Assembly: GCA_014859095.1 (NCBI GenBank)
Contig: JACUUV010000001.1
Location: 1 to 64,000 of the forward strand
Length of the DNA stretch: 64,000 nt
Origin: Clostridia bacterium
Lineage (GTDB): Bacteria; Bacillota; Clostridia; Peptostreptococcales; Acidaminobacteraceae
Direction of reading: 5' to 3'
Numbering within the stretch: position 1 is the first letter of the stretch; every line of letters starts with the position of its first letter. Shown here one piece after another: positions 1 to 64,000 of this stretch. A model generated the notes under the pieces. The model was not told the origin of the DNA. It ran no database searches and saw only the letters and a program-made list of their open reading frames with translations. The translations under genes were made by a program, and so were the position numbers.

Positions 1-40
1 TATTTTTCATTTCGTGTTGCCGTCAATCTCTTGCGGCGAC

Positions 41-75
41 TCTCTTATGATACCATCAATCGTTTTTTATGTCAA
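41..75 (-). promoter_or_regulatory. Stable-RNA-type promoter P2, firing leftwards out of the window
   Basis: On the minus strand there is a perfect -35 TTGACA (70-75), a 17-base spacer and a -10 TATCAT (47-52). Transcription would start near 40 and run off the left edge. It is the downstream one of a tandem pair with the promoter at 176-204. Tandem strong promoters with 17-base spacers and AT-rich DNA between them are typical of Firmicute rRNA operons. That the target is an rRNA operon is inference, because it lies outside the window. Confidence 0.75.
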
Positions 76-175
76 TATCTTTTCGATAGATATTTAAATG
101 TTTTTTTACACGGATTTAATTTGAATTTAACTCAATACTACTGATTAAACCCTAGTGACGACTGACTGCTTCGTT

Positions 176-204
176 ATGATAACATCGTTCTTTGCACCCG
201 TCAA
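176..204 (-). promoter_or_regulatory. Stable-RNA-type promoter P1, firing leftwards
   Basis: On the minus strand, -35 TTGACG (199-204), 17-base spacer, -10 TATCAT (176-181). The bases just around the -10 resemble those of the second promoter at 47-75, 129 bases further on. The DNA between the two is AT-rich, as expected for an upstream activating element. Most likely P1 of an rRNA operon whose genes begin left of the window. Confidence 0.72.
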
Positions 205-245
205 CCCCTTTATGAAAAGTGGAATTATTCAGATAATTCTGATGA

Positions 246-283
246 AATAACAACCCAGAAAGGAGAAATCCAATCCGGGTTGT
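246..283 (-). terminator. Terminator-like hairpin after iorB
   Basis: On the minus strand, just past the iorB stop, a CAACCC/GGGTTG stem with a long loop is followed by a moderately T-rich tail. It would end the ptb-iorA-iorB transcript just before the rRNA-type promoters. The T-run is short, so efficiency is uncertain. Confidence 0.5.
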
Positions 284-297
284 CCATTTATGATTTA

Positions 298-879
298 CTA
301 TTTGACTTGTTCCATTCCCAACTTAAATGCTTTGATATTGATATCAACAAAGTGTTCTTTGACAGTCTCTCTGATCACATCATTCCAATCTACAATATTC
401 TCAAGACCCATTGCTTTAATAAGCGCTCCCACTACAATGACATTCATAGTCTTGAGATTGCCAATGCCTTCAGCCAACTCGGCGGCTTTGAACACAGTAG
501 TATTCAGTTTTGCGGATATCGCTTCAATGACACCTTTTGGATATTCAGCAACACCTGACAATATCGGAGCCGAAGGAATCTGATATTCATTGATGACGAC
601 ACGTCCTTCGGGTTTGACATAATCCAGATATCTGGATGTTTCCATAGTTTCAAATGAAACTAGAACGTCTGCCTGGCCCTTACCGATGATTGGCGAATGA
701 ACCTTTTCACCATATCTGACTTGAGTGGTCACACTACCGCCTCTTTGAGCCATACCGTGAACTTCACTCATTTTTACATCAAAACCGGCTTTTATCAATC
801 CTATTGCAAGTATTTTGGAGGCGAGTATAATGCCTTGTCCACCTACACCGCAAAGTAAAATGTTTTTATTATCAGTCAT
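298..879 (-). CDS. iorB: Indolepyruvate:ferredoxin oxidoreductase, beta subunit
   Basis: 193 residues, the normal size for the small (gamma/beta-type) subunit of indolepyruvate ferredoxin oxidoreductase. With IorA it oxidises aryl pyruvates, made by transamination of aromatic amino acids, to aryl-acetyl-CoA and reduces ferredoxin in the cytoplasm. The N-terminus carries the family glycine motif GVGGQGI at about residues 11-17, followed by a segment with HGMAQRGGS at about 41-49, both typical of the pyruvate-ferredoxin oxidoreductase gamma domain. It starts two bases after the iorA stop and is the last gene of a ptb-iorA-iorB operon. A hairpin follows it. Identification is firm; the exact substrate range is family knowledge. 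Confidence 0.93.
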   Translation of the reverse strand: MTDNKNILLCGVGGQGIILASKILAIGLIKAGFDVKMSEVHGMAQRGGSVTTQVRYGEKVHSPIIGKGQADVLVSFETMETSRYLDYVKPEGRVVINEYQIPSAPILSGVAEYPKGVIEAISAKLNTTVFKAAELAEGIGNLKTMNVIVVGALIKAMGLENIVDWNDVIRETVKEHFVDINIKAFKLGMEQVK

Positions 880-881
880 GA

Positions 882-2660
882 TTACTTACCTACCCTTTCT
901 ATAGCATCAAATGGACATGCTTGCAAGCAGACTTCACAACCCACGCACATATATTTGTCGATTTTAGCTTTTTTCGTCTCATTGTCAAAGCTGATTGCTG
1001 GACATCCCGTTTTTGTACAAATACGGCAACCTCTACATTTGTCTTCAATGACATGGCAAAGCTTTTTACTTAAATCAAATTCTTTGATATCTTCAGGAGA
1101 AAATTTTTTAAGAACACATGGCCATCTTGTAATGATCACTGAAGGTCCCTCAAATGCAAACGCATCTTCAATAGCTTGATCCATTTCTTTGAGTTTTAAC
1201 GGATTGAGTGTAACGACATGTTTGATGCCTATCGCTTTGACCAAGTCAGGTATATTGATTGTGTTGGCTGGATCACCTTGCAAAGTATAACCTGAACCAG
1301 GATTTTCTTGATGTCCAGTCATTCCAGTGATTCTGTTATCGAGTATCACATTGACAGTATTGCTTTGGTTGTACGCCACGCTGATCAATGAATTGATTCC
1401 AGTATGGAAGAAAGTTGAGTCTCCAATAACAGAAACAACTCGTTTGTCCACATTATTTCTTTCAAACGCCTTGGCGGCTCCGTGTCCCATTGAGATGGAA
1501 GCTCCCATGCAAATAACAGAGTCAGTCGCGTTGAGCGGTTCTGCGGATCCAAGGGTGTAACATCCTATATCACCTGTAATCACAACATTCTTCTTTTTAC
1601 TAAGTGCGAAGAAAAATCCTCTATGAGGACATCCGGCACACAAAGTCGGAGGTCTTCCAACTATTTTGTCGGAAATTGGTTCTATAGTACTTCTTTCCTC
1701 ACCTAATAAAGCTTTTGCAACGATATCAGGATTCAGCTCACCCACTCTTGGAATCAATTCTTTGCCGACACATGGAATCCCTGCGACTTTCAGGTGTTCT
1801 TCAATGAAAGGTTCCAGTTCTTCTATTACATATAATATTTCCACTTCTTTTGCAAAGGCTCTGATTTTATCCATAGGCATAGGGAAAGTGAAACCCAATT
1901 TAAGGTAGGACGCATTGTCTCCAAAAACCTCTCTAGCGTAGTTGTAAGCAACGCCTGAGGTCACGATACCAATTTTTTTATCACCCCACTCAATGCGGTT
2001 CAATGGAGTTTCATTTGAGAAAGCTTCCATTCTGATCAATTTATCTTCCACAATTGGATGCAGCAATTTTGCATTTGCCGGTGCAGCGATGAATTTTTGA
2101 GGTTTTTTCACATAAGGAATGATTGGGAATTCAACGCGCTCCGCATGCTCTACCAATCCTTTCGAGTGACAGACTCGAGTTGTCATTCTAAATAGTACAG
2201 GGACATCGAACTGTTCCGATATTTCGAATGCGGCTTTCACATAATCTTTGGATTCCTGTGAATCACTTGGTTCGATACAGGCTATTTTGGCGAATTTCGC
2301 GTAATATCTGTTGTCTTGTTCATTTTGTGAACTATGGCAACCTGGATCATCTGCAGAAACAAGCACCAGACCACCAGTGATTCCTGTGTAGCCAATAGTG
2401 AACAGCGGATCTGCAGCTACGTTGATACCAACGTGCTTCATTGCTGCAAGTGTTCTCGCACCAGCCATTGACGCACCAATTACATTTTCAAGTGCCACTT
2501 TTTCATTGGATGCCCATTCAGCAGTAAGCACATCTTTGTATTGTGCCATATTTTCATTGATTTCTGTACTCGGCGTGCCAGGATAAGCACTTGCATAAGT
2601 CACACCCGCTTCATACGCTCCACGTGCGACCGCTTCGTTGCCAGTCATTAAATATTTCAT
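882..2660 (-). CDS. iorA: Indolepyruvate:ferredoxin oxidoreductase, alpha subunit
   Basis: 592 residues. This subunit holds thiamine diphosphate and the electron-transfer clusters of the aryl-pyruvate oxidising enzyme. Order of domains: N-terminal pyrimidine-binding domain (AYPGTPSTEI near residue 26), a central region, then the TPP-binding domain (GDIGCYTLG near 366, with CMGASISMGHG after it). The C-terminus is a two-cluster ferredoxin domain with cysteine motifs CRGCRICTKTGCP and CVGCEVCLQACP in the last 60 residues. The gene sits 34 bases after ptb and 2 bases before iorB. The acyl-CoA it makes could be turned into an acyl-phosphate by the neighbouring phosphotransacylase, giving ATP with an acyl kinase encoded elsewhere; this link is inferred from gene order. 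Confidence 0.95.
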   Translation of the reverse strand: MKYLMTGNEAVARGAYEAGVTYASAYPGTPSTEINENMAQYKDVLTAEWASNEKVALENVIGASMAGARTLAAMKHVGINVAADPLFTIGYTGITGGLVLVSADDPGCHSSQNEQDNRYYAKFAKIACIEPSDSQESKDYVKAAFEISEQFDVPVLFRMTTRVCHSKGLVEHAERVEFPIIPYVKKPQKFIAAPANAKLLHPIVEDKLIRMEAFSNETPLNRIEWGDKKIGIVTSGVAYNYAREVFGDNASYLKLGFTFPMPMDKIRAFAKEVEILYVIEELEPFIEEHLKVAGIPCVGKELIPRVGELNPDIVAKALLGEERSTIEPISDKIVGRPPTLCAGCPHRGFFFALSKKKNVVITGDIGCYTLGSAEPLNATDSVICMGASISMGHGAAKAFERNNVDKRVVSVIGDSTFFHTGINSLISVAYNQSNTVNVILDNRITGMTGHQENPGSGYTLQGDPANTINIPDLVKAIGIKHVVTLNPLKLKEMDQAIEDAFAFEGPSVIITRWPCVLKKFSPEDIKEFDLSKKLCHVIEDKCRGCRICTKTGCPAISFDNETKKAKIDKYMCVGCEVCLQACPFDAIERVGK

Positions 2661-2694
2661 TCTACACTCTCCTTATTTCGATAAAAACATAACC

Positions 2695-3606
2695 TTATTT
2701 TGAATATGCCGCAATTACACTTCCAAGTGCAATCGAGTTTAGTTTCGCTTCATAGCTATCCGCTCTTGATACAAGTACCACCGGTACTTTCGCACCCATG
2801 ATGATTCCAGCTGACTCCGCACCCGCAAGATAAGTCAACGTCTTACCAATACCGTTGCCGACTTCGATTGTGGGAACAAGAAGAACATCCGTCTCACCTG
2901 CAATATTGCTTTTGAAATTTTTGATTCTTGCCGCTTCAACTGAAACAGCAAGGTCCATGGCAAGTGGCCCTTCAATGATCACATCATCTCCAAATTCTCC
3001 TCTTTCGGACATTTCCTGCAATTTTCTGGCATCTACAGTGGCAATCATTTTATCATTTACTTTTTCTTTTGCTGCAATTGCGGCTACCTTTACTGTTTTA
3101 ATGCCCATTGCCTTGCATGCGTCAATAGCGTTTTGAGTAATTTTAACCTTGTCCTCAAATGTCGGTTCGATATTCATGCCACCATCTGTCAGGAAAATAA
3201 GTTTGTGATAATGAGGGACTTCATAAATCATGACGTGACTTAACAATCGATCGGTTCTGAGACCGATTTCTTTGTCCAGTACAGCTTTAAGTAAAATAGC
3301 TGTGTCAATGAGGCCCTTCATCAGGAAGTCTCCTTTTCCATCAGATACCAATTTGACAGAAACACGTGCCGCTTCAGTCAAATCTTCAACATGAATGATT
3401 TCATAGCGATTCAAATCAAGCGATTGTTCACCTGCAATTTTTTTGATTGCATTTTCATCGCCTACCAGAATTGGATTTACAATGCCTTCTTCCGCTGCTT
3501 TACAGACCGCAAAAAGTACATCCTCATCTTGTGCCGCCGCAACTACCAGATTCATCTTTAATCCTTTTTGTGCAGCTCTGAGTAAATCTTTGACACTTTT
3601 AATCAT
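2695..3606 (-). CDS. ptb: Phosphate butyryltransferase (phosphotransacylase)
   Basis: 303 residues, the usual length of phosphate butyryltransferase and clearly shorter than the separate phosphate acetyltransferase at 28358. It exchanges the CoA of an acyl-CoA for phosphate in the cytoplasm. The body shows the PTA/PTB family pattern, including FLTDGGMNIEP near residue 133 and GKTLTYLAGAESAGIIMGAKVPVVLVSRAD near the C-terminus. It is the first gene of the iorAB operon, so its real substrate may be an aryl- or branched-chain acyl-CoA instead of butyryl-CoA. A promoter lies at 3666-3694. Family is certain; substrate is inference. Confidence 0.88.
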   Translation of the reverse strand: MIKSVKDLLRAAQKGLKMNLVVAAAQDEDVLFAVCKAAEEGIVNPILVGDENAIKKIAGEQSLDLNRYEIIHVEDLTEAARVSVKLVSDGKGDFLMKGLIDTAILLKAVLDKEIGLRTDRLLSHVMIYEVPHYHKLIFLTDGGMNIEPTFEDKVKITQNAIDACKAMGIKTVKVAAIAAKEKVNDKMIATVDARKLQEMSERGEFGDDVIIEGPLAMDLAVSVEAARIKNFKSNIAGETDVLLVPTIEVGNGIGKTLTYLAGAESAGIIMGAKVPVVLVSRADSYEAKLNSIALGSVIAAYSK

Positions 3607-3665
3607 AAAATCACACCTTTGTCGTTTTTTTGTATGAGTTCAACTTTTTTTAGAATTCCAAGTTC

Positions 3666-3694
3666 ATTCTACACCAAAACCATCTTTCTAACAA
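3666..3694 (-). promoter_or_regulatory. Promoter of the ptb-iorA-iorB operon
   Basis: Minus strand -35 TTGTTA (3689-3694), 17-base spacer, -10 TAGAAT (3666-3671). It lies about 60 bases upstream of the ptb start and downstream of the hairpin that ends the TPR gene, which fits an independent operon. Confidence 0.6.
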
Positions 3695-3730
3695 TAGTTT
3701 TCATGTGTTTTAAGTGAAATTTTAAACAAT

Positions 3731-3760
3731 AAAAAAAGCTGTCTTCTGGGAAACAGCTTA
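3731..3760 (-). terminator. Terminator after the TPR gene
   Basis: Minus strand stem AAGCTGT/ACAGCTT followed by a run of T, six bases past the stop codon of the TPR protein. It separates the radical SAM-nadK-TPR unit from ptb. Confidence 0.8.
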
Positions 3761-3765
3761 ATCCG

Positions 3766-4887
3766 TTAGGTGAAGTTTTGATGGATATGACTGAGCCACA
3801 TCGCTACCACCTCGTCATGAGGGGACAGTTCATATGCTTTACTAAATCTGCCGCGCGCTTCATCTAGGTCCCCTTCATTCAAAGCGACAATTCCTAGATT
3901 GCATATAAGTTCAGCATTATCCGGAGATAACCTCAGAGCTTCCTTGAAATATTTCCCGGCAGCTTTCAAGTCGCCTACTGATAAAAAGCAAATTCCAATC
4001 TCATTCATAGTTTGAATGTGACCTGTATTGAGAGTCAACACTTTCAAAAAATAGGAAATGGCTTCCTCATAAAGCTCTTGGGCACGATACCCGACGCCTA
4101 TGAAAAAAAGCAAATTCCACCAGTCGTCATGATCTTCCTCAAGAGCCTTGAGAATTTCAAGACCTTCATTGATTCGATGATTCATGATGAGCTCGCTACC
4201 TCTTTCAAAAAGCGCTTTATCTCTTACACGTCCCAAGGCATCTATGGCCTCATCCCTCATTTCGAGTGGTAGTTCCAAGCGTAATGCAGTGATCCACGCC
4301 CCTTCAGCCTCCAAATAAAGTTCTTCATTATATAGGCATACACCAAGACCGAAATGTGCTTCGGCAAAATCACTTTTGATCTTTATGCTCGATTCGAAAC
4401 ACTGTTTGGCCATCAAGTACATTTCTTCAATTTCTTTGGCAATGGCCAAATCAAGATAACATCTCCCCATATTATAGACAGCATCCAAGTTGTGTGGGTC
4501 AATGTTGAGAACCGCGTTGAAATACAATATCGCTGGAACATAATCCCTGTTTTCAGCGAATTTGATGGCATCCAAATTAATGCTGACTGTCATTTTGGGA
4601 TCGATGGCTTCCAATAAGGATACATACGAATCAGAATAACCATTCACATCTTGGTCTGCACCCAAATAATAGACAAGACCTTTGATGATGGCTACAACCG
4701 GTATGTTTTCAATGTCTTCATTTTTGATGTGGTTGGCCAAATCAAACATATACACTGGAATAGGAATACCATCAGGAACAGTATGGTCTCCAACAGTCAT
4801 TTTTTTTCCGGGTTTAAGTTCGATGAAAACAATGTCACTGAGAAACCGTTCCAACAATTTTGCTTGGAATTCTTGATATGATGCCAT
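3766..4887 (-). CDS. Tetratricopeptide-repeat protein
   Basis: 373 residues from the start used here. After an N-terminal region of about 110 residues without recognisable repeats there are several 34-residue TPR units, e.g. DAVYNMGRCYLDLA, AEAHFGLGVCLYNE, HIQTMNEIGICFLSVGD and AELICNLGIVALNEGD. TPRs form helical scaffolds for protein binding; there is no signal peptide or membrane segment, so it is probably cytoplasmic. The frame is open to 4902, but GGAGGGG sits between that ATG and the ATG at 4887, so 4887 is the true start. It follows nadK by 16 bases and is last in a unit with a DUF4080 radical SAM protein. The partner is unknown. Confidence 0.8.
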   Translation of the reverse strand: MASYQEFQAKLLERFLSDIVFIELKPGKKMTVGDHTVPDGIPIPVYMFDLANHIKNEDIENIPVVAIIKGLVYYLGADQDVNGYSDSYVSLLEAIDPKMTVSINLDAIKFAENRDYVPAILYFNAVLNIDPHNLDAVYNMGRCYLDLAIAKEIEEMYLMAKQCFESSIKIKSDFAEAHFGLGVCLYNEELYLEAEGAWITALRLELPLEMRDEAIDALGRVRDKALFERGSELIMNHRINEGLEILKALEEDHDDWWNLLFFIGVGYRAQELYEEAISYFLKVLTLNTGHIQTMNEIGICFLSVGDLKAAGKYFKEALRLSPDNAELICNLGIVALNEGDLDEARGRFSKAYELSPHDEVVAMWLSHIHQNFT

Positions 4888-4903
4888 TTTCCCCTCCTTC
4901 ATA

Positions 4904-5725
4904 TTACTCCAATACCCTACGTATATTCTTATCTATGATCTTTCTTTTAAACAAGTCGAAATAGTCAAATTCATCTGAACGGATGACATGAATTTGTACG
5001 TTTTCAGCAACTTTAATGTGTATGTCTTCAATGTATTCGTTGGAAAGCTTGATGCCGTCGCATGCCACGATGACTTTTCTCTTATGGGCGTTGACCACTT
5101 TGATATCAATAAATGTTTCTTGAGGCAAAATCATCGTTGAGCTCATTGGTCTGTTGACACTGTTGTCATTAGGTGTCAATGGTGTGATTTGGTAAACTGG
5201 TAGATCTGCGTGCATAACCGCACCTCCAGCCCATATCGCATACCCTGTCGCGCCAATTGGTGTGGACACTATGAAACCGTCTCCAGTGAAATAATTGAAA
5301 GCTCTCCCATTGAAATAGACTTTAGCTTCCATCAACTTTGGTTCAACGTGTTTGATTATGATCTCATTAAAAGCGTAATCCGTATAGACATCCCCACTCA
5401 ATGTTTTTGTGTTGACCATCAAGAGCGGATAATTCATAGTCCTGTAATTCTTACTGTCCAAAACATCAAAGATCTTATCCAAACGGTCCGGCATGATTGT
5501 CGTAAGAAACCCCAAGGTCCCTGTATCAATTCCGACAAAGGGGATTTCAAGTTCCTTATACCTTCGGATTGCGCTGAGCATCGTACCATCTCCACCAATC
5601 ACAACTATGACATCCGGATTCTCTCTGACAATTTTCTTTCCATTTTTCTCGAGTAAAGCTATCAGTTGTGTTTTGACTTGAACTGATGTCGTTTTGCTAT
5701 TGGAATGGATCAGAATTCTATTCAT
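4904..5725 (-). CDS. nadK: NAD kinase
   Basis: 273 residues; phosphorylates NAD to NADP in the cytoplasm. The diagnostic motif GGDGTML lies near residue 45, followed by GTLGFLTT and by the NE pair in YAFNEIII, both part of the NAD/ATP site. The open frame reaches 5749, but AAGGAGA stands just upstream of the ATG at 5725, which is chosen. This start lies inside the last codons of the radical SAM gene (8-base overlap), so the two are probably translationally coupled. In many Clostridia nadK lies next to recN or argR; that is not the case here. Confidence 0.93.
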   Translation of the reverse strand: MNRILIHSNSKTTSVQVKTQLIALLEKNGKKIVRENPDVIVVIGGDGTMLSAIRRYKELEIPFVGIDTGTLGFLTTIMPDRLDKIFDVLDSKNYRTMNYPLLMVNTKTLSGDVYTDYAFNEIIIKHVEPKLMEAKVYFNGRAFNYFTGDGFIVSTPIGATGYAIWAGGAVMHADLPVYQITPLTPNDNSVNRPMSSTMILPQETFIDIKVVNAHKRKVIVACDGIKLSNEYIEDIHIKVAENVQIHVIRSDEFDYFDLFKRKIIDKNIRRVLE

Positions 5726-7508
5726 ATTTATCTCCTTCGAAATCTTCACGCTTTATTTTGTAAGCTTTAAAACCACGTGTGGTCATATTCGATCTATCAT
5801 AATCAAACATGACAATATTCAGGTTCCTTGGTGCGCTTTTATAGTTGGATTGGATTAAGGTCATTATATCATATTTAAGCGTTATGAATTCCACATTCTT
5901 CAGGATTTGCTTTGGAGTTTGGCCACTATATCCCGCATTGAACAATTGGACAAACTCATCATTCTTAAGAATTTCGAGACGGTTCTGATTGAATCTTGGC
6001 AGATCCTCGTAGTGGAATAATTCACGTTGACCTTTCAAATTGGCTGCATAATAATCAAACTTGAGCAGATCTTTGAACAGTTCAGATTCATCATGCTTTG
6101 TCAGATAGTAATCATAAAGAATCTCGTAGAGTCTGTAAGTGGAGATTGGAGCATCAAAATAACCTTTCAAATTAAAGTACAGTGCCATTTCAAGGTAAAA
6201 AGAACTGGGGGTACTTGCCGAACGACTCAAGAAATACTGAATGGATTGATGAAATTTTCTTGAATTATAATACCATTCAACTAATTTTTCAACTTCTTTC
6301 AGTTTGGTCAATTCATCGAATGAAATGAATTGGTTCTCAAGCACCTCAAAAGGCGGTTCCATCCGTACGAGATATTCGTAGCGATGTCGATCGTTGTATA
6401 ATGGGGTACCTTTCAAAAGTTTGAGAAAGCCAAGTTGAAGTTGGTCTGCACCTATTGCATAGACTTCATCAAAAGACAACAAGAAACGTTTGAAACTCTC
6501 GAAAGGCAATCCTGCTATCAAATCCACATGAACATGTGCCTTTTCGATCCGAATCAACGTTTTTGTCGCTTCTTTTAGTGTGTCAAAGGGTATTGGACGG
6601 TTAATTGCGATATTTGTGGATGGATTTGTGCTCTGGATTCCGATTTCAAATTGAAACAAACCATTTCTGGCTTTTGAGATCAAATTGAAATAGTCATCGT
6701 CCAAAAGATCAGCGGTGATTTCAAAATGAAAATTGGTGATTCCATTGTCATGTTCAACCAAATATTCCATGATGGGCAAAGCATGCTTTTTGTTGATGTT
6801 GAATGTTCGATCCACAAACTTGACCTGTGGAATTTCAGCCTCCAGGAAAAATTGAAGATCATCAAATACTCTATTCAAAGAAAAATATCTAACCCCCTTT
6901 GAAGCTGAGGACAAACAATAGGAACAACTGTACGGACAGCCTCTGGAACTTTCATAATAGACAATTCTATTCTCGTATTCCTTAAGGTCGACATATGGGA
7001 ATGGAACACTATCCAGATTTTCAATTTTCATGACTTGAGAAATAAGTTGTTGGTTTCTTGATGCAAGTCCTTGAATGGATTCAACTTCCAAACTCAACCC
7101 CTCATTTGAAAAATGGATCAAGATGTCTGAAAAAGTGCGTTCTCCTTCTCCACAAATGACGCCATCCAAAAAAGCGTGTTTGGAAAGTTGTTCCACAGGA
7201 TCATAGCTTACTTCCGGTCCCCCGAAAACAATAATGCAATTCGGATTGATTTTCTTGAGATTTAAGAATAATATAGAAAGTGAATCAATATTCCAAATAT
7301 ATGCTGAGGCAAATACAGCATCATATCGTCCTCTGTGAATGTCCCTTAGAATGTGATCCATATCGTTATTTATAGTATATTCTTTGACATCCAGATCAAT
7401 TTTTTTATAGTTACTTTCATGATTGACGCGCCAAAAGCGTTCAATATACTTGATTGCCAAATTAGAATGTATGAATTTGGAATTTAAAGTCATCAATAAA
7501 ATTTTCAT
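5718..7508 (-). CDS. B12-binding radical SAM protein, DUF4080 family
   Basis: 596 residues. Order: N-terminal cobalamin-binding-like Rossmann region (about 1-130, with VFGGPEVSYDP), then a radical SAM domain whose iron-sulfur motif CPYSCSYC (CxxxCxxC) is near residue 195, then a C-terminal DUF4080-like domain. Such proteins use a 4Fe-4S cluster and S-adenosylmethionine; no substrate is known for this family. The frame is open to 7541, but the protein homologous part begins at the ATG at 7508 with GAAAGGG upstream. First gene of a unit with nadK and the TPR protein. It is divergent from the small genes at 7607. Confidence 0.85.
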   Translation of the reverse strand: MKILLMTLNSKFIHSNLAIKYIERFWRVNHESNYKKIDLDVKEYTINNDMDHILRDIHRGRYDAVFASAYIWNIDSLSILFLNLKKINPNCIIVFGGPEVSYDPVEQLSKHAFLDGVICGEGERTFSDILIHFSNEGLSLEVESIQGLASRNQQLISQVMKIENLDSVPFPYVDLKEYENRIVYYESSRGCPYSCSYCLSSASKGVRYFSLNRVFDDLQFFLEAEIPQVKFVDRTFNINKKHALPIMEYLVEHDNGITNFHFEITADLLDDDYFNLISKARNGLFQFEIGIQSTNPSTNIAINRPIPFDTLKEATKTLIRIEKAHVHVDLIAGLPFESFKRFLLSFDEVYAIGADQLQLGFLKLLKGTPLYNDRHRYEYLVRMEPPFEVLENQFISFDELTKLKEVEKLVEWYYNSRKFHQSIQYFLSRSASTPSSFYLEMALYFNLKGYFDAPISTYRLYEILYDYYLTKHDESELFKDLLKFDYYAANLKGQRELFHYEDLPRFNQNRLEILKNDEFVQLFNAGYSGQTPKQILKNVEFITLKYDIMTLIQSNYKSAPRNLNIVMFDYDRSNMTTRGFKAYKIKREDFEGDKYE

Positions 7509-7571
7509 TGTGTCAGCCCTTTCTTTTATAAAGTATAACATGACTTTTAGGGGGACGGAATAAAAATAATG

Positions 7572-7580
7572 TGGTATACT
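7572..7580 (+). promoter_or_regulatory. Extended -10 promoter for the small-gene pair
   Basis: TGGTATACT, an extended -10 (TGnTATACT), 27 bases before the ATG at 7607. No good -35 is visible at 17 bases, which extended -10 promoters can do without. Confidence 0.5.
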
Positions 7581-7606
7581 AAAAATATAAAAACAGGAGG
7601 GGTAGT

Positions 7607-8110
7607 ATGGCTATAATGTCCTCAAGATTGATTCGTCATGAGATCTGCAAAGACGAACTAAAGAGCCTGGGTGCTCGTATCATTGATATTCAAGGAATAA
7701 TGTTTTTGGTTAAATTTGACCTGAACGGCAATAAAATAACGTATGCTTACCATCTGAACGAGGACAACACATTCTTTCTGGAAAGAATAAAACCCTATTT
7801 GTTAAGCATCGGCAATTACCAATATGAGGAAGATGTTGTGGATGTCATCAAAGTGGACATAGAACAATTCGTCAATGCGATGCATTCATCCAACTTTGAA
7901 CAATTCATTGAAATTGACAATCATTTGGCAAAACTGGTCCGCTTATTTGAAGATTTGTATCTATACTATAACATTGAAAAAGAAGATCTCACAAAATTGG
8001 ATGTCTCGGTGGACTATATACTGGATAACATCAAAGAAATCATGAAACGTTCCGAACGTGTCTATACCAAGAAGGACCCTGATGTTCTCAAAGAGGATAT
8101 CGAATTCTAA
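7607..8110 (+). CDS. Hypothetical protein
   Basis: 167 residues, preceded by AGGAGGGG at good spacing, so expression is likely. I do not recognise the family. The first 75 residues look like a small alpha/beta unit (MFLVKFDLNGNKITYAYHL), and the rest is predicted mostly helical with a charged C-terminus (KKDPDVLKEDIEF). No signal peptide, membrane segment or cysteine motif is seen. It lies 23 bases upstream of a receiver-like gene and both end at a shared terminator, so they may act together. Confidence 0.65.
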   Translation: MAIMSSRLIRHEICKDELKSLGARIIDIQGIMFLVKFDLNGNKITYAYHLNEDNTFFLERIKPYLLSIGNYQYEEDVVDVIKVDIEQFVNAMHSSNFEQFIEIDNHLAKLVRLFEDLYLYYNIEKEDLTKLDVSVDYILDNIKEIMKRSERVYTKKDPDVLKEDIEF

Positions 8111-8133
8111 ATTTATCATATAAGGCGGTGATT

Positions 8134-8499
8134 ATGAGAATTCTGCATTTTGAGTATAGTGATTTTTTTCGTAGAGTCGTACATGATATGACTGTCCGCG
8201 AAGGACATGATTATATCCAATCGTCCACAGGAAAAAATTTGATCTCACTACTCGACAGAAACGAAGTCGATGTGATTTTTACAGGTATGGAACTTTCCGA
8301 TATTACCGCTGAGCAATTGATTGATGCATTATCCAAATCATCATATAGTAAAATTCCAGTTGTGATTATCACTTCAAGTGGAGTCCAAGATATCACCCAT
8401 AGATTGAAAAATCTTAATTTCTTTGATTTCATTTTAAAAGAAAATCTGAATTTGGACATTTTTGCAAAGTGCCTTAGAAAAATTAAATTTACATTGTAA
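8134..8499 (+). CDS. Degenerate response-regulator receiver-like protein
   Basis: 121 residues with the layout of a stand-alone CheY-like receiver: a first strand MRILHFEY, a third strand DVIFTGMEL, a fourth strand KIPVVIITSS with the switch Ser/Thr, and a fifth strand FDFILKE with the conserved Lys. The acid pair after strand 1 is Glu-Tyr and the phospho-acceptor Asp after strand 3 appears to be Gly (or Thr), so normal phosphorylation seems impossible. The ATG at 8134 is used because AAGGCGGTGA is correctly spaced for it; a GTG at 8128 falls inside that sequence. Assignment to the receiver fold is by pattern only. Confidence 0.6.
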   Translation: MRILHFEYSDFFRRVVHDMTVREGHDYIQSSTGKNLISLLDRNEVDVIFTGMELSDITAEQLIDALSKSSYSKIPVVIITSSGVQDITHRLKNLNFFDFILKENLNLDIFAKCLRKIKFTL

Positions 8500-8506
8500 A
8501 CAATTA

Positions 8507-8542
8507 CGGGATTGAACATAAAGTTCAATCCCGTTTATTTTT
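8507..8542 (+). terminator. Terminator of the small-gene pair
   Basis: A near-perfect stem (CGGGATTGAAC with GTTCAATCCCG, loop ATAAA) followed by TTTATTTTT on the plus strand, eight bases after the stop at 8499. In the other direction it follows argS, but the T-run there is poor. Confidence 0.85.
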
Positions 8543-8545
8543 GAC

Positions 8546-10246
8546 TTACATCTGTTCAGGCGCCTTTAGACAAACCAGTTTCAGCGCATTTTCAAGTACT
8601 ATCTTTGTACTATGGACAAGAGCCAATCTTGCATTCTTTAGAGCTTCATCTTCAACAAGAATCGCATTGTCATGATAGAAGTGATTGAAATTCTGAGCAA
8701 GTTCCACAGCATATCTGGCCACAGTATGTGGCTCAAAGTTCTTATGTGCAAGGATGACTGTTTCATTGAATTTTGACAGCAGTCTCACTACATCTTTGGA
8801 AACATCATCTGTCAAGAGACTATAATCTATTTTTGATTCGGGATCAAACGATACCTTTTTCAAAACACTGCATGCTCTAGCATGCGTGTATTGAACATAT
8901 GGTCCTGTCTCCCCTTCAAATGACAAAGTTTTCTCAAGCGAGAAAGTGTAGTCCTTGTTTCTCGTAGTGTAGAGTTCCTGAAACACCACCGCACCAATTC
9001 CAATATCTTTTGCGACTTCTTCCTTATTCTTCAGATCCGGATTTTTCTCATTGATGATCTCAAGAGTTTGTTTCACGGCTTTATCCAGTACATCCTCGAG
9101 AAAAACGACATTTCCCTTTCGAGTCGAAAGCGAGCCAGCCTCAAGTGCGACCATTCCAAAATCAACATGAATACAATCTTTATGCCACTCGTATCCCATG
9201 AGTTCAATGATTTTAATCCATTGTTGAAAATGTAGTTTCTGGGCACTACCGACGACGTAGATATTCTTATCAAAGTCATAGTTGTCTTTTCGATATTTTG
9301 CCGCTGCAAGATCTCTGGTCAGATAAAGCGATGAGCCATCTTTCTTCGTGATCAATGCAGGTGGAATGCCATATGCTTCAAGATCGACTATTTCCGCACC
9401 TTCCGATTTGACAACAATATTCTTCTCACGCAGTTCTTTTAGAATCATTGGCATCTTATCGGAATAGAAACTCTCTCCTGCATATGAGTCAAATGTGACT
9501 CCCAATTTATCATAGACACGGTTGAAGACTTTAAGAGACATTTCCTTGAACAAAGTCCAAAGTTCAACTGCTTCAGCATCATGGTTCTCAAGTTTTGTGA
9601 ACCATGAACGCGCCTCATCTTCAAGAGATGGTTTAGTTTCAGCTTCTTGGTGGAATTTAACATATATTTTGAGCAGCTCAGGAATAGGATCCTTCTCAAT
9701 GACATCCTTGTCTCCCCATAACTTGTAGGCGACAATCAACTTGCCGAACTGAGTGCCGTAATCGCCCAAATGGTTGATCGCTACTGTTTCATATCCTAAA
9801 AACTTATAAATTCTGTGAAGCGATTCACCGATCATGGTACTTCTGATGTGTCCCATATGAAATGGTTTAGCGATGTTCACGGAAGAGTACTCAATGATGG
9901 TCTTCTTTCCTTTCCCAATGTCGGAAGCCCCATATTGGTCCTTCTTTGACATCACTTCTTCAATGACAGATTTGGCGAAATGGGTTGAATTCACTTTGAA
10001 ATTCAAAAAACCTGAAACCGCTTCGATCTGATCTATGAATTCGGGAACGACAATTTCTTCTTTTAACGATTCAGCGATGACATTTGGTGCTTTTCTAAAA
10101 GCTTTTGATAATTTGAAACATGGAAACGCAAAATCCCCCATACTAGTATTTTTCGGGTGTTCCACAAGTTCCAAAATTTCTTCATACGTCATTGCATCGA
10201 TATGTTTTGATAATAATTCTGCGATTCCATTCTTATAATTGTACAT
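8546..10246 (-). CDS. argS: Arginyl-tRNA synthetase
   Basis: 566 residues, normal for class I ArgRS; charges tRNA-Arg with arginine. The class I HIGH-type motif appears as HMGHIRS near residue 130 (after NIAKPFHMGH), and the C-terminal anticodon-binding DALR domain ends with a conserved helix-rich tail. Motif STRKGN near residue 350 corresponds to the KMSKS-like loop region. The ATG at 10246 has AGGAGG upstream. It is a single-gene unit controlled by a T-box leader at 10268-10512, whose predicted specifier codon AGA reads arginine. Confidence 0.96.
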   Translation of the reverse strand: MYNYKNGIAELLSKHIDAMTYEEILELVEHPKNTSMGDFAFPCFKLSKAFRKAPNVIAESLKEEIVVPEFIDQIEAVSGFLNFKVNSTHFAKSVIEEVMSKKDQYGASDIGKGKKTIIEYSSVNIAKPFHMGHIRSTMIGESLHRIYKFLGYETVAINHLGDYGTQFGKLIVAYKLWGDKDVIEKDPIPELLKIYVKFHQEAETKPSLEDEARSWFTKLENHDAEAVELWTLFKEMSLKVFNRVYDKLGVTFDSYAGESFYSDKMPMILKELREKNIVVKSEGAEIVDLEAYGIPPALITKKDGSSLYLTRDLAAAKYRKDNYDFDKNIYVVGSAQKLHFQQWIKIIELMGYEWHKDCIHVDFGMVALEAGSLSTRKGNVVFLEDVLDKAVKQTLEIINEKNPDLKNKEEVAKDIGIGAVVFQELYTTRNKDYTFSLEKTLSFEGETGPYVQYTHARACSVLKKVSFDPESKIDYSLLTDDVSKDVVRLLSKFNETVILAHKNFEPHTVARYAVELAQNFNHFYHDNAILVEDEALKNARLALVHSTKIVLENALKLVCLKAPEQM

Positions 10247-10267
10247 GATTAATCCTCCTGTATGAAA

Positions 10268-10512
10268 TCAAAAAAATAAAAACGCCTCTTGAAAATCAAG
10301 AGACGAATTAATCCGCGTTACCACTCTTATTGAAAAAGAAACCTTTTTCCACTCGATATCCATAACGGAGACAGCCGTTCAATCAGCGCAGTGGCCAATC
10401 AAAATCTCATGGGTTCTATTCATTGACATGTATTATCGGACTCACACCAACACCGACTCGCTTGAAAGGAACATATCGCCTACTTGCCCACTCATTGATT
10501 TACTATGAATTT
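10268..10512 (-). ncRNA. T-box riboswitch leader of argS
   Basis: Minus-strand leader with the hallmarks of a T-box: AG-bulge/GTGAG elements of Stem I, the T-box sequence AGTGGTAACGCGG (10312-10324 region) and an overlapping terminator hairpin (TCTCTTGA/TCAAGAGG at 10285-10303) followed by T-rich DNA. The predicted specifier codon is AGA (10415-10417), an arginine codon. UGGU in the T-box fits a tRNA with discriminator A. Uncharged tRNA-Arg should stabilise the antiterminator and switch argS on. Confidence 0.9.
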
Positions 10513-10519
10513 AAAGTTA

Positions 10520-10548
10520 ATTTTAGCATAACAAAGCTTTAGTTTCAA
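10520..10548 (-). promoter_or_regulatory. Promoter of argS
   Basis: Minus strand -35 TTGAAA (10543-10548), 17-base spacer, extended -10 TGCTAAAAT with hexamer at 10520-10525. It starts transcription a few bases before the T-box leader. Confidence 0.7.
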
Positions 10549-10649
10549 CTGTTTATGTAAAGTTTTTATGAATTTTAAAGAATTGGTGCCTTTTTTGCGG
10601 TTGGTCCGTTATAATACTATATATCACAATCACTTTAAAGGAGCTACAA

Positions 10650-11468
10650 ATGGCAAATTTGAATTATTACAAAGCTAAGATCAAAGCATACTCATTGACC
10701 GAGTGGTTGATTGGCATCAATGTCTTCATGTTCGCACTGACACAACTTGTTACTATGATCACAGGAAACGGACTGGTTCGTTTGGGTGCGAAAGTCAATA
10801 TCCTGATCAGTTTGGGAGAATACTGGAGGCTGCTTACCTCTATGTTTTTACATGCCGATATCATGCACCTGATTTTCAACATGCTTGCTCTTTTTATATT
10901 AGGAAGGGACATTGAACGTTTTTTTGGCAGAACAAAATTTCTCGTCATCTATTTTATTTCCGGTTTGATTGGATCAGCACTGAGTTATCTGATTGTCCCG
11001 AACGTTTCCGTTGGAGCATCGGGAGCTATATTCGGGCTGATGGGAGCAAATCTATTTCTGTATAAAATCAATCCAACGGTCTATAAACGCATATACGGTT
11101 CTGATTTTCTTATTTTGATCGGTGTCAACCTGGTGATTGGATTCATTAGACCCAACATTGACATGGCCGGACACATCGGAGGCTTGATTGGAGGCTTTAT
11201 AACTGCATTTGCAGTAGGACTGAATTTCGAAAAGGCATTCGTTCCAAAGCGCGTCGCATTTCAACTGCTCTCCGTAGCCATATTGTTTGTACCGATATTC
11301 ATAGGATCGATAAGGATGACATCCACCCCTCAGACTTATGCCAGCGGAGCTTATTATCATTATACAATCGACAATATTTCCACTGCTAATCGTTACATCG
11401 ATAAAGGTATCCGTAAGTTCCCAAATAATCCCGATCTCAATTCCATAAAAAACATTATCAACCAATGA
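10650..11468 (+). CDS. Rhomboid family intramembrane serine protease
   Basis: 272 residues with about six or seven hydrophobic segments. The catalytic Ser is in GASG (Ser124) and the partner His in AGHIGG (His175); HADIMHLIFNM near 68-78 is the usual conserved loop. It cleaves transmembrane helices within the lipid bilayer; its substrate is unknown. After the membrane core there is a short C-terminal tail (about residues 225-272). AAGGAG precedes the ATG. It is a single plus-strand gene between argS and the pxp operon, and its stop lies five bases from the convergent pxpC stop with no clear terminator between. Confidence 0.92.
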   Translation: MANLNYYKAKIKAYSLTEWLIGINVFMFALTQLVTMITGNGLVRLGAKVNILISLGEYWRLLTSMFLHADIMHLIFNMLALFILGRDIERFFGRTKFLVIYFISGLIGSALSYLIVPNVSVGASGAIFGLMGANLFLYKINPTVYKRIYGSDFLILIGVNLVIGFIRPNIDMAGHIGGLIGGFITAFAVGLNFEKAFVPKRVAFQLLSVAILFVPIFIGSIRMTSTPQTYASGAYYHYTIDNISTANRYIDKGIRKFPNNPDLNSIKNIINQ

Positions 11469-11473
11469 TTCAT

Positions 11474-12517
11474 CTAGACTGTTCCCAACTCTTCGACCAG
11501 CAATTCATACTGTCGATTGTTTACAATCACAGTGAATTGACTTGAAGAGAGGATTTCAGTCTCTTCTTTTTTTTGAATGGGCATGTTCATTCTACCCGCT
11601 CTCTCAGAGTCGATCTTTTTAAGTTCATCCAGTTCAATTTTGACGAAACGAATGAGTTCTCCGGGTCGGGTTTGTGCGAGCACAGGCAAATCAGTGGAGA
11701 CTACAGTACCAATTTTGGTGTATCCTCCAGTCGTCTGTCGATCTGCCATCATGACAATGGGTTGTCCATCTCCCGGAATTTGAATCGCTCCGAATGGAAT
11801 CGAATCAGACAATAAATCTGGGGATTCAATATGTTCAATCATTTGTCCCTTGAGTCTCAATCCCATACGATTGCTCATGGTGGTCATCTCATATCCGCCT
11901 TTGAAAAAAGCGGTGATCCCCTCAAAGGTGAAAGCCTCTTCCTGAGGTCCAAGGAGCACTCGCACGTCCTTGATTCCGCATTTCATTTGCCTGAAATAAG
12001 GATCATCAAAAGTCGCCAATTTTCTTTTAACAGCCTTCAACTCCCATTCGACGGTCAAAACGTCTCCGCGCATCAAATTTCTACCCGCCAGTCCACCAAT
12101 CTTCGCCTTTACATCTGTTGAGTAAGAATCGAGAAATTTATCAAGACCATACCAATCACCCTGAACGGCCAAGTAATTCCTGATTCCCGCTTCGCATGAT
12201 TCCAGTTCGATCACATCGCCTTTATTGAGCAGATAGTTCTCCCACAGCCGAACCTTGACAGAATTGATCTTCATTTCTGTTAATGCTCCAGTCACACAAA
12301 TGATTGCCTTACCTAGTACCAAGCCTTTAAATGAACCGTTAAGAATCTCGATTGCAGGAGCTCCCTTCTGATTTCCGACAATCTCATTGGCGCAATCGTA
12401 TGCGAAAATGTCCATCGCACCCGATTCAGAAACCCCGTAGTCCAGACCTCCGTATCGTCCACGATCTTGTATGGAGCTAAGTAATCCGGGACTTACAATC
12501 TCAATTCTCGCGAGCAT
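11474..12517 (-). CDS. pxpC: 5-oxoprolinase subunit PxpC (biotin-dependent carboxyltransferase family)
   Basis: 347 residues, matching the KipA/AHS2 family. With PxpA and PxpB it forms the ATP-dependent prokaryotic 5-oxoprolinase, which opens pyroglutamate to glutamate. Visible family motifs: LSSIQDRGRYG near residue 12-22, the segment RVLLGPQEEAF, and the glycine-rich GDGQPIVMMADRQTTGGYTKIG near 250. Its start overlaps the end of pxpB by 17 bases, pointing to translational coupling, and GGAGGGCGG precedes it. Last gene of the mutS2-pxpA-pxpB-pxpC chain. Confidence 0.92.
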   Translation of the reverse strand: MLARIEIVSPGLLSSIQDRGRYGGLDYGVSESGAMDIFAYDCANEIVGNQKGAPAIEILNGSFKGLVLGKAIICVTGALTEMKINSVKVRLWENYLLNKGDVIELESCEAGIRNYLAVQGDWYGLDKFLDSYSTDVKAKIGGLAGRNLMRGDVLTVEWELKAVKRKLATFDDPYFRQMKCGIKDVRVLLGPQEEAFTFEGITAFFKGGYEMTTMSNRMGLRLKGQMIEHIESPDLLSDSIPFGAIQIPGDGQPIVMMADRQTTGGYTKIGTVVSTDLPVLAQTRPGELIRFVKIELDELKKIDSERAGRMNMPIQKKEETEILSSSQFTVIVNNRQYELLVEELGTV

Positions 12518-13199
12518 AGGTCCGCCCTCCAGTCTCTGATATCCTTGTGAATTCTTTATGGTCTATAGGCATAAATCTCACCATTTGTCCTGAAGCGAGC
12601 AAGAACGGGCATTGATTTGTTGGATCAAAGAGCTTAAGAGGTGTTCTTCCAATCAAGTTCCACCCCCCTGGAGATTCGATAGGATATATTCCCGTCTGCC
12701 GGTCCGCGATTCCCACCGAACCTGCTTCAATTTTCAATCTGGGAGTCTTGAGTCTTGGTGTCGCAATCGATTGATTCATTCCTCCAAAATATGGAAATCC
12801 AGGTGAGAATCCAAGCATGTAAATACGATAAACCGCATTTGAATGCCTGTTTACAACTTCCTCTACAGATATTCCACAGTGATTGGCTACACGCTTGATA
12901 TCCTCACCATCATAAAGCACTGGAATAATCACCAACCCACTTTCAAACTCATGATTTGGTGACTCTGATTCGCATTGATCCTTGATCATTTTCATCAATA
13001 TTTCGCGATCGACTTGCAGTCCATCATAATATACCGAAACGGTATGATAAGTCGAAGTCACAGCATCAATTCCGTTAATTTTCATCTGAATCAGTCTATT
13101 CTTAAGCGCAATCACATTAGAGTTGATGGTATCATCAATTCTTTCATCAAAATATACGCTCAGCATTTGATCTCCCAACCATTTTATTTGATACTTCAC
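12501..13199 (-). CDS. pxpB: 5-oxoprolinase subunit PxpB
   Basis: 232 residues, KipI/AHS1 family, second subunit of 5-oxoprolinase. Diagnostic stretch YMLGFSPGFPYFGGM near residue 122 and GSVGIADRQTGIYP, ESPGGWNLIGRTP after it. It starts with GTG behind GAGGTGAG, 12 bases after pxpA. In Bacillus the homologous KipI inhibits the sporulation kinase KinA, but within a full pxpABC set the metabolic role is the better reading. Confidence 0.92.
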   Translation of the reverse strand: MKYQIKWLGDQMLSVYFDERIDDTINSNVIALKNRLIQMKINGIDAVTSTYHTVSVYYDGLQVDREILMKMIKDQCESESPNHEFESGLVIIPVLYDGEDIKRVANHCGISVEEVVNRHSNAVYRIYMLGFSPGFPYFGGMNQSIATPRLKTPRLKIEAGSVGIADRQTGIYPIESPGGWNLIGRTPLKLFDPTNQCPFLLASGQMVRFMPIDHKEFTRISETGGRTYAREN

Positions 13200-13211
13200 G
13201 CACTCACCTCA

Positions 13212-13949
13212 TCAGCTATCTTGAAAAGCCTGGCTCAATGATTGAGCAAGCAAAATGGCGTTATCTCCATCTCCATGCAGACAAATCGTATCTGCTTTTA
13301 AATGGATCCAATTATTGTTGATGGTTTTGATTCGACCGCTTTTCTTAAGTTCAACCATTCTCTGAGTGGCTTTTGAGACCGATTCTATCAGTGCACCGGG
13401 TAATTTTCTGTCCACTAAAGAGCCATCATCATTGTACGCTCTATCAGCAAAAACCTCTGAATAGAAGCACAAGCCATAATCCAAACAGGCTCTTTCCGTT
13501 TCACTTCCTGGAAGGCCAAACATCACCAGACTTGAATCAATGCTCATTACAGCCCTCACGACAACTTTTGAAGCATCATAATCTTTAGCGAGATCGTTAT
13601 ATAAGGCACCATGAGGTTTCACATGCACCAGCTTGACATCCAGCGCCTTACACATACCAAGCATCGCTCCAAGTTGATAAACAATAAGATTGTAAAGTTC
13701 ATCATGACATATAGGAATCGACCGTCTGCCAAATCCTTTAAGATCATAGTAACCTGGATGTGCACCAACATGGATATTGTATTTTTTACACAGAGCTACA
13801 GTGTTATACATGGTATCCGGATCCCCTGCATGGAAACCGCAGGCTATGTTGGCTGAAGTGATATAAGGCATCAGTGCTTCATCATTTCCGATATGATATA
13901 TTCCAAATCGTTCTCCAATGTCCGCGTTGAGATCATAGTTCTTAAGCAT
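13212..13949 (-). CDS. pxpA: 5-oxoprolinase subunit PxpA (LamB/YcsF family)
   Basis: 245 residues. The LamB/YcsF family signature is clear: DLNADIGERFG at the N-terminus, ITSANIACGFHAGDP near residue 31-45, and VKPHGALYNDL near 110-120. It supplies part of the active site for pyroglutamate hydrolysis. The ribosome-binding sequence TAGGAGGG contains the stop codon of mutS2, so translation of the two is probably coupled. Protein-fermenting bacteria need this enzyme to recover pyroglutamate formed from glutamine. Confidence 0.94.
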   Translation of the reverse strand: MLKNYDLNADIGERFGIYHIGNDEALMPYITSANIACGFHAGDPDTMYNTVALCKKYNIHVGAHPGYYDLKGFGRRSIPICHDELYNLIVYQLGAMLGMCKALDVKLVHVKPHGALYNDLAKDYDASKVVVRAVMSIDSSLVMFGLPGSETERACLDYGLCFYSEVFADRAYNDDGSLVDRKLPGALIESVSKATQRMVELKKSGRIKTINNNWIHLKADTICLHGDGDNAILLAQSLSQAFQDS

Positions 13950-13957
13950 ATTCCCTC

Positions 13958-16327
13958 CTACTTGAGTTCAATGACTGTTGCACCGTTTCCACCTTCATTA
14001 TAGGCTGCGTATTCGAATGACTTGACATGTGGATGTCTCTTGAAGTGCTCATGCAGTCCTTTTCTTAAGACCCCAGTTCCTTTTCCATGAATGATTCTTA
14101 CATGCGATAAGCTTGAAAGTGCCGCGTCATCAAGATATTTTTCAATTACCGTGATGGCATCTTCAATGTTCTCTCCTCGAACATCAATTTCGGGACTGAT
14201 GCTCATACTGCTGGATCTGACTTCTTTGATTTTTTGGAAAGTTCTCTCATCGGCTTTCTTTTTCGAAAGTGGCATCAATTGCTTTATATTGACATTCATC
14301 TTCATCAACCCCACTTGAACGGTAAGTTCTCCCTTGTCATTGGGAAACGTCAGTACCGAAGCGTCTTGGTTGATGCTCAATACCCTTACGGAATCCCCTA
14401 TCAAAACCGACTCAGGTGCGAACTCATTCACGACATCTGCTTGAATGACAGAATCTGTGACTTGATCCAGTCCAGATTGAATTCTTTTTCGCATTTCTTC
14501 AATTTCCCGATTTCTGTTCTTTTCATCGGACTTTTTAATATCTCTCATGGATTTGAGGATGTCATCTACTTCGTCTTTGGCATTTTTAAGCAATGTTTTA
14601 GCCTCATCTTTTGCTTTTTTCATCATATCATCGCGTTGATTGACCCATTTTGTTTCCTTATCGGTCAAAATTTTCTTGATTTTTTCCACTTCAAGTCTTA
14701 AACGGATTGCCTCATCTCTTTCTGCATCCGCCAGTTTTCTGCTTTTTTCAATACTCGCTATGATGTCCTCAAACTCGATATTGTCCTGATGGACATATTC
14801 TTTCGCATGATCGATCAAGTCACCACTCAATCCCAACTTCCTTGAAATTTCAAAAGCATTGGATTTGCCTGGTATCCCTATTAAAAGTTTGTATGTCGGA
14901 CTGAGCGTTTCCACATTGAATTCCACACTCGCATTTTCTATGCCTTCATTTGAGATGGCATACGCCTTAAGTTCGGAATAATGTGTGGTCGCCATTGTTC
15001 TGATATGTTTTTTTCTGAGTTCGTCCAAAATAGACATGGCAAGTGCCGCACCTTCAGTGGGATCCGTTCCAGCGCCAAGCTCGTCGAAAAGAACCAATGA
15101 ATCGGGTGTGACGTCTTTAAGTATGGCTACTATATTGGTCATATGAGATGAAAAGGTACTCAAACTCTGCTCTATGCTCTGTTCATCCCCAATGTCCGCA
15201 AAAACTTGATCAAATACTGCGATTTGAGTGCTGTAGTCTGCTGGCACATGAAGTCCGGCTTGAGTCATCAAAGTCAACAATCCGACAGTTTTGAGGGTTA
15301 CGGTTTTTCCTCCTGTGTTCGGGCCAGTGATCAAAAGTGTGGTGAAATGCTCCCCGAGCCATATATTTGAAGGGACGACCTCATCCTTCGGCAAAAGTGG
15401 GTGTCTACCATTTTTGATTCTGAAACATTTGTTGGTAGTGAGCTCAGGTTCGACAGCCCTCATCTCAAGGGCAAGTTTTCCCTTTGCAAAGATATAGTCG
15501 AGTTTTGTAAGCGATGTCATATTGATTGCAATACTATCAGCAACATCAGCCACTTCGCCTGTGAGTATTCTTAAAATGCGTTCAATTTCCTTTTGTTCAC
15601 TGATTTTCAGTTCGCGAAGTTCGTTATTAAGTTCTACGACAGCCATAGGCTCAATATAAAATGTGCTTCCTTTTGCCGATTGGTCATGAACCAGACCTTT
15701 GATCTGATTTTTATGCTCACTCTTGACGGGAATCACAAAGCGATCTTGTCTTATGGTGATCAACGTGTCTTGAAGATACTTTTGATAAATTGGAGAAGTG
15801 ATCATAGAGTCCAGTTTGTTTCTTATGGCTTGATTTTTGCTATCTATGTTCTTTCGGATTTTTCTGAGTTCCGGGGAAGCATTTTCTGAAACCTCTGTCT
15901 CGGACAAAATACACAACTCAATATGTTTTTCAAGATTGCTCAACACCGAAATCTGATTGGCATAGGATGCAAGTATAGGATATTTGATGGCATTGGTTTC
16001 ATTTCCGACAATGTATTTCTTAAGCACACGAGCTGTTCTAAGACTGTCACCGATTTCCAACAATTGCTTGGGCGTCAGGCATCCTCCTATTTTTGACATT
16101 TTCAAGGCAGTGCTTTGATCGTAAATCGGTCCGATTGGCGGGTTGCTGTGTTGGATGATCATATTGACCGATTCTGTAGTTTCGTTGATTAAGACCTGTA
16201 CTTCGTCAATATCGCTTGATGGAACAAGCGCATTGCAAAGTGCCTTACCTGAGGCCGACGTCGCTTTTAGTGCGAGCATATCAATCACTTTATTAAATTC
16301 TAAGACTTTTAATGTTTTATTTTTCAT
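13958..16327 (-). CDS. mutS2: Endonuclease MutS2
   Basis: 789 residues, standard for MutS2. Order: clamp/lever regions (1-300), ATPase domain with Walker A GPNTGGKT near residue 332 and DELGAGTDPTEG near 410, a long charged coiled coil (about 510-630), a KOW-like region, and a C-terminal Smr nuclease domain with IDVRG and HGKGTGVLRKG. Unlike MutS it lacks the mismatch-recognition domain; in Firmicutes it is linked to recombination control and rescue of collided ribosomes. A candidate promoter (TTTTCA at 16365-16370, TAGAAT at 16342-16347) lies 15-45 bases upstream. It heads a chain with pxpABC, an unusual pairing. Confidence 0.95.
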   Translation of the reverse strand: MKNKTLKVLEFNKVIDMLALKATSASGKALCNALVPSSDIDEVQVLINETTESVNMIIQHSNPPIGPIYDQSTALKMSKIGGCLTPKQLLEIGDSLRTARVLKKYIVGNETNAIKYPILASYANQISVLSNLEKHIELCILSETEVSENASPELRKIRKNIDSKNQAIRNKLDSMITSPIYQKYLQDTLITIRQDRFVIPVKSEHKNQIKGLVHDQSAKGSTFYIEPMAVVELNNELRELKISEQKEIERILRILTGEVADVADSIAINMTSLTKLDYIFAKGKLALEMRAVEPELTTNKCFRIKNGRHPLLPKDEVVPSNIWLGEHFTTLLITGPNTGGKTVTLKTVGLLTLMTQAGLHVPADYSTQIAVFDQVFADIGDEQSIEQSLSTFSSHMTNIVAILKDVTPDSLVLFDELGAGTDPTEGAALAMSILDELRKKHIRTMATTHYSELKAYAISNEGIENASVEFNVETLSPTYKLLIGIPGKSNAFEISRKLGLSGDLIDHAKEYVHQDNIEFEDIIASIEKSRKLADAERDEAIRLRLEVEKIKKILTDKETKWVNQRDDMMKKAKDEAKTLLKNAKDEVDDILKSMRDIKKSDEKNRNREIEEMRKRIQSGLDQVTDSVIQADVVNEFAPESVLIGDSVRVLSINQDASVLTFPNDKGELTVQVGLMKMNVNIKQLMPLSKKKADERTFQKIKEVRSSSMSISPEIDVRGENIEDAITVIEKYLDDAALSSLSHVRIIHGKGTGVLRKGLHEHFKRHPHVKSFEYAAYNEGGNGATVIELK

Positions 16328-16483
16328 ACTTCCCCCAAATTATTCTACACCTTTACCGGTGATATGAAAATTGTCATTAAAATCAGGTGATGTTTTCACG
16401 AGATTGTTGAATGCTCTGAATAGTTCATGGTATCACTGGCAATCCAACCGAGCTCATCAAATCATTAAAGACCTCATCCATTC

Positions 16484-16518
16484 AAAAAAAGTGCCCTTAA
16501 ATAAAATAAAGGCACTTT
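16484..16518 (-). terminator. Terminator after zapA
   Basis: Minus strand stem AAAGTGCC/GGCACTTT followed by a T-run, right after the zapA stop codon. It separates zapA from mutS2, which are often in one unit in other Firmicutes. Confidence 0.85.
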
Positions 16519-16522
16519 GTGG

Positions 16523-17068
16523 CTACTCTGTTGTTCCCTCTTCGAAATCAATCATTCTTGTCTGAGAATCACCATGAGAAAACTCTTTTTCAAGCTCAAG
16601 AACCTCATTTCTCGATTTTTTTAGATCCTCTTCTTTTCGTTTAAGGTCTTGGTCCAATTTTTCCATTCTCCTTCGGAGTTGGGACACTCCGGTCTCATAA
16701 ATGCTGGAAGAATCAATCAGTTTGGAAAATTCATGGACCATTTTTTCATAGGCAAGGCTTCGTCTCTCAAATTCAGATACCACAGCATCCAATTCGTCGC
16801 GTGCACTCTTGAGTTCATATTGGGGTGAATTGATTCTGCGCTCGAGTTCCTCTTTTTCAATTAAAGCCTTATGCAATTCATCCGCCACGTTAAGGGCTGT
16901 CAATACGCCAATCATGGATGTACTCAATTTTTTGTTGCCTTCAAATGTTTCTCTCATTTTATCATCAACATAATTAGCGACTTTTTGCATATGTTCTCTG
17001 GAGTCATCACTGACCAATGTGTAATCACGATCCATTATTTTTATTGTAACTTTGTTTTTTTGTGTCAT
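16523..17068 (-). CDS. zapA: Cell division protein ZapA with extended coiled-coil tail
   Basis: 181 residues, about twice the length of typical ZapA. Residues 1-90 carry the ZapA domain (VTIKIMDRDYTLVSDDSREHMQKVANYVDDKM; note MIGVLTALNVADELHK), which binds FtsZ and bundles it at the septum. Residues 65-170 are strongly predicted coiled coil (ELERRI, LRRRMEKLDQDLKRKEEDLKKS), longer than usual. Located upstream of mutS2, as in many Firmicutes. A candidate promoter with a -10 TATAAT lies at 17106-17111. Confidence 0.88.
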   Translation of the reverse strand: MTQKNKVTIKIMDRDYTLVSDDSREHMQKVANYVDDKMRETFEGNKKLSTSMIGVLTALNVADELHKALIEKEELERRINSPQYELKSARDELDAVVSEFERRSLAYEKMVHEFSKLIDSSSIYETGVSQLRRRMEKLDQDLKRKEEDLKKSRNEVLELEKEFSHGDSQTRMIDFEEGTTE

Positions 17069-17105
17069 AAGCTACACCCCTCGCATATTCAATCATTCTA
17101 AAATC

Positions 17106-17111
17106 ATTATA
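17106..17111 (-). promoter_or_regulatory. Candidate -10 element for zapA
   Basis: Perfect TATAAT on the minus strand about 40 bases upstream of zapA. The -35 region at 17 bases (TGTAAA) is poor, so this is a modest call. Confidence 0.4.
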
Positions 17112-17149
17112 CTAAAAAAAAGCAAGCTTTTACACAAATTTTTAGAGTT

Positions 17150-17986
17150 TTATTCTACAAGTCGAATACCGTCTTCAAATATAGTGATTTTATTTTCCTT
17201 GAGGAGTTTTCCAACTGCTCTCTTGAAAGCACGTTTGCTAAGGTTCAAACGCTTTCTAATGATTTCAGGATCGCTGTCGTCATTAAGATACAGTTCACCT
17301 TCCGACTCCTCAAGAGCCTTTAATAGGATATCAACATCATTCGTGATTTGAACATGTGCTTTTTCCTTTATGCTTAAGTTGATTCTACCATCTTCACGGA
17401 CTCGGGTGATTCTTGCCTCAAGTTTGGCACCTTCCTTGATTTCCTTATAAAGCTCATGCCTTGGAATCAATCCATGGTATCTGTCATCGACAGCGAAAAA
17501 AGCTCCCATATCCGGTTTGATCTCTATCACTGTACCTTGCACATGCTGCCCTACTTTATAGTCTGTACCTATAGTAAGATAATTGTATATTTTCATTGAA
17601 GCACAAAGTTGATCTTTAAAATCGACATACATGGTCACAAGACATTTTTGGCCTTTTCTCAGCTGTCCTTTTGCTTCATTATAAGGTAAATATAAATCCT
17701 TATCCAAACCCATATTGAGGAAAAACCCATTTTCAATATTCCCGGTGACTTCCAATACTGCAATGCCTCCAAGTTCAATCAATGGTTTTTTTGTGGTGGC
17801 TACAAGCCTCTTTTCTGAATCCCTGTAGATAAACACCTCAAGCTCCTGGTCGACTTCCATATCGTCCTTGACCAACTTCTTGGGTAATAAAACTTCATTT
17901 TCTCCATTGAGCTCATCACTCAAATAAGCGCCGTAATCAGAAAATCTGTTCACATATGCTTTTTGTGTTTTTCCTGTTTGAAACAT
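17150..17986 (-). CDS. S1-like RNA-binding protein, CvfB family
   Basis: 278 residues, the usual length of CvfB/YitL. Three S1-type beta-barrels can be traced: about 1-65, 70-135 (GGIAVLEVTGNIENGFFLNMGLDKDLYLP) and 140-215 (GQHVQGTVIEIKPDMGAFFAVDDRYHGLIPRHE), followed by a winged-helix C-terminus (RKRLNLSKRAFKRAVGKLLKENKI). CvfB binds RNA and affects virulence-factor expression in Staphylococcus; its role in Clostridia is unknown. AGAGGAT precedes the ATG. It lies downstream of the csp terminator and is probably its own unit. Confidence 0.87.
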   Translation of the reverse strand: MFQTGKTQKAYVNRFSDYGAYLSDELNGENEVLLPKKLVKDDMEVDQELEVFIYRDSEKRLVATTKKPLIELGGIAVLEVTGNIENGFFLNMGLDKDLYLPYNEAKGQLRKGQKCLVTMYVDFKDQLCASMKIYNYLTIGTDYKVGQHVQGTVIEIKPDMGAFFAVDDRYHGLIPRHELYKEIKEGAKLEARITRVREDGRINLSIKEKAHVQITNDVDILLKALEESEGELYLNDDSDPEIIRKRLNLSKRAFKRAVGKLLKENKITIFEDGIRLVE

Positions 17987-18035
17987 AAATATATCCTCTC
18001 TTTTAACAATCTATTGAATAGCGGCACTGTAAATT

Positions 18036-18063
18036 TAAAAAAGCCTCGGCTATGCCGAGGCTT
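18036..18063 (-). terminator. Terminator of the cold-shock gene
   Basis: Minus strand perfect stem AAGCCTCGGC/GCCGAGGCTT with loop ATA, followed by six T, ten bases past the csp stop. Confidence 0.92.
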
Positions 18064-18072
18064 CAGGTTTGA

Positions 18073-18273
18073 CTATCTGATTGGTGTTACGTTCTCAGCT
18101 TGAGGACCCTTAGGACCTTGTGCGATTTCAAAAGTAACTGCTTCGCCTTCTTCTAAAGACTTGAAGCCATCTTTGTTAATTTGTGAGAAGTGTACGAAAA
18201 CGTCTTTTCCGTCATCACCAGTGATAAAACCAAAACCTTTTTCTGAGTTAAACCATTTTACAGTTCCGTTCAT
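18073..18273 (-). CDS. Cold-shock protein
   Basis: 66 residues, a single cold-shock domain. RNP1 appears as KGFGFITG and RNP2 as VFVHFSQI, the nucleic-acid binding faces. It binds single-stranded RNA/DNA and melts RNA structure at low temperature. TTGGAGGC precedes the ATG. The gene is monocistronic, with its own promoter, a leader of about 140 bases and a strong terminator. Confidence 0.95.
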
Positions 18274-18446
18274 ATTGTGCCTCCAAAATTTAATATTTCC
18301 TTAAAAACCTATTAGAAAAAATATTAACAAAATCTTGGAAACTAAACTCAAAAAAGAATTTTGTTTTCCTAACTTTTTAATTAATTTTTTTTTCCTGTGG
18401 ATCTAAGGTACGTCTTAATAATACACTTTTTCCTTTTTTTTTGCAA
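18274..18446 (-). promoter_or_regulatory. Promoter and long AT-rich 5' leader of the cold-shock gene
   Basis: Minus strand -35 TTGCAA (18441-18446), 17-base spacer, -10 TATTAT (18418-18423). The transcript would have a leader of about 138 bases before the ATG, very rich in A and T. Long leaders are a known feature of csp genes, where they act as thermosensitive translation switches; here that is inference. Confidence 0.6.
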
Positions 18447-18449
18447 GTC

Positions 18450-20099
<1,650 letters not shown>

Positions 20100-20183
20100 T
20101 TATTAATCCGTATTATAAACACTCAACTATAAATTATATCATTTTTTTTTAGAAGTACAATGGTTTTCATCAAATGTTAACGG

Positions 20184-21521
20184 TTATTCATGGATGACCC
20201 TTTTGCCTCGCCATCCACCCTTAATTAATCTTCTGAGCATCAAGAGACCTCTGAGGATCTCATCGGCAGCCATCGCAAGCCATATGCCAATAAGTCCGAA
20301 CTCCAGAACGACACCGAAATAGTACGCTCCAGCAGTGCTCACAAGCCACATCGAGAACACACCTGCCACCACTGGAAAATTAACATCTCCCGCGGCTTTA
20401 AAGGCGTTGATGATGACCAAATTGAGCACCCTTCCGAATTCAACCAAGAAATCTATCATGATGATTTGAGCACCCAATTTTATGATCAAGGGATCTTTGG
20501 TGAAAATTGACATCAACGAATGCCGGAAAATCACAAACACCAAAGAAACGGTCATGGTTATTGCAAGTGACTGCTTCACCGATCTCATCGTGATTCTATA
20601 GGCTTCCTCTTCTTTTCCCGCACCTATCAAATGTCCTACAATGATTTGATTGGCCTGGGCTATAGCTAGCGTGGCCAGATAGGTGAACCATACAATGATT
20701 TGCACATATATTTTTGTGGTCACTACAGCAGTTCCCATCAAGTTGATGAATGAAAAGATCACCATCTGTGAAAACTGCCAGGAAATCGGCTCACCTGCCG
20801 ATGGCAAACCGAGCTTGAGGAACTGGATAACTAATTTTTTAGGCACAAGTAAGAGATGTTTGATGGATGGTTTGACGCCATAATATTTCACCAACACCAC
20901 AAGCATGATGACAACTGCGATGGAACGACTGAAAACGGTTGAAATCGCTACACCTTTTACCCCGAGTATAGGAAGACCAAATGGGCCGAACAGGAAAATG
21001 TAATTTCCAATCACATTGATGATGTTCATACCCATTGCCAAATACATCGATAATTTTGTCTGTCCATGACTTTTTAAAATGACGGACGACACTGTGAATA
21101 ATGCAGGTACAAATAGGAACCCCAACATTGTATTGAGATAGGCTATTGTATCCGGATACAGTTCTGAAGGCATATTGATCAAGCCCAAAAATTTTAACTG
21201 GAAGGTGTACAATAGTGTTGCGATCAAACCCGACAATAATATATTGGATCCAAAGGCCAACGTATACACCTGGTTCAAATCCTTTTTGTGGGACGCTCCT
21301 ATAAACTGAGTGACCATTATTCCAGTAGCCGCGGAAGTAATGTTAAAGAGTATGAGCAGTGTGTTCAATATTTGATTGGCATTGCCCACAGCCGCAACAG
21401 CAAGGTCAGAAAATCTGCTGAGCATCACTGTATCCACATTGCCCATGATCATGAACAGCAATACTTCTATGAAAATTGGCCAAGCCAACTTTATCGGGTT
21501 CGTGTTTTCATCTATTCTCAA
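20184..21521 (-). CDS. MATE family efflux transporter
   Basis: 445 residues with about 12 hydrophobic segments in two similar halves, typical of MATE sodium- or proton-coupled multidrug exporters in the inner membrane. The N-terminus IKLAWPIFIEVLLFMIMGNVDTVMLSRF is the common MatE opening. It begins with TTG behind AAAGAGAG; no in-frame ATG is near. It is a single gene between pheT and the ABC-F gene. Its substrate cannot be told. Confidence 0.9.
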   Translation of the reverse strand: MRIDENTNPIKLAWPIFIEVLLFMIMGNVDTVMLSRFSDLAVAAVGNANQILNTLLILFNITSAATGIMVTQFIGASHKKDLNQVYTLAFGSNILLSGLIATLLYTFQLKFLGLINMPSELYPDTIAYLNTMLGFLFVPALFTVSSVILKSHGQTKLSMYLAMGMNIINVIGNYIFLFGPFGLPILGVKGVAISTVFSRSIAVVIMLVVLVKYYGVKPSIKHLLLVPKKLVIQFLKLGLPSAGEPISWQFSQMVIFSFINLMGTAVVTTKIYVQIIVWFTYLATLAIAQANQIIVGHLIGAGKEEEAYRITMRSVKQSLAITMTVSLVFVIFRHSLMSIFTKDPLIIKLGAQIIMIDFLVEFGRVLNLVIINAFKAAGDVNFPVVAGVFSMWLVSTAGAYYFGVVLEFGLIGIWLAMAADEILRGLLMLRRLIKGGWRGKRVIHE

Positions 21522-21623
21522 AATGGTTTCTCTCTTTACGTTTATTCAATCTAAATTACATCATAACGCTTTTGGTGTAAAATGCAACCCCATCCTCAGC
21601 AAATAGTGCGAGAGATTTCAGCC

Positions 21624-21655
21624 AAAAAAAGTGCCTTACCCAATAGGTAAAGCAC
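21624..21655 (-). terminator. Terminator of pheST
   Basis: Minus strand stem GTGCTTTACC/GGTAAGGCAC followed by seven T, shortly after the pheT stop. Confidence 0.9.
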
Positions 21656-21671
21656 CTCGTTTCGAAAAGTC

Positions 21672-24062
21672 TTATCTCAATTGCGCATCCAGCTCAACTT
21701 CAAGCGCTTTTAGAATTTTTGAAAATATTTTATTGACTGCCTCATCTTCCAACGTGCGTTCCTCCGATCTGAATACCAAAGCATATGCTGCCGACTTATA
21801 GCCTTCTGGGATTTGACGTCCCTTATACATATCAAACATGACCACTGACTCTAAAAGCTCTCCGGCTGAAGATTTCACAAGTTGCTCAATTTGAAGGGAT
21901 GTCGTCTCATCTTTAACAAGAACCGCAATATCTCTCTCAATTGCCGGATATCTCGGGATGGATTTGAACAATTTTGATTCCCTTGACAGTTGCATGATCA
22001 AATTGAAATCGAGATCTGCAACATAGGTTCTTGTTCCTAGGCTGTATTCCTCTTGAACCAAAGGATGGATTTCACCCATTGTTCCAAGAATATGGTCTCC
22101 CCAAATGATATTGGCGCATCTTCCAGTATGGTATGAGGGTGCATGAGTCTCTTTTTCAAAATAATAGCCATCAATACCAATACCTGTCAACAGGTTCTCA
22201 ACAATACCCTTCAATGTGAAAAAATCTTCGTGTTCTCCGTATATGCCAATGGTCAACATTTTTTTCTCTATTGGCAGTTGCATGACAGGCAATTCCTTTG
22301 GCAAAAATACACTGCCCATCTCAAACACTTTGACTTTAAGATTCTTACGGTTGTAATTTCTAGACAATACTTCAAGTATGTTTGGAACGAGCGAGGCTCT
22401 CATGACACTGAATTCTTCACCAAGTGGGTTGATGAGTTCAACCTGTTTGCGGAGCAAACTGTCTTCTGGTAAATGAATTCGATCCAGATCCTTTCTGGAA
22501 ACAAAAGAGTATGTCAAAATCTCATCCACTCCAGAGGCCAACAGCTCAGTCTTTGCCTTTTCCTCAATCAATTGGGCATTGGTTCTTGCTCCCCACGTTG
22601 AGGTTTTAGGTAATGTCATTTTGATCTGATCATAACCATATAGCCTTGCGATTTCCTCAACCAAATCAATCTCCTTAAGCAAATCCAATCGATAATAAGG
22701 CGGAATGGCTTTATAACCGTCAGTATCGACGACCCCAATTTCCAGTTTCTTAAAGATCGCAATCATTTCATCGATAGTGAGTTCACAACCAATCATTTGG
22801 TTGATACGCTCCACACGAAACGGGATTTCTAGTCTTGGAGCTTTATTGGGATAAACATCTATAAGACCTGGAACCACTTCACCCGCGTCTAAAAGTTCAA
22901 TCAGATGACACACACGATCAACGACCATTGCTGGAAGCTCAACGCTGACACCTTTTTCATATCGTGATGATGCTTCAGAGCGGAGACCCAAATCTTTTGA
23001 AGTTTTTCTGATGCTTGTTTTGTCAAATGTCGCTACTTCCAGTAGAACCGCTTTTGTTTCAACGCTGATTTCAGTATTGGCGCCACCCATGACACCCGCA
23101 ATGGCAATTGGCTTGTCTTTGTCGGCGATCACAAGCATGTCTTGACTCAAAACCCTGTCTTTGTCATCCAACGTAGTAATTACTTCGCCTTCTACTGCTC
23201 TTCTAATGATGATTTCTCCACCTGATACCGAATGTAGGTCGAATGCGTGAATAGGCTGTCCATATTCAAGCATCACATAATTTGTGATATCGACAATGTT
23301 GTTGATCGGACGCATACCAGATTGCATCAATCGAAGTTGCATCCATTGTGGAGATGACTCTATTTTGATGTTTTTAATGATTTTTGCCGCATATCGGGGA
23401 CAAAGATCCGAATCATCAATTCTAACGGATGCAAAAGATTTAACTTCTGAAGCTGCAGACTCTGTGTAAACTTCAGGAAGATTGACCGGAATATCAAAAC
23501 TTGCCGAGACTTCACGTGCCATACCAAGCATACTCAAACAATCAGGACGGTTAGGAGTAATTTCAAATTCAATTACAGAATTGTCGAGTTTAAGAATCTT
23601 TAGAATATCTTCACCAACTGGATACGGCTGGTCTAAGATCAGTATGCCATCATCGAACTCCTTCGGAATCGAAGACCCTTCAAACCCCAGCTCTTCAAGT
23701 GAACATAGCATTCCATTTGACACTTCACCTCTTAGTTTGCCTTTTTTGATTTTGACTCCCCTGGCGATGGTTGCTCCATTCAATGCTACTGGAATATAAT
23801 CTCCGATATTGATGTTCGTCGCACCTGTCACAATCTGAATTTCTTCAGTACCGACATCTACTGTTACGACAACCAATTTATCGGCATTTGGATGCTGAGT
23901 GATATTTAGTATTTTACCTACCACCACATTTTCGACGCCTTCACAGATCTTATATGAGCCCTCGTTGTTCGAACCCGTAAGGACCAGTTTGTCCATCAAA
24001 GTCTTCTCATCAATTTTTTCTATACCAACATAAGATTTCAACCATTCTATAGGTACTCTCAT
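21672..24062 (-). CDS. pheT: Phenylalanyl-tRNA synthetase beta subunit
   Basis: 796 residues, the normal length. N-terminal tRNA-binding (EMAP-like) domain (about 40-150), B3/B4 editing domain (LRSEASSRYEKGVS near 370), B5, the catalytic-like core, and a C-terminal ferredoxin-fold anticodon-binding domain (YPAIERDIAVLV near 705). With PheS it makes the alpha2-beta2 enzyme. It follows pheS by 21 bases. Regulation is by the T-box in front of pheS. Confidence 0.97.
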   Translation of the reverse strand: MRVPIEWLKSYVGIEKIDEKTLMDKLVLTGSNNEGSYKICEGVENVVVGKILNITQHPNADKLVVVTVDVGTEEIQIVTGATNINIGDYIPVALNGATIARGVKIKKGKLRGEVSNGMLCSLEELGFEGSSIPKEFDDGILILDQPYPVGEDILKILKLDNSVIEFEITPNRPDCLSMLGMAREVSASFDIPVNLPEVYTESAASEVKSFASVRIDDSDLCPRYAAKIIKNIKIESSPQWMQLRLMQSGMRPINNIVDITNYVMLEYGQPIHAFDLHSVSGGEIIIRRAVEGEVITTLDDKDRVLSQDMLVIADKDKPIAIAGVMGGANTEISVETKAVLLEVATFDKTSIRKTSKDLGLRSEASSRYEKGVSVELPAMVVDRVCHLIELLDAGEVVPGLIDVYPNKAPRLEIPFRVERINQMIGCELTIDEMIAIFKKLEIGVVDTDGYKAIPPYYRLDLLKEIDLVEEIARLYGYDQIKMTLPKTSTWGARTNAQLIEEKAKTELLASGVDEILTYSFVSRKDLDRIHLPEDSLLRKQVELINPLGEEFSVMRASLVPNILEVLSRNYNRKNLKVKVFEMGSVFLPKELPVMQLPIEKKMLTIGIYGEHEDFFTLKGIVENLLTGIGIDGYYFEKETHAPSYHTGRCANIIWGDHILGTMGEIHPLVQEEYSLGTRTYVADLDFNLIMQLSRESKLFKSIPRYPAIERDIAVLVKDETTSLQIEQLVKSSAGELLESVVMFDMYKGRQIPEGYKSAAYALVFRSEERTLEDEAVNKIFSKILKALEVELDAQLR

Positions 24063-24083
24063 TTTTGCCTCCTTATTCTTATC

Positions 24084-25103
24084 TTAAAATTGTTTAATCA
24101 ATCGGATATCGTTTTCGAACAAAATTCGAATATCGTCAATCTCATATTTCAGCATCGTAATTCGATCAAGTCCCATTCCAAATGCAAAACCGGTATAGAC
24201 TTCAGGATCGATGCCGCATTCCCTCAGCACATTGGGATGGACCATCCCACAACCTAAAATTTCAATCCAACCGCTTCCCTTACAGAATCTGCAGCCCTCT
24301 CCACCACATTTGAAACAAGAAACATCCACTTCACCGCTGGGTTCGGTAAATGGAAAATAATGTGGTCTGAATTTAGTGCGGGTCTGGCTACCAAACAATC
24401 TCTTGGCAAACATATCCAGAGTGCCTTTAAGGTCTGCCATGGTGATATCCTTATCCACAACGAGTCCTTCAATTTGATGGAACATCGGTGAATGGGTCGC
24501 ATCAATCTCATCATTTCTAAAACATCTTCCAGGCGCTATGATACGAATCGGTGGCTTTTGAGATTTCATGGTTCTGACTTGAATCGGTGATGTTTGTGTT
24601 CTTAGGATGAGATCTTCATTGATGTAGAATGTATCCGACAAACTTCTCGACGGATGGTCGATTGGAGCATTAAGAGCGTCAAAATTGTGGTAAACGGTGT
24701 CTATTTCCGGTCCCTCTGCAATTTTAAACCCCATGCCGAGGAATATTTCCTTTATTTCATCAAGCGCAACATTCAGAGGGTGTTTATGTCCTCTCAGGCT
24801 CTTCTTAGAGGGCATGGTGACATCAATTCCTTCTGTTTGCAGTTGGATTTCCATTTCAATTTTTTTCTTGTCTTCCTTGACGGAGTCCAGAAGATTTTCA
24901 ATGGCTTCACGTACATCGTTGGCCATCTTACCTATGATTGGTCGCTCTTCGTTACTGAGATCTTTCATATTTTTCAATACGGTGGTCACTTCACCTTTTT
25001 TACCTAAGTATTTGACTCTAAGATCTTCCAGTTCTTTAAGACTCTTTGCGGCTTTCACTTCATCAGTTGCCAAAAGCAGTATTTTTTCTAAAATCTCTTT
25101 CAT
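24084..25103 (-). CDS. pheS: Phenylalanyl-tRNA synthetase alpha subunit
   Basis: 339 residues. An N-terminal coiled coil (1-85) precedes a class II catalytic core with motif 2 ([22 protein letters not shown] near 190-211) and motif 3 ([14 protein letters not shown] near 305). Charges tRNA-Phe. The sequence [17 protein letters not shown] (about 260-276) is the cysteine-rich insert seen in many bacterial PheS. Preceded by a good ribosome-binding site and the T-box leader with a TTC specifier. Confidence 0.97.
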
Positions 25104-25132
25104 TTTCGTCCTCCCATTTCATTATTCAAAAA

Positions 25133-25372
25133 ATAAAAAAATCCATCCCAGTAAAGGGACGGAGTGTATTCCGCGGTACCACCCAAATTGACTGCTACAG
25201 CAATCCTCTCAGCACCTTAACGCGGCATACGGCACTTCCTACTCGAGTTCAAAAGTGCATCTCCAGAGTGAACTTCAGCGATTTCAAAATAGAAAGCTTA
25301 CACCAGCCACTTTCCTCTCTAAAAAATATCCTACGCTTACTCTCTCTTTCACAGATGTTCGTTATTTCCAAT
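25133..25372 (-). ncRNA. T-box riboswitch leader of pheST
   Basis: Minus-strand leader with the T-box core GGGTGGTACCGCGG (25171-25184), Stem I features including GGTGTAAGC, and a terminator (ACTCCGTCCC with GGGATGGAT and T-run). Predicted specifier TTC at 25270-25272, a phenylalanine codon. UGGU matches discriminator A of tRNA-Phe. Confidence 0.92.
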
Positions 25373-25378
25373 ACAGCT

Positions 25379-25407
25379 ATGATACCATAAATCAAATCAT
25401 CAAACAA
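25379..25407 (-). promoter_or_regulatory. Promoter of pheST
   Basis: Minus strand -35 TTGTTT (25402-25407), 17-base spacer, -10 TATCAT (25379-25384), immediately after the stop of the upstream rRNA methyltransferase gene and before the T-box. Confidence 0.65.
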
Positions 25408-25411
25408 GTTT

Positions 25412-26221
25412 TTATCTTGATGAACTTCTGTCATTTATCTTATACATCATAATCCCGGCAGCTACAGCAGCATTCAAGGACTCTGCTTTTCCAAAAATGG
25501 GAATTTTAACACAAATATCAGCAGACTCTATCAATTCATCCGAGACACCATTGGCTTCATTGCCGATGATCAAACAGTTTTTCGCTGCATAATTATCTTC
25601 AGCTTTATAATCCTTTGAGTCTCTTAGTGAAGTCACTACAATATTATAACCCAGAATCTTAAGAGTGTTGATCAAATCAAGTGGCTGTTCAGCTTCAATA
25701 AACTTGACGTTAAAAATGGATCCTACTGTGCTGCGTACAACCTTCTCATTATAGACATCCACACAACCTTTATTTAAAATAACATATGAGAATCCTGCAG
25801 CATCTGCGGTCCTGATGACAGTCCCCATATTACCAGGGTCCTGCAAACGGTCCAACATGATCAAAGAACTGATGTCTTCTTCTTTCAGTGTTTCTATAAA
25901 CTCATCATCAATCATCTTATCAGGGATGGACATGATGCCAATAACCCCTTGAGAGTTCTCAGTATGGGATATTTCTTTAAATAAACCTGTTTCAACTGAA
26001 TAGACCTGAGCAAATTCTTCAAAATCAAAATTTTTGTCATTTTGAGCCAGAATATCGTTTGATACCAAGATTACATGGCATTTTTGACCGGTTTCTATGG
26101 CCAATGTAACCGTTCTAAGTCCTTCAAGAAGAAATTTTTGCTCTTTTTCCCTATACTTTTTTGTTGCAAGGGACTTTGCAAGTTTGATCCATTTATTCTG
26201 AGGAGATGTGATTTCTATCAA
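25412..26221 (-). CDS. TrmH/SpoU family RNA 2'-O-methyltransferase
   Basis: 269 residues. An N-terminal substrate-binding domain (about 1-100, with KYREKEQKFLLEG) precedes a knotted SPOUT domain with the three motifs: LDRLQDPGNMGTVIRTADAAGF, LIIGNEANGVSDEL and IPIFGKAESLNAAVAAGI. It methylates a ribose in rRNA (or tRNA) using S-adenosylmethionine; the target nucleotide is not evident. It starts with TTG behind AGAGGTAAC, where the TAA is also the stop of the trkA gene. It often precedes pheS in Firmicutes. Confidence 0.9.
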   Translation of the reverse strand: MIEITSPQNKWIKLAKSLATKKYREKEQKFLLEGLRTVTLAIETGQKCHVILVSNDILAQNDKNFDFEEFAQVYSVETGLFKEISHTENSQGVIGIMSIPDKMIDDEFIETLKEEDISSLIMLDRLQDPGNMGTVIRTADAAGFSYVILNKGCVDVYNEKVVRSTVGSIFNVKFIEAEQPLDLINTLKILGYNIVVTSLRDSKDYKAEDNYAAKNCLIIGNEANGVSDELIESADICVKIPIFGKAESLNAAVAAGIMMYKINDRSSSR

Positions 26222-26224
26222 AAG

Positions 26225-26875
26225 TTACCTCTTTTCGAGTTTTTGTAAATCTTTGTTATGTCCTACAACCACAAGGACATCATCTTTTAGAAGGACACGA
26301 TCAGGTTCGACATTGATATCGATGTCATCGCCTCTTCTTATTGCGATGACAGAAACTGAATATTCACGTCGCATATTGATTTCCACCAAACTCTTTCCAA
26401 TCCATTGGTCATTCATGCGAATTTCAAGAATACTAAATTCCGGAGCCAAGTCAATAAGTTCGAGAACATTGCTGGATAAAAGTCCTTTGGCTACTTTAAT
26501 GCCCATTTCCTTTTCTGGGAAAACCACTCTGTTGGCACCAATCTTATATAGAACTTTAGCATGTGCAGCATTTTGAGCCTTGGCAACTATGTGTTTGATA
26601 CCCATTTCCTTAACTAAAAGAGTCACGAGGATTGATGATTGTATATCAGAACCGATAGTCACTATAGCGACATCAAAGTTTCTGATTCCAAGTGCCTTAA
26701 TCGCATTCTCATCGGTTGCGTCAGCCTGAACAGCATAGGTCACCTTATCTGAAATGCTTTGTATGATTTCTTCATTATCATCCACCACCATGACTTCACT
26801 GCCCATTTCAGCCAGTTTGATCGCAACACTCTGTCCAAATCGACCACATCCTATTACAACGAATTGCTTGCTCAT
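26225..26875 (-). CDS. Potassium uptake regulatory protein TrkA/KtrA
   Basis: 216 residues: an RCK-N domain with the NAD/ATP Rossmann motif GCGRFGQSVA near residue 9, and an RCK-C domain from about 135. It forms a cytoplasmic ring that gates the membrane subunit encoded directly upstream (26894). RCK-C domains of this kind often bind c-di-AMP; that is family knowledge. It is coupled to the methyltransferase gene that follows. Confidence 0.92.
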   Translation of the reverse strand: MSKQFVVIGCGRFGQSVAIKLAEMGSEVMVVDDNEEIIQSISDKVTYAVQADATDENAIKALGIRNFDVAIVTIGSDIQSSILVTLLVKEMGIKHIVAKAQNAAHAKVLYKIGANRVVFPEKEMGIKVAKGLLSSNVLELIDLAPEFSILEIRMNDQWIGKSLVEINMRREYSVSVIAIRRGDDIDINVEPDRVLLKDDVLVVVGHNKDLQKLEKR

Positions 26876-26893
26876 ATTATTCCTCCAATTATT

Positions 26894-28246
26894 TTAACCT
26901 ACTATTATTTTCCCCTCCGGATATCTGAACAGCTGTTTTTTATTATGACCAGCTCGGCTTAAGGCAAGTACTATAGTGAGTGGACCCAATCTACCGAAAA
27001 ACATGAGAATGGTAATGACGACTTTCCCAGCTGTAGTCAAATATGGCGTGATTCCAAGTGAAAGACCGACTGTTCCAAATGCACTGAAAGTTTCAAACAC
27101 CAAATTTTCGAAACTATGTGATGGTTCTACAATGATCAAAAGCATCATCATAAATGCGATGACAAACGTTGAAACAAATATAACCGCCAGAGCTTTATTT
27201 ATGATGTCTTTGGAAATTCTTCTATTAGAAAACTGAATATCTTCCTTTCCCCTTGCAACCGCAACAATAGTCAAGAACATCATCCCGAAGGTTGTCGTTT
27301 TGATCCCCCCGGCTGTTGAACCAGGTGATCCACCAATGAACATCAACATGATGGTCAATAGTTTTGTAGGCATGGTCAACATATCCGTTGGTACAGTATT
27401 AAATCCAGCAGTTCTTGGTGTGATTGCCTGAAACATTGATGCAACTATTTTTTCACCCATATTAAAGGAGCCGATTGTACTTGCGTTATTAAATTCAAAA
27501 ACGAATACCAATACAAAAGCCAAACTGATCAGAATTCCAGTCATGGTCAAAACCAATTTGGAATGCAAAGTGAGTTTCGAAAACTTCTGAGTTCTAAATA
27601 AATCCACAATAACTGCGAATCCCAATCCACCAACGATGATCAACATCATGATCACAATACTAACAAAAGGATCTTGCCTATATGCCATCAAACTTTTGCC
27701 ATTTCCCATGATATCGAATCCTGCATTACAAAACGCAGAAACAGAGTGAAACACAGAGTAATAAAGTCCAGTTGTAAACCCCATTTCAGGAATGAACCTT
27801 AAACTCAGAAAAAGTGCACCAATTCCTTCAATGATCATCGTTGATATGAATACATACTTGGTTAAGCGGATGACGCCTGAAATCGAAAACTGATTAAGGG
27901 CTTCTTGCATGATGATTCTATTTCTTAAACCGATTTTTTTTCCTAATAGAATTGCGGCTGTCGTTGTCATGGTCATAAACCCAAGGCCACCGACTTGGAT
28001 AAGTATTAAAATGATTGTCTTTCCAAAAATACTCCAATATGTTCCGGTATCCACAACAACAAGTCCGGTAACACAAACTGCAGATGTAGACGTGAACAAA
28101 GCATTTATAAAAGATGTGGATTCTCCAGAAACTGTGCTGATCGGTAGCATAAGGAAAAAAGTCCCTATCATTATTACACTAAAAAAACTTAGTACCAATA
28201 TTTGTGCGGGTTTTAGCCCTTTAGACTTCATAGTTGTTAAATTCAT
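26894..28246 (-). CDS. Potassium uptake membrane protein TrkH/KtrB
   Basis: 450 residues with four M1-P-M2 repeats of the Trk/Ktr/HKT superfamily. Selectivity-filter glycines can be seen in TSTSAVCVTGLVV (near 52), HSVSAFCNAGFDI (near 164), QAITPRTAGFNT (near 278) and SAFGTVGLSLGI (near 393). Moves potassium across the inner membrane, likely with sodium. AGGGGGAAGC precedes the ATG. A likely promoter (TTTGCT, 17 bases, TACAAT) lies about 40 bases upstream. Heads the trkH-trkA-methyltransferase unit. Confidence 0.93.
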   Translation of the reverse strand: MNLTTMKSKGLKPAQILVLSFFSVIMIGTFFLMLPISTVSGESTSFINALFTSTSAVCVTGLVVVDTGTYWSIFGKTIILILIQVGGLGFMTMTTTAAILLGKKIGLRNRIIMQEALNQFSISGVIRLTKYVFISTMIIEGIGALFLSLRFIPEMGFTTGLYYSVFHSVSAFCNAGFDIMGNGKSLMAYRQDPFVSIVIMMLIIVGGLGFAVIVDLFRTQKFSKLTLHSKLVLTMTGILISLAFVLVFVFEFNNASTIGSFNMGEKIVASMFQAITPRTAGFNTVPTDMLTMPTKLLTIMLMFIGGSPGSTAGGIKTTTFGMMFLTIVAVARGKEDIQFSNRRISKDIINKALAVIFVSTFVIAFMMMLLIIVEPSHSFENLVFETFSAFGTVGLSLGITPYLTTAGKVVITILMFFGRLGPLTIVLALSRAGHNKKQLFRYPEGKIIVG

Positions 28247-28311
28247 GCTTCCCCCTATAGCGCAATTATCATAAGCAATATTGTATCAAATTAAACCGTA
28301 AAAGCAAAGTC

Positions 28312-28342
28312 AAAAAAAAAAATCGACGATTTCTCGTCGATT
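28312..28342 (-). terminator. Terminator of pta
   Basis: Minus strand perfect stem AATCGACGA/TCGTCGATT followed by nine T, shortly after the pta stop. Confidence 0.92.
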
Positions 28343-28357
28343 AAATTCCAACTCTAA

Positions 28358-29359
28358 TTATTTGCTTTGCATTTGTGCTTGAAGTGCAGTAAGTGCAACT
28401 GTACCTACGATATCATCTGCATAGCATCCTCTGGACAAATCGTTAACCGGCATTGCAAGACCTTGACATACAGGTCCATAAGCATTTGCATTTGCAAGTC
28501 TTTGAACGAGTTTATACCCAATATTTCCCGAATCAAGATCTGGGAAGATCAGTACATTTGCCAATCCTGCAACTTTTGAGTCTGGCGCTTTGCTTTTGCC
28601 CACTTTTGGTACAATAGCAGCATCGAGTTGAAGTTCAGCATCAATGTTCATATCGGGAGCCAAGTCCTTAGCAATTTTCCCAGCCTCGATTACCTTGTCA
28701 ACATCGGCATGATTCGCTGAACCTTTCGATGAGAAAGATAACATCGCAACTTTTGCTTCCTTATGAACAAGAGACTCAAATGTTTTAGCTGAACTGATTG
28801 CTATATGAGCCAACTCCTCAGATGTTGGATTTGGATTGAGTGCACAATCTCCAAATATGAAAATACCCTCTTCTCCAAGTTCACAATTTGGCACTTCCAT
28901 TAAGAACACTGCAGATACGAGTTTAGTACCGGGGGCTGTCTTTAAGATTTGAAGCGCTGGTCTGAGCACATTTGCAGTTGAATTTGCAGCACCGGCAACC
29001 ATGCCTCCCGCCATACCCATTTTGACAAGCATCACACCAAAATAGAGTTCACTCTCAATCATCATTTTTTTTGCTTCCTCGACTGACATCCCTTTGCTTT
29101 TTCGCATTTCTGCAAGAGCTTCAGCATACTTATCCATCTCTTCAAAAGTTGTAGGATCAATAAAAGTAGCTCTTTCAATCTTCCAATTGCCAGCTTTCGA
29201 AAGAATTTCTTCTTTATTACCCACTAGAATAATATTCGCAATACCTTGTTCCAAAATCTTGTGTGTTGCTTCAATCGTTCTCGGATCGAACGCTTCTGGT
29301 AAAACTATAGTTTGGATATCCTTTTGAGCAATTTCTATCACTTTGTCTAAAAAAGCCAT
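28358..29359 (-). CDS. pta: Phosphate acetyltransferase
   Basis: 333 residues, normal for the short-form Pta. It converts acetyl-CoA and phosphate to acetyl-phosphate, the step before ATP formation by acetate kinase. Motifs include VLPEAFDPRTIEA near residue 17, AGGMVAGAANSTANVLRP near 121 and GPVCQGLAMPVNDLSRGC near the C-terminus. The open frame reaches 29404, but AAAGGAGTG is spaced for the ATG at 29359. No ackA is adjacent. It has its own promoter and terminator. Confidence 0.95.
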   Translation of the reverse strand: MAFLDKVIEIAQKDIQTIVLPEAFDPRTIEATHKILEQGIANIILVGNKEEILSKAGNWKIERATFIDPTTFEEMDKYAEALAEMRKSKGMSVEEAKKMMIESELYFGVMLVKMGMAGGMVAGAANSTANVLRPALQILKTAPGTKLVSAVFLMEVPNCELGEEGIFIFGDCALNPNPTSEELAHIAISSAKTFESLVHKEAKVAMLSFSSKGSANHADVDKVIEAGKIAKDLAPDMNIDAELQLDAAIVPKVGKSKAPDSKVAGLANVLIFPDLDSGNIGYKLVQRLANANAYGPVCQGLAMPVNDLSRGCYADDIVGTVALTALQAQMQSK

Positions 29360-29392
29360 CTCATACACTCCTTTTAATTTATTTACATCATC

Positions 29393-29421
29393 ATTATATG
29401 ACAAACGCCATATGTATACAA
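29393..29421 (-). promoter_or_regulatory. Promoter of pta
   Basis: Minus strand -35 TTGTAT (29416-29421), 17-base spacer, -10 TATAAT (29393-29398), about 35 bases before the pta start. Confidence 0.75.
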
Positions 29422-29477
29422 GATACAGAAAGCGTTTTTGTTAATATTTTATTTATAATTCTCTATTTTGTTATAAT

Positions 29478-29511
29478 AAAAAAACGATGATTTATTTAAA
29501 ACCATCGTTTT
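29478..29511 (-). terminator. Terminator of infC-rpmI-rplT
   Basis: Minus strand stem AAACGATG/CATCGTTT with an AT-rich loop, followed by seven T, just after the rplT stop. Confidence 0.9.
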
Positions 29512-29517
29512 GGGGTG

Positions 29518-29871
29518 TTATATATGAGTTTTTGCAAGTTCCACTAATTTAGCGAAATCTTCCGGATGATGAATTGCCATTTCAGAAAGCACTTTTCTGT
29601 TGATTTCAACATTTGCTTTTTTAAGACCGTTCATAAATTTCGAGTAGCTAAGACCATTAATTCTTGTAGCTGCATTGATTCTAGCAATCCATAATTTTCT
29701 GAAATCTCTTTTTCTGAGTTTTCTACCAATGTATGATGATCTTAATGATCTCATTACCGCTGGATTTGCTGCTCTAAATACCAAACTTTTTTGACCATAG
29801 AAACCTTTAGCCAATTTAAGTATTTTTTTATGTTTTTTCTTGGCGTTTACGGCGCCTTTAACTCTAGCCAT
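29518..29871 (-). CDS. rplT: 50S ribosomal protein L20
   Basis: 117 residues, the conserved length of L20; binds 23S rRNA early in large-subunit assembly. The N-terminal basic helix ([16 protein letters not shown]) and [23 protein letters not shown] are typical. In Firmicutes L20 also binds the infC leader and represses this operon; the leader is present here at 30657-30799. Confidence 0.98.
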
Positions 29872-29897
29872 TTCTTAAACCTCCTTCTTTTGTCTTC

Positions 29898-30095
29898 TTA
29901 TAAATATGGTAATAATGTTCTTACGCGCTTCATATCAGATACGCTTACAACTGTAGATTGTCTTAAGCCTCTTTTTCTTTTAGAAGATTTTTTGGTTAAG
30001 ATATGGCTTGTGTACGCCTTGCTTCTCTTAAGTTTTCCGCCACCAGTTTTCTTTACTCTTTTAGCGGCGCCGCGATGTGTTTTCATTTTTGGCAT
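29898..30095 (-). CDS. rpmI: 50S ribosomal protein L35
   Basis: 65 residues, the normal length, beginning [13 protein letters not shown]. The frame is open upstream to 30149, but AAGGAGG before the ATG at 30095 and the conserved N-terminus fix the start. Middle gene of infC-rpmI-rplT. Confidence 0.98.
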
Positions 30096-30123
30096 ATTGT
30101 GTTCCTCCTTCCGATGTTCGCTT

Positions 30124-30630
30124 TTATTTTTTAGGTGCAAATATTGCAACTAAGCTTCTACCTTCAAGTTTGGTCGGCCCTTCAATCGTTCCTACCTCTT
30201 CAAGCGTTTCACCAAATTTCTTTATGACTTCAAATCCTTGCTGAGTATAGCCCATCTCTCGACCTTTGAATCTTAATGAAACTTTCACTTTATCCCCGGC
30301 GATCAAGAACTTCGCAGCATTTTTTGCCTTTGTATCCAAATCATTTTTTTCGATATTGAGACCCAAGCGAACTTCCTTGACAGAAGCGCTTTTTTGCTTC
30401 TTGCGAGCTTCCTTGTCACGTTTTTGCTGCTCGTATCTGAACTTTCCAAAATCCATGATTTTACATACAGGCGGTTTCGCATTAGGTGCAATTTTCACCA
30501 GATCGAGCTTCTTTTCCAGTGCCAATTGATACGCTTCTTTTCCTGACATAACGCCAAGCTGTTCGCCTTCATCACCAATTACTCTAACTTCCAGGTCGCG
30601 AATTTCTTCATTAATTTCAGCTGTTTTGAT
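30124..30630 (-). CDS. infC: Translation initiation factor IF-3, with predicted AUC start
   Basis: 168 residues from the start used here. IF-3 keeps the ribosomal subunits apart and checks the start codon. Both domains are complete: [13 protein letters not shown] at the N-terminus, a lysine-rich linker, and [13 protein letters not shown] in the C-terminal domain. No ATG is available near the N-terminus. A GTG at 30639 lies inside AGGGGGTG, the ribosome-binding sequence itself, which is correctly spaced for an ATC codon at 30630. IF-3 genes of several bacteria use rare AUU/AUC/AUA starts so that IF-3 represses its own translation; the same is likely here. Confidence 0.9.
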
Positions 30631-30656
30631 AAGATACACCCCCTATGATTTTTAAA

Positions 30657-30799
30657 AAATAAAACGGCAGATAGAATATTCTATCCGCCGTAAGCAACTT
30701 TACCGTATACATCAAATGTAAGGTTAAGAACTTGGTAACCATATGAACTCAAACGTTATATGGTGAGAAGCGGACTTCTTCTTATCTGTCATATTGACC
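30657..30799 (-). ncRNA. L20-type autoregulatory leader of infC-rpmI-rplT
   Basis: A structured minus-strand leader of about 140-160 bases between the promoter and infC. It ends with a strong hairpin, ACGGCGGATAGA/TCTATCTGCCGT at 30664-30691 followed by TTTT, which would act as an attenuator before the coding region. Firmicute infC leaders bind L20 and then terminate. Placement and form fit that class; the exact L20 site was not verified. Confidence 0.75.
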
Positions 30800-30805
30800 T
30801 TAATT

Positions 30806-30834
30806 AGAATATCATTTTCCTAATGACTTGTCAA
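30806..30834 (-). promoter_or_regulatory. Promoter of infC-rpmI-rplT
   Basis: Minus strand -35 TTGACA (30829-30834), 17-base spacer, extended -10 TGATATTCT with hexamer at 30806-30811. It sits directly after the thrS stop codon. Confidence 0.82.
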
Positions 30835-30837
30835 CTA

Positions 30838-32778
30838 TCATTCTTCGTTATTTTTGAAGATCGAGCTAAGTGCTCTTTTACTTATTTCCTCATTGATCTT
30901 ATCAGAAAACGCATCAAGTTGCAATCGACCAATTTCACCGATATCTCTTGAACGAACGGCAACTTTGCCCTCTTCCACTTCGTTGTCACCAACAATAAGC
31001 ATATATGGGTTTTTCTCAAGTTGTGCCTCTCTGATCTTAAAACCAATTTTTTCCGCTCTGTGGTCCACTTCAACTCGTAGGCCGCTTTTTTTAAGTTTCT
31101 TGGCGACTTCATCTGCGTAATCTGTGTGTCGATCAGCGATGGTAAGAATTTTAACCTGTACAGGAGACAACCATGTCGGGAATTTACCGGCGAACTCTTC
31201 AATAAGAATGCCCATGAAACGTTCAACACTTCCAAAAGCTACACGATGTATAACTATCGGTTGATGTTTATCTCCATCTCGACCAATATAAGAAAGTTCA
31301 AATCTCTGTGGCAATTGCATATCCAGTTGAATGGTTCCACATTGCCATGTTCTACCCAAGCTGTCTCTCAAATGGAAGTCGATTTTAGGGCCATAGAAAG
31401 CACCATCTCCAGGATTGAGTTTATACTCGACACCGAGTTCCTCAAGTGCACCTTGAAGTGATTCTTCAGCATGTTTCCATTCTTCATCGGAACCCATTGA
31501 TTTTTCAGGTCTTGTAGACAACTCGATGTGATAAGAGAATCCGAACTTCTTATAGACCTCATCAATGAGATTGACCACGCCGATAATTTCTTCCTTGATT
31601 TGTTCTGGCAACATGAAAATATGAGCGTCATCTTGTGTGAAGGCACGAACTCTCATGAGACCGTGAAGTGCTCCTGAAAGTTCATGACGATGTACTCTAC
31701 CGATTTCACCTACACGCATCGGTAAATCCTTGTAAGATCTTAAATCAGTTTTGTAAACAAGCATACCCCCTGGACAGTTCATAGGCTTGATCGCATAATC
31801 CTCTTCATCGATTGTGAGCGAATACATATTTTCTTTATAATGAAACCAGTGACCTGATGTCTCCCATAGTTTTCTATTCAGGATGATCGGAGTCTCCACT
31901 TCAACATAATCTGCATCCTCGTGGACTTCTCTCCAATATTTGAGCAGTTCGTTTTTAAGCACCATTCCGTTTGGAAGCATGAATGGGAATCCCGGACCTT
32001 CTTCCATCAAGGCGAACAATTTAAGTTCTTTTCCGAGTTTGCGATGGTCCCTTTTCTTTGCCTCTTCAAGCATTGTGATATAAGCTTCCAATAAAGACGC
32101 TTTGGGAAATGATGTGCCATAGATTCTCTGCAGCATCTTGTTATTTTCATCGCCTCTCCAGTATGCACCAGCCAAACTCAGCAATTTAAAACTTTTAACG
32201 TGTTTTGTGGACTGTACATGACATCCCGCACAAAGATCGACAAACTCACCTTGCTTGTAAAAAGAGATTATGGCATCTTCTGGAAGATCTTTGATCAGCT
32301 CAACCTTGTAATCTTCATTTTTTTCCGCCATGTACTTGATGGCTTCATTTCTAGGAAGCTCGAAGCGTTCAAGAATCAAATCTTCCTTGATGATTTTTTG
32401 CATTTCTTTTTCTATTTTTTCCAAATCTTCAGGGACAAATTTATGCTCAGTATCAAAATCATAATAAAATCCGTTGTCAATAGCAGGGCCAATCGCAAGC
32501 TTGGTATCCGGAAACAAACGTTTTACAGCTTGGGCCAATATATGTGAACTGGTGTGTCTGTAGGCATGATTACCTTCATCGTCATCAAATTTGAAAAGAC
32601 TAAGTTCACAATCGCTTTGAATAGCGTAGGACAAATCAACGGTCTTACCATCAACCGAACCGACTAACGCTTCTTTGGCAAGCCTTCCTGAAATGGAATA
32701 TGCCACGTCATAAACTGTTGTACCTTTAGGAAATTCCTTTACCGATCCATCTTTTAAAGTTACTTTAACCATGTCCAT
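30838..32778 (-). CDS. thrS: Threonyl-tRNA synthetase
   Basis: 646 residues, normal for ThrRS. Order: TGS domain (1-62), editing domain with HTSSHILAQAVKRLFP near 76 and CAGCHV near 180, class II catalytic core (MNCPGGMLVYK near 337, motif 2 GRVHRHELSGALHGLMRVRAF near 363), and a C-terminal anticodon-binding domain (from about 540). AGGAGGTAA precedes the ATG at 32778; an ATG two codons later is possible. Regulated by the T-box upstream. Confidence 0.98.
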   Translation of the reverse strand: MDMVKVTLKDGSVKEFPKGTTVYDVAYSISGRLAKEALVGSVDGKTVDLSYAIQSDCELSLFKFDDDEGNHAYRHTSSHILAQAVKRLFPDTKLAIGPAIDNGFYYDFDTEHKFVPEDLEKIEKEMQKIIKEDLILERFELPRNEAIKYMAEKNEDYKVELIKDLPEDAIISFYKQGEFVDLCAGCHVQSTKHVKSFKLLSLAGAYWRGDENNKMLQRIYGTSFPKASLLEAYITMLEEAKKRDHRKLGKELKLFALMEEGPGFPFMLPNGMVLKNELLKYWREVHEDADYVEVETPIILNRKLWETSGHWFHYKENMYSLTIDEEDYAIKPMNCPGGMLVYKTDLRSYKDLPMRVGEIGRVHRHELSGALHGLMRVRAFTQDDAHIFMLPEQIKEEIIGVVNLIDEVYKKFGFSYHIELSTRPEKSMGSDEEWKHAEESLQGALEELGVEYKLNPGDGAFYGPKIDFHLRDSLGRTWQCGTIQLDMQLPQRFELSYIGRDGDKHQPIVIHRVAFGSVERFMGILIEEFAGKFPTWLSPVQVKILTIADRHTDYADEVAKKLKKSGLRVEVDHRAEKIGFKIREAQLEKNPYMLIVGDNEVEEGKVAVRSRDIGEIGRLQLDAFSDKINEEISKRALSSIFKNNEE

Positions 32779-32810
32779 CTGATTACCTCCTAATCAATTA
32801 TAATTCAAAT

Positions 32811-33053
32811 AAAAAAACTCTCATCACTAGCATATGCTAGGGACGAGAGTTGCTCGCGGTTCCACCCTAATAGTCCGAATCGGACCACTCGAAAGCCTTA
32901 ACGCGGCAGACGCTGTATTTTCACTGGTTACTCATACAGAGCTAAAAGTCAGTTTTCACACAAACCGTTCATATTCTTCATTTCAGCCAAGTGAAGAACT
33001 CTCTAAATGCTAGAATGTGCTACTTTTCTTTATCATCGCTAATTTTCAATTTA
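32811..33053 (-). ncRNA. T-box riboswitch leader of thrS
   Basis: Minus-strand leader with T-box core AGGGTGGAACCGCG (32855-32868) and a terminator formed by ACTCTCGTC/GATGAGAGT followed by eight T. Predicted specifier ACC at 32926-32928 (threonine). Here the T-box reads UGGA, unlike UGGU in the other three leaders of this window, as required to pair with a tRNA whose discriminator is U, which is the case for Firmicute tRNA-Thr. Confidence 0.9.
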
Positions 33054-33058
33054 AAATC

Positions 33059-33087
33059 ATGATAGCTCAATAAAAAGAATTTGTCAA
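33059..33087 (-). promoter_or_regulatory. Promoter of thrS
   Basis: Minus strand -35 TTGACA (33082-33087), 17-base spacer, -10 TATCAT (33059-33064), between the DUF445 stop and the T-box leader. Confidence 0.82.
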
Positions 33088-33104
33088 TATATGATTTGTT
33101 ACCA

Positions 33105-33707
33105 TTATTGAAACAAATACAAAATAATCACGCCTTGGATGAGACCGATGAAGAAACCGATCACTCCTCCGAGCCATTCGATATGTTTAAGTTCTTTTTT
33201 TGCTATCCTGAGTGTCAACTCTTCAATCTTCTCAAAATTATACCCATTGATCTTATCTTCAACCATTTTGCTGATATCAATGCTTTCTATAGCTTTATGA
33301 GTGAGTTTTTCCCCCATTTCCACCACCAGATCATCTCCGCTCTCATCTATCATTTTATCAATGTTTTGAATGATGAGCCCTTTGAACATGGATGGAATGA
33401 CTGCAGGCATCTTCTCGTTGGCTATTTGATTCACTTTTTCCTTGATTTGCTCAATAATCTGCTTCTTATCCATATCCAGAAGAAACTCATCCATAATTTG
33501 CTCAATGGACAAAAGTTCTTCCGATATCACATCCCCAATGGATTTTGCAATCTCGTTTTTCCTCTTGGGAATCAACCCTTGAATGGAAAATCGAGTCAAA
33601 GGTATCCTAATTGGTTCCAGCGGTCTAAACATCAATTTGATTGCAACAACGTTAGTGCTCCATCCAATTAAGGCTCCGACTACTGCAAGTAATAATAATC
33701 TATCCAT
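33105..33707 (-). CDS. DUF445 family membrane protein
   Basis: 200 residues. A hydrophobic N-terminal segment (LLLLAVVGALIGWSTNVVAIKLMF), an amphipathic helical middle, and a C-terminal membrane segment (WLGGVIGFFIGLIQGVIILYLF) match the short DUF445/YheB family. Function unknown. GGAGAA precedes the ATG, and the gene starts three bases after hslO, so they are co-transcribed. Confidence 0.85.
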   Translation of the reverse strand: MDRLLLLAVVGALIGWSTNVVAIKLMFRPLEPIRIPLTRFSIQGLIPKRKNEIAKSIGDVISEELLSIEQIMDEFLLDMDKKQIIEQIKEKVNQIANEKMPAVIPSMFKGLIIQNIDKMIDESGDDLVVEMGEKLTHKAIESIDISKMVEDKINGYNFEKIEELTLRIAKKELKHIEWLGGVIGFFIGLIQGVIILYLFQ

Positions 33708-33710
33708 TCA

Positions 33711-34595
33711 TTATTTCTCCATTTGATTTATAAGTTCAATCAATTCCTCTTCTGTAAAAAGATACTTGCTATTACAGAAATGGCAGATAAGCTCTGCCTC
33801 GCCATCTTCATCCAGAATTTCCTGAATTGCTGTTTTTCCAATGCTCATCATACCCGACTTCATTTTTTCCCTGCTGCAATCACAAACATACTCCAGGGGA
33901 TAAGTTTCCAGTTCGTCCAGTCCCAATCCGGCTAAAACCTGTCCAGCAATTTGTTCAATTGTCAGTCCCTCTTCGAAAAGCTGGGTGATGGATTTCATAC
34001 CACTCAAATTGGCTTCCAGTTGATCTATCGTATCCTCTTTGGTTTCAGGCAAGAGCTGTACAATGAATCCACCTGCTGATTTCACAGAAGCGTCGGAGCT
34101 CAGGTACACTCCCAATCCCACAGCTGTAGGCTGTTGTTCGGATTGGGCGAAATAGTACGCAAGGTCTTCCGCTATTTCTCCTGAAACAAGGTTCGATTGC
34201 CCAATGAAAGGCTCTTTCATTCCGTAATCTCTAATTACAATCACTTTTCCATCGGTGCCTATCGAATCTCCAACAGCCAATTTTTTCAGTTCATTGACCC
34301 TTGTCTCAGCATGTGGATTGGATGTGTAGCCTTTCACGTGACCATGGGTATCGGCGATGGCAATCATCAATTTGATATCATTTGAGCCTTTTATTTGCAG
34401 AGTCAATTTCTCATTATCTATTTTGCTCATCATCCCCATCATTACTGCCGCAGTCAGTGTTCTCCCCAACGCCGCTGTTGACATGGGTGACAAATCATGT
34501 GTTGCCCTTGCAGCTTCCACCATTTTTGTAGTCTCCGCGACGTAAATTCTCACTTCTCTATTGTGTGTCATACCTGTTATCAGTTTTCCAAACAT
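33711..34595 (-). CDS. hslO: Redox-regulated chaperone Hsp33
   Basis: 294 residues. The C-terminus holds the zinc/redox switch as CDCS (CxC) and CHFC (CxxC), about 30 residues apart. When oxidised, these cysteines form disulfides, release zinc and activate the holdase in the cytoplasm. The N-terminal body (TAALGRTLTAAVMMGMM, NPHAE, GGFIVQLLP) is typical. Ten bases after the methyltransferase gene. Confidence 0.95.
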   Translation of the reverse strand: MFGKLITGMTHNREVRIYVAETTKMVEAARATHDLSPMSTAALGRTLTAAVMMGMMSKIDNEKLTLQIKGSNDIKLMIAIADTHGHVKGYTSNPHAETRVNELKKLAVGDSIGTDGKVIVIRDYGMKEPFIGQSNLVSGEIAEDLAYYFAQSEQQPTAVGLGVYLSSDASVKSAGGFIVQLLPETKEDTIDQLEANLSGMKSITQLFEEGLTIEQIAGQVLAGLGLDELETYPLEYVCDCSREKMKSGMMSIGKTAIQEILDEDGEAELICHFCNSKYLFTEEELIELINQMEK

Positions 34596-34605
34596 AAATC
34601 CTCCG

Positions 34606-35352
34606 TCACTCTTTTAGCTTCAGAACAAAACAAATTCTCTGCGAGAACTTCTCTAAGGCCTCAAAACTGTCACCATCAACCAATTCCAAAACATCAAAAT
34701 CATCCATAATCATCGTCTCGACTTCTTCCACCCTATACGCGCGTTGCTGATGGTATTCCTCGAGTCTTTTATACGTCGACCCGTCATCAATAAAAAGTGT
34801 CAGGAGAAAATTGAGCTGATTGGAAATCTCATCATACTCATTTTCCCAAATATAAGCTGAATGTTCAAAAGTTTCCGCAAAAGTCGAATTACCGATAATT
34901 TGGCTCAATTTATAAATTGAACTGAGATCAAAGATAAAAAGCCCGCCTGGTAACAGATGTTTTTTTACTTGACTCAAAGTACTTTGAAATTGTTCTTCGT
35001 CATTTAAATAATTCATACCGTCACATAGGCATAAAATAATATCATAATGTTTATGGGTTTCAAAGTCAATCATGTTCTGATTATAAAATTTTATTTTTTG
35101 TTTCTCCAGACCCGCTTTGTTTGCGGCAATGGCCAGCATGTCTTCTGAGAGATCAATTCCCTCGGTTATGAATCCCGCTTTGCTGAGTGATATTGCCATC
35201 GTGCCCGTTCCACATGCCAGTTCCAAAATTCTTTTCGCATCAGGTCTATAAGTGGCAATTCTTTTCAGTATTTGATCATGCCAGAAATCATAATCGACAT
35301 CATATTGCATGACATCATAAACGTTTGCAAATTCACTGTAAGGATTGTTCAA
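34606..35352 (-). CDS. Class I SAM-dependent methyltransferase
   Basis: 248 residues from a TTG at 35352. The SAM-binding motif I is ILELACGTGTMAISLSK, followed by GIDLSEDMLAIA and the acidic ILCLCDGMNYL. The substrate is unknown. The frame is open to 35463, but AAAGGTGGG is spaced for the TTG, and from there the N-terminus (NNPYSEFANVYDVM) is family-like. The start is two bases past the stop of the CPBP gene, so translation is likely coupled. Confidence 0.85.
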   Translation of the reverse strand: MNNPYSEFANVYDVMQYDVDYDFWHDQILKRIATYRPDAKRILELACGTGTMAISLSKAGFITEGIDLSEDMLAIAANKAGLEKQKIKFYNQNMIDFETHKHYDIILCLCDGMNYLNDEEQFQSTLSQVKKHLLPGGLFIFDLSSIYKLSQIIGNSTFAETFEHSAYIWENEYDEISNQLNFLLTLFIDDGSTYKRLEEYHQQRAYRVEEVETMIMDDFDVLELVDGDSFEALEKFSQRICFVLKLKE

Positions 35353-35354
35353 GT

Positions 35355-36452
35355 TTATCCCACCTTTATATACGCATAGTAGATTACATAACCATAGAAC
35401 GTCAAAGAGATCATTAATGTGACCAGTATGGAGAACTTGAACACATTGCTCTCCCCTGTCCACAATTTATAATGAGAGATTCCCTTGATTTCTTTAATTT
35501 TTTCAATGTTGGTGATCAACACCTTATCGCTTTCAACATCATTTGAAAGAGGTACTATATGAATCTCATCACCTGTGTTTTCAACGATTTTGTATTGCTT
35601 CAACTGTACTGTCAAAGTATCTCCTGGTTCATATCGGGGATAGGCTCTTTTGATTCTCCTTAGTAGCGTCTTAACTCCGACAATCGAAGCGATGGACAGA
35701 ATCAGATAAAAGAGGATTACACCAAGTAATATGCTTGTAGATTGAAAAAGCATATCTCCTTGGGCGACATCGACAAAATCCGAACTCGCGCCATTATTGC
35801 CTAACGTTATCAAGAATCCCATTGTCACTGCAATTCCGTTGTTGGCCACATGTGCAATAATGGCCGCATAAATGGAATTGGTGATCTGAACGAGATATGA
35901 GAATACGAGACCGAGTACAATCGGTCCGAACAGATTTTGAGGATTAAAATGAAAAATTCCAAACAAAACCGCACTGAAAATTGCCGCTGCCTTAAGACTC
36001 ATCTCGTTTTCATAGGCATTCAGTATCATACCTCTGAAAAAGAACTCTTCGCAGATTCCAGCTGTTATAGCAATTACAAAAAAAAGGAATATGAATTCAA
36101 GTCCGTTTTGAGCTGTTGGTATGGGTGCCATAATGGAAGAACTGAACATTTCGATGATGAAAATCGCAATCAAGTTCACAAGTGCAATAGTCGGCACTAG
36201 AAAAACGGCCAATACCATGATTTTAATGGTCACTTTGAATGGCAACCTATTCAAACGGAACACATTTTTGATGTCTTTTTTTGTGACAAGTGCGTAGATT
36301 ATTATCGGCAACAGCAATATACCGTATTCTGTGATCAACAGCCCTTTAATGACATCGAGGCTCTGAACATAGGCACCAAAAGTGAGGAATACGACTGAGA
36401 GTATAATAAAAATAGCATTGGCTTCATTGATTTTAAAATGGTCTTCTCTCAT
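35355..36452 (-). CDS. CPBP family intramembrane metalloprotease
   Basis: 365 residues, about eight membrane segments. Motif 1 EEFFFRG (EExxxR) lies near residue 140 and HFNPQN near 175, with a further conserved region AAIIAHVANN near 205; these form the glutamate/histidine active site of CAAX-like proteases. After the core there is a soluble part (about 270-335) and a last membrane segment at the C-terminus, longer than simple family members. AGGGGGGAAAA precedes the ATG. Physiological substrate unknown. Confidence 0.87.
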   Translation of the reverse strand: MREDHFKINEANAIFIILSVVFLTFGAYVQSLDVIKGLLITEYGILLLPIIIYALVTKKDIKNVFRLNRLPFKVTIKIMVLAVFLVPTIALVNLIAIFIIEMFSSSIMAPIPTAQNGLEFIFLFFVIAITAGICEEFFFRGMILNAYENEMSLKAAAIFSAVLFGIFHFNPQNLFGPIVLGLVFSYLVQITNSIYAAIIAHVANNGIAVTMGFLITLGNNGASSDFVDVAQGDMLFQSTSILLGVILFYLILSIASIVGVKTLLRRIKRAYPRYEPGDTLTVQLKQYKIVENTGDEIHIVPLSNDVESDKVLITNIEKIKEIKGISHYKLWTGESNVFKFSILVTLMISLTFYGYVIYYAYIKVG

Positions 36453-36464
36453 TTTTCCCCCCTA

Positions 36465-37631
36465 TTATTCTGATTCAGATATCGCAATACTTCCTTTTGC
36501 TCTCAAAAGTTCGATATAGCTTTCGATACCATCCATTAAAACGCCATTGTCAAAGTTGAATTTGGAACTATGGAGTGGATAAACGTGGCCTTCTTTCTCG
36601 TTATATGACCCTATGAAGTAAAAAAGCCCCGGGACTGCTTCTTGATAATAAGAGAAGTCTTCACTGATCATCTGTGGTGCGATCAGTTCACATTTATCTC
36701 CTCCAATTTTCCAAAATTCATCAAACAGTTTAACGTCGTTGACCACAGGAGGATACATGTCTCTTACAACCAATTCGATTTCAATTTCATATGCGGATGC
36801 GATACCGCTCAAATAGGTTTTCATACGTTGAACCATTTTATTGTAGACCCCTTGACTGAATGTTCTTAGAGTCCCTTCCAATCGAACATTTCCTGCTATG
36901 ATATTGCGTCTTTCACCACCGACAACCTTCCCGATGGTCAACACGACAGGATTATTAGGTTCAATATTACGTGATACTATGGTCTGCAGACCTAGTAGAC
37001 ACTCGCTAGCGATCACCAATCCATCTATTCCTGCATGAGGCATTGCTCCGTGTGCGGATTTTGCTTTGATATCAATGTCAAACTCTCCTGTCATCGCCAT
37101 CATTGGTCCAGGACATAGGGCAATTTTTCCTTGCTTGGTTCCAGGAAATATATGAATGCCATAAATTTCGTCCACGCCATATTTTTTCAAAATTCCGGAT
37201 TTGACAATATTTTCAGCACCACCCGGGCCTTCTTCTGCAGGTTGGAAGATCATAACGATGTCATCGTTGACTTCAACCCCATACTGAGACAAAAAACCTG
37301 CGAGGCCGATCAGCATGGACATATGCCCGTCGTGACCACAGGCATGCATATACCCTTTATGTGTGGAATGTGCTTCGAAATTGCTTTCCTCCAATACGGA
37401 AAGCGCATCGATATCCGCTCTGAAAGCGATTGTTTTTTTTGGCGATTTTCCTTTGATGAATGCTATGATTCCTGTGTTGTCTACAATTTCATAAGAGACC
37501 CCCAGTGATGATAATTTGTCTTGCAGCCACTTTGAAGTCTTATACTCCTCTAGTCCGGGTTCAGGAATTTGATGAAGTGCTCTTCTCGTGTTGCAAACAT
37601 CCTCTTCTATTGCTTTAAGCAGTCTGTTCAT
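36465..37631 (-). CDS. M20 family amidohydrolase (peptidase/N-acyl amino acid hydrolase type)
   Basis: 388 residues. Metal-site motifs: FRADIDALSV, MHACGHDGHMSM, FQPAEEGPGGAENI and the C-terminal SEDFSYY. These M20D enzymes hydrolyse N-acyl or peptide-like amides of amino acids using two metal ions. The frame is open to 37664, but AGGAAAGG suits the ATG at 37631 best (an ATG three codons earlier is too close). Exact substrate not evident. It lies just before the CPBP gene. Confidence 0.9.
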   Translation of the reverse strand: MNRLLKAIEEDVCNTRRALHQIPEPGLEEYKTSKWLQDKLSSLGVSYEIVDNTGIIAFIKGKSPKKTIAFRADIDALSVLEESNFEAHSTHKGYMHACGHDGHMSMLIGLAGFLSQYGVEVNDDIVMIFQPAEEGPGGAENIVKSGILKKYGVDEIYGIHIFPGTKQGKIALCPGPMMAMTGEFDIDIKAKSAHGAMPHAGIDGLVIASECLLGLQTIVSRNIEPNNPVVLTIGKVVGGERRNIIAGNVRLEGTLRTFSQGVYNKMVQRMKTYLSGIASAYEIEIELVVRDMYPPVVNDVKLFDEFWKIGGDKCELIAPQMISEDFSYYQEAVPGLFYFIGSYNEKEGHVYPLHSSKFNFDNGVLMDGIESYIELLRAKGSIAISESE

Positions 37632-37703
37632 CTCTGACATCCTTTCCTGTGAATTACATATCACTCTATTTTATAATAATAACATCCAGTATTCAAGAGC
37701 ACT

Positions 37704-37742
37704 AAAAAACACTCCCTCTTCGAAGTCGAAGCCAGAGTGTTT
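37704..37742 (-). terminator. Terminator of hpt
   Basis: Minus strand stem of ACACTC/GAGTGT with inner pairing, followed by six T, just past the hpt stop. Confidence 0.82.
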
Positions 37743-37747
37743 GTCAA

Positions 37748-38278
37748 CTAATCCACGAAAGCGAATACATGATCGATGTTTCTGAAGTAATCCCCATAAT
37801 TCAAACCATACCCTACTATGAACTTGTCCGGAATCTCAAATCCGACAAAATCAGGTTCGTAAACAACTTTTCTTCTGGTAGGTTTGTCAAGAAGCACACA
37901 TGCTTTGATGCTCTTTGGATTTCTCTTTGACAAAATCTCAATCACACCAGTCATTGTCAGTGCTGAGTCTGTAATATCATCGACTATAAGCACATCAAAT
38001 TCCGTAAGATCGACATTGATATCTTGGACCACTTTAACTGTACCTGTGGTATGCTCATCATGACCATAGCTGGAAGTCGTCATGAATTCTATACGAACCG
38101 GCAAATCGATTTTTCGGATCAAGTCTGCTGTAAATATAAAACTGCCTTTAAGCAGTGAAATCACAAGTAGATTTTTATCTTTATACGCTTCTGTAATCGT
38201 TTTTCCGAGTGAAACCACACGTTCTTCTATCGCTTCTCTTGATAATAAGACTTCTCTGCGCTTATTCTCAATACTCAT
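37748..38278 (-). CDS. hpt: Hypoxanthine phosphoribosyltransferase
   Basis: 176 residues, the family's normal length. Salvages hypoxanthine (and guanine) with PRPP to form IMP/GMP. The PRPP motif is DVLIVDDITDSALTM near residue 98 (usually VDDIIDTG-like, here DITDSA), with VISLLKGSFIFTADL and FVGFEIPDKFIVGYGLNY as other family motifs. GGAGG is spaced for the ATG at 38278, not for the GTG one codon earlier. Single-gene unit with terminator. Confidence 0.95.
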   Translation of the reverse strand: MSIENKRREVLLSREAIEERVVSLGKTITEAYKDKNLLVISLLKGSFIFTADLIRKIDLPVRIEFMTTSSYGHDEHTTGTVKVVQDINVDLTEFDVLIVDDITDSALTMTGVIEILSKRNPKSIKACVLLDKPTRRKVVYEPDFVGFEIPDKFIVGYGLNYGDYFRNIDHVFAFVD

Positions 38279-38403
38279 CACTTACCTCCAATTGTCTTTC
38301 TCATTTTTTATTCTCTATTCTATATCAATTGAGACACTTTTTCAAGCCACAAATACCGATTGGATATGTTACGAGAAATTAATTGTTGCCCCCCTTATTT
38401 TAA

Positions 38404-38433
38404 TTGATAATTCACTAATATCATTAGTATAAT
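38404..38433 (+). promoter_or_regulatory. Promoter of the CD0519/CD1768-type gene
   Basis: -35 TTGATA (38404-38409), 18-base spacer, -10 TATAAT (38428-38433), 30 bases before the ATG. Confidence 0.7.
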
Positions 38434-38463
38434 GAGAATAGCTGAATATAGAGGGGGAAAAAG

Positions 38464-39639
38464 ATGGAACATGTCACAAAACAAAAAAAAGCAATTTCGA
38501 TTGAGACATTTGTTTTTTTAATTGTTTCTGGGGTTGTCTTCGGATATCTTGCACATGAAATGGGTGTCGACAAGATGTTCAACACCATAATGAACACAGC
38601 GCATTACCTTTTGATTGATGTTGTGTTTTTTATTATGGCTGTAGCTGTATTGGCAGGTGCATTTGCTGCGCTTTTGTCGGAATTTGGTGTTGTAGCTTTG
38701 ATCAATAAAATCATTTCTCCAGTAATGAAACCTCTTTATGGATTACCAGGCGCGGCTTCACTAGGAATGCTCACCACATATTTGTCAGACAATCCCGCCA
38801 TCATAGCACTTGCTCATGACAAAGGTTTCAAGAAGTACTTTCAGGACTATCAACTCCCGACACTTTGTAATCTGGGAACAGCTTTCGGAATGGGTCTTAT
38901 TCTGACGACTTTCATGATTGGACTGGGGGACGGTGTGGAGTACATCCTTCCCGTTCTGGTCGGTAACATTGGTGCGATTATCGGAAGCATAGTCAGTGTC
39001 AGAATCATGATGGTCTATTCCAAAAAGTATTATAATGTAAGTAAGGTTGAAATGGAAATCATTCCCGCCAACGACACCCTCAACAAACTGAGAGAAGTCA
39101 GAGTCGGCAATGCATTCGAACGTGTTCTCGATGCCACTCTTGAAGGAGGAAAATCAGGTGTCGAGCTCGGTCTCGCAATCATTCCAGGCGTTGTCATCAT
39201 TTGTACTCTCGTCATGATTTTCACTTTCGGGCCTTCCGAAACCATAGATGGAGTAGCCATCTATACAGGAGCGAAAAAGGAAGGTGTTGCACTATTCCCC
39301 AAAATAGGAGAATTGTTCAGCCCAATCTTAAAACCACTTTTCGGTTTTGAAAGTGCTGAAGCGATAGCTTTCCCTATTACAGCACTCGGTTCAGCCGGTG
39401 CCGCAATGGGACTTGTCAAGGATTTCATCAACAGAGGACTCGTCGGTCCTAGTGACATAGCAGTTTTTACCGCCATGGGGATGTGTTGGAGCGGTTACCT
39501 CAGCACACATGTCGGTATGATGGATGCACTCGGCGTAAGAAAACTTTCATCAAAAGCAATTTTCTCCCATACAGTTGGAGGCATCATGGCTGGTGTTTCA
39601 GCGCATTACCTTTATTTGTTGGCTGTAATGATCTTATAA
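38464..39639 (+). CDS. CD0519/CD1768-type membrane protein (nucleoside-recognition/Gate-like)
   Basis: 391 residues with about ten hydrophobic segments. The layout resembles the clostridial CD0519/CD1768 family, related to spore-maturation SpmA/SpmB and nucleoside-transporter Gate domains: paired halves with TTYLSDNPAIIALAHDKGF near 105 and SDIAVFTAMGMCWSGYLSTHVGMMDALG near the C-terminus. Probably an inner-membrane transporter; substrate unknown. AGAGGGGG precedes the ATG. It is a single gene ending in a hairpin shared with the convergent DUF2798 gene. Confidence 0.75.
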   Translation: MEHVTKQKKAISIETFVFLIVSGVVFGYLAHEMGVDKMFNTIMNTAHYLLIDVVFFIMAVAVLAGAFAALLSEFGVVALINKIISPVMKPLYGLPGAASLGMLTTYLSDNPAIIALAHDKGFKKYFQDYQLPTLCNLGTAFGMGLILTTFMIGLGDGVEYILPVLVGNIGAIIGSIVSVRIMMVYSKKYYNVSKVEMEIIPANDTLNKLREVRVGNAFERVLDATLEGGKSGVELGLAIIPGVVIICTLVMIFTFGPSETIDGVAIYTGAKKEGVALFPKIGELFSPILKPLFGFESAEAIAFPITALGSAGAAMGLVKDFINRGLVGPSDIAVFTAMGMCWSGYLSTHVGMMDALGVRKLSSKAIFSHTVGGIMAGVSAHYLYLLAVMIL

Positions 39640-39640
39640 A

Positions 39641-39685
39641 AAGAAAGAGCATCTCAATGGTATAAAACTATTGAGGTGCTCTTAT
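39641..39685. terminator. Bidirectional terminator
   Basis: A stem of about 13 bases (AGAGCATCTCAAT with ATTGAGGTGCTCT) lies between two convergent genes, with A-rich DNA on the left and T-rich DNA on the right, so it can serve both strands. Confidence 0.8.
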
Positions 39686-39921
39686 TAAATTTGTTCTTTT
39701 GCTGTCATGAGATTCATTACCTTTTCAACCAATGGTACGAAAAGCATAGATGATGGCACCGCTATAATATATCCCATGATAAAGGATTGCCCCCAGGCTG
39801 AAAGAAAATATCTGTCCATGCCTTGATTGATCAAAGTCATGAAAAAAGAAATCGACATCGAAATGCCTAGAGAAGCCAAAGCATTGAATAATATGAATTG
39901 TGTCAGTTTGTTTAAGCGCAT
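39685..39921 (-). CDS. DUF2798-like small membrane protein
   Basis: 78 residues with two hydrophobic segments (about 7-30 and 44-66) separated by WGQSFIMGYIIAVPSSMLFVPLVEKVMN, the arrangement of the DUF2798 family. Function unknown. The upstream sequence GTGGGG is only a weak ribosome-binding site, but a good promoter is present at 39958-39985. Confidence 0.7.
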   Translation of the reverse strand: MRLNKLTQFILFNALASLGISMSISFFMTLINQGMDRYFLSAWGQSFIMGYIIAVPSSMLFVPLVEKVMNLMTAKEQI

Positions 39922-39957
39922 TGATGTACCCCACTGAATATTTTAGTTGCTAGAAAC

Positions 39958-39985
39958 ATTATATCCAACCTATGGAGTATTTCAA
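39958..39985 (-). promoter_or_regulatory. Promoter of the DUF2798 gene
   Basis: Minus strand -35 TTGAAA (39980-39985), 16-base spacer, -10 TATAAT (39958-39963). Confidence 0.65.
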
Positions 39986-40008
39986 TTTTTTTGTTAAACA
40001 TTTACAAA

Positions 40009-40140
40009 TCACTTCTTGTTTTGCAGAATGAATTTTATTTCCTTCAATAGGATAATAATTTTATTCAGTGCAAACTGTATAGATACAAGCACCAAGAAAA
40101 AAAAAGCGATTCCAATCCATTCGATTTTCAATTCTCCCAT
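40009..40140 (-). CDS. Small membrane protein, 43 residues
   Basis: A frame too short for most gene callers: ATG at 40140, stop TGA at 40009-40011. A full AGGAGG stands at the ideal distance before the ATG. The product starts MGELKIEWIGIAFFFLVLV, a single membrane helix at about residues 8-33, and ends with a basic tail (KEIKFILQNKK). It lies 17 bases after the stop of the polysaccharide deacetylase, so the two are probably co-transcribed. No family is recognised. Confidence 0.7.
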   Translation of the reverse strand: MGELKIEWIGIAFFFLVLVSIQFALNKIIILLKEIKFILQNKK

Positions 40141-40157
40141 AATACCTCCTGTCTTTT

Positions 40158-41282
40158 CTATAGGTCCTCCAAAGTATATTCAAACAACTCTTTGTCCGAT
40201 ATCGCATCCAAATTGATTCGATCCAAATGCACTGATGGTATCGAGATCCTGTTTTCGAGTCCATCACTTATGAACTTTCTTTGTGGATTCTTCTCATATT
40301 CATCTAGCCACCATGAGAGCTGCATGTCCGCATCACCACTTTGAACGCGGTGAACTCCACTTTGACTGAAATCCATATGATAAACAGGCAAATAAGGTTT
40401 CCAACCGACTCGCAGCACAGTTTGGTTATTGTATTCGAAACCTTCATAACGACCATTGAGCGCATATATTTTCAACGCTTCATTTTGTGGACCTTTTCCG
40501 TAAGGCAGAGCCAAGGATTCCATCACAAGATCTGAATTCAACTTATTGAAATGTTGTACGTTTTTTCCAAGTGCCTTTTGTATGCCATCAGCATCCATTT
40601 CGGATAAATCCTCATGATTGTACGCATGATTGCCTATTTCATAGCCTTGTTCATGCAAATACAACAATTTTTGTTCGATATATTTGGGTTGCCCGAACGG
40701 GTTCCCGGCATTGAGATAAAAGACCGCAGCTTTACCGAACAATGGGTTTTCCACATAAAAGGCGTCCAATATCCCCACTACACAGTCCGGATCGATCAAA
40801 AGACCATCATCGGTCTCCAGATAATTGAAGTTCGTCCGATGCCCATCATCGAATGTCAAGACCACAGGCGTTCTTCCAGCTTCGACATCAAATTTTCCAT
40901 TGATGTAATCCCTCATGCTTACTGCGCTGAATCCCATATCATATAATCTCTGCAAGTCGCTTTTGAAAGAATCGATTGTCCTTGAGTAAGTCATGTTTTT
41001 TTCACTGAGGTTGTGATACATGATGATCATGATCTCACCGGATTCATCCGGTCTTATCTTTTCATAATCCAAATCTGTGACAACGTCCATGACTTCCGGC
41101 TTTTTAGTCACAGTTGATTCAACAACCGGTACTTCTTTGACTGGCTCTTCACTGACCGGCACATTGTCCACCGGTTCAGGGACATCGTTATGATCCGCTG
41201 TGACCACCCCTTCGTTGCCACAACCTGCTAGAGCAATCACAATCAGCCCTAACATACATGCTCTTAAAAATGTTTTTTTCAT
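40158..41282 (-). CDS. Polysaccharide deacetylase family lipoprotein
   Basis: 374 residues. A lipoprotein signal with lipobox LAGC (Cys21) anchors it outside the membrane, followed by a Glu/Pro/Val-rich linker (about 25-70). The NodB-like domain has VLTFDDGH near residue 150 and NHAYNHEDL (HxxxH type) near 220, the metal-binding Asp and His residues. Likely removes acetyl groups from a surface polysaccharide or peptidoglycan. The frame is open to 41342, but AGGGGGC and the signal peptide fix the ATG at 41282. Confidence 0.88.
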   Translation of the reverse strand: MKKTFLRACMLGLIVIALAGCGNEGVVTADHNDVPEPVDNVPVSEEPVKEVPVVESTVTKKPEVMDVVTDLDYEKIRPDESGEIMIIMYHNLSEKNMTYSRTIDSFKSDLQRLYDMGFSAVSMRDYINGKFDVEAGRTPVVLTFDDGHRTNFNYLETDDGLLIDPDCVVGILDAFYVENPLFGKAAVFYLNAGNPFGQPKYIEQKLLYLHEQGYEIGNHAYNHEDLSEMDADGIQKALGKNVQHFNKLNSDLVMESLALPYGKGPQNEALKIYALNGRYEGFEYNNQTVLRVGWKPYLPVYHMDFSQSGVHRVQSGDADMQLSWWLDEYEKNPQRKFISDGLENRISIPSVHLDRINLDAISDKELFEYTLEDL

Positions 41283-41313
41283 TATGCCCCCTAAGTTGTC
41301 ATTTGATACTTCT

Positions 41314-41342
41314 ATTATAGCGCTTAATGCACTCCAGTCCAA
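41314..41342 (-). promoter_or_regulatory. Promoter of the deacetylase operon
   Basis: Minus strand -35 TTGGAC (41337-41342), 17-base spacer, -10 TATAAT (41314-41319). It stands back to back with the promoter for the DUF4364 gene. Confidence 0.75.
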
Positions 41343-41356
41343 GATAAGATTTCATT

Positions 41357-41385
41357 TTGAGTTTAATGAGATTTTATGCTATACT
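41357..41385 (+). promoter_or_regulatory. Promoter of the DUF4364-protease pair
   Basis: -35 TTGAGT (41357-41362), 17-base spacer, extended -10 TGCTATACT with hexamer at 41380-41385. Confidence 0.7.
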
Positions 41386-41432
41386 ATTGCTTGAACATCT
41401 GTTCAATCCAATGCGCAAGGGGGGATTTATTT

Positions 41433-41969
41433 GTGAAAATAAGTCCAGATCAACAATTGAAATCCAAAATCAAATTATTGTATATAGTCAATCAATTTTC
41501 AGTGCCGCTTACAAACCAACAATTGACAGATTTCGTGCTTGAACAAGATATTATGAACTTTTTCGATTTGCAACAATTTCTCACGGATTTGGTTGCCACT
41601 TCCATGCTTGAATACTCCAGCAGCGAAGGAGAAAATTATTACATCATCACCGAAAGCGGCAAAAACACTCTAGAGCTATTCTCCGATCGGGTTTCACAAT
41701 CGCTGCGCAGGATCATCAATGACAGTGTGGATTCAAAGAAAAAATCATTTATGATCAAGACAAATATTTCTGCCGATTATTCCAAAGAGGATGACAACGA
41801 TTATATGGTTCATCTCTCTGTCAAGGAAGGCATCTACACTTTGATGGATATCAAAGTCAATGTCGTTTCCAACAAACATGCCAAACAAATTTGCGAAAAC
41901 TGGGAAAAAAAAGCCCAATATCTTTATGGTGATATTTTAAATAAGTTGGTTGATGATTCAGATTTATAG
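41433..41969 (+). CDS. DUF4364 family protein (winged-helix-like)
   Basis: 178 residues from a GTG at 41433, which has AAGGGGGG upstream; the frame is open from 41376 but the added residues are not family-like. The N-terminal 75 residues look like a winged helix (KSKIKLLYIVNQFSVPLTNQQLTDFV, YYIITESGKNTLELF), typical of the clostridial DUF4364 family, whose role is unproven but may be regulatory. It is eight bases before a secreted papain-like protease. Confidence 0.82.
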   Translation: MKISPDQQLKSKIKLLYIVNQFSVPLTNQQLTDFVLEQDIMNFFDLQQFLTDLVATSMLEYSSSEGENYYIITESGKNTLELFSDRVSQSLRRIINDSVDSKKKSFMIKTNISADYSKEDDNDYMVHLSVKEGIYTLMDIKVNVVSNKHAKQICENWEKKAQYLYGDILNKLVDDSDL

Positions 41970-41977
41970 GAGCATCT

Positions 41978-43234
41978 ATGCATACAAAAATTGCAATGTC
42001 CGTTTTTTTAACTTTGGCAATCAGTTATTTCAACATTGATGTCATCCCGATCAACACCCCCCTCAAATACTCATCTCTTCCCACCTACCACAGCACATAC
42101 GAAACTCTTGACCGGGATTTGTTCATAAGAAACCAGGGAACAGCCAATACTTGCTGGGCTTTTGCCGCCAACTCATTGTTGGAAATCCACTTGCTTAAGA
42201 ATTATGACATTCTCGAGAATTTTTCAGAAAGACATATGATAGATAATTCGCCCGTCCCGACAGATGCGCTTTCAGGTGGACGATTCAATATCGCAATGGG
42301 GTATTTTCTCAATCGACTCGGCCCTTTGAGCGAGAATGGCACTCAAAATTTTTTTGTAAAATCTTATGTTTATGCGAACAATGATATGAATATGACCAAG
42401 CAATTAATCAAAAAGCATGGTGCTGTCGTAACTTCCATATTTTATGATATTTCCAGAACCGGTTTTTTCAATGAGGATACAGCCTCATACTTCAATCCTT
42501 CAAAATCAAATCCAATCACTCATGATGTACTCCTGATCGGTTGGGATGATTCCTATGATCGGAATAATTTCAGAAGCAAGCCCAAGAGAAATGGAGCCTT
42601 CATAGCCCAGAACAGTTTTGGTAGCGACTGGGGCCAACACGGCTTATTTTATATTTCCTATGAGGATGTTCATGTCCTCGATACCAATTATTCGATTGAT
42701 GCTGTGGAAAATATATCACGGGATTCCAATGTCTACTTTTATGATGAGACTGGCGTCACACATTTTGAAGGCTTTCCAGAGGCCAAGGAAATTTATGGCA
42801 TAAACAATTTCACTGCAGGTATTTTCGGAAATGATCAGACAGAATATCTGACAGGCATTGGAATCTATACATCGGAACCAAACACTAGAGTCACTTTTTA
42901 TGCTGACTCCATCAAATTCGACCCCTTATCCGTGGGACTGAAATCTCCACTGGGCGAAACCTTATATAGATTGCCTGGTTATCATAGGTTTGAACTGGAT
43001 ACACCAATTGAACTGATCAAAGGCGCTCCTTTTTATGTAGGAGCCAAAGTGAGCGGATCCGGGCCATTCGTTTTTCCTATTGAAGCACCATACCCCGGAA
43101 TGGACTATGAGGTCAGAGCTTCAGAAAATGAAGGTTATTTAGGCTCTGGAACAATGCCAAGTGATTTCTTGCCGATATTTAAATTCAGAAATCAATCCAG
43201 TTTGGCGATTAGAGCCTACACAACAAACCAATAG
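41978..43234 (+). CDS. Secreted papain-like (C1) cysteine protease with lectin-like domain
   Basis: 418 residues. A hydrophobic N-terminus (about 5-20) serves as signal peptide or anchor. The papain triad is visible: Cys59 in NQGTANTCWAF (with the oxyanion Gln53), His182 in THDVLLIGWDD and Asn212 in AQNSFGSDWG. Residues from about 265 to 415 form a beta-rich domain (FTAGIFGNDQTEYLTGIGIYT) like the lectin-like domain that follows clostridial C1 proteases such as Cwp84-type enzymes. Probably cleaves surface or extracellular proteins. No propeptide of usual length precedes Cys59. Confidence 0.88.
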   Translation: MHTKIAMSVFLTLAISYFNIDVIPINTPLKYSSLPTYHSTYETLDRDLFIRNQGTANTCWAFAANSLLEIHLLKNYDILENFSERHMIDNSPVPTDALSGGRFNIAMGYFLNRLGPLSENGTQNFFVKSYVYANNDMNMTKQLIKKHGAVVTSIFYDISRTGFFNEDTASYFNPSKSNPITHDVLLIGWDDSYDRNNFRSKPKRNGAFIAQNSFGSDWGQHGLFYISYEDVHVLDTNYSIDAVENISRDSNVYFYDETGVTHFEGFPEAKEIYGINNFTAGIFGNDQTEYLTGIGIYTSEPNTRVTFYADSIKFDPLSVGLKSPLGETLYRLPGYHRFELDTPIELIKGAPFYVGAKVSGSGPFVFPIEAPYPGMDYEVRASENEGYLGSGTMPSDFLPIFKFRNQSSLAIRAYTTNQ

Positions 43235-43235
43235 A

Positions 43236-43291
43236 CAAGAGGTCCCATTGATCAAGCGAATAGCTATCTTGATCAATGGGACCTCTTTTTT
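43236..43291. terminator. Strong bidirectional terminator
   Basis: A perfect 19-base-pair stem (43239-43257 with 43268-43286) between the convergent protease and folC genes, with T-run on the plus side and A/T-rich DNA on the minus side. Confidence 0.92.
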
Positions 43292-44579
43292 AGAGCAGAT
43301 TCAAGATTCTTTTTCTGGCGGCTCCAACCATGTATAATGAACCGAAAACCACCAATAAAGTATCCTTTTCCACTTTTCCCATGGTCTGAAGTCCGAAATC
43401 CACGGCCTTTTCAATATTTTCGAAAGCACCGATTACAGGAACGGACACAATACGTTGTGCAAGATCATTTGCATGAAGTGCTCTCGGGTTGTCGGGAGCA
43501 GTTGTGATGACTTCATCCAAATAGGGTAAAATCTCATGAAGCATCGCTTCCACATCCTTATCCGCCAGAACACCCATAATGCCAATGACATGGTAATTTG
43601 CCTTCAATGTGGAAAGACTCACTCCAAGGCCTTTGATACCATGAACATTATGTGCTCCATCGATGATGACGAGTGGATTTCTGGATATGACTTCCATCCG
43701 GGCCAACCACGTTGTCTTTCTGAGCCCATCAGTAAGGCTTTCAGGGGATACCTCGAATCCATGATAGGCTTTCAAAGCGTTTATGGTTTCTATGGCCACA
43801 GCCGCATTTTGGGCTTGATAAGGTGCAATCAGTCCAAGTTCGTATCGGTTCCCTTTATACTCAAATACCAAATGGTTCAGATCGGTTTCAATCACAAGCA
43901 GCGTTTCAAAATCCACATGGATCAACTTATTGTTTTGAATGGAGCAAACGTCGCTGATGACAGTTTCTGCACCTTTCAATTGAGGATGAACAATGGTGAT
44001 ACCATCCATTTTTATGATGCCCGCTTTTTCATATGCGATTTTTTCAATGGTATCTCCCAAATACTCAATGTGATCCATATCAATGGGGGTTATAACTGAA
44101 ACCATAGGTTTCTCAATGGCATTGGTCGCGTCCAATCTTCCCCCGAGTCCCACTTCAAGGACAACGACGTCGCATTTGTGTTTTGAAAAATAGAGCATTC
44201 CGAGTGCGGTGACAACTTCAAACTCAGTTGGATGGTTATACCCTTTGCTCAGCATCCAATCAATCTTTTCTTTGACCATTTCAGCGAGCTCACCAATTTC
44301 CTCATCTGAAATATAAACATTGTCAATCCTCATCCGCTCATTGAACTGCTCGATGAACGGCGATGTGTATAGCCCGGTCTTATATCCCGATTCCATGAGA
44401 ATGTGGCTGATCATCGATGAAGTGGACCCTTTGCCGTTGGTTCCTGCGACGTGAACGAATCTCAGTTCATTCTGAGGATTCCCTAAAGCCTCAAGTAGGG
44501 TCTTGATGTTCTCAAGACCAAGTTTGCTTCCGAATTTGTACGTGCTGTGTATAAACTCCAATGCTTTAGCATAATTCAT
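43290..44579 (-). CDS. folC: Folylpolyglutamate synthase/dihydrofolate synthase
   Basis: 429 residues, standard. Mur-ligase fold: ATP loop VAGTNGKGSTSSMI near residue 44, EVGLGGRLDATNAI near 143, DMDHIEYLGDT and IDGAHNVHGIKGL. Adds glutamate to folates in the cytoplasm. It follows valS by 14 bases, a common Firmicute arrangement, and should share the valS T-box control. Confidence 0.95.
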   Translation of the reverse strand: MNYAKALEFIHSTYKFGSKLGLENIKTLLEALGNPQNELRFVHVAGTNGKGSTSSMISHILMESGYKTGLYTSPFIEQFNERMRIDNVYISDEEIGELAEMVKEKIDWMLSKGYNHPTEFEVVTALGMLYFSKHKCDVVVLEVGLGGRLDATNAIEKPMVSVITPIDMDHIEYLGDTIEKIAYEKAGIIKMDGITIVHPQLKGAETVISDVCSIQNNKLIHVDFETLLVIETDLNHLVFEYKGNRYELGLIAPYQAQNAAVAIETINALKAYHGFEVSPESLTDGLRKTTWLARMEVISRNPLVIIDGAHNVHGIKGLGVSLSTLKANYHVIGIMGVLADKDVEAMLHEILPYLDEVITTAPDNPRALHANDLAQRIVSVPVIGAFENIEKAVDFGLQTMGKVEKDTLLVVFGSLYMVGAARKRILNLL

Positions 44580-44593
44580 CTGTACGCCCTCAC

Positions 44594-47233
44594 CTATAAT
44601 TTGACTGCTATTGATGCGATTCTATTGTTGATTGTGTCGAGCAATTCTTCATACTTGATTTTTTTTTGACGTTCCTCTTCAAGTAAAAATGCAGGTGCCT
44701 TGCTTACAAAGCCGTCGTTACCAAGCTTTTGAACAACTCTTGACACTTCTTTTTCAAGTTTGTTCTTTTCTTTCACAAGACGTTCCATTTCCTTTGCATA
44801 ATCAATAAGGTCATCCAGTGGCAAATAAAGCTCGGCTCCATAAATGACCGCAGAAACCGCATCTTCAGGAATCATGTCTTTTGAATCCACTGTCGATACC
44901 TCTGAACATGATGCCAAAGTGATCAGGTATTCGGATTGATCCAAAATCAAATCGCCGACGGCCTTATCCGATGCAAGAATCATACATTTTGCTTTTCTGG
45001 ATGGGACCACATCCATTTCAGCTCGAACATTTCTTAAATTCCTAATCGCTTCCATAACAGTTTCCATATTCTTTTCAGCTTCAAGATTGATCCACTCCGT
45101 TCCACTGACCGGCCAATCGTCTCTCACGAGCATATTGTTTCCGTTTGGCATGAATTTCCAGATTTCTTCAGTAATAAATGGCATAAATGGATGAAGCAAT
45201 CTCAATATGTCTTTGAGAACCTTTACAAGAATCTTCTGAACGGTTCTTTTAGCCTTTTCATCTGTGCCATAAAGTCTTTTTTTTGCGAGTTCGATATACC
45301 AGTCACAATATGAATTCCAGGTGAACTCATATATTTTCGTCGCTGCGATACCGAGTTCAAACTTTTCAAGTGCCGTAGTGATTTCATCCGTAACTGTTGA
45401 AAGTTTGGACATGATCCATTGGTCTGCCAATGTGAATTCCTCTGTACCGTCAAATTTGAGCACAACACCATCCAGTCCCATGATGACGAATCTGGATGCA
45501 TTCCAAAGTTTATTGGCAAAATTCCTTGAGTTCTCGACGCGTTCAAGTTGGAACTTAAGGTCATTGCCAGGACTGTTGCCCGTTGCAAGCATGAACCTCA
45601 AGGCATCCGCACCATATTGATCGATGACATCCAATGGATCGACTCCATTTCCAAGGGATTTGCTCATTTTCTTTCCGGATGCGTCCCTGACAAGACCATG
45701 CAAAAACACGTGATCAAAAGGCAGTTCGCCTGTCAATTCAAGTCCTGAAAACACCATTCTGATGACCCAGAAAAATATGATGTCATAACCTGTCACAAGG
45801 ACATTGGTAGGATAAAAATATTCAAACTCAGGTGTTTTAGTCGGCCAACCCAATGTCGAAAACGGCCAAAGCGCACTACTGAACCAAGTGTCGAGCACAT
45901 CATCGTCTTGCTTGAAGTGAATTCCACCACAGCTCGGACAAACATCAGGCATTTCCACAGCAACTACAATTTCAGGACAAGACTGACAGTAATAAGCAGG
46001 AATTCTATGCCCCCACCATAATTGTCTTGAGATGCACCAGTCTCTGATGTTTTCAAGCCAATTGTTGTATACTTTTGTGAAACGATCTGGAATGATTTTA
46101 AGTGATTCATTTTTGACAACTTCAAGTGCTGGAGCCACAAGTGGAGTCATGTGCACAAACCATTGATCGGATACCCTGGGTTCTATGACTGTGCTGCATC
46201 TGTAGCACATCCCCACATTATGAAGATGATCCTTGACCTGAACCAGATAGCCTTCAGCTTCCAAATCTTTTACTATTGCTTTTCTGCACACGAAACGGTC
46301 CAGCCCTTCATATTTACCTGAATACTCATTCATCGTGGCGTCAGGGTTGAAAATGTTGATTTGCTTGAGATTGTGGCGCATTCCGATTTCAAAGTCGTTT
46401 GGATCATGTGCCGGTGTGACTTTAAGAGCTCCGGTTCCGAAATCCTTGTCGACATAATCATCCGCAATAATCGGAAGTTCACGACCAAATAGAGGCAAGA
46501 TACAAGTTTTTCCGACAAGATGACTGTATCTTTCATCGTTAGGGTTGACAGCGACACCTGTGTCAGCAATCATAGTCTCAGGTCTGGTGGTGGCAATTTC
46601 GAGAAATTCATCTGAATCTTTTACCGGATATTTGATATGCCAAAAGTGGCCTGGTTTTTCTTCATGTTCAACTTCAGCATCGGACAAAGTCGTCTTGCAA
46701 TCAGGACACCAGTTGATCAAACGGTTGCCTCTGTAAATCAGTCCTTTTTCATATAATTTCACGAACACTTCAGTAACAGCTTCATTACAGCCCTCATCCA
46801 TTGTAAAGCGTTCTTTTTCCCAGTCACAGGAAGAACCCAACTTTTGCATTTGATTTACAATGATGCGACCATATTCATCACGCCACTGCCAAGCTCGTCT
46901 GAGAAACTCGTCACGACCCAGATTTTCTTTGGTCAAGCCCTCTTTTTCCTCGATGGACTTCAGAACGCGAACTTCTGTGGCAATGCTCGCATGATCGGTT
47001 CCTGGAAGCCAAAGCGCCTCATACCCCTGAAGTCTCTTGAATCGGATTAGGACATCTTGTAGTGTTTGATCAAGCGCATGTCCCATATGCAGTTGTCCAG
47101 TGATGTTAGGCGGTGGCAAAACAATAGTGTATGGCTTTTTGTTAGGATTGACATTCGCAGTAAACTGTTTCTTTTCAAGCCACTCGGCATAAATTCGGTC
47201 TTCAAAATCCTTCGGATTGTACTTGCTTTGCAT
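44594..47233 (-). CDS. valS: Valyl-tRNA synthetase
   Basis: 879 residues, normal. Class I motifs: PPPNITGQLHMGHAL (HIGH) near 40 and KKMSKSLGNG (KMSKS) near 517. The editing domain (ATTRPETM near 214) and a C-terminal coiled-coil arm (about 805-875) are present. The frame is open to 47248, but the GGGGAGG overlapping that ATG is spaced for the ATG at 47233. Controlled by the T-box upstream. Confidence 0.98.
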   Translation of the reverse strand: MQSKYNPKDFEDRIYAEWLEKKQFTANVNPNKKPYTIVLPPPNITGQLHMGHALDQTLQDVLIRFKRLQGYEALWLPGTDHASIATEVRVLKSIEEKEGLTKENLGRDEFLRRAWQWRDEYGRIIVNQMQKLGSSCDWEKERFTMDEGCNEAVTEVFVKLYEKGLIYRGNRLINWCPDCKTTLSDAEVEHEEKPGHFWHIKYPVKDSDEFLEIATTRPETMIADTGVAVNPNDERYSHLVGKTCILPLFGRELPIIADDYVDKDFGTGALKVTPAHDPNDFEIGMRHNLKQINIFNPDATMNEYSGKYEGLDRFVCRKAIVKDLEAEGYLVQVKDHLHNVGMCYRCSTVIEPRVSDQWFVHMTPLVAPALEVVKNESLKIIPDRFTKVYNNWLENIRDWCISRQLWWGHRIPAYYCQSCPEIVVAVEMPDVCPSCGGIHFKQDDDVLDTWFSSALWPFSTLGWPTKTPEFEYFYPTNVLVTGYDIIFFWVIRMVFSGLELTGELPFDHVFLHGLVRDASGKKMSKSLGNGVDPLDVIDQYGADALRFMLATGNSPGNDLKFQLERVENSRNFANKLWNASRFVIMGLDGVVLKFDGTEEFTLADQWIMSKLSTVTDEITTALEKFELGIAATKIYEFTWNSYCDWYIELAKKRLYGTDEKAKRTVQKILVKVLKDILRLLHPFMPFITEEIWKFMPNGNNMLVRDDWPVSGTEWINLEAEKNMETVMEAIRNLRNVRAEMDVVPSRKAKCMILASDKAVGDLILDQSEYLITLASCSEVSTVDSKDMIPEDAVSAVIYGAELYLPLDDLIDYAKEMERLVKEKNKLEKEVSRVVQKLGNDGFVSKAPAFLLEEERQKKIKYEELLDTINNRIASIAVKL

Positions 47234-47261
47234 AATTTTCCTCCCCATTTTTTACAATAAA

Positions 47262-47506
47262 AAAATCCATTCATCCCCATGAAAGGGACGAATAGATCGC
47301 GTTACCACCCTAATTCCGACACAACAAAAAATGTCAGCACTCATTAAATATAACGGTTATAACCGGATCTGCATACTTAGTTTCAACAGATCATCTCGGA
47401 AGCGACCTTCAACAATCTGCTCTGGACGGGTCTCTCAGCCGGTGAACCCCTCTCTCTTACAGTTACGATTATTTACTCCTCTTCGTCATCAACACCTTAT
47501 AAAATT
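47262..47506 (-). ncRNA. T-box riboswitch leader of valS-folC
   Basis: Minus-strand leader with T-box core AGGGTGGTAACGCG (47298-47311), Stem I (AGAGAGGGG, CCGGCTGAGAG) and a terminator (ATTCGTCCC/GGGGATGAAT then T-run). Predicted specifier GTC at 47404-47406 (valine). UGGU fits discriminator A. Confidence 0.92.
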
Positions 47507-47512
47507 GTTTTA

Positions 47513-47541
47513 ATTATAATCAATTGCCCAACTGTTGTCAA
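47513..47541 (-). promoter_or_regulatory. Consensus promoter of valS-folC
   Basis: Minus strand perfect -35 TTGACA (47536-47541), 17-base spacer, perfect -10 TATAAT (47513-47518), just before the T-box leader. The strongest promoter by sequence in the window. Confidence 0.9.
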
Positions 47542-47617
47542 TATGCTAATATCATTCTAAGCCACTTCTAACGCATTCTTAACCTTAATGTCGGATAATA
47601 AATCAGGAGGTAATCGT

Positions 47618-48154
47618 ATGGATCATAAAAACAGATTTTTAGGTGCCGTTTTTATTGTTTTAGGTGCTGCACTCATTCTCAATTACTACAATATAATCTC
47701 TTTTGATATTTGGAGTTTATGGCCGGTCGTGTTCATTTACTTTGGCATCAAGGCAGAACGGGATTATTTCAATGGCAATGCCGGAAGCAGAAACTTGCTG
47801 TTGGGTTCAATATTGACCATTTATGGCATCTATTTCTTATCCGATGTGTTTTTAGGCTATCGTATCATGAACCTACTCGGATTCTTATTTGTCCTTGGAC
47901 CAGCGGTCGGCTTTCTTCAGATGGCCTACTATGGCCATAGAAGAAAAAGCAATTATCGTGTTGGCGTCATCCTTACAGTCATCTCGGCATTCATGTTCGT
48001 CGACAAGTTGTCCCTGATCAAGTTTGACGTACTGATCTATGTCGCTTTCATCTTCATTGGTCTATTCATGATGAGAAAGAATTCCCATGATATTGATAAC
48101 GAAGACAATAATAATGATGATGACGATACACATCACCCCGAAGAAAGATACTGA
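47618..48154 (+). CDS. LiaF-like/DUF5668 membrane protein
   Basis: 178 residues with about five or six short hydrophobic segments, the pattern of the LiaI-LiaF transmembrane region (LGAVFIVLGAALILNYYNI, WSLWPVVFIYFGI). The tail is very acidic (DIDNEDNNNDDDD). Related proteins modulate envelope-stress two-component systems; none is adjacent. AGGAGG is spaced for the ATG at 47618, so the upstream part of the frame is dropped. Confidence 0.75.
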   Translation: MDHKNRFLGAVFIVLGAALILNYYNIISFDIWSLWPVVFIYFGIKAERDYFNGNAGSRNLLLGSILTIYGIYFLSDVFLGYRIMNLLGFLFVLGPAVGFLQMAYYGHRRKSNYRVGVILTVISAFMFVDKLSLIKFDVLIYVAFIFIGLFMMRKNSHDIDNEDNNNDDDDTHHPEERY

Positions 48155-48157
48155 TCT

Positions 48158-48209
48158 GAAAAAAGTTGCCTAGACTGGATGAACAACTCCATTTCCGGCA
48201 ACTTTTTTA
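48158..48209. terminator. Bidirectional terminator
   Basis: Stem AAAAGTTGCC/GGCAACTTTT between the convergent DUF5668 and pepT genes, with a T-run on both strands. Confidence 0.88.
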
Positions 48210-49442
48210 CTATTTCATCTCGTTATAGAGCTTTACTATTTCAATCAATATATCAACAGTCTTTTCCATGGATTGAACCGGTATATATTCAAATCTTCCA
48301 TGAAAATTGTGTCCGCCTGTGCAAAGATTCGGACATGGCAGTCCCATATAAGAAAGCCTTGCTCCATCCGTACCACCTCTGACAGGAACAATCAAAGGTT
48401 TCACACCCAGTGATTCCATTGCCTTTTGTGCGGTTTCTATCAGATGGTAATGTGGCAATACCTTTTCCCTCATGTTAAAATATGAGTCTATGAGTTCAAG
48501 TTCAATGGTTTTATCACCATACTTGAAATTGATGAATTGCTCGATTGCTTTGAAAGTTTTTTTCTTTTCCTCAAACTTTTGAATGTCATGATCTCGAATG
48601 ATATAAAGCATTTTTGCCTGCTCCACAGAACCTTCAAAATCATTCAAATGATTGAAACCTTCATAGCTTTCAGTAAAAGCGGGATTATCGAACACAGGGA
48701 GCATCTGATGGAATTCCATGCCTATCAGAAGAGCATTTTTCATTTTGCCTTTGGCTGATCCCGGGTGTATGTTTGTGCCGTTGATTTTAATTTTTGCTGT
48801 AGCTGCATTAAAATTCTCAAATTCAAGTTCTCCAATTTCACCACCATCCACTGTATAACCAAAATCCGCTCCCAGTCTTTCGAGATCGAATCGATCCGCC
48901 CCTCTTCCAATTTCCTCGTCAGGTGTGAAAGCGATCTTGATGTTGCCATGTTTTATTTCCGGAGTATGAACCAATCGCTCCACCATGGACAATATTTCAG
49001 CTATCCCGGCCTTGTTGTCTGCTCCGAGTAAGGTGGTTCCATCTGTGACGATCAAATCCTGTCCGATATAATTTGTGAGATGTTCAAAATCCTTTGGGGA
49101 CATTATAATATTTTTTTCACCGTTCAGTACGATATCCTTACCGTCATAATTTTCAACAATTCTCGCCTTGATGTCCGCACCTGATAAATCAGGGGAGGTA
49201 TCCATATGTGCGATGAACGCCAAATTGGGCGCGTCATTGTTGTCTGAATTGGAAGGCAGTTCACCATAGACATAACCGTTATCATCCATAACCACGTTTG
49301 AAACACCCATTGAGATCATCTCGTCAACAAGATGCTCACCTAATCTCTTTTGCTTGTCTGTACTTGGACAGGTGTCGGAATCCGAGTCGGATTCCGTGTC
49401 AAAAGATACATACTTTAGAAATCTTTCATGAACTTTAATCAT
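48210..49442 (-). CDS. pepT: Peptidase T (tripeptidase)
   Basis: 410 residues, normal for M20B PepT; removes the N-terminal residue from tripeptides using two zinc ions. Motifs: [14 protein letters not shown] near 80, [13 protein letters not shown] near 142, [12 protein letters not shown] near 178 and [19 protein letters not shown] near 360. Its start overlaps the end of the upstream aminotransferase gene by eight bases. Confidence 0.96.
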
Positions 49443-50271
49443 TGTGATATAGCCTCCTTGTATTTTGAATATCTTGAACGACCACTCCCTTGAAGGCGTC
49501 AGTCATTTCCTTAATGATGCGGTTTTCCGATGAAGCGTATGTGATATCATTGATTTTTCTGATCGGCAGTATATGGATGGAGGTTCCAGAAATGAAACAA
49601 GCGTCATAAGTGGCGAGTTCATTTTTGTGAATGTCCATTTCAATCAAATCAATCTTCAAATTGTCCAGAATTCCGAGAAGCTTATCCCTGGTGATTCCCA
49701 TAAGTATGGTTTCGCTCTTGGCTGAGACCAAATCACCATCTTTGATGAAAAATAAATTGGATCTGCTGCCTTCTGTGAGGACACCTTCTGAATTATGCAA
49801 CAACACTTCATAAACCTGTTCATTTTCTCGCATCTCAGTGATCATATTGACGTATTCTTCGTAAAAGACTTTGGCATGAGGATTTTCACGGACGACTTCA
49901 GCCGTCGTGACATCAACACCCGTTTGATATTCTTTCGTTGATGGATATGAGGATTTAACAAAATATAGGACGGAATGATCAATCCCATTTTCAGTTTTAC
50001 CCACTTCAAGTCTTACATTGTTGTTGAAAAGTCCTGTTGACTCCACTAATTTTCTGATGGCCCCATAATAATCATTTTTGTGAAACTCAGACGGATATCC
50101 AACCAGCTCCAAAGAATGTTCAAGACGTTCCATGTGGGCTTCAAAAAAAAGTGGAACACCTTCCATTAACCTGATGACCTCATAAACGGGCGGGTTTTCA
50201 AAAGTCAAGTTTCTGTCGTCAGTCCTGACCTCACCACTCAACCAATACATTTGATGAATCCTATTGATCAT
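49435..50271 (-). CDS. Class IV aminotransferase (PLP-dependent)
   Basis: 278 residues. The PLP lysine is in [15 protein letters not shown] near residue 150, and the conserved [15 protein letters not shown] lies near 180. The family covers branched-chain aminotransferase, D-amino-acid aminotransferase and aminodeoxychorismate lyase; the sequence alone does not decide. Coupling to pepT suggests a role in amino-acid breakdown, and folC lies nearby without a direct link. Confidence 0.82.
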
Positions 50272-50320
50272 TTTTGCCTCCGTATTGTGTATTTCATCAA
50301 TATTATACCATATCAGCCTA

Positions 50321-50357
50321 TAAAATACGTCTTGAGAAAGCCCAAGACGTATTTTTT
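50321..50357. terminator. Terminator after the ABC permease gene
   Basis: Stem AATACGTCTTG/CAAGACGTATT following the permease stop on the minus strand. The T-run is short on that strand and better on the plus strand. Confidence 0.65.
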
Positions 50358-50362
50358 AATCA

Positions 50363-51706
50363 CTATTCTGTTCTTATGGCTTCAAGAGCGCTGAGCTTGG
50401 TTGCACGTACTGCAGGATAATAACCTGCAATCAGGCCGATGACAGTAGAAAAGCCAAGTCCCAAAAGTGCCAACCACGCCGGTATATAGGATAAAATTTG
50501 CGGACCGTAGTACCCTGAATCGCCCGACATGCCCGAAATAACTGAGTTGATTATAAAAGAAACTCCATAACTGAATGCAATTCCAAGAAGACCTCCGAAG
50601 AATCCAAGCATTGACGCCTCAAACAGAAACAATCTCTTGATGTCTTTGAGCTGTGCTCCGATTACTTTCATGACACCAATTTCTTTTGTGCGCTCATAGA
50701 TGGACATGACCATGGTATTTGTGATGCCAATGGCTGCAATGAATAATGACACTGCACCGATTCCCCCTAATATCGCTTGAATCATCGCCGATGTTTTTTT
50801 CATGTTTTCCAGAGCATCCGTCAAGCTGTAGGCTTCAAAGCCCATGGCTTTTATTTGATCTTGGACCTCTTGCACATTCTTGACATGATCCACACTGACT
50901 TTCATCTCATCATATTTATTGACCTTTTCATTGCTTTTCGGCTTTCTGGTGCTTCCACCAGTACCACCGGAACCATTTTCAATTTTGTTCTTGCGATCAA
51001 AATCCGCTTTTAATTTCTCGAAAGTCTCATAGTCCATGAAGATGTCCCATGCGTAATTCCAATCGGTTTCACTGGTGACACCGGTTGGCTGCAGGATATA
51101 TCCTCTTGGTCTGCGTTTCTCATAGTATTGCGATGTAGGCAACAACTCTATTTTGTCCTCAAAAATATTGACTTGTGGTCGGTTGCCATATGGATTTCTG
51201 GACTGAGGGTCGTAAAAATTCTGAGCGACCTGAAAACCGAACAAAGCTTCGTAATGTCCCTCTGCCGTTGGCATGACCCCTTGACTGAGCTTGATGTTCA
51301 TCAGCGCCAGTTTGTCAAGAGCAACAGCTTTCACGTTGCTGTAATTCTCATATTTCCCAGCATAGATCTTAGAATCAAATCTCTTGAATCCAATGGCAAA
51401 CTCCACATGATCCATACTCTCGATCATCGCCACAGTATCGTCGTCCAGATAGACTTGATCTGTCCCGGATCCCGACGAATCCTGTGGCATAATGTCATAC
51501 ATTCTGTAATTATAGATATCAATCATCGTAAGGCTGCCATATTGCTCAAGTTGTTGCTCAAAGGCTTTGTTCATGCCAAGGCCCAATGAAACCATAACAA
51601 CTATGGCCGCGGTACCTATGATGACACCGAGGACGGTTAAAATAGTTCTAGCTTTTCGACGCAATAAGTTCTTAATGCCCATCAAAGCCAAATCTATACT
51701 ATTCAT
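50363..51706 (-). CDS. MacB/FtsX-like ABC transporter permease
   Basis: 447 residues. N-terminal membrane helix (NLLRRKARTILTVLGVIIGTAAIVVMVSLG), a large outer domain (about 55-310), then three C-terminal helices with SIYERTKEIGVMKVIGA and YYPAVRATKLSALEAI, typical of the MacB-type permease. It works with the ATPase at 53762. GGAGGC is spaced for the ATG at 51706, which overlaps the end of the secreted protein gene by eight bases. Confidence 0.9.
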   Translation of the reverse strand: MNSIDLALMGIKNLLRRKARTILTVLGVIIGTAAIVVMVSLGLGMNKAFEQQLEQYGSLTMIDIYNYRMYDIMPQDSSGSGTDQVYLDDDTVAMIESMDHVEFAIGFKRFDSKIYAGKYENYSNVKAVALDKLALMNIKLSQGVMPTAEGHYEALFGFQVAQNFYDPQSRNPYGNRPQVNIFEDKIELLPTSQYYEKRRPRGYILQPTGVTSETDWNYAWDIFMDYETFEKLKADFDRKNKIENGSGGTGGSTRKPKSNEKVNKYDEMKVSVDHVKNVQEVQDQIKAMGFEAYSLTDALENMKKTSAMIQAILGGIGAVSLFIAAIGITNTMVMSIYERTKEIGVMKVIGAQLKDIKRLFLFEASMLGFFGGLLGIAFSYGVSFIINSVISGMSGDSGYYGPQILSYIPAWLALLGLGFSTVIGLIAGYYPAVRATKLSALEAIRTE

Positions 51707-53744
51707 CCAACGCCTCCAATTCTTTTGCAAGTCGCTTTTTCTTTCTGGCTCTTAAAATGAAAAATAATGCTGCTGCCAAAAGTACTGCTCCACCAATGGC
51801 ATATTTTACCCATCCGTTTGATGCAGGTTCTTCAACAGGCATTCCGGGATCAATTGGGCCCGGATACCCACCATCAAAGAATGGAGCTTCTATCACTGAA
51901 TACGTAAAGTCCTTTTCAACCGTAGAGATGGTGCCAAGTGCGTCTTCAAAGGAATAGACGAGCTTCCCGTCGAACAGACCCATTTCTTGAGCGAAAATCT
52001 GAGCGGAAAAATAATCACTCCTACCCGCTTCAAAATTTCCGACAAAGTAACTGCCTTCATTCGTTTGGACACCCTCAAGTTTGACCATCATGTTGTACAT
52101 TGTCGATTTGCCCATGTTATAGAATTCCTGTTCAATATAAAAAGGTTGTCCCGTATAGATTTCAAATGGAAGAACAAGTTCAGAGGTTTCCAGTCTGACT
52201 GGTTGTGCGACTGCAACACTGAGGACTTCAGTCTCATCGAAAGGGTTGTTGTTCTTGTCATAAGCATTTCCGGCACTGTCCTCATATTCCATTTTCGTAG
52301 TCAAAGCGTAAATTTTGACACTTGCGTCAATTTTCGTCTTCAGACTGATTGTATGCCTATAAACTTGATTTGGTCCTATGTTCGGAATAAAGAATGAACT
52401 TGATGAATCCACAGGAGTGAATACATTATCTTCACTGCTGAGTGTCACTTTGATGTTTCTCGTTCCTGCCACACCGCTCGTATTCTTGATCCATAACTCC
52501 ATAGTGAAATCTCGACCCGCGTAAACATAATCATCGCCATAATCATATCTTTCGACAATCAGTTTTGGTTTGCTGGCACCTCCGGATTCCTTTTCCGATT
52601 TCCCGATCACGTATAGACCGACATATTCAGAAGTGGATTGCTTGTCTTCTGGAGTCTGACCTTCAGCAAAATAATTGACTTCAATATAGGAGTGATAACT
52701 CTCAGTAACCGTTTCACTTTTTGCCATCATTTTGAAAGTGACCGTTCTTCTTTCTCCTGGTGCCAAATGCTTCAAAAAGACCTTTGAATTGGATTTTGCT
52801 ATGAACTCTTGTGAATAATTGTAATTGACTTCAACACTATCAAGAGTGGATTGACCGGTGTTAAGAACTTCAAAAGTCACATTGAAGTCACTATTCACGT
52901 TGATTTTATCAGGATATTTGAGTTCATCGATATGAATTTCGGCATCGATCTCCTTAGCTTCAGCCAAATTCAAATAAACAGTAAAATCCTTGGTGTAGCC
53001 GCCTCCAAAATCATCGATATAGGTAACATTCACCTGCAAAGGAAATGTTCCTATTCCGACGTCTTTCCCGGATATGATATTGAAATAGACCAATTCAGTA
53101 CTTCCTGCCCTCAATTCCTGAAGTGATTTCGTGTCAACATCGTTGTAAAGGATTACACCTTGATTAGAAAAACCACTTACATTGATTCTCATATCTTTCG
53201 CTGAAATGGTTCCTGTGTTTTTAAGATTGAGTACCACTGCATTTGGAATTTTAGGCTTGATTGTGTTATCTGTGTTGGTGGTTCCCATTAGTCCGATAAT
53301 CGGCTCGACATTTTTATTGACCACTTTTACATAAGCCTTTTCAGTCGAACTGTAGGTCATGTCATAATAGTTGTAGTATTCGAAAATGACATCGAACTCA
53401 TAAATTCTGGATCCGGCCGTCGGGCTTACTTCAACATCAAATACGACTTCAGCTGTATTATTTGGATTAAGATAAGTTACTGTTTTGCTCAGTGTGGTGA
53501 TGTCGCTTCTGAATGGATGATCTCCTTTAAGGGTTACCCGAATCATCCGGGCTGCCATTGAAGAGACGTTTTTCATCTGAACAGTGTACGTACTCTTCTC
53601 TCCAGTATTGACAACTTGTGTTTCAGCACCCGGCACAATCCCGATGATTGGTTGATACGAATCAAACTGTGCATATGAATTACCACCTATAAGTGTTGTC
53701 ATCAGCAAACAAATGATCATTACGATTGATATTCTTGATTTCAT
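51699..53744 (-). CDS. Large secreted, membrane-anchored beta-domain protein (CARDB-like)
   Basis: 681 residues. A signal peptide (about 1-26, ending SYA) is followed by roughly five repeated beta-sandwich domains of the CARDB/NEW3 kind (e.g. PIIGLMGTTNTDN, VVLNLKNTGTISAKDMRINV, PDKINVNSDFNVTFEVLNTGQSTLDS). A C-terminal helix (VKYAIGGAVLLAAALFFIL) with a basic tail anchors it in the membrane. It lies between the ATPase and permease genes of a MacB-like exporter, where Gram-negatives have the MacA adaptor; a partner or substrate-guide role is inferred. Confidence 0.78.
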   Translation of the reverse strand: MKSRISIVMIICLLMTTLIGGNSYAQFDSYQPIIGIVPGAETQVVNTGEKSTYTVQMKNVSSMAARMIRVTLKGDHPFRSDITTLSKTVTYLNPNNTAEVVFDVEVSPTAGSRIYEFDVIFEYYNYYDMTYSSTEKAYVKVVNKNVEPIIGLMGTTNTDNTIKPKIPNAVVLNLKNTGTISAKDMRINVSGFSNQGVILYNDVDTKSLQELRAGSTELVYFNIISGKDVGIGTFPLQVNVTYIDDFGGGYTKDFTVYLNLAEAKEIDAEIHIDELKYPDKINVNSDFNVTFEVLNTGQSTLDSVEVNYNYSQEFIAKSNSKVFLKHLAPGERRTVTFKMMAKSETVTESYHSYIEVNYFAEGQTPEDKQSTSEYVGLYVIGKSEKESGGASKPKLIVERYDYGDDYVYAGRDFTMELWIKNTSGVAGTRNIKVTLSSEDNVFTPVDSSSSFFIPNIGPNQVYRHTISLKTKIDASVKIYALTTKMEYEDSAGNAYDKNNNPFDETEVLSVAVAQPVRLETSELVLPFEIYTGQPFYIEQEFYNMGKSTMYNMMVKLEGVQTNEGSYFVGNFEAGRSDYFSAQIFAQEMGLFDGKLVYSFEDALGTISTVEKDFTYSVIEAPFFDGGYPGPIDPGMPVEEPASNGWVKYAIGGAVLLAAALFFILRARKKKRLAKELEALDE

Positions 53745-53761
53745 TTTTCATCCCTCGATTC

Positions 53762-54520
53762 TTATATTTTTACGTATGTTGCCTCGTATGGTTTGATATA
53801 CTTCTCCATAACGTCATCTTCTTCTCTATTTTCAATGCTTTGAATATCACCATCTCTTATATGTATGACTTTGTCAGCATATAAAGCCACTTCCGGGTCA
53901 TGGGTGACAATAACGATGGTTTGATCTTTCTCTCTCGCCATTTTCCACATGATATGCATAATTTCTATCGATGTTTTGGTATCAAGATTTCCTGTCGGTT
54001 CGTCAGCAAAGATAATCTCCGGCGATCCCACGAAAGCTCTTGCAATACCCACACGTTGTTGTTGACCTCCACTCATTTGGGTCGGTCTGTGTTTGTATCT
54101 GTCTTTAAGCCCCACCATCTCAAGATGCTTCAATGCGACTTTTTCTCTAATGTTTCGAGGCGTACCCCTGAAAATCAATGGCATGGCCACATTTTCGAGT
54201 GCTGTCAGTGCGGTCATGAGGTTGTAGGATTGAAATATGAAACCAATGTTTTTTTGTCTGAACTTCGCAAGCTTTTTCTCATTCATTTTTTCAATGGCTT
54301 CACCTTTGATTTGAATCGTTCCACGGCTTGGTTTCTCAAGTCCGGCCATCATGTTTAAGAGTGTGGACTTGCCTGAGCCAGAAGTGCCAAGTACGCAGCA
54401 GATTTCGCCTTTGTGTATGTTCAAATCGATTTTGTTCAGTGCAACCACTTTCTCTGTCCCTATTTTGTATACTTTTCTCAGATCTTTTATTTCGATGATA
54501 ATCTCTTTGAGATTTGACAT
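53762..54520 (-). CDS. ABC transporter ATP-binding protein (MacB/LolD type)
   Basis: 252 residues. Walker A GTSGSGKST near 50, Q-loop FQSYNLM, signature MSGGQQQRVGIARAF, Walker B IIFADEPTGNLD and switch His VTHDPEVA. Drives the MacB-like permease. AAGGAGAG precedes the ATG. First gene of the ATPase-secreted protein-permease operon. Confidence 0.93.
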   Translation of the reverse strand: MSNLKEIIIEIKDLRKVYKIGTEKVVALNKIDLNIHKGEICCVLGTSGSGKSTLLNMMAGLEKPSRGTIQIKGEAIEKMNEKKLAKFRQKNIGFIFQSYNLMTALTALENVAMPLIFRGTPRNIREKVALKHLEMVGLKDRYKHRPTQMSGGQQQRVGIARAFVGSPEIIFADEPTGNLDTKTSIEIMHIMWKMAREKDQTIVIVTHDPEVALYADKVIHIRDGDIQSIENREEDDVMEKYIKPYEATYVKI

Positions 54521-54580
54521 AGAGTTCTCTCCTTTCCCTAAAATTATTTATTCAATTTTATCGTTTAAACATTAACATTC

Positions 54581-54874
54581 TCATTGGAATTTCATTAAAA
54601 TTTCATTAAATATATTTGCAAAATCCTGAAAATGAAACAAGATCACCATTATTAATGCCGCAAAGCCCGCAATTGCACCTATAAAGACGAATTGATCCTT
54701 GAGTTTGCTTTTTCTATACTGCTCTAGTTCTATTTCCCAGGCAAACTTTTGATCCGACCTATCAATAAACTTTTCCTGTTCCTGTATCGGATTTCGTTTG
54801 GCCATCTGTGATTGTTTCAAAATCTCACGTTTGCTCTTTTCAAATTCCAGTTGATCCAATATATCTTTTTTCAT
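54581..54874 (-). CDS. Small single-pass membrane protein
   Basis: 97 residues. The first 65 are charged and helical (KKDILDQLEFEKSKREILKQSQMAKRNP); one membrane segment follows at about 68-86 (FVFIGAIAGFAALIMVILF). No family recognised. It begins eight bases after the SbcC-like gene, so it is probably part of that operon. The ATG at 54874 is used with GAGG upstream; a GTG two codons earlier overlaps that site. Confidence 0.68.
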   Translation of the reverse strand: MKKDILDQLEFEKSKREILKQSQMAKRNPIQEQEKFIDRSDQKFAWEIELEQYRKSKLKDQFVFIGAIAGFAALIMVILFHFQDFANIFNEILMKFQ

Positions 54875-54882
54875 ATGCACCT

Positions 54883-57468
54883 CTACAGCTCGATTTTTTT
54901 GATGTCTTCAAATCCTTCAAAATTGCCCAACATCCAGGGGTGGCATGTCATGATGAAAATTTGTCTCTTTCGTGACAAATCATATATCAATTGACTAGTG
55001 GCTTCCAGCCTGTTCTTGTCCCAACTGACCAAGGCGTCATCCAAAACCAATGGCAATTTGCATTCCGAATCGATGGAATCGATCACTGCCAACCTAAATG
55101 CAAAAAACAACTGATTGATTGTTCCTTTGCTGAATGCTTTGGAGATGGAAATCAATTGATCGTCAATCCTGAAAAACAATTCAAATTTTCCATTATTGTC
55201 ATCCACCATAATTTCACTATACTTACCATTCGTGATTTTCGACATGTAGGAACTGACTTTTGAAATGAGATCTGGCTGATTTTCCAATCGGTATCTCTCA
55301 TCAGAGAATTTGATGATTTCCTTTGTGATCATGAGAACATCACGTTCCTGTACGAGGGCATCACATTCTTCCCTTAAAATGATCAGTTCACTATCGAGAG
55401 CATCGACATTCGCTTTTTCCTTGATGGCGTGTATATCTTTGACAAGACTGTTCTTGAAAATGATTGCTTCCTGTCTCTCAATGCCCAGTCTCTCAATTTC
55501 CGATTCGAATTTTGCGATTTGAAGCTCACTGAGTTCATAATTCCTCGACCAGTTCAGTACTGATTCCGTCAACTCCGGTTGTTGTTCCAGCTCTTCCTTA
55601 TACACTCTAATTCTTCTGAGCCTCTCCAAATTTTCTTCATAGAGTTGTCTGCCAAACTTCAAATTTCCACTACCTATTTTTTCAAATAACTCATCAATCT
55701 TTGCGGAAACCGCTTTTTTTTCTTCCAACTTTTCTTCAAGAGCAAACCTTCTTTTTTCCAATGTGGCTATTTCAAACATCAATTTTTCTTCGCTTCTTTC
55801 AGTGATGATTGCCTTTTCGATCTCTAAAAGTAACACTTGAGCGGTCAAAATGATGTCTCTTGTGTTGTCCACATCAAAAATTTGTATTTTTTTCTCGAGA
55901 GAAGCTTTCATCTCATTATATTGATGGAGCACCATTTCTTTTTTTAAATGCAATTGATTTTCTTCAATACTGAGCGCAATCAATTGTTCCAATTTTAGAA
56001 AAAAGATAAAAGAAGAATCTGTCCATACGTAATCCGGAATCGTCAGTCCTAAAAATTTACGACTGATTGCATCTCTTGATTCCGTTACGACCAAAGGCAC
56101 TAACTCTTCACTATTTTTGGACTTCAATAGACCTGACAGTCCAAAGCCCAATAATCCCATACCTGCAAATCCGATCCAAACCAAATTTTTCTGAAATAAG
56201 GAAATCAATAGAAGAATCACTCCAAATCCAAGCATCATCACATGAAAATGATTATCACCACGTTTTTTCTTCAGTAAAGCTGATGACGCCTCAACATTGG
56301 CCTTTTCAATATCCATGTTGTTCTGAAACAAACTTTTCATTTCATAAGAATTGATGTTCTGCAATTGATCCAATTGATTCTGACTCGGCTTCTCACTGAA
56401 AATCAGTTGATACTGCTGGGCAATTTTCTCATTCATTCTCAGCAATTCATCTGAAATGCCGTGAAGATGGTTTTCAAATGAAATGATCGTATCCAACTCG
56501 GTTTTGATACTGCCCCTCATGTCCTTACTTTCAAGCAAACATTGCTCGTGTTCGGAAAAATGGTGCAAATCGCATTTCTTTTGCTCGATTTCATCATCTA
56601 ACGAAGCCATTTCAACAATAAGCGCATCCACATCACGTTCGGCGTGATCGCTGAGCTTCGTCAATTGATCCGGATATTCCTCTTTGAGGCACAACTCTTC
56701 AAGATGAATCACTTTGGAAATGGTTGATTTGATCGGCAGTAAAATTCTCATTTCTTTTTGCATGCCATTCAGTTCAGTAATTTGAATGCCCATGTCTTGA
56801 ATCTGCTTTTCAAGTTCATTCAACTCGAATTGCATATCGACAGCATTTTTCAAGTCTTTTTGCATTGATCTCTTATCATTTTCAAGTGTTGCAATCTGAA
56901 GTTTTTTTTGATTGAGTAGCGGTGCTCCCCTTCTGTCTCTTCTCCAGATGGCATTGATTTCTTGGTCCAATCTCTCGGAGACATCTGAAACCTTATTGAG
57001 ATAATCTGTTCCATAATTGAAAATCAACTGTTCTTGAATCTGATTCCAAGAGGCATCCTCAAATCGATTGAGATCTTCGGATGTGATATGAAAAACAGAC
57101 TTGAAAAGTGAGGGACTCACCTTTTCTATCCATGGAAGCGTCTCGTTCCTTCTAATTTCAACATTCCCGGTTGCCTTGTTTGAAATCGTGAGTTTAGGTA
57201 CACTCATTAGACGGCGTTCAACACTGAAAAGTTCCTCGTTTTCTTGAATATCCGCATAAAATAATATTTCATTTTTCTTCCAATTGGTATACTTATGCTT
57301 TTCCCTACTGGCTGGATCAAAACCATATAATAATGTGAACAGGCTATTGAATAATGTCGATTTTCCAGCTTCGTTTTCACCATAGAATATATTCACTCCC
57401 GAAGACAGTTGGAAAGATTTGTTCTCGATTTTGCCATAAGTTGTATAGTAAAGCGCTCTAATAATCAT
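54883..57468 (-). CDS. SbcC/Rad50-like ATPase, YhaN family
   Basis: 861 residues. N-terminal Walker A GENEAGKSTLFN near residue 31, long coiled coils (about 180-390 and 500-720), and a C-terminal half with LVLDDALVSWDKNRL (Walker B) near 823. In the middle, at about residues 405-447, is a pair of strongly hydrophobic segments (MMLGFGVILLLISLF, WIGFAGMGLLGFGLSGLL) where Rad50 has its zinc hook; this membrane hairpin is a mark of the YhaN type. It overlaps the nuclease gene by 11 bases and probably acts with it in DNA-end processing. Confidence 0.9.
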   Translation of the reverse strand: MIIRALYYTTYGKIENKSFQLSSGVNIFYGENEAGKSTLFNSLFTLLYGFDPASREKHKYTNWKKNEILFYADIQENEELFSVERRLMSVPKLTISNKATGNVEIRRNETLPWIEKVSPSLFKSVFHITSEDLNRFEDASWNQIQEQLIFNYGTDYLNKVSDVSERLDQEINAIWRRDRRGAPLLNQKKLQIATLENDKRSMQKDLKNAVDMQFELNELEKQIQDMGIQITELNGMQKEMRILLPIKSTISKVIHLEELCLKEEYPDQLTKLSDHAERDVDALIVEMASLDDEIEQKKCDLHHFSEHEQCLLESKDMRGSIKTELDTIISFENHLHGISDELLRMNEKIAQQYQLIFSEKPSQNQLDQLQNINSYEMKSLFQNNMDIEKANVEASSALLKKKRGDNHFHVMMLGFGVILLLISLFQKNLVWIGFAGMGLLGFGLSGLLKSKNSEELVPLVVTESRDAISRKFLGLTIPDYVWTDSSFIFFLKLEQLIALSIEENQLHLKKEMVLHQYNEMKASLEKKIQIFDVDNTRDIILTAQVLLLEIEKAIITERSEEKLMFEIATLEKRRFALEEKLEEKKAVSAKIDELFEKIGSGNLKFGRQLYEENLERLRRIRVYKEELEQQPELTESVLNWSRNYELSELQIAKFESEIERLGIERQEAIIFKNSLVKDIHAIKEKANVDALDSELIILREECDALVQERDVLMITKEIIKFSDERYRLENQPDLISKVSSYMSKITNGKYSEIMVDDNNGKFELFFRIDDQLISISKAFSKGTINQLFFAFRLAVIDSIDSECKLPLVLDDALVSWDKNRLEATSQLIYDLSRKRQIFIMTCHPWMLGNFEGFEDIKKIEL

Positions 57469-58687
57469 AGTCGTTTCTCACCATCCGATTCACAATCTCG
57501 TTTTGAACTTTTTCATACTTCGTTATAATCAATTTTTTCTTTTCGTTTTCTGTCATTCCCCGTGGAAAAATGGGTAAAGCATATAATCGCTCCATCAATG
57601 CTTCTGACTCTGAACAAAATTCCAATTGCCTAAGTGCATATGAAAGCACTGTCGCTTCTCGCTTCAATTCCTCAATGTCAATATTTCTCGTCACCGCATC
57701 AGTCTTGATTTCTAAATCCAACACTCCTAGTTCATTGCACAGATCTTCTTCCAGGAATCTTATATTGGAGGATTCTTTTAGTTCTTTATAGAGCGAGGAT
57801 CGACCTTTCAATGCCACTCTGCAAATGTAACTTTTTTCATTGATTGCAACTTTTTCCATTATCGACCTCGTCATCAATATGGACAAACTTTCAAAATTTG
57901 TTGTTTCAGGAGTAATCTCAAGTTCGGTGTATACCCACTCGATTTCATGAAAATCAACCGGTGTCACATTGGTGGAACTCATATCCAGTTCGACCAAATA
58001 CCCCCCTTTATTTCCAGTCTCTTTAATTGATAATCCTTGAATATTGCCACTATAGGCGACCTTCTGTGTCAACTTTTGCCTGATGTGGATATGTCCAAGT
58101 GCAAAGTAATCATAGTCAAGACTTTCTATATCACTTAAAGCCGTTGGCATATAACTTTCTTTTTCACTCACAGTCCTGGCAGACGGAACACTGGCATGAG
58201 CTATTCCAATCCAAGGCAAACGGTTATTTTTAAAAGGAAATTTCTTGATCAGATTTCTCTTTTCACCTTTTGATTTATGACCGCAACCTACCACTTCATA
58301 TGATGTTCCATCTTTTGATTGCATTGATTTTCGAACAATTTCATCACTTTCAAAGATATGAAGTCGCGGATGACTTTTGTAGGCATTCAAGATATTGGTC
58401 GTGCCCATCGGGTCATGATTTCCTGTACTATAGAAAATATCAATATCAGAATCCAGAATCGACTGTATGTTTTTTAGAATTCTTTTCTCCATATGAAAAT
58501 TTATATTGTCATTATCAAACAGATCCCCTGCGATAATGATCGCATCGAGCCTATTGGCGACCGCATAATGCACACTCTTCTCGAAAGCGTTTAATAAAGC
58601 TTCCTTCAAGCTTTCTCTTACACTTTGTTTTTTACTTCCAAATCCTGTGTTGAGATGCAGATCCGACAAATGTAATACTCTAACCAT
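57458..58687 (-). CDS. SbcD/Mre11-like metallophosphoesterase, YhaO family
   Basis: 409 residues. All phosphoesterase motifs are present in order: SDLHL near 8, AGDLFDN near 53, STGNHDP near 93, and ALGHIHIRQ near 195, which bind two metal ions. C-terminal part (about 240-409) should contact the YhaN partner. AAGGAGA precedes the ATG. First gene of the operon. Confidence 0.92.
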   Translation of the reverse strand: MVRVLHLSDLHLNTGFGSKKQSVRESLKEALLNAFEKSVHYAVANRLDAIIIAGDLFDNDNINFHMEKRILKNIQSILDSDIDIFYSTGNHDPMGTTNILNAYKSHPRLHIFESDEIVRKSMQSKDGTSYEVVGCGHKSKGEKRNLIKKFPFKNNRLPWIGIAHASVPSARTVSEKESYMPTALSDIESLDYDYFALGHIHIRQKLTQKVAYSGNIQGLSIKETGNKGGYLVELDMSSTNVTPVDFHEIEWVYTELEITPETTNFESLSILMTRSIMEKVAINEKSYICRVALKGRSSLYKELKESSNIRFLEEDLCNELGVLDLEIKTDAVTRNIDIEELKREATVLSYALRQLEFCSESEALMERLYALPIFPRGMTENEKKKLIITKYEKVQNEIVNRMVRNDYDY

Positions 58688-58799
58688 AACTGTTCTCCTT
58701 TATAAATACCTAATCAAATTATAAAGTATTCTCGACGTGGAAGCCAGTGTATTATATAATTGATAATGATAGACTGGAATATACGCTTGGAGGATTCAG

Positions 58800-60170
58800 A
58801 TGAAACTAGATCAATTTACCAAATGGAAATTATTATATAAAGATGACACGCAATGTTTTTCCAATGCCACGGACAAAGAAACAGAGAATGAAGTGGTTGT
58901 AATCACACATTATCGCCCTGATTCCCTTTCAAGGACTGTAAGACATTTGCTCAATGATCATCTTCATAATGTTCTGGATACAATTGAAGATGAAAACGGA
59001 TTGCACATCGTCCTCAAAAAACTGGGCGGCTTCACTTTGAAAAAATACATGAAACTGAATCAAGTGCCTTATGAGATCAGGGTGCAAATGGTCTATGATT
59101 GGCTGAAAAGTCTGATTGTCTACGAACAATTTCCCGATGCCATCAAAATTCAATTGGTGGATGTGGATCAGATCGCAGTCGTGGATGACCAATTGAAATC
59201 CAGAGAGCTGATCGATTTTTCAAATGAAAAAACTGTGGAACTTACTGAAGTGTTCGGACAAATAGGCATGACCATAGAGAAAGTGCTGTTCGATTCAAAA
59301 GGCTATCATAGTGAGTTTATTGATAATCTGATGATCGGTACCCACTCCATTTTTTCATTCAATTTATTGAGAAAACAATTCAAGGATATTTTTATTTATG
59401 AAAAATCCGCTGCTTTGGAATCTGTCAATTTCGAATACAATATCGTCATCAATGATCTTGAATGCGAAGCGCCTGTATTGAAAGGCATTCCAAAACAGTC
59501 CAAACCTGCAATTAAGGAAGATATTGCTCCTGAAACCGTTGAAGCTTGGGAATTGGATGATGACCCTGTTGCTCCAACGGAAGTTTTACTGGATAAGGAA
59601 ATTGTCGTGAATGAACCTGAGCTGCAAAATGATGAAGAGGAACAAATCGTTTTGGACAGTCCTTCCGATTCGGATGTATATGATGAAGACATACCAGATA
59701 TCCTTCCAAGTGCTTCTTCTTCAAGAAAGCCAAGAGCAATGGATGATGAAGATGAACTTGATTTTGAGATGGACACTTTATTCACCGGAGCATCTCATGA
59801 TCATGATGTGGAGCTGGAGACTAAAAAAAAGTCGCCCGTCGTCCCAATATTGATCGGTATTGCTCTTGTCATTGTTTTATTTTTAGGTGGTAAGGTAATT
59901 TTCGGAAGTGAACCGGTTGAGGCAGAGTTCAGTATAGAACCTCTTATGCAAAGTCGCGTGGCATTTATGAATGAGTCCACCGGTAAAAAGAACATAGATG
60001 AATATCTATGGGAAATATATTTTGAGGATGAGTTTGTTCAGAGTTTCAATGATGAGAATTTATTCCCTATTTTTGAGACTGAAGGAAAATACACAATTAC
60101 CCTCAAGGCAAAAGACAAAGATGGCGACTGGAGCGAACCCTATTCACTCGAATATGATTTTCGAAATTGA
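58800..60170 (+). CDS. Predicted membrane pseudokinase with outer PKD domain
   Basis: 456 residues. Residues 1-215 follow the pattern of a Ser/Thr protein kinase: a hinge-like run (HLHNVLDTIEDENGLHIVLKKLGGFTLKKYM, about 60-90), a helix, and IDFS at the place of DFG; the HRD catalytic loop is not conserved (QLVDVDQIAV), so catalysis is doubtful. A very acidic linker (about 225-340) leads to one membrane helix (about 347-365). The outer C-terminus (about 375-455) has PKD features (YLWEIYFED, EGKYTITLKAKDKDGDWSE). No known name; fold call is by eye. Confidence 0.6.
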   Translation: MKLDQFTKWKLLYKDDTQCFSNATDKETENEVVVITHYRPDSLSRTVRHLLNDHLHNVLDTIEDENGLHIVLKKLGGFTLKKYMKLNQVPYEIRVQMVYDWLKSLIVYEQFPDAIKIQLVDVDQIAVVDDQLKSRELIDFSNEKTVELTEVFGQIGMTIEKVLFDSKGYHSEFIDNLMIGTHSIFSFNLLRKQFKDIFIYEKSAALESVNFEYNIVINDLECEAPVLKGIPKQSKPAIKEDIAPETVEAWELDDDPVAPTEVLLDKEIVVNEPELQNDEEEQIVLDSPSDSDVYDEDIPDILPSASSSRKPRAMDDEDELDFEMDTLFTGASHDHDVELETKKKSPVVPILIGIALVIVLFLGGKVIFGSEPVEAEFSIEPLMQSRVAFMNESTGKKNIDEYLWEIYFEDEFVQSFNDENLFPIFETEGKYTITLKAKDKDGDWSEPYSLEYDFRN

Positions 60171-60276
60171 ACAGACATTATAAAAGTGCATAATGAGAAA
60201 TGAATAACAATGCAACCTTTTTACAAACAAAAAAGTTCCTCTCTAATCCATTATGAGAGGAACTTTTTAACATATA

Positions 60277-60325
60277 AATTCAATTTGTGTTTCTGGTGGA
60301 ATCACCCTTTCTCTTAATTTGGTCA
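60277..60325 (-). repeat. Repeat motif, copy B
   Basis: Copy B of the TGACCA...AAAGGG...CCACCAGAAA motif, with its hairpin at 60277-60303. It resembles copy A (60522-60570) in order, spacing and 17-base loop length, and lies directly before the terminator hairpin. Confidence 0.6.
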
Positions 60326-60521
60326 ATAAAAACCATTTCTAAGAATTCACACAACATCAACAATCCAGCTCTTTATACATAGATACAATAATAAAATCAT
60401 TGCTAACCACAGTTCCGATTACCTATTTCATTTTTTCGGAGTCCTTGTGACCCTAAACATTGGCTGAAACAGTGGTTTACATAAGCAAATCTAATCCATT
60501 GAAATTCAACAACAACCCGTA

Positions 60522-60570
60522 TGATACAACAAAATTCTCTGGCGGTATCACTCCCTTTAAAATATGGTCA
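60522..60570 (-). repeat. Repeat motif, copy A
   Basis: Copy A of the motif, TGACCA, then AAAGGG, then the TGATAC/GTATCA hairpin with loop starting CGCCAGAGA. Direct orientation relative to copy B, 245 bases apart. Confidence 0.6.
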
Positions 60571-60633
60571 GGTTAACTCAACATCACTCATTTCAAACTT
60601 ACTATTCAATTGTGAACTGGTTTTGTTGTAATT

Positions 60634-60642
60634 ATTATATCA
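60634..60642 (-). promoter_or_regulatory. Extended -10 promoter of the candidate RNA
   Basis: Perfect TGATATAAT (TGnTATAAT) on the minus strand, preceded by a run of 15 T (60648-60662 read as A on the plus strand). It points into the gene-free stretch, not to any coding region. Confidence 0.6.
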
Positions 60643-60670
60643 TACTGAAAAAAAAAAAAAAAGCGTTTTA

Positions 60671-61735
60671 TTAAAATAATTTCATATTTTTGTGCATAAT
60701 ATCAAACACGTTGTTGACATAATTATCTATGGTTGTTTCAATGTCTTTTCTGTTGAAAATCTCACCTGGTTCATTAGCCAGCTCCATTAAAGCAAATTTT
60801 GGCGGCAGTCTGAATCCCTTGTTGATGCACAACGCACCTATCAATTGACTTGCGACAACATCATTGCCTGAATTCGCTGAAACGACTATCGCCAGTATAT
60901 ATTTATCATGAAAGCTCATATTGCGGTATAGCGCGGTCAATCTATTGATCACCGCCATTAATTTTGCGGATATGGCATCATTGTAATTGGGGCAAATCCA
61001 AACCACATAGTCTGCTTCCTCAAGACTAGGATACAATGATTCAACCACAAAACCTCCGTAAAAACAGCTCCGGCTCATAGCGTAATAAGTACAGGTCTCA
61101 AAAGTGCAGCCATAACAATCTCTGATTTGTCCTTCTTCAACATGAAGAGTCTTGAAGGATGCATCCGGTCCAAGTTTTTCTGACAGTTTATTCTCAATAC
61201 GTTCCCAAAGCATCAAGGTGTTGGACAATTTTTTGTGCCCTGCGTGTAGCACCAATACTTTTGTTTGTCTCAAATTCAGTGGAGTGTATTCCGCCAATCT
61301 GGTCACCAATGACCTGACAAGTCTCACAGCAATGGTTTCAAGAGGCTCATCAACGGTTTTGGACCATGTATTGAAGTTTTGATAGCCACCTGTGATTTCG
61401 ACCAACGGATGTCCAATCCACTCACATCCCAGTGAATTAGCGACAAAAATCCATTTTTTAGCATAGGACTTCGTGTACAAATCCGAACGGGATAGAACTA
61501 CAATGGCCGCAATACCACCCTCAAAGTACCCCTCACTTGATTTCGATTTCAAAAATGAGCTTGCTGCCGAATTCTCTCCGATTTCATCCAATTCGATTAC
61601 AAACAGCAATCTTTTCCCAATTAATGGGTTCTCTTGATCCTGCAGGACTTTGTTGGTTTCAAATGCTGTTTTTTCTATTGTTTCAAGTATTCTAACATTT
61701 GTGCAACCAAATTGGATTACTTCAATTGTTCCCAT
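60671..61735 (-). CDS. Flavodoxin-fold/NADPH-dependent FMN reductase-like protein with N-terminal domain
   Basis: 354 residues. The second half (about 168-345) looks like an NADPH-dependent FMN reductase/flavodoxin fold: KVLVLHAGHKKLSNTLMLW at the start, then IRDCYGCTFETCTYY, a cysteine motif common in iron-sulfur flavoproteins, and ADYVVWICPNYNDAISAKLM. The first 160 residues form a separate alpha/beta region I cannot name. GGAGG precedes the ATG. The gene overlaps its upstream neighbour by 19 bases, so the pair is coupled. Probably a redox enzyme; substrate unknown. Confidence 0.7.
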   Translation of the reverse strand: MGTIEVIQFGCTNVRILETIEKTAFETNKVLQDQENPLIGKRLLFVIELDEIGENSAASSFLKSKSSEGYFEGGIAAIVVLSRSDLYTKSYAKKWIFVANSLGCEWIGHPLVEITGGYQNFNTWSKTVDEPLETIAVRLVRSLVTRLAEYTPLNLRQTKVLVLHAGHKKLSNTLMLWERIENKLSEKLGPDASFKTLHVEEGQIRDCYGCTFETCTYYAMSRSCFYGGFVVESLYPSLEEADYVVWICPNYNDAISAKLMAVINRLTALYRNMSFHDKYILAIVVSANSGNDVVASQLIGALCINKGFRLPPKFALMELANEPGEIFNRKDIETTIDNYVNNVFDIMHKNMKLF

Positions 61736-62985
61736 GCTTCCTCCAAGTTATGATAGGACTGTTTGATCCGCTCCAGCAAGTCCGGACCTAGCCTCAATTG
61801 CTCATATTCTGTGCCATAATCAGATAGTCTGTTTCTTGTTCCCCAGTAAATACCGCCTACAAAAGTAGCGCTATAATGCCACTGACCACTTAAAGTGGAT
61901 ACGATGGATTGCGCACCTGACGAAAGCGCTGGAGCAACATAAGGTTTGAACCCAAGGGCGCGAACATCCAAATTGGCATGAATGACCTGTTCAGTCAATT
62001 GAAGTGAATATTCGTCATCTTCTGCCTCAATATCAGCAGATACAACCAATGCCGATCCATGAGGCCCAAAAACCCGTCCTTTTTCCTTATACGGAAGGTT
62101 TAGGTGATGTCCATAATACTTTGCCCTTCCGTCCATGACACCAAGTCCATAGCCTCTAATTTGCTCTGGAAACAACCCTCTGTAATCCAGTTCACCAGAA
62201 TCATCTCTATTGGCAGCATCAAAAACAGATAGACAAAGTAAATCGACCGGATCAGAAACGACTGCAAAAATGCCTTTGAAATTTACTTTTCTTGCTTCTT
62301 TAGCGTATAGGGCAATTATTTTTGAGTTTTCGTTGAATTGGATCATGCGGACATCTCCGACCTGCTCTCCTACTTTAGGAACATATTTGGATGCACAAAA
62401 AACGAAAACATCGGCATCGAAAAGTTGGTCATATGATATAGCCTTGACCCTGATATCGGGATTGGTTGTGATTTGATTCAATTCCATTTCCCACCGTGAC
62501 TTTTGATTATCATTCAAATCGAATATTCCTATTTCGCCTATACATTCACCACCAATAAGTTTGAGCCCTATTGACAACATACTTCCAACATCCCCTAAAC
62601 CCAGTAGGTTCACTGTCTTTTTTCTTCTGTGAAAATTGACTTGTTCGTTAAGAAAAGTGATCATGTGGTCCCAAATCTCTTCCATAGGCAAATCATGCCG
62701 ACTGATCAAATAATTGATGTTTAGAGCGATGGTTTTACCTTTTTTTATGAGTTCCCCAATCACTTCATCCTCTGATGGCGCGGTTTCAGTGTATAGCACT
62801 TCCAAGACTTCCATGTCACACTCCGGTCTTTCGAAATGTAAACACGCTTTTGTTGTGCCAAGTGGCGCATGAAATATGATGACATTGTGATCACAGTGTT
62901 CATCAAATGCACAAATGAACTGTTCCAAACCCGGCAATGTCTTGAAACTGATCAGTTGCCAGTCCTCTTTTTTGTATATATACAT
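61717..62985 (-). CDS. Malate/lactate dehydrogenase-like NAD-binding protein
   Basis: 422 residues. After an N-terminal region of about 120 residues comes a Rossmann fold with VNLLGLGDVGSMLSIGLKLIGGE near 127, then VFVFCASKYVPKVG and AVVSDPVDLLCL, which parallel the nucleotide and substrate loops of lactate/malate dehydrogenases. The family's catalytic HGxH is represented at most by FGPHGSALV. It may be a dehydrogenase on an unusual substrate. The ATG at 62985 has AGGTGA upstream; a GTG at 62994 falls inside that site. The gene follows directly on the phosphoribosyltransferase-like gene. Confidence 0.7.
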   Translation of the reverse strand: MYIYKKEDWQLISFKTLPGLEQFICAFDEHCDHNVIIFHAPLGTTKACLHFERPECDMEVLEVLYTETAPSEDEVIGELIKKGKTIALNINYLISRHDLPMEEIWDHMITFLNEQVNFHRRKKTVNLLGLGDVGSMLSIGLKLIGGECIGEIGIFDLNDNQKSRWEMELNQITTNPDIRVKAISYDQLFDADVFVFCASKYVPKVGEQVGDVRMIQFNENSKIIALYAKEARKVNFKGIFAVVSDPVDLLCLSVFDAANRDDSGELDYRGLFPEQIRGYGLGVMDGRAKYYGHHLNLPYKEKGRVFGPHGSALVVSADIEAEDDEYSLQLTEQVIHANLDVRALGFKPYVAPALSSGAQSIVSTLSGQWHYSATFVGGIYWGTRNRLSDYGTEYEQLRLGPDLLERIKQSYHNLEEAWEQLK

Positions 62986-62994
62986 GATTATCAC

Positions 62995-63999
62995 CTATCC
63001 AATATAAAATGATTTGAGTTTCTTCAGTTGTTCAAGATCATCCTTGATGTACTCTGACGGGCGTATATTGTTGGAATAAAATATATTTTTGCCTTTGTCA
63101 GGATATCTTGGAGTATTGAGCACTTCACCCAAACGGTTGATTGTCAACAAACGGTCATTCATTTTTTCATAAACAGTTTCTACGGCAGTCATGATTTCAA
63201 TGGCATTTGTGAGTGCCACTTCAGAAAGGTTGTAAATGGATTCTTTGGAGGCTCCTTCTATATAGGCGGCAGATGAATAAGGTAGTATCAAGTTGACGGA
63301 GTTGATCAGATTGCTGTCAGGTATACTACCGCGCCAAATGGCATCTCCATCAATAAATGGATACAATTTGCTTTCATAAAACCATACTTTGATTTTTGGA
63401 ATGAAATATGCGGCATCGACGTTGAGGTTCATTGACTCGGCAATTTCCTTACCACTGCCCGACATGATGCCTACTATGAATTTTTGAACCTCCACGTGAT
63501 ATTTCTCAAAAAACGGGACCAATGCCTGAAGTCTATACCCTTTGTTCAAAAGGTCATCCACCAGAATGATCGGTTTGTCATAGGACTTGATCATCTTGAT
63601 TTGATTTTCTATATCGAGATAGTATGGATATTCCTTGATTTGATGTGTCGCCAAATCGGTGGAGAAATACTTTTCAGCATGCAGTGTTTTTGTGATCGTA
63701 TTGGGGAGTATCCATTTTTTGAATACAGCTCCAAAAGGTACACACATGGCATCCCCGAGTAATTTTGGAGTTTGAGGCATTGCGGGAACATTGTTTTCTT
63801 CGCATACTTTTTTGATCAATGTCTCGTAAATCATCGAACGGTCAAAACTCAGGACCAAATTACCAGGATATAACTCAGTCATTGCTTTTTGCAATCTGGT
63901 CCTGGATTTTGCCATGACTGCAGACAATTCCGGCAACGTTTTATAAGGATCCTTGAACTGTGAATGAATGTCGAGGTTTAACGTGCAAGGTGATGACAT
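62995..63999 (-). CDS. Phosphoribosyltransferase-like protein, probably cut by the window edge
   Basis: 334 residues visible, but the first ATG is at the very edge, so the gene may continue to the right. The PRPP-binding type I motif is clear as PIILVDDLLNKGYRL near residue 145, and LVLSFDRSMIYETLIKK near 48 fits a larger, non-purine PRTase group known from clostridial cytidyltransferase-related and stress-gene clusters. The substrate base or small molecule is unknown. Its stop codon overlaps the ribosome-binding site of the next gene. Confidence 0.7.
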   Translation of the reverse strand: MSSPCTLNLDIHSQFKDPYKTLPELSAVMAKSRTRLQKAMTELYPGNLVLSFDRSMIYETLIKKVCEENNVPAMPQTPKLLGDAMCVPFGAVFKKWILPNTITKTLHAEKYFSTDLATHQIKEYPYYLDIENQIKMIKSYDKPIILVDDLLNKGYRLQALVPFFEKYHVEVQKFIVGIMSGSGKEIAESMNLNVDAAYFIPKIKVWFYESKLYPFIDGDAIWRGSIPDSNLINSVNLILPYSSAAYIEGASKESIYNLSEVALTNAIEIMTAVETVYEKMNDRLLTINRLGEVLNTPRYPDKGKNIFYSNNIRPSEYIKDDLEQLKKLKSFYIG

Positions 64000-64000
64000 A

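Follow-up and report, generated by a model that had tools for sequence, protein, structure and literature searches.

The question raised by positions 60171-60670 of the window, by which we mean the whole 64,000-nt stretch of DNA analysed here, is whether a stretch without a convincing gene, flanked by convergent genes at 58800-60170 (+) and 60671-61735 (-), encodes an RNA of its own and, if so, of what kind. As the original prediction had it, this gene-free stretch carries an extended -10 promoter (TGATATAAT) and a terminator, which we find as a 14-bp hairpin with a T-tract, both on the minus strand and about 400 nt apart (Table 1). The extended -10 element, TGNTATAAT, is found in 13 of 13 aligned Fusibacter-type loci, and no clear -35 element was seen. 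A simple terminator scan of the stretch gave no match because its rule accepts loops of up to 8 nt only; a repeat search reveals the hairpin, which is probably bidirectional given its symmetric A/T flanks, and homologues from several genera show, by eye, a terminator-like hairpin at the equivalent place. For the stretch, folding predicts a structure of moderate stability (-100.1 kcal/mol, z -2.45), which 2 of 100 shuffles equal.

Table 1. Features of the locus and their positions in the window
Feature	Position	Strand	Remarks
FMN_red-domain gene	60671..61735	-	Immediately upstream of the RNA and co-directional; marker of the locus; Pfam PF03358, E=3.8e-19
-10 box TATAAT	60634..60639	-	Part of extended -10 promoter TGATATAAT
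Predicted RNA, ~400 nt	60226..60627	-	Limits from conserved promoter and terminator
Putative long-range closing helix, 5' arm AAAACCA	60618..60624	-	Complementary to TGGTTTT
Module copy 1, AAAGGGAGTGATACCGCCA	60540..60558	-	About 65-70 nt from 5' end; motif-model E=4.4e-4 for the window's genome
Central conserved block TTAYGTNAACC (UUAYGUNAACC in RNA)	60474..60484	-	Alignment of 13 loci
Covarying hairpin GGGUC-ACAAG-GACUC	60439..60453	-	5 bp, ACAAR-type loop
Putative long-range closing helix, 3' arm TGGTTTT	60329..60335	-	
Module copy 2, AGAAAGGGTGATTCCACCA	60294..60312	-	Upstream of terminator; motif model E=6e-6
Possible 12-codon ORF VIPPETQIEFIC (then stop)	60267..60305	-	Opened by copy 2, GTG start
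Intrinsic terminator hairpin and T-tract	60230..60268	-	14-bp perfect inverted repeat, 100% complementary, 11-nt loop
Promoters of homologous RNAs with near-perfect CodY boxes			Loci L054, L060, L056, L076, L074, L075, L099, L101

The RNA locus is present in 22 of the 41 genomes of the window's family, representing 9 genera; Fusibacter paucivorans DSM 12116 and F. tunisiensis DSM 24436 are among the hosts known by name. A DNA search returned full-length, 89% identical homologues from two genomes of the window's genus (G001, G002) and fragments from others; tracking the FMN_red-like gene through the family exposed divergent homologues in G029, G027, G036, G009, G015, G004 and G024, and a motif model added G010, G028 and G017. 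The RNA lies directly downstream of the FMN_red-like gene in 19 genomes, one gene further within the same cluster in G010 and G028, and elsewhere in G017. Promoter, two copies of a sequence module and a hairpin are retained in four Fusibacter-type genera while the remaining sequence diverged, and modules and promoter occur again in five further genera. Conservation in relatives, which the original prediction had named as a check, is thus seen for promoter, motif and terminator at the same genomic place in many genera. The length of the RNA ranges from ~145 nt (in Anaerovoracaceae) to ~1.2 kb, and parts of it diverge fast in both length and sequence.

Gene order in relatives runs from a PRTase-type gene through an LDH-like and an FMN_red-like gene to the RNA, followed by a convergent TtcA/TilS-like ATPase gene (annotated by eye) and a kinase/PKD-like gene. 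The last of these, at 58800-60170, directly faces the RNA in the window, where relatives keep an intact ttcA-like gene; the window has lost this gene, of which only a 3' remnant seems to persist at 60170-60230, outside the RNA. In some relatives, ttcA follows immediately on the FMN_red-like gene and the RNA is missing from between the two.

Searches against Rfam release 15 gave no match at gathering for the stretch in the window, where the matches at E<=10 were all far under the cut-off, and nothing relevant for the homologous loci, ten searched at E<=1 and five others at gathering. The search itself works, as it recovered four T-box leaders as well as a cspA thermoregulator from the 64-kb window (all on the minus strand, at 10296-10504, 25152-25361, 32836-33045, 47281-47498 and 18036-18373), and our literature search found no paper describing an RNA of such kind. 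In these Rfam searches, the earlier failure to recognise a known RNA consensus is borne out.

Selection on RNA structure is shown by a 5-bp hairpin, absent from the original prediction, with compensatory changes in four of its five pairs and 95.4% of cells paired. Its covariation score of 0.708 was matched by none of 500 shuffles, slid controls reached <=0.39, and it is the one element in which the base-pair covariation among homologues that marks a structured noncoding RNA was found. Equivalents of the putative closing helix (AACCAGTT/AACTGGTT) were identified by eye in G003, G011, G029, G037 and G040, with little covariation. The elements on which the original prediction had rested its case for structure fared differently. 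The TGACCA ahead of the motif is restricted to the window's genome and its two closest relatives (G000-G002), as is full pairing of both hairpins with 17-base loops (TGATAC/GTATCA and GATTC/GAATT). The copy 2 hairpin also pairs at 5/5 positions in two g21 genomes, whose 5' arm GATTC is identical, and the copy 1 hairpin at 5/6 in G003; in the remaining loci only 1-4 of the 5-6 positions pair. With pairing lost beyond the closest relatives, the 'compensatory' difference between the two copies is unsupported as a sign of selection. Inspection of the 89% identical homologues by eye already shows visible degradation of both nested stems, AACCAC/GTGGTT and TCCGA/TCGGA.

The predicted duplication itself is real in that both copies are present; what recurs, one to three times per RNA, is a module defined by its sequence and not a hairpin. 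Its consensus is AAAGG-N(0-3)-UGRNNCCRCCA, also written AAAGG-N(0-3)-NTG-RNN-CCR-CCA, and typically one copy lies near the 5' end and one just ahead of the terminator. Copy 1 sits at +62 to +72 in 13 of 13 Fusibacter-type RNAs, and the motif of copy 2 is present as AAAGGGTGATTCCACCA at 60310-60294; the two copies are the only strong motif-model matches in this genome. With <=2 mismatches allowed, the copy-2 pattern was found in 13 of the 41 family genomes, in 12 of them at this locus, and reversed-pattern controls gave no hit; the exception, in G029 (L019), resembles coding sequence outside the RNA locus. We set aside this and the pattern matches L029, L037, L039 and L102, together with the DNA match L008, as lying in or resembling coding sequence. 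A class-wide search by pattern was essentially negative. Two copies are found in Fusibacter-type loci and also in g8 and g13, two or three in g7, and one is recognised in g2 and g15. The CCRCCA of the module is invariant at the nucleotide level and the bases around the core vary; no stem belonging to the module is conserved, as the hairpins proposed around it fail beyond the closest relatives, and its predicted accessibility is average only.

Taken together, conservation of the locus across genera, the lack of an Rfam match and the covarying hairpin support the prediction that this is an undescribed RNA in which a motif is duplicated. Judged from comparative sequence, the locus is a real and undescribed RNA family, distinct from 6S, from T-boxes and from every Rfam family.

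In sequence, the module looks like an extended Shine-Dalgarno (SD) element and is complementary to the 3' tail of 16S rRNA, of which GGUUGG-type and GGCUGG-type sequences are two common variants. All 42 listed module copies (38 distinct as trimmed), which are homologous and not independent, are predicted to form a duplex along almost the entire final 20 nt of 16S, the tail sequence being the generally known one and not read from these genomes. With the two tail types, duplex energies lie between -17.6 and -26.4 kcal/mol, with a mean of -21.0 against about -8.4 for shuffles and equal means for both tails. Both halves of the module contribute, as shuffling either costs 5-7 kcal/mol, and support for pairing by the CCRCCA end on its own is weak (z -1.2 to -1.5). 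The wobbling purine of UGR lies opposite a tail U and that of CCR opposite U or C depending on tail type, and both positions tolerate A or G. In a window-wide control, 26-nt segments at -18 kcal/mol or stronger make up about 0.3% of the total, and a dozen other sites match the strength of both copies, about 1 per 5-10 kb of strand by chance; the 16S complementarity is therefore suggestive only, and pairing of the module to 16S is predicted only. No second strong complement of the module was found by motif search of the genome, whose readable sequence lacks 16S.

A Firmicute 30S subunit accommodates an extended SD-aSD duplex reaching upstream of CCUCC (PMC13009471). Extended sites of this kind in Firmicutes, such as that of the S. 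aureus aur mRNA (PMC13009471), share with the module a complementarity to the 16S tail beyond CCUCC and a tolerance of bulged positions. Complementarity above that of shuffles is likewise found here, but no start codon lies at the usual distance of roughly 5-12 nt after the SD-like core. Instead, the complement covers or abuts the sole NTG, and one to three repeats stand in an intergenic RNA without a long ORF; the next ATG or GTG (codon 6 in most) is ~14 nt off, and codon 6 is ACA or ACG in g1. The module may bind ribosomes, which we regard as a lead only.

CodY boxes, scored against the published consensus AATTTTCWGAAAATT, overlap the RNA promoter just upstream of the -10 element in 8 genomes of 4 genera (g2, g7, g8, g13), matching at 15 of 15 positions in G027 and G015, 14 in G036, G009 and G004, 13 in G024 and G028, and 12 in G010 (shuffle P from <0.0005 to 0.04). 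CodY itself (HTH_CodY) is encoded in every genome with a box. Promoters of the window's genus and of g9, g17 and g21 score at background level, and the box is absent from Fusibacter-type promoters. On the best reading, the RNA would be nutrient-controlled in that part of its range where CodY boxes occur. The sequences themselves show the conserved RNA locus, its module, its covarying hairpin and these boxes.

We posit, tentatively and at well below even confidence, that the locus represents a family of intergenic RNAs with transcription of their own, found in Fusibacter and its relatives, whose module pairs with the 16S 3' tail and engages ribosomes, under nutrient control in part of its range. 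The repeated module AAAGG(N0-3)UGRNNCCRCCA would pair with the tail and thereby, we infer, draw 30S subunits or ribosomes onto the RNA. Since the sole start-like NTG abuts or sits in the stretch that pairs, and NNN-Pro-Pro opens the short frame, these would be held non-productively or would produce a tiny peptide only. In this way the RNA would serve as a regulator that engages ribosomes and, in genera with CodY boxes, is expressed when nutrients are limiting. Ribosome engagement through the module is the best-supported mechanism, in which we have modest confidence; the invariant CCRCCA, which exceeds the length that an SD needs, counts against it. A more specific version, in which a CodY-controlled RNA captures 30S subunits through repeated antisense pairing, close to full-length, with the final ~20 nt of 16S and serves as a ribosome brake or storage form, appears distinctly improbable.

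A strong rival, if in itself a doubtful one, is that the RNA is a short mRNA or dual-function RNA in which each module starts a real mini-ORF (5-6 codons internally, 12-15 at the 3' copy, reading V/M-x-P-P-E...) that acts through its peptide or through Pro-Pro stalling. The module abuts an NTG-NNN-CCR-CCA frame of 5-15 codons, and ATG, GTG or TTG occupies one fixed place in almost every copy. At the 3' copy this frame stays open for 12, 14 or 15 codons and stops at the terminator base in all Fusibacter-type loci (VIPPETQIEFIC, VRPPEMTIEESI, VSPPEVLETIEENK and others, each followed by a stop), as it does after 11-12 codons in Anaerovoracaceae, and a length of exactly 12 codons recurs in g1, g17, g21, g8 and two Anaerovoracaceae genera. 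A codon-linkage (column-permutation) test of peptide similarity in the NTG frame gave P=0.001 under a shuffle null that disregards lineage, the BLOSUM score of frame 0 exceeds that of the other frames, and L119 and L120 differ by synonymous AGA/CGT arginine codons. Yet the SD-like AAAGGAG lies only 0-1 nt from the start codon, which leaves no working spacing, and codon position 3 shows no excess of differences; the second Pro is encoded by CCA without exception, copy 3 of G027 has GAG instead of NTG, and the 3' frame of g7 reads just MIPPY or MVPPYS before its stop. Internal copies often stop after 5-6 codons. Translation of the mini-ORF would be compatible with ribosome engagement by the module.

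It is unlikely, in our estimate, that the module of a structured regulatory RNA instead has as its partner a protein (or another RNA) with no relation to the ribosome, its SD-likeness being coincidental. The nucleotide invariance of CCRCCA, the UUAYGUNAACC block with its ACAAR hairpin and the equally strong chance complementarity to the 16S tail elsewhere would all fit such a role, but no known binding consensus was recognised, and the module lacks a conserved stem and has variable core flanks. Three other ideas for the module failed on comparison of its copies: a CsrA-type decoy, as the GGA is not retained in Fusibacter copies, and a tRNA minihelix with an RCCA end and a GGUG/CACC hairpin, neither of whose pairings is retained across module copies. 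That the locus is functionless, its promoter- and terminator-like elements chance matches or the whole a relic of the lost ttcA, would agree with the fast divergence of parts of the RNA and with the relatives in which no RNA separates ttcA from the FMN_red-like gene. It is nevertheless very improbable and is largely refuted by the conservation seen in sequence comparison, namely of promoter, both modules and hairpin across the Fusibacter-type genera and of modules and promoter in the five others; the covariation in the hairpin and the position of the ttcA remnant outside the RNA likewise speak against it.

Among known RNAs, OLE, ROOL, GOLLD and the raiA motif are comparable as independently transcribed, structured Firmicutes RNAs of unknown or partly known function; the present RNA differs in having no Rfam match, a length of ~145 nt to ~1.2 kb and only a small covarying domain. 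A stand-alone 6S RNA is expected in the genome; the locus does not match 6S (RF00013), and a bona fide 6S lies elsewhere (G000:C35, E=1.4e-12). T-box leaders carry the sequence AGGGUGGUACCRCG, to which the module, as AAAGGGUGRUNCCRC, bears a short likeness. However, the UGG is not kept in most module copies, the locus has no match to the T-box model (RF00230) although the four T-boxes of the window do, and its downstream flanking gene is convergent and not co-directional.

The locus adds a conserved, undescribed RNA family to a little-studied clostridial group, and the two cultured Fusibacter hosts make the RNA directly testable. Should the modules bind 30S, the RNA would be linked to nutrition and act directly on the tail of 16S; should the mini-ORFs be translated, the family would be one of Pro-Pro micro-ORFs joined to a structured RNA.

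Several variants of the locus were observed. In genus g2 (L074, L075) the RNA is ~1.2 kb long, its middle is filled with tandem repeats (CAAGCAACAC / CAAGCTATACCTGTATTA), and its conserved ends CTCACCGA/TCGGTGAG could pair. Seven of 350 genomes, from two Anaerovoracaceae genera, carry a single-copy RNA of ~145 nt with its own promoter, and in g95 with a terminator; these loci, viewed over a region that reaches ~190 nt upstream and 110 nt downstream of the motif, were found by the module pattern itself and hence are no test of it. Loci L114-L118 (after feoB where read) and L119-L120 of this group have a AATATTCTTGCAA-like promoter element in common. A Lachnospiraceae MAG (L027, 6190-6330) has one motif copy right after a promoter, followed by two looser repeats, GGTACAGTCCACCAGAAAC. 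In the window, positions 60671-64000 hold the family-conserved cluster of PRTase-type, lactate/malate-dehydrogenase-like and FMN_red genes, which looks like an uncharacterised pathway.
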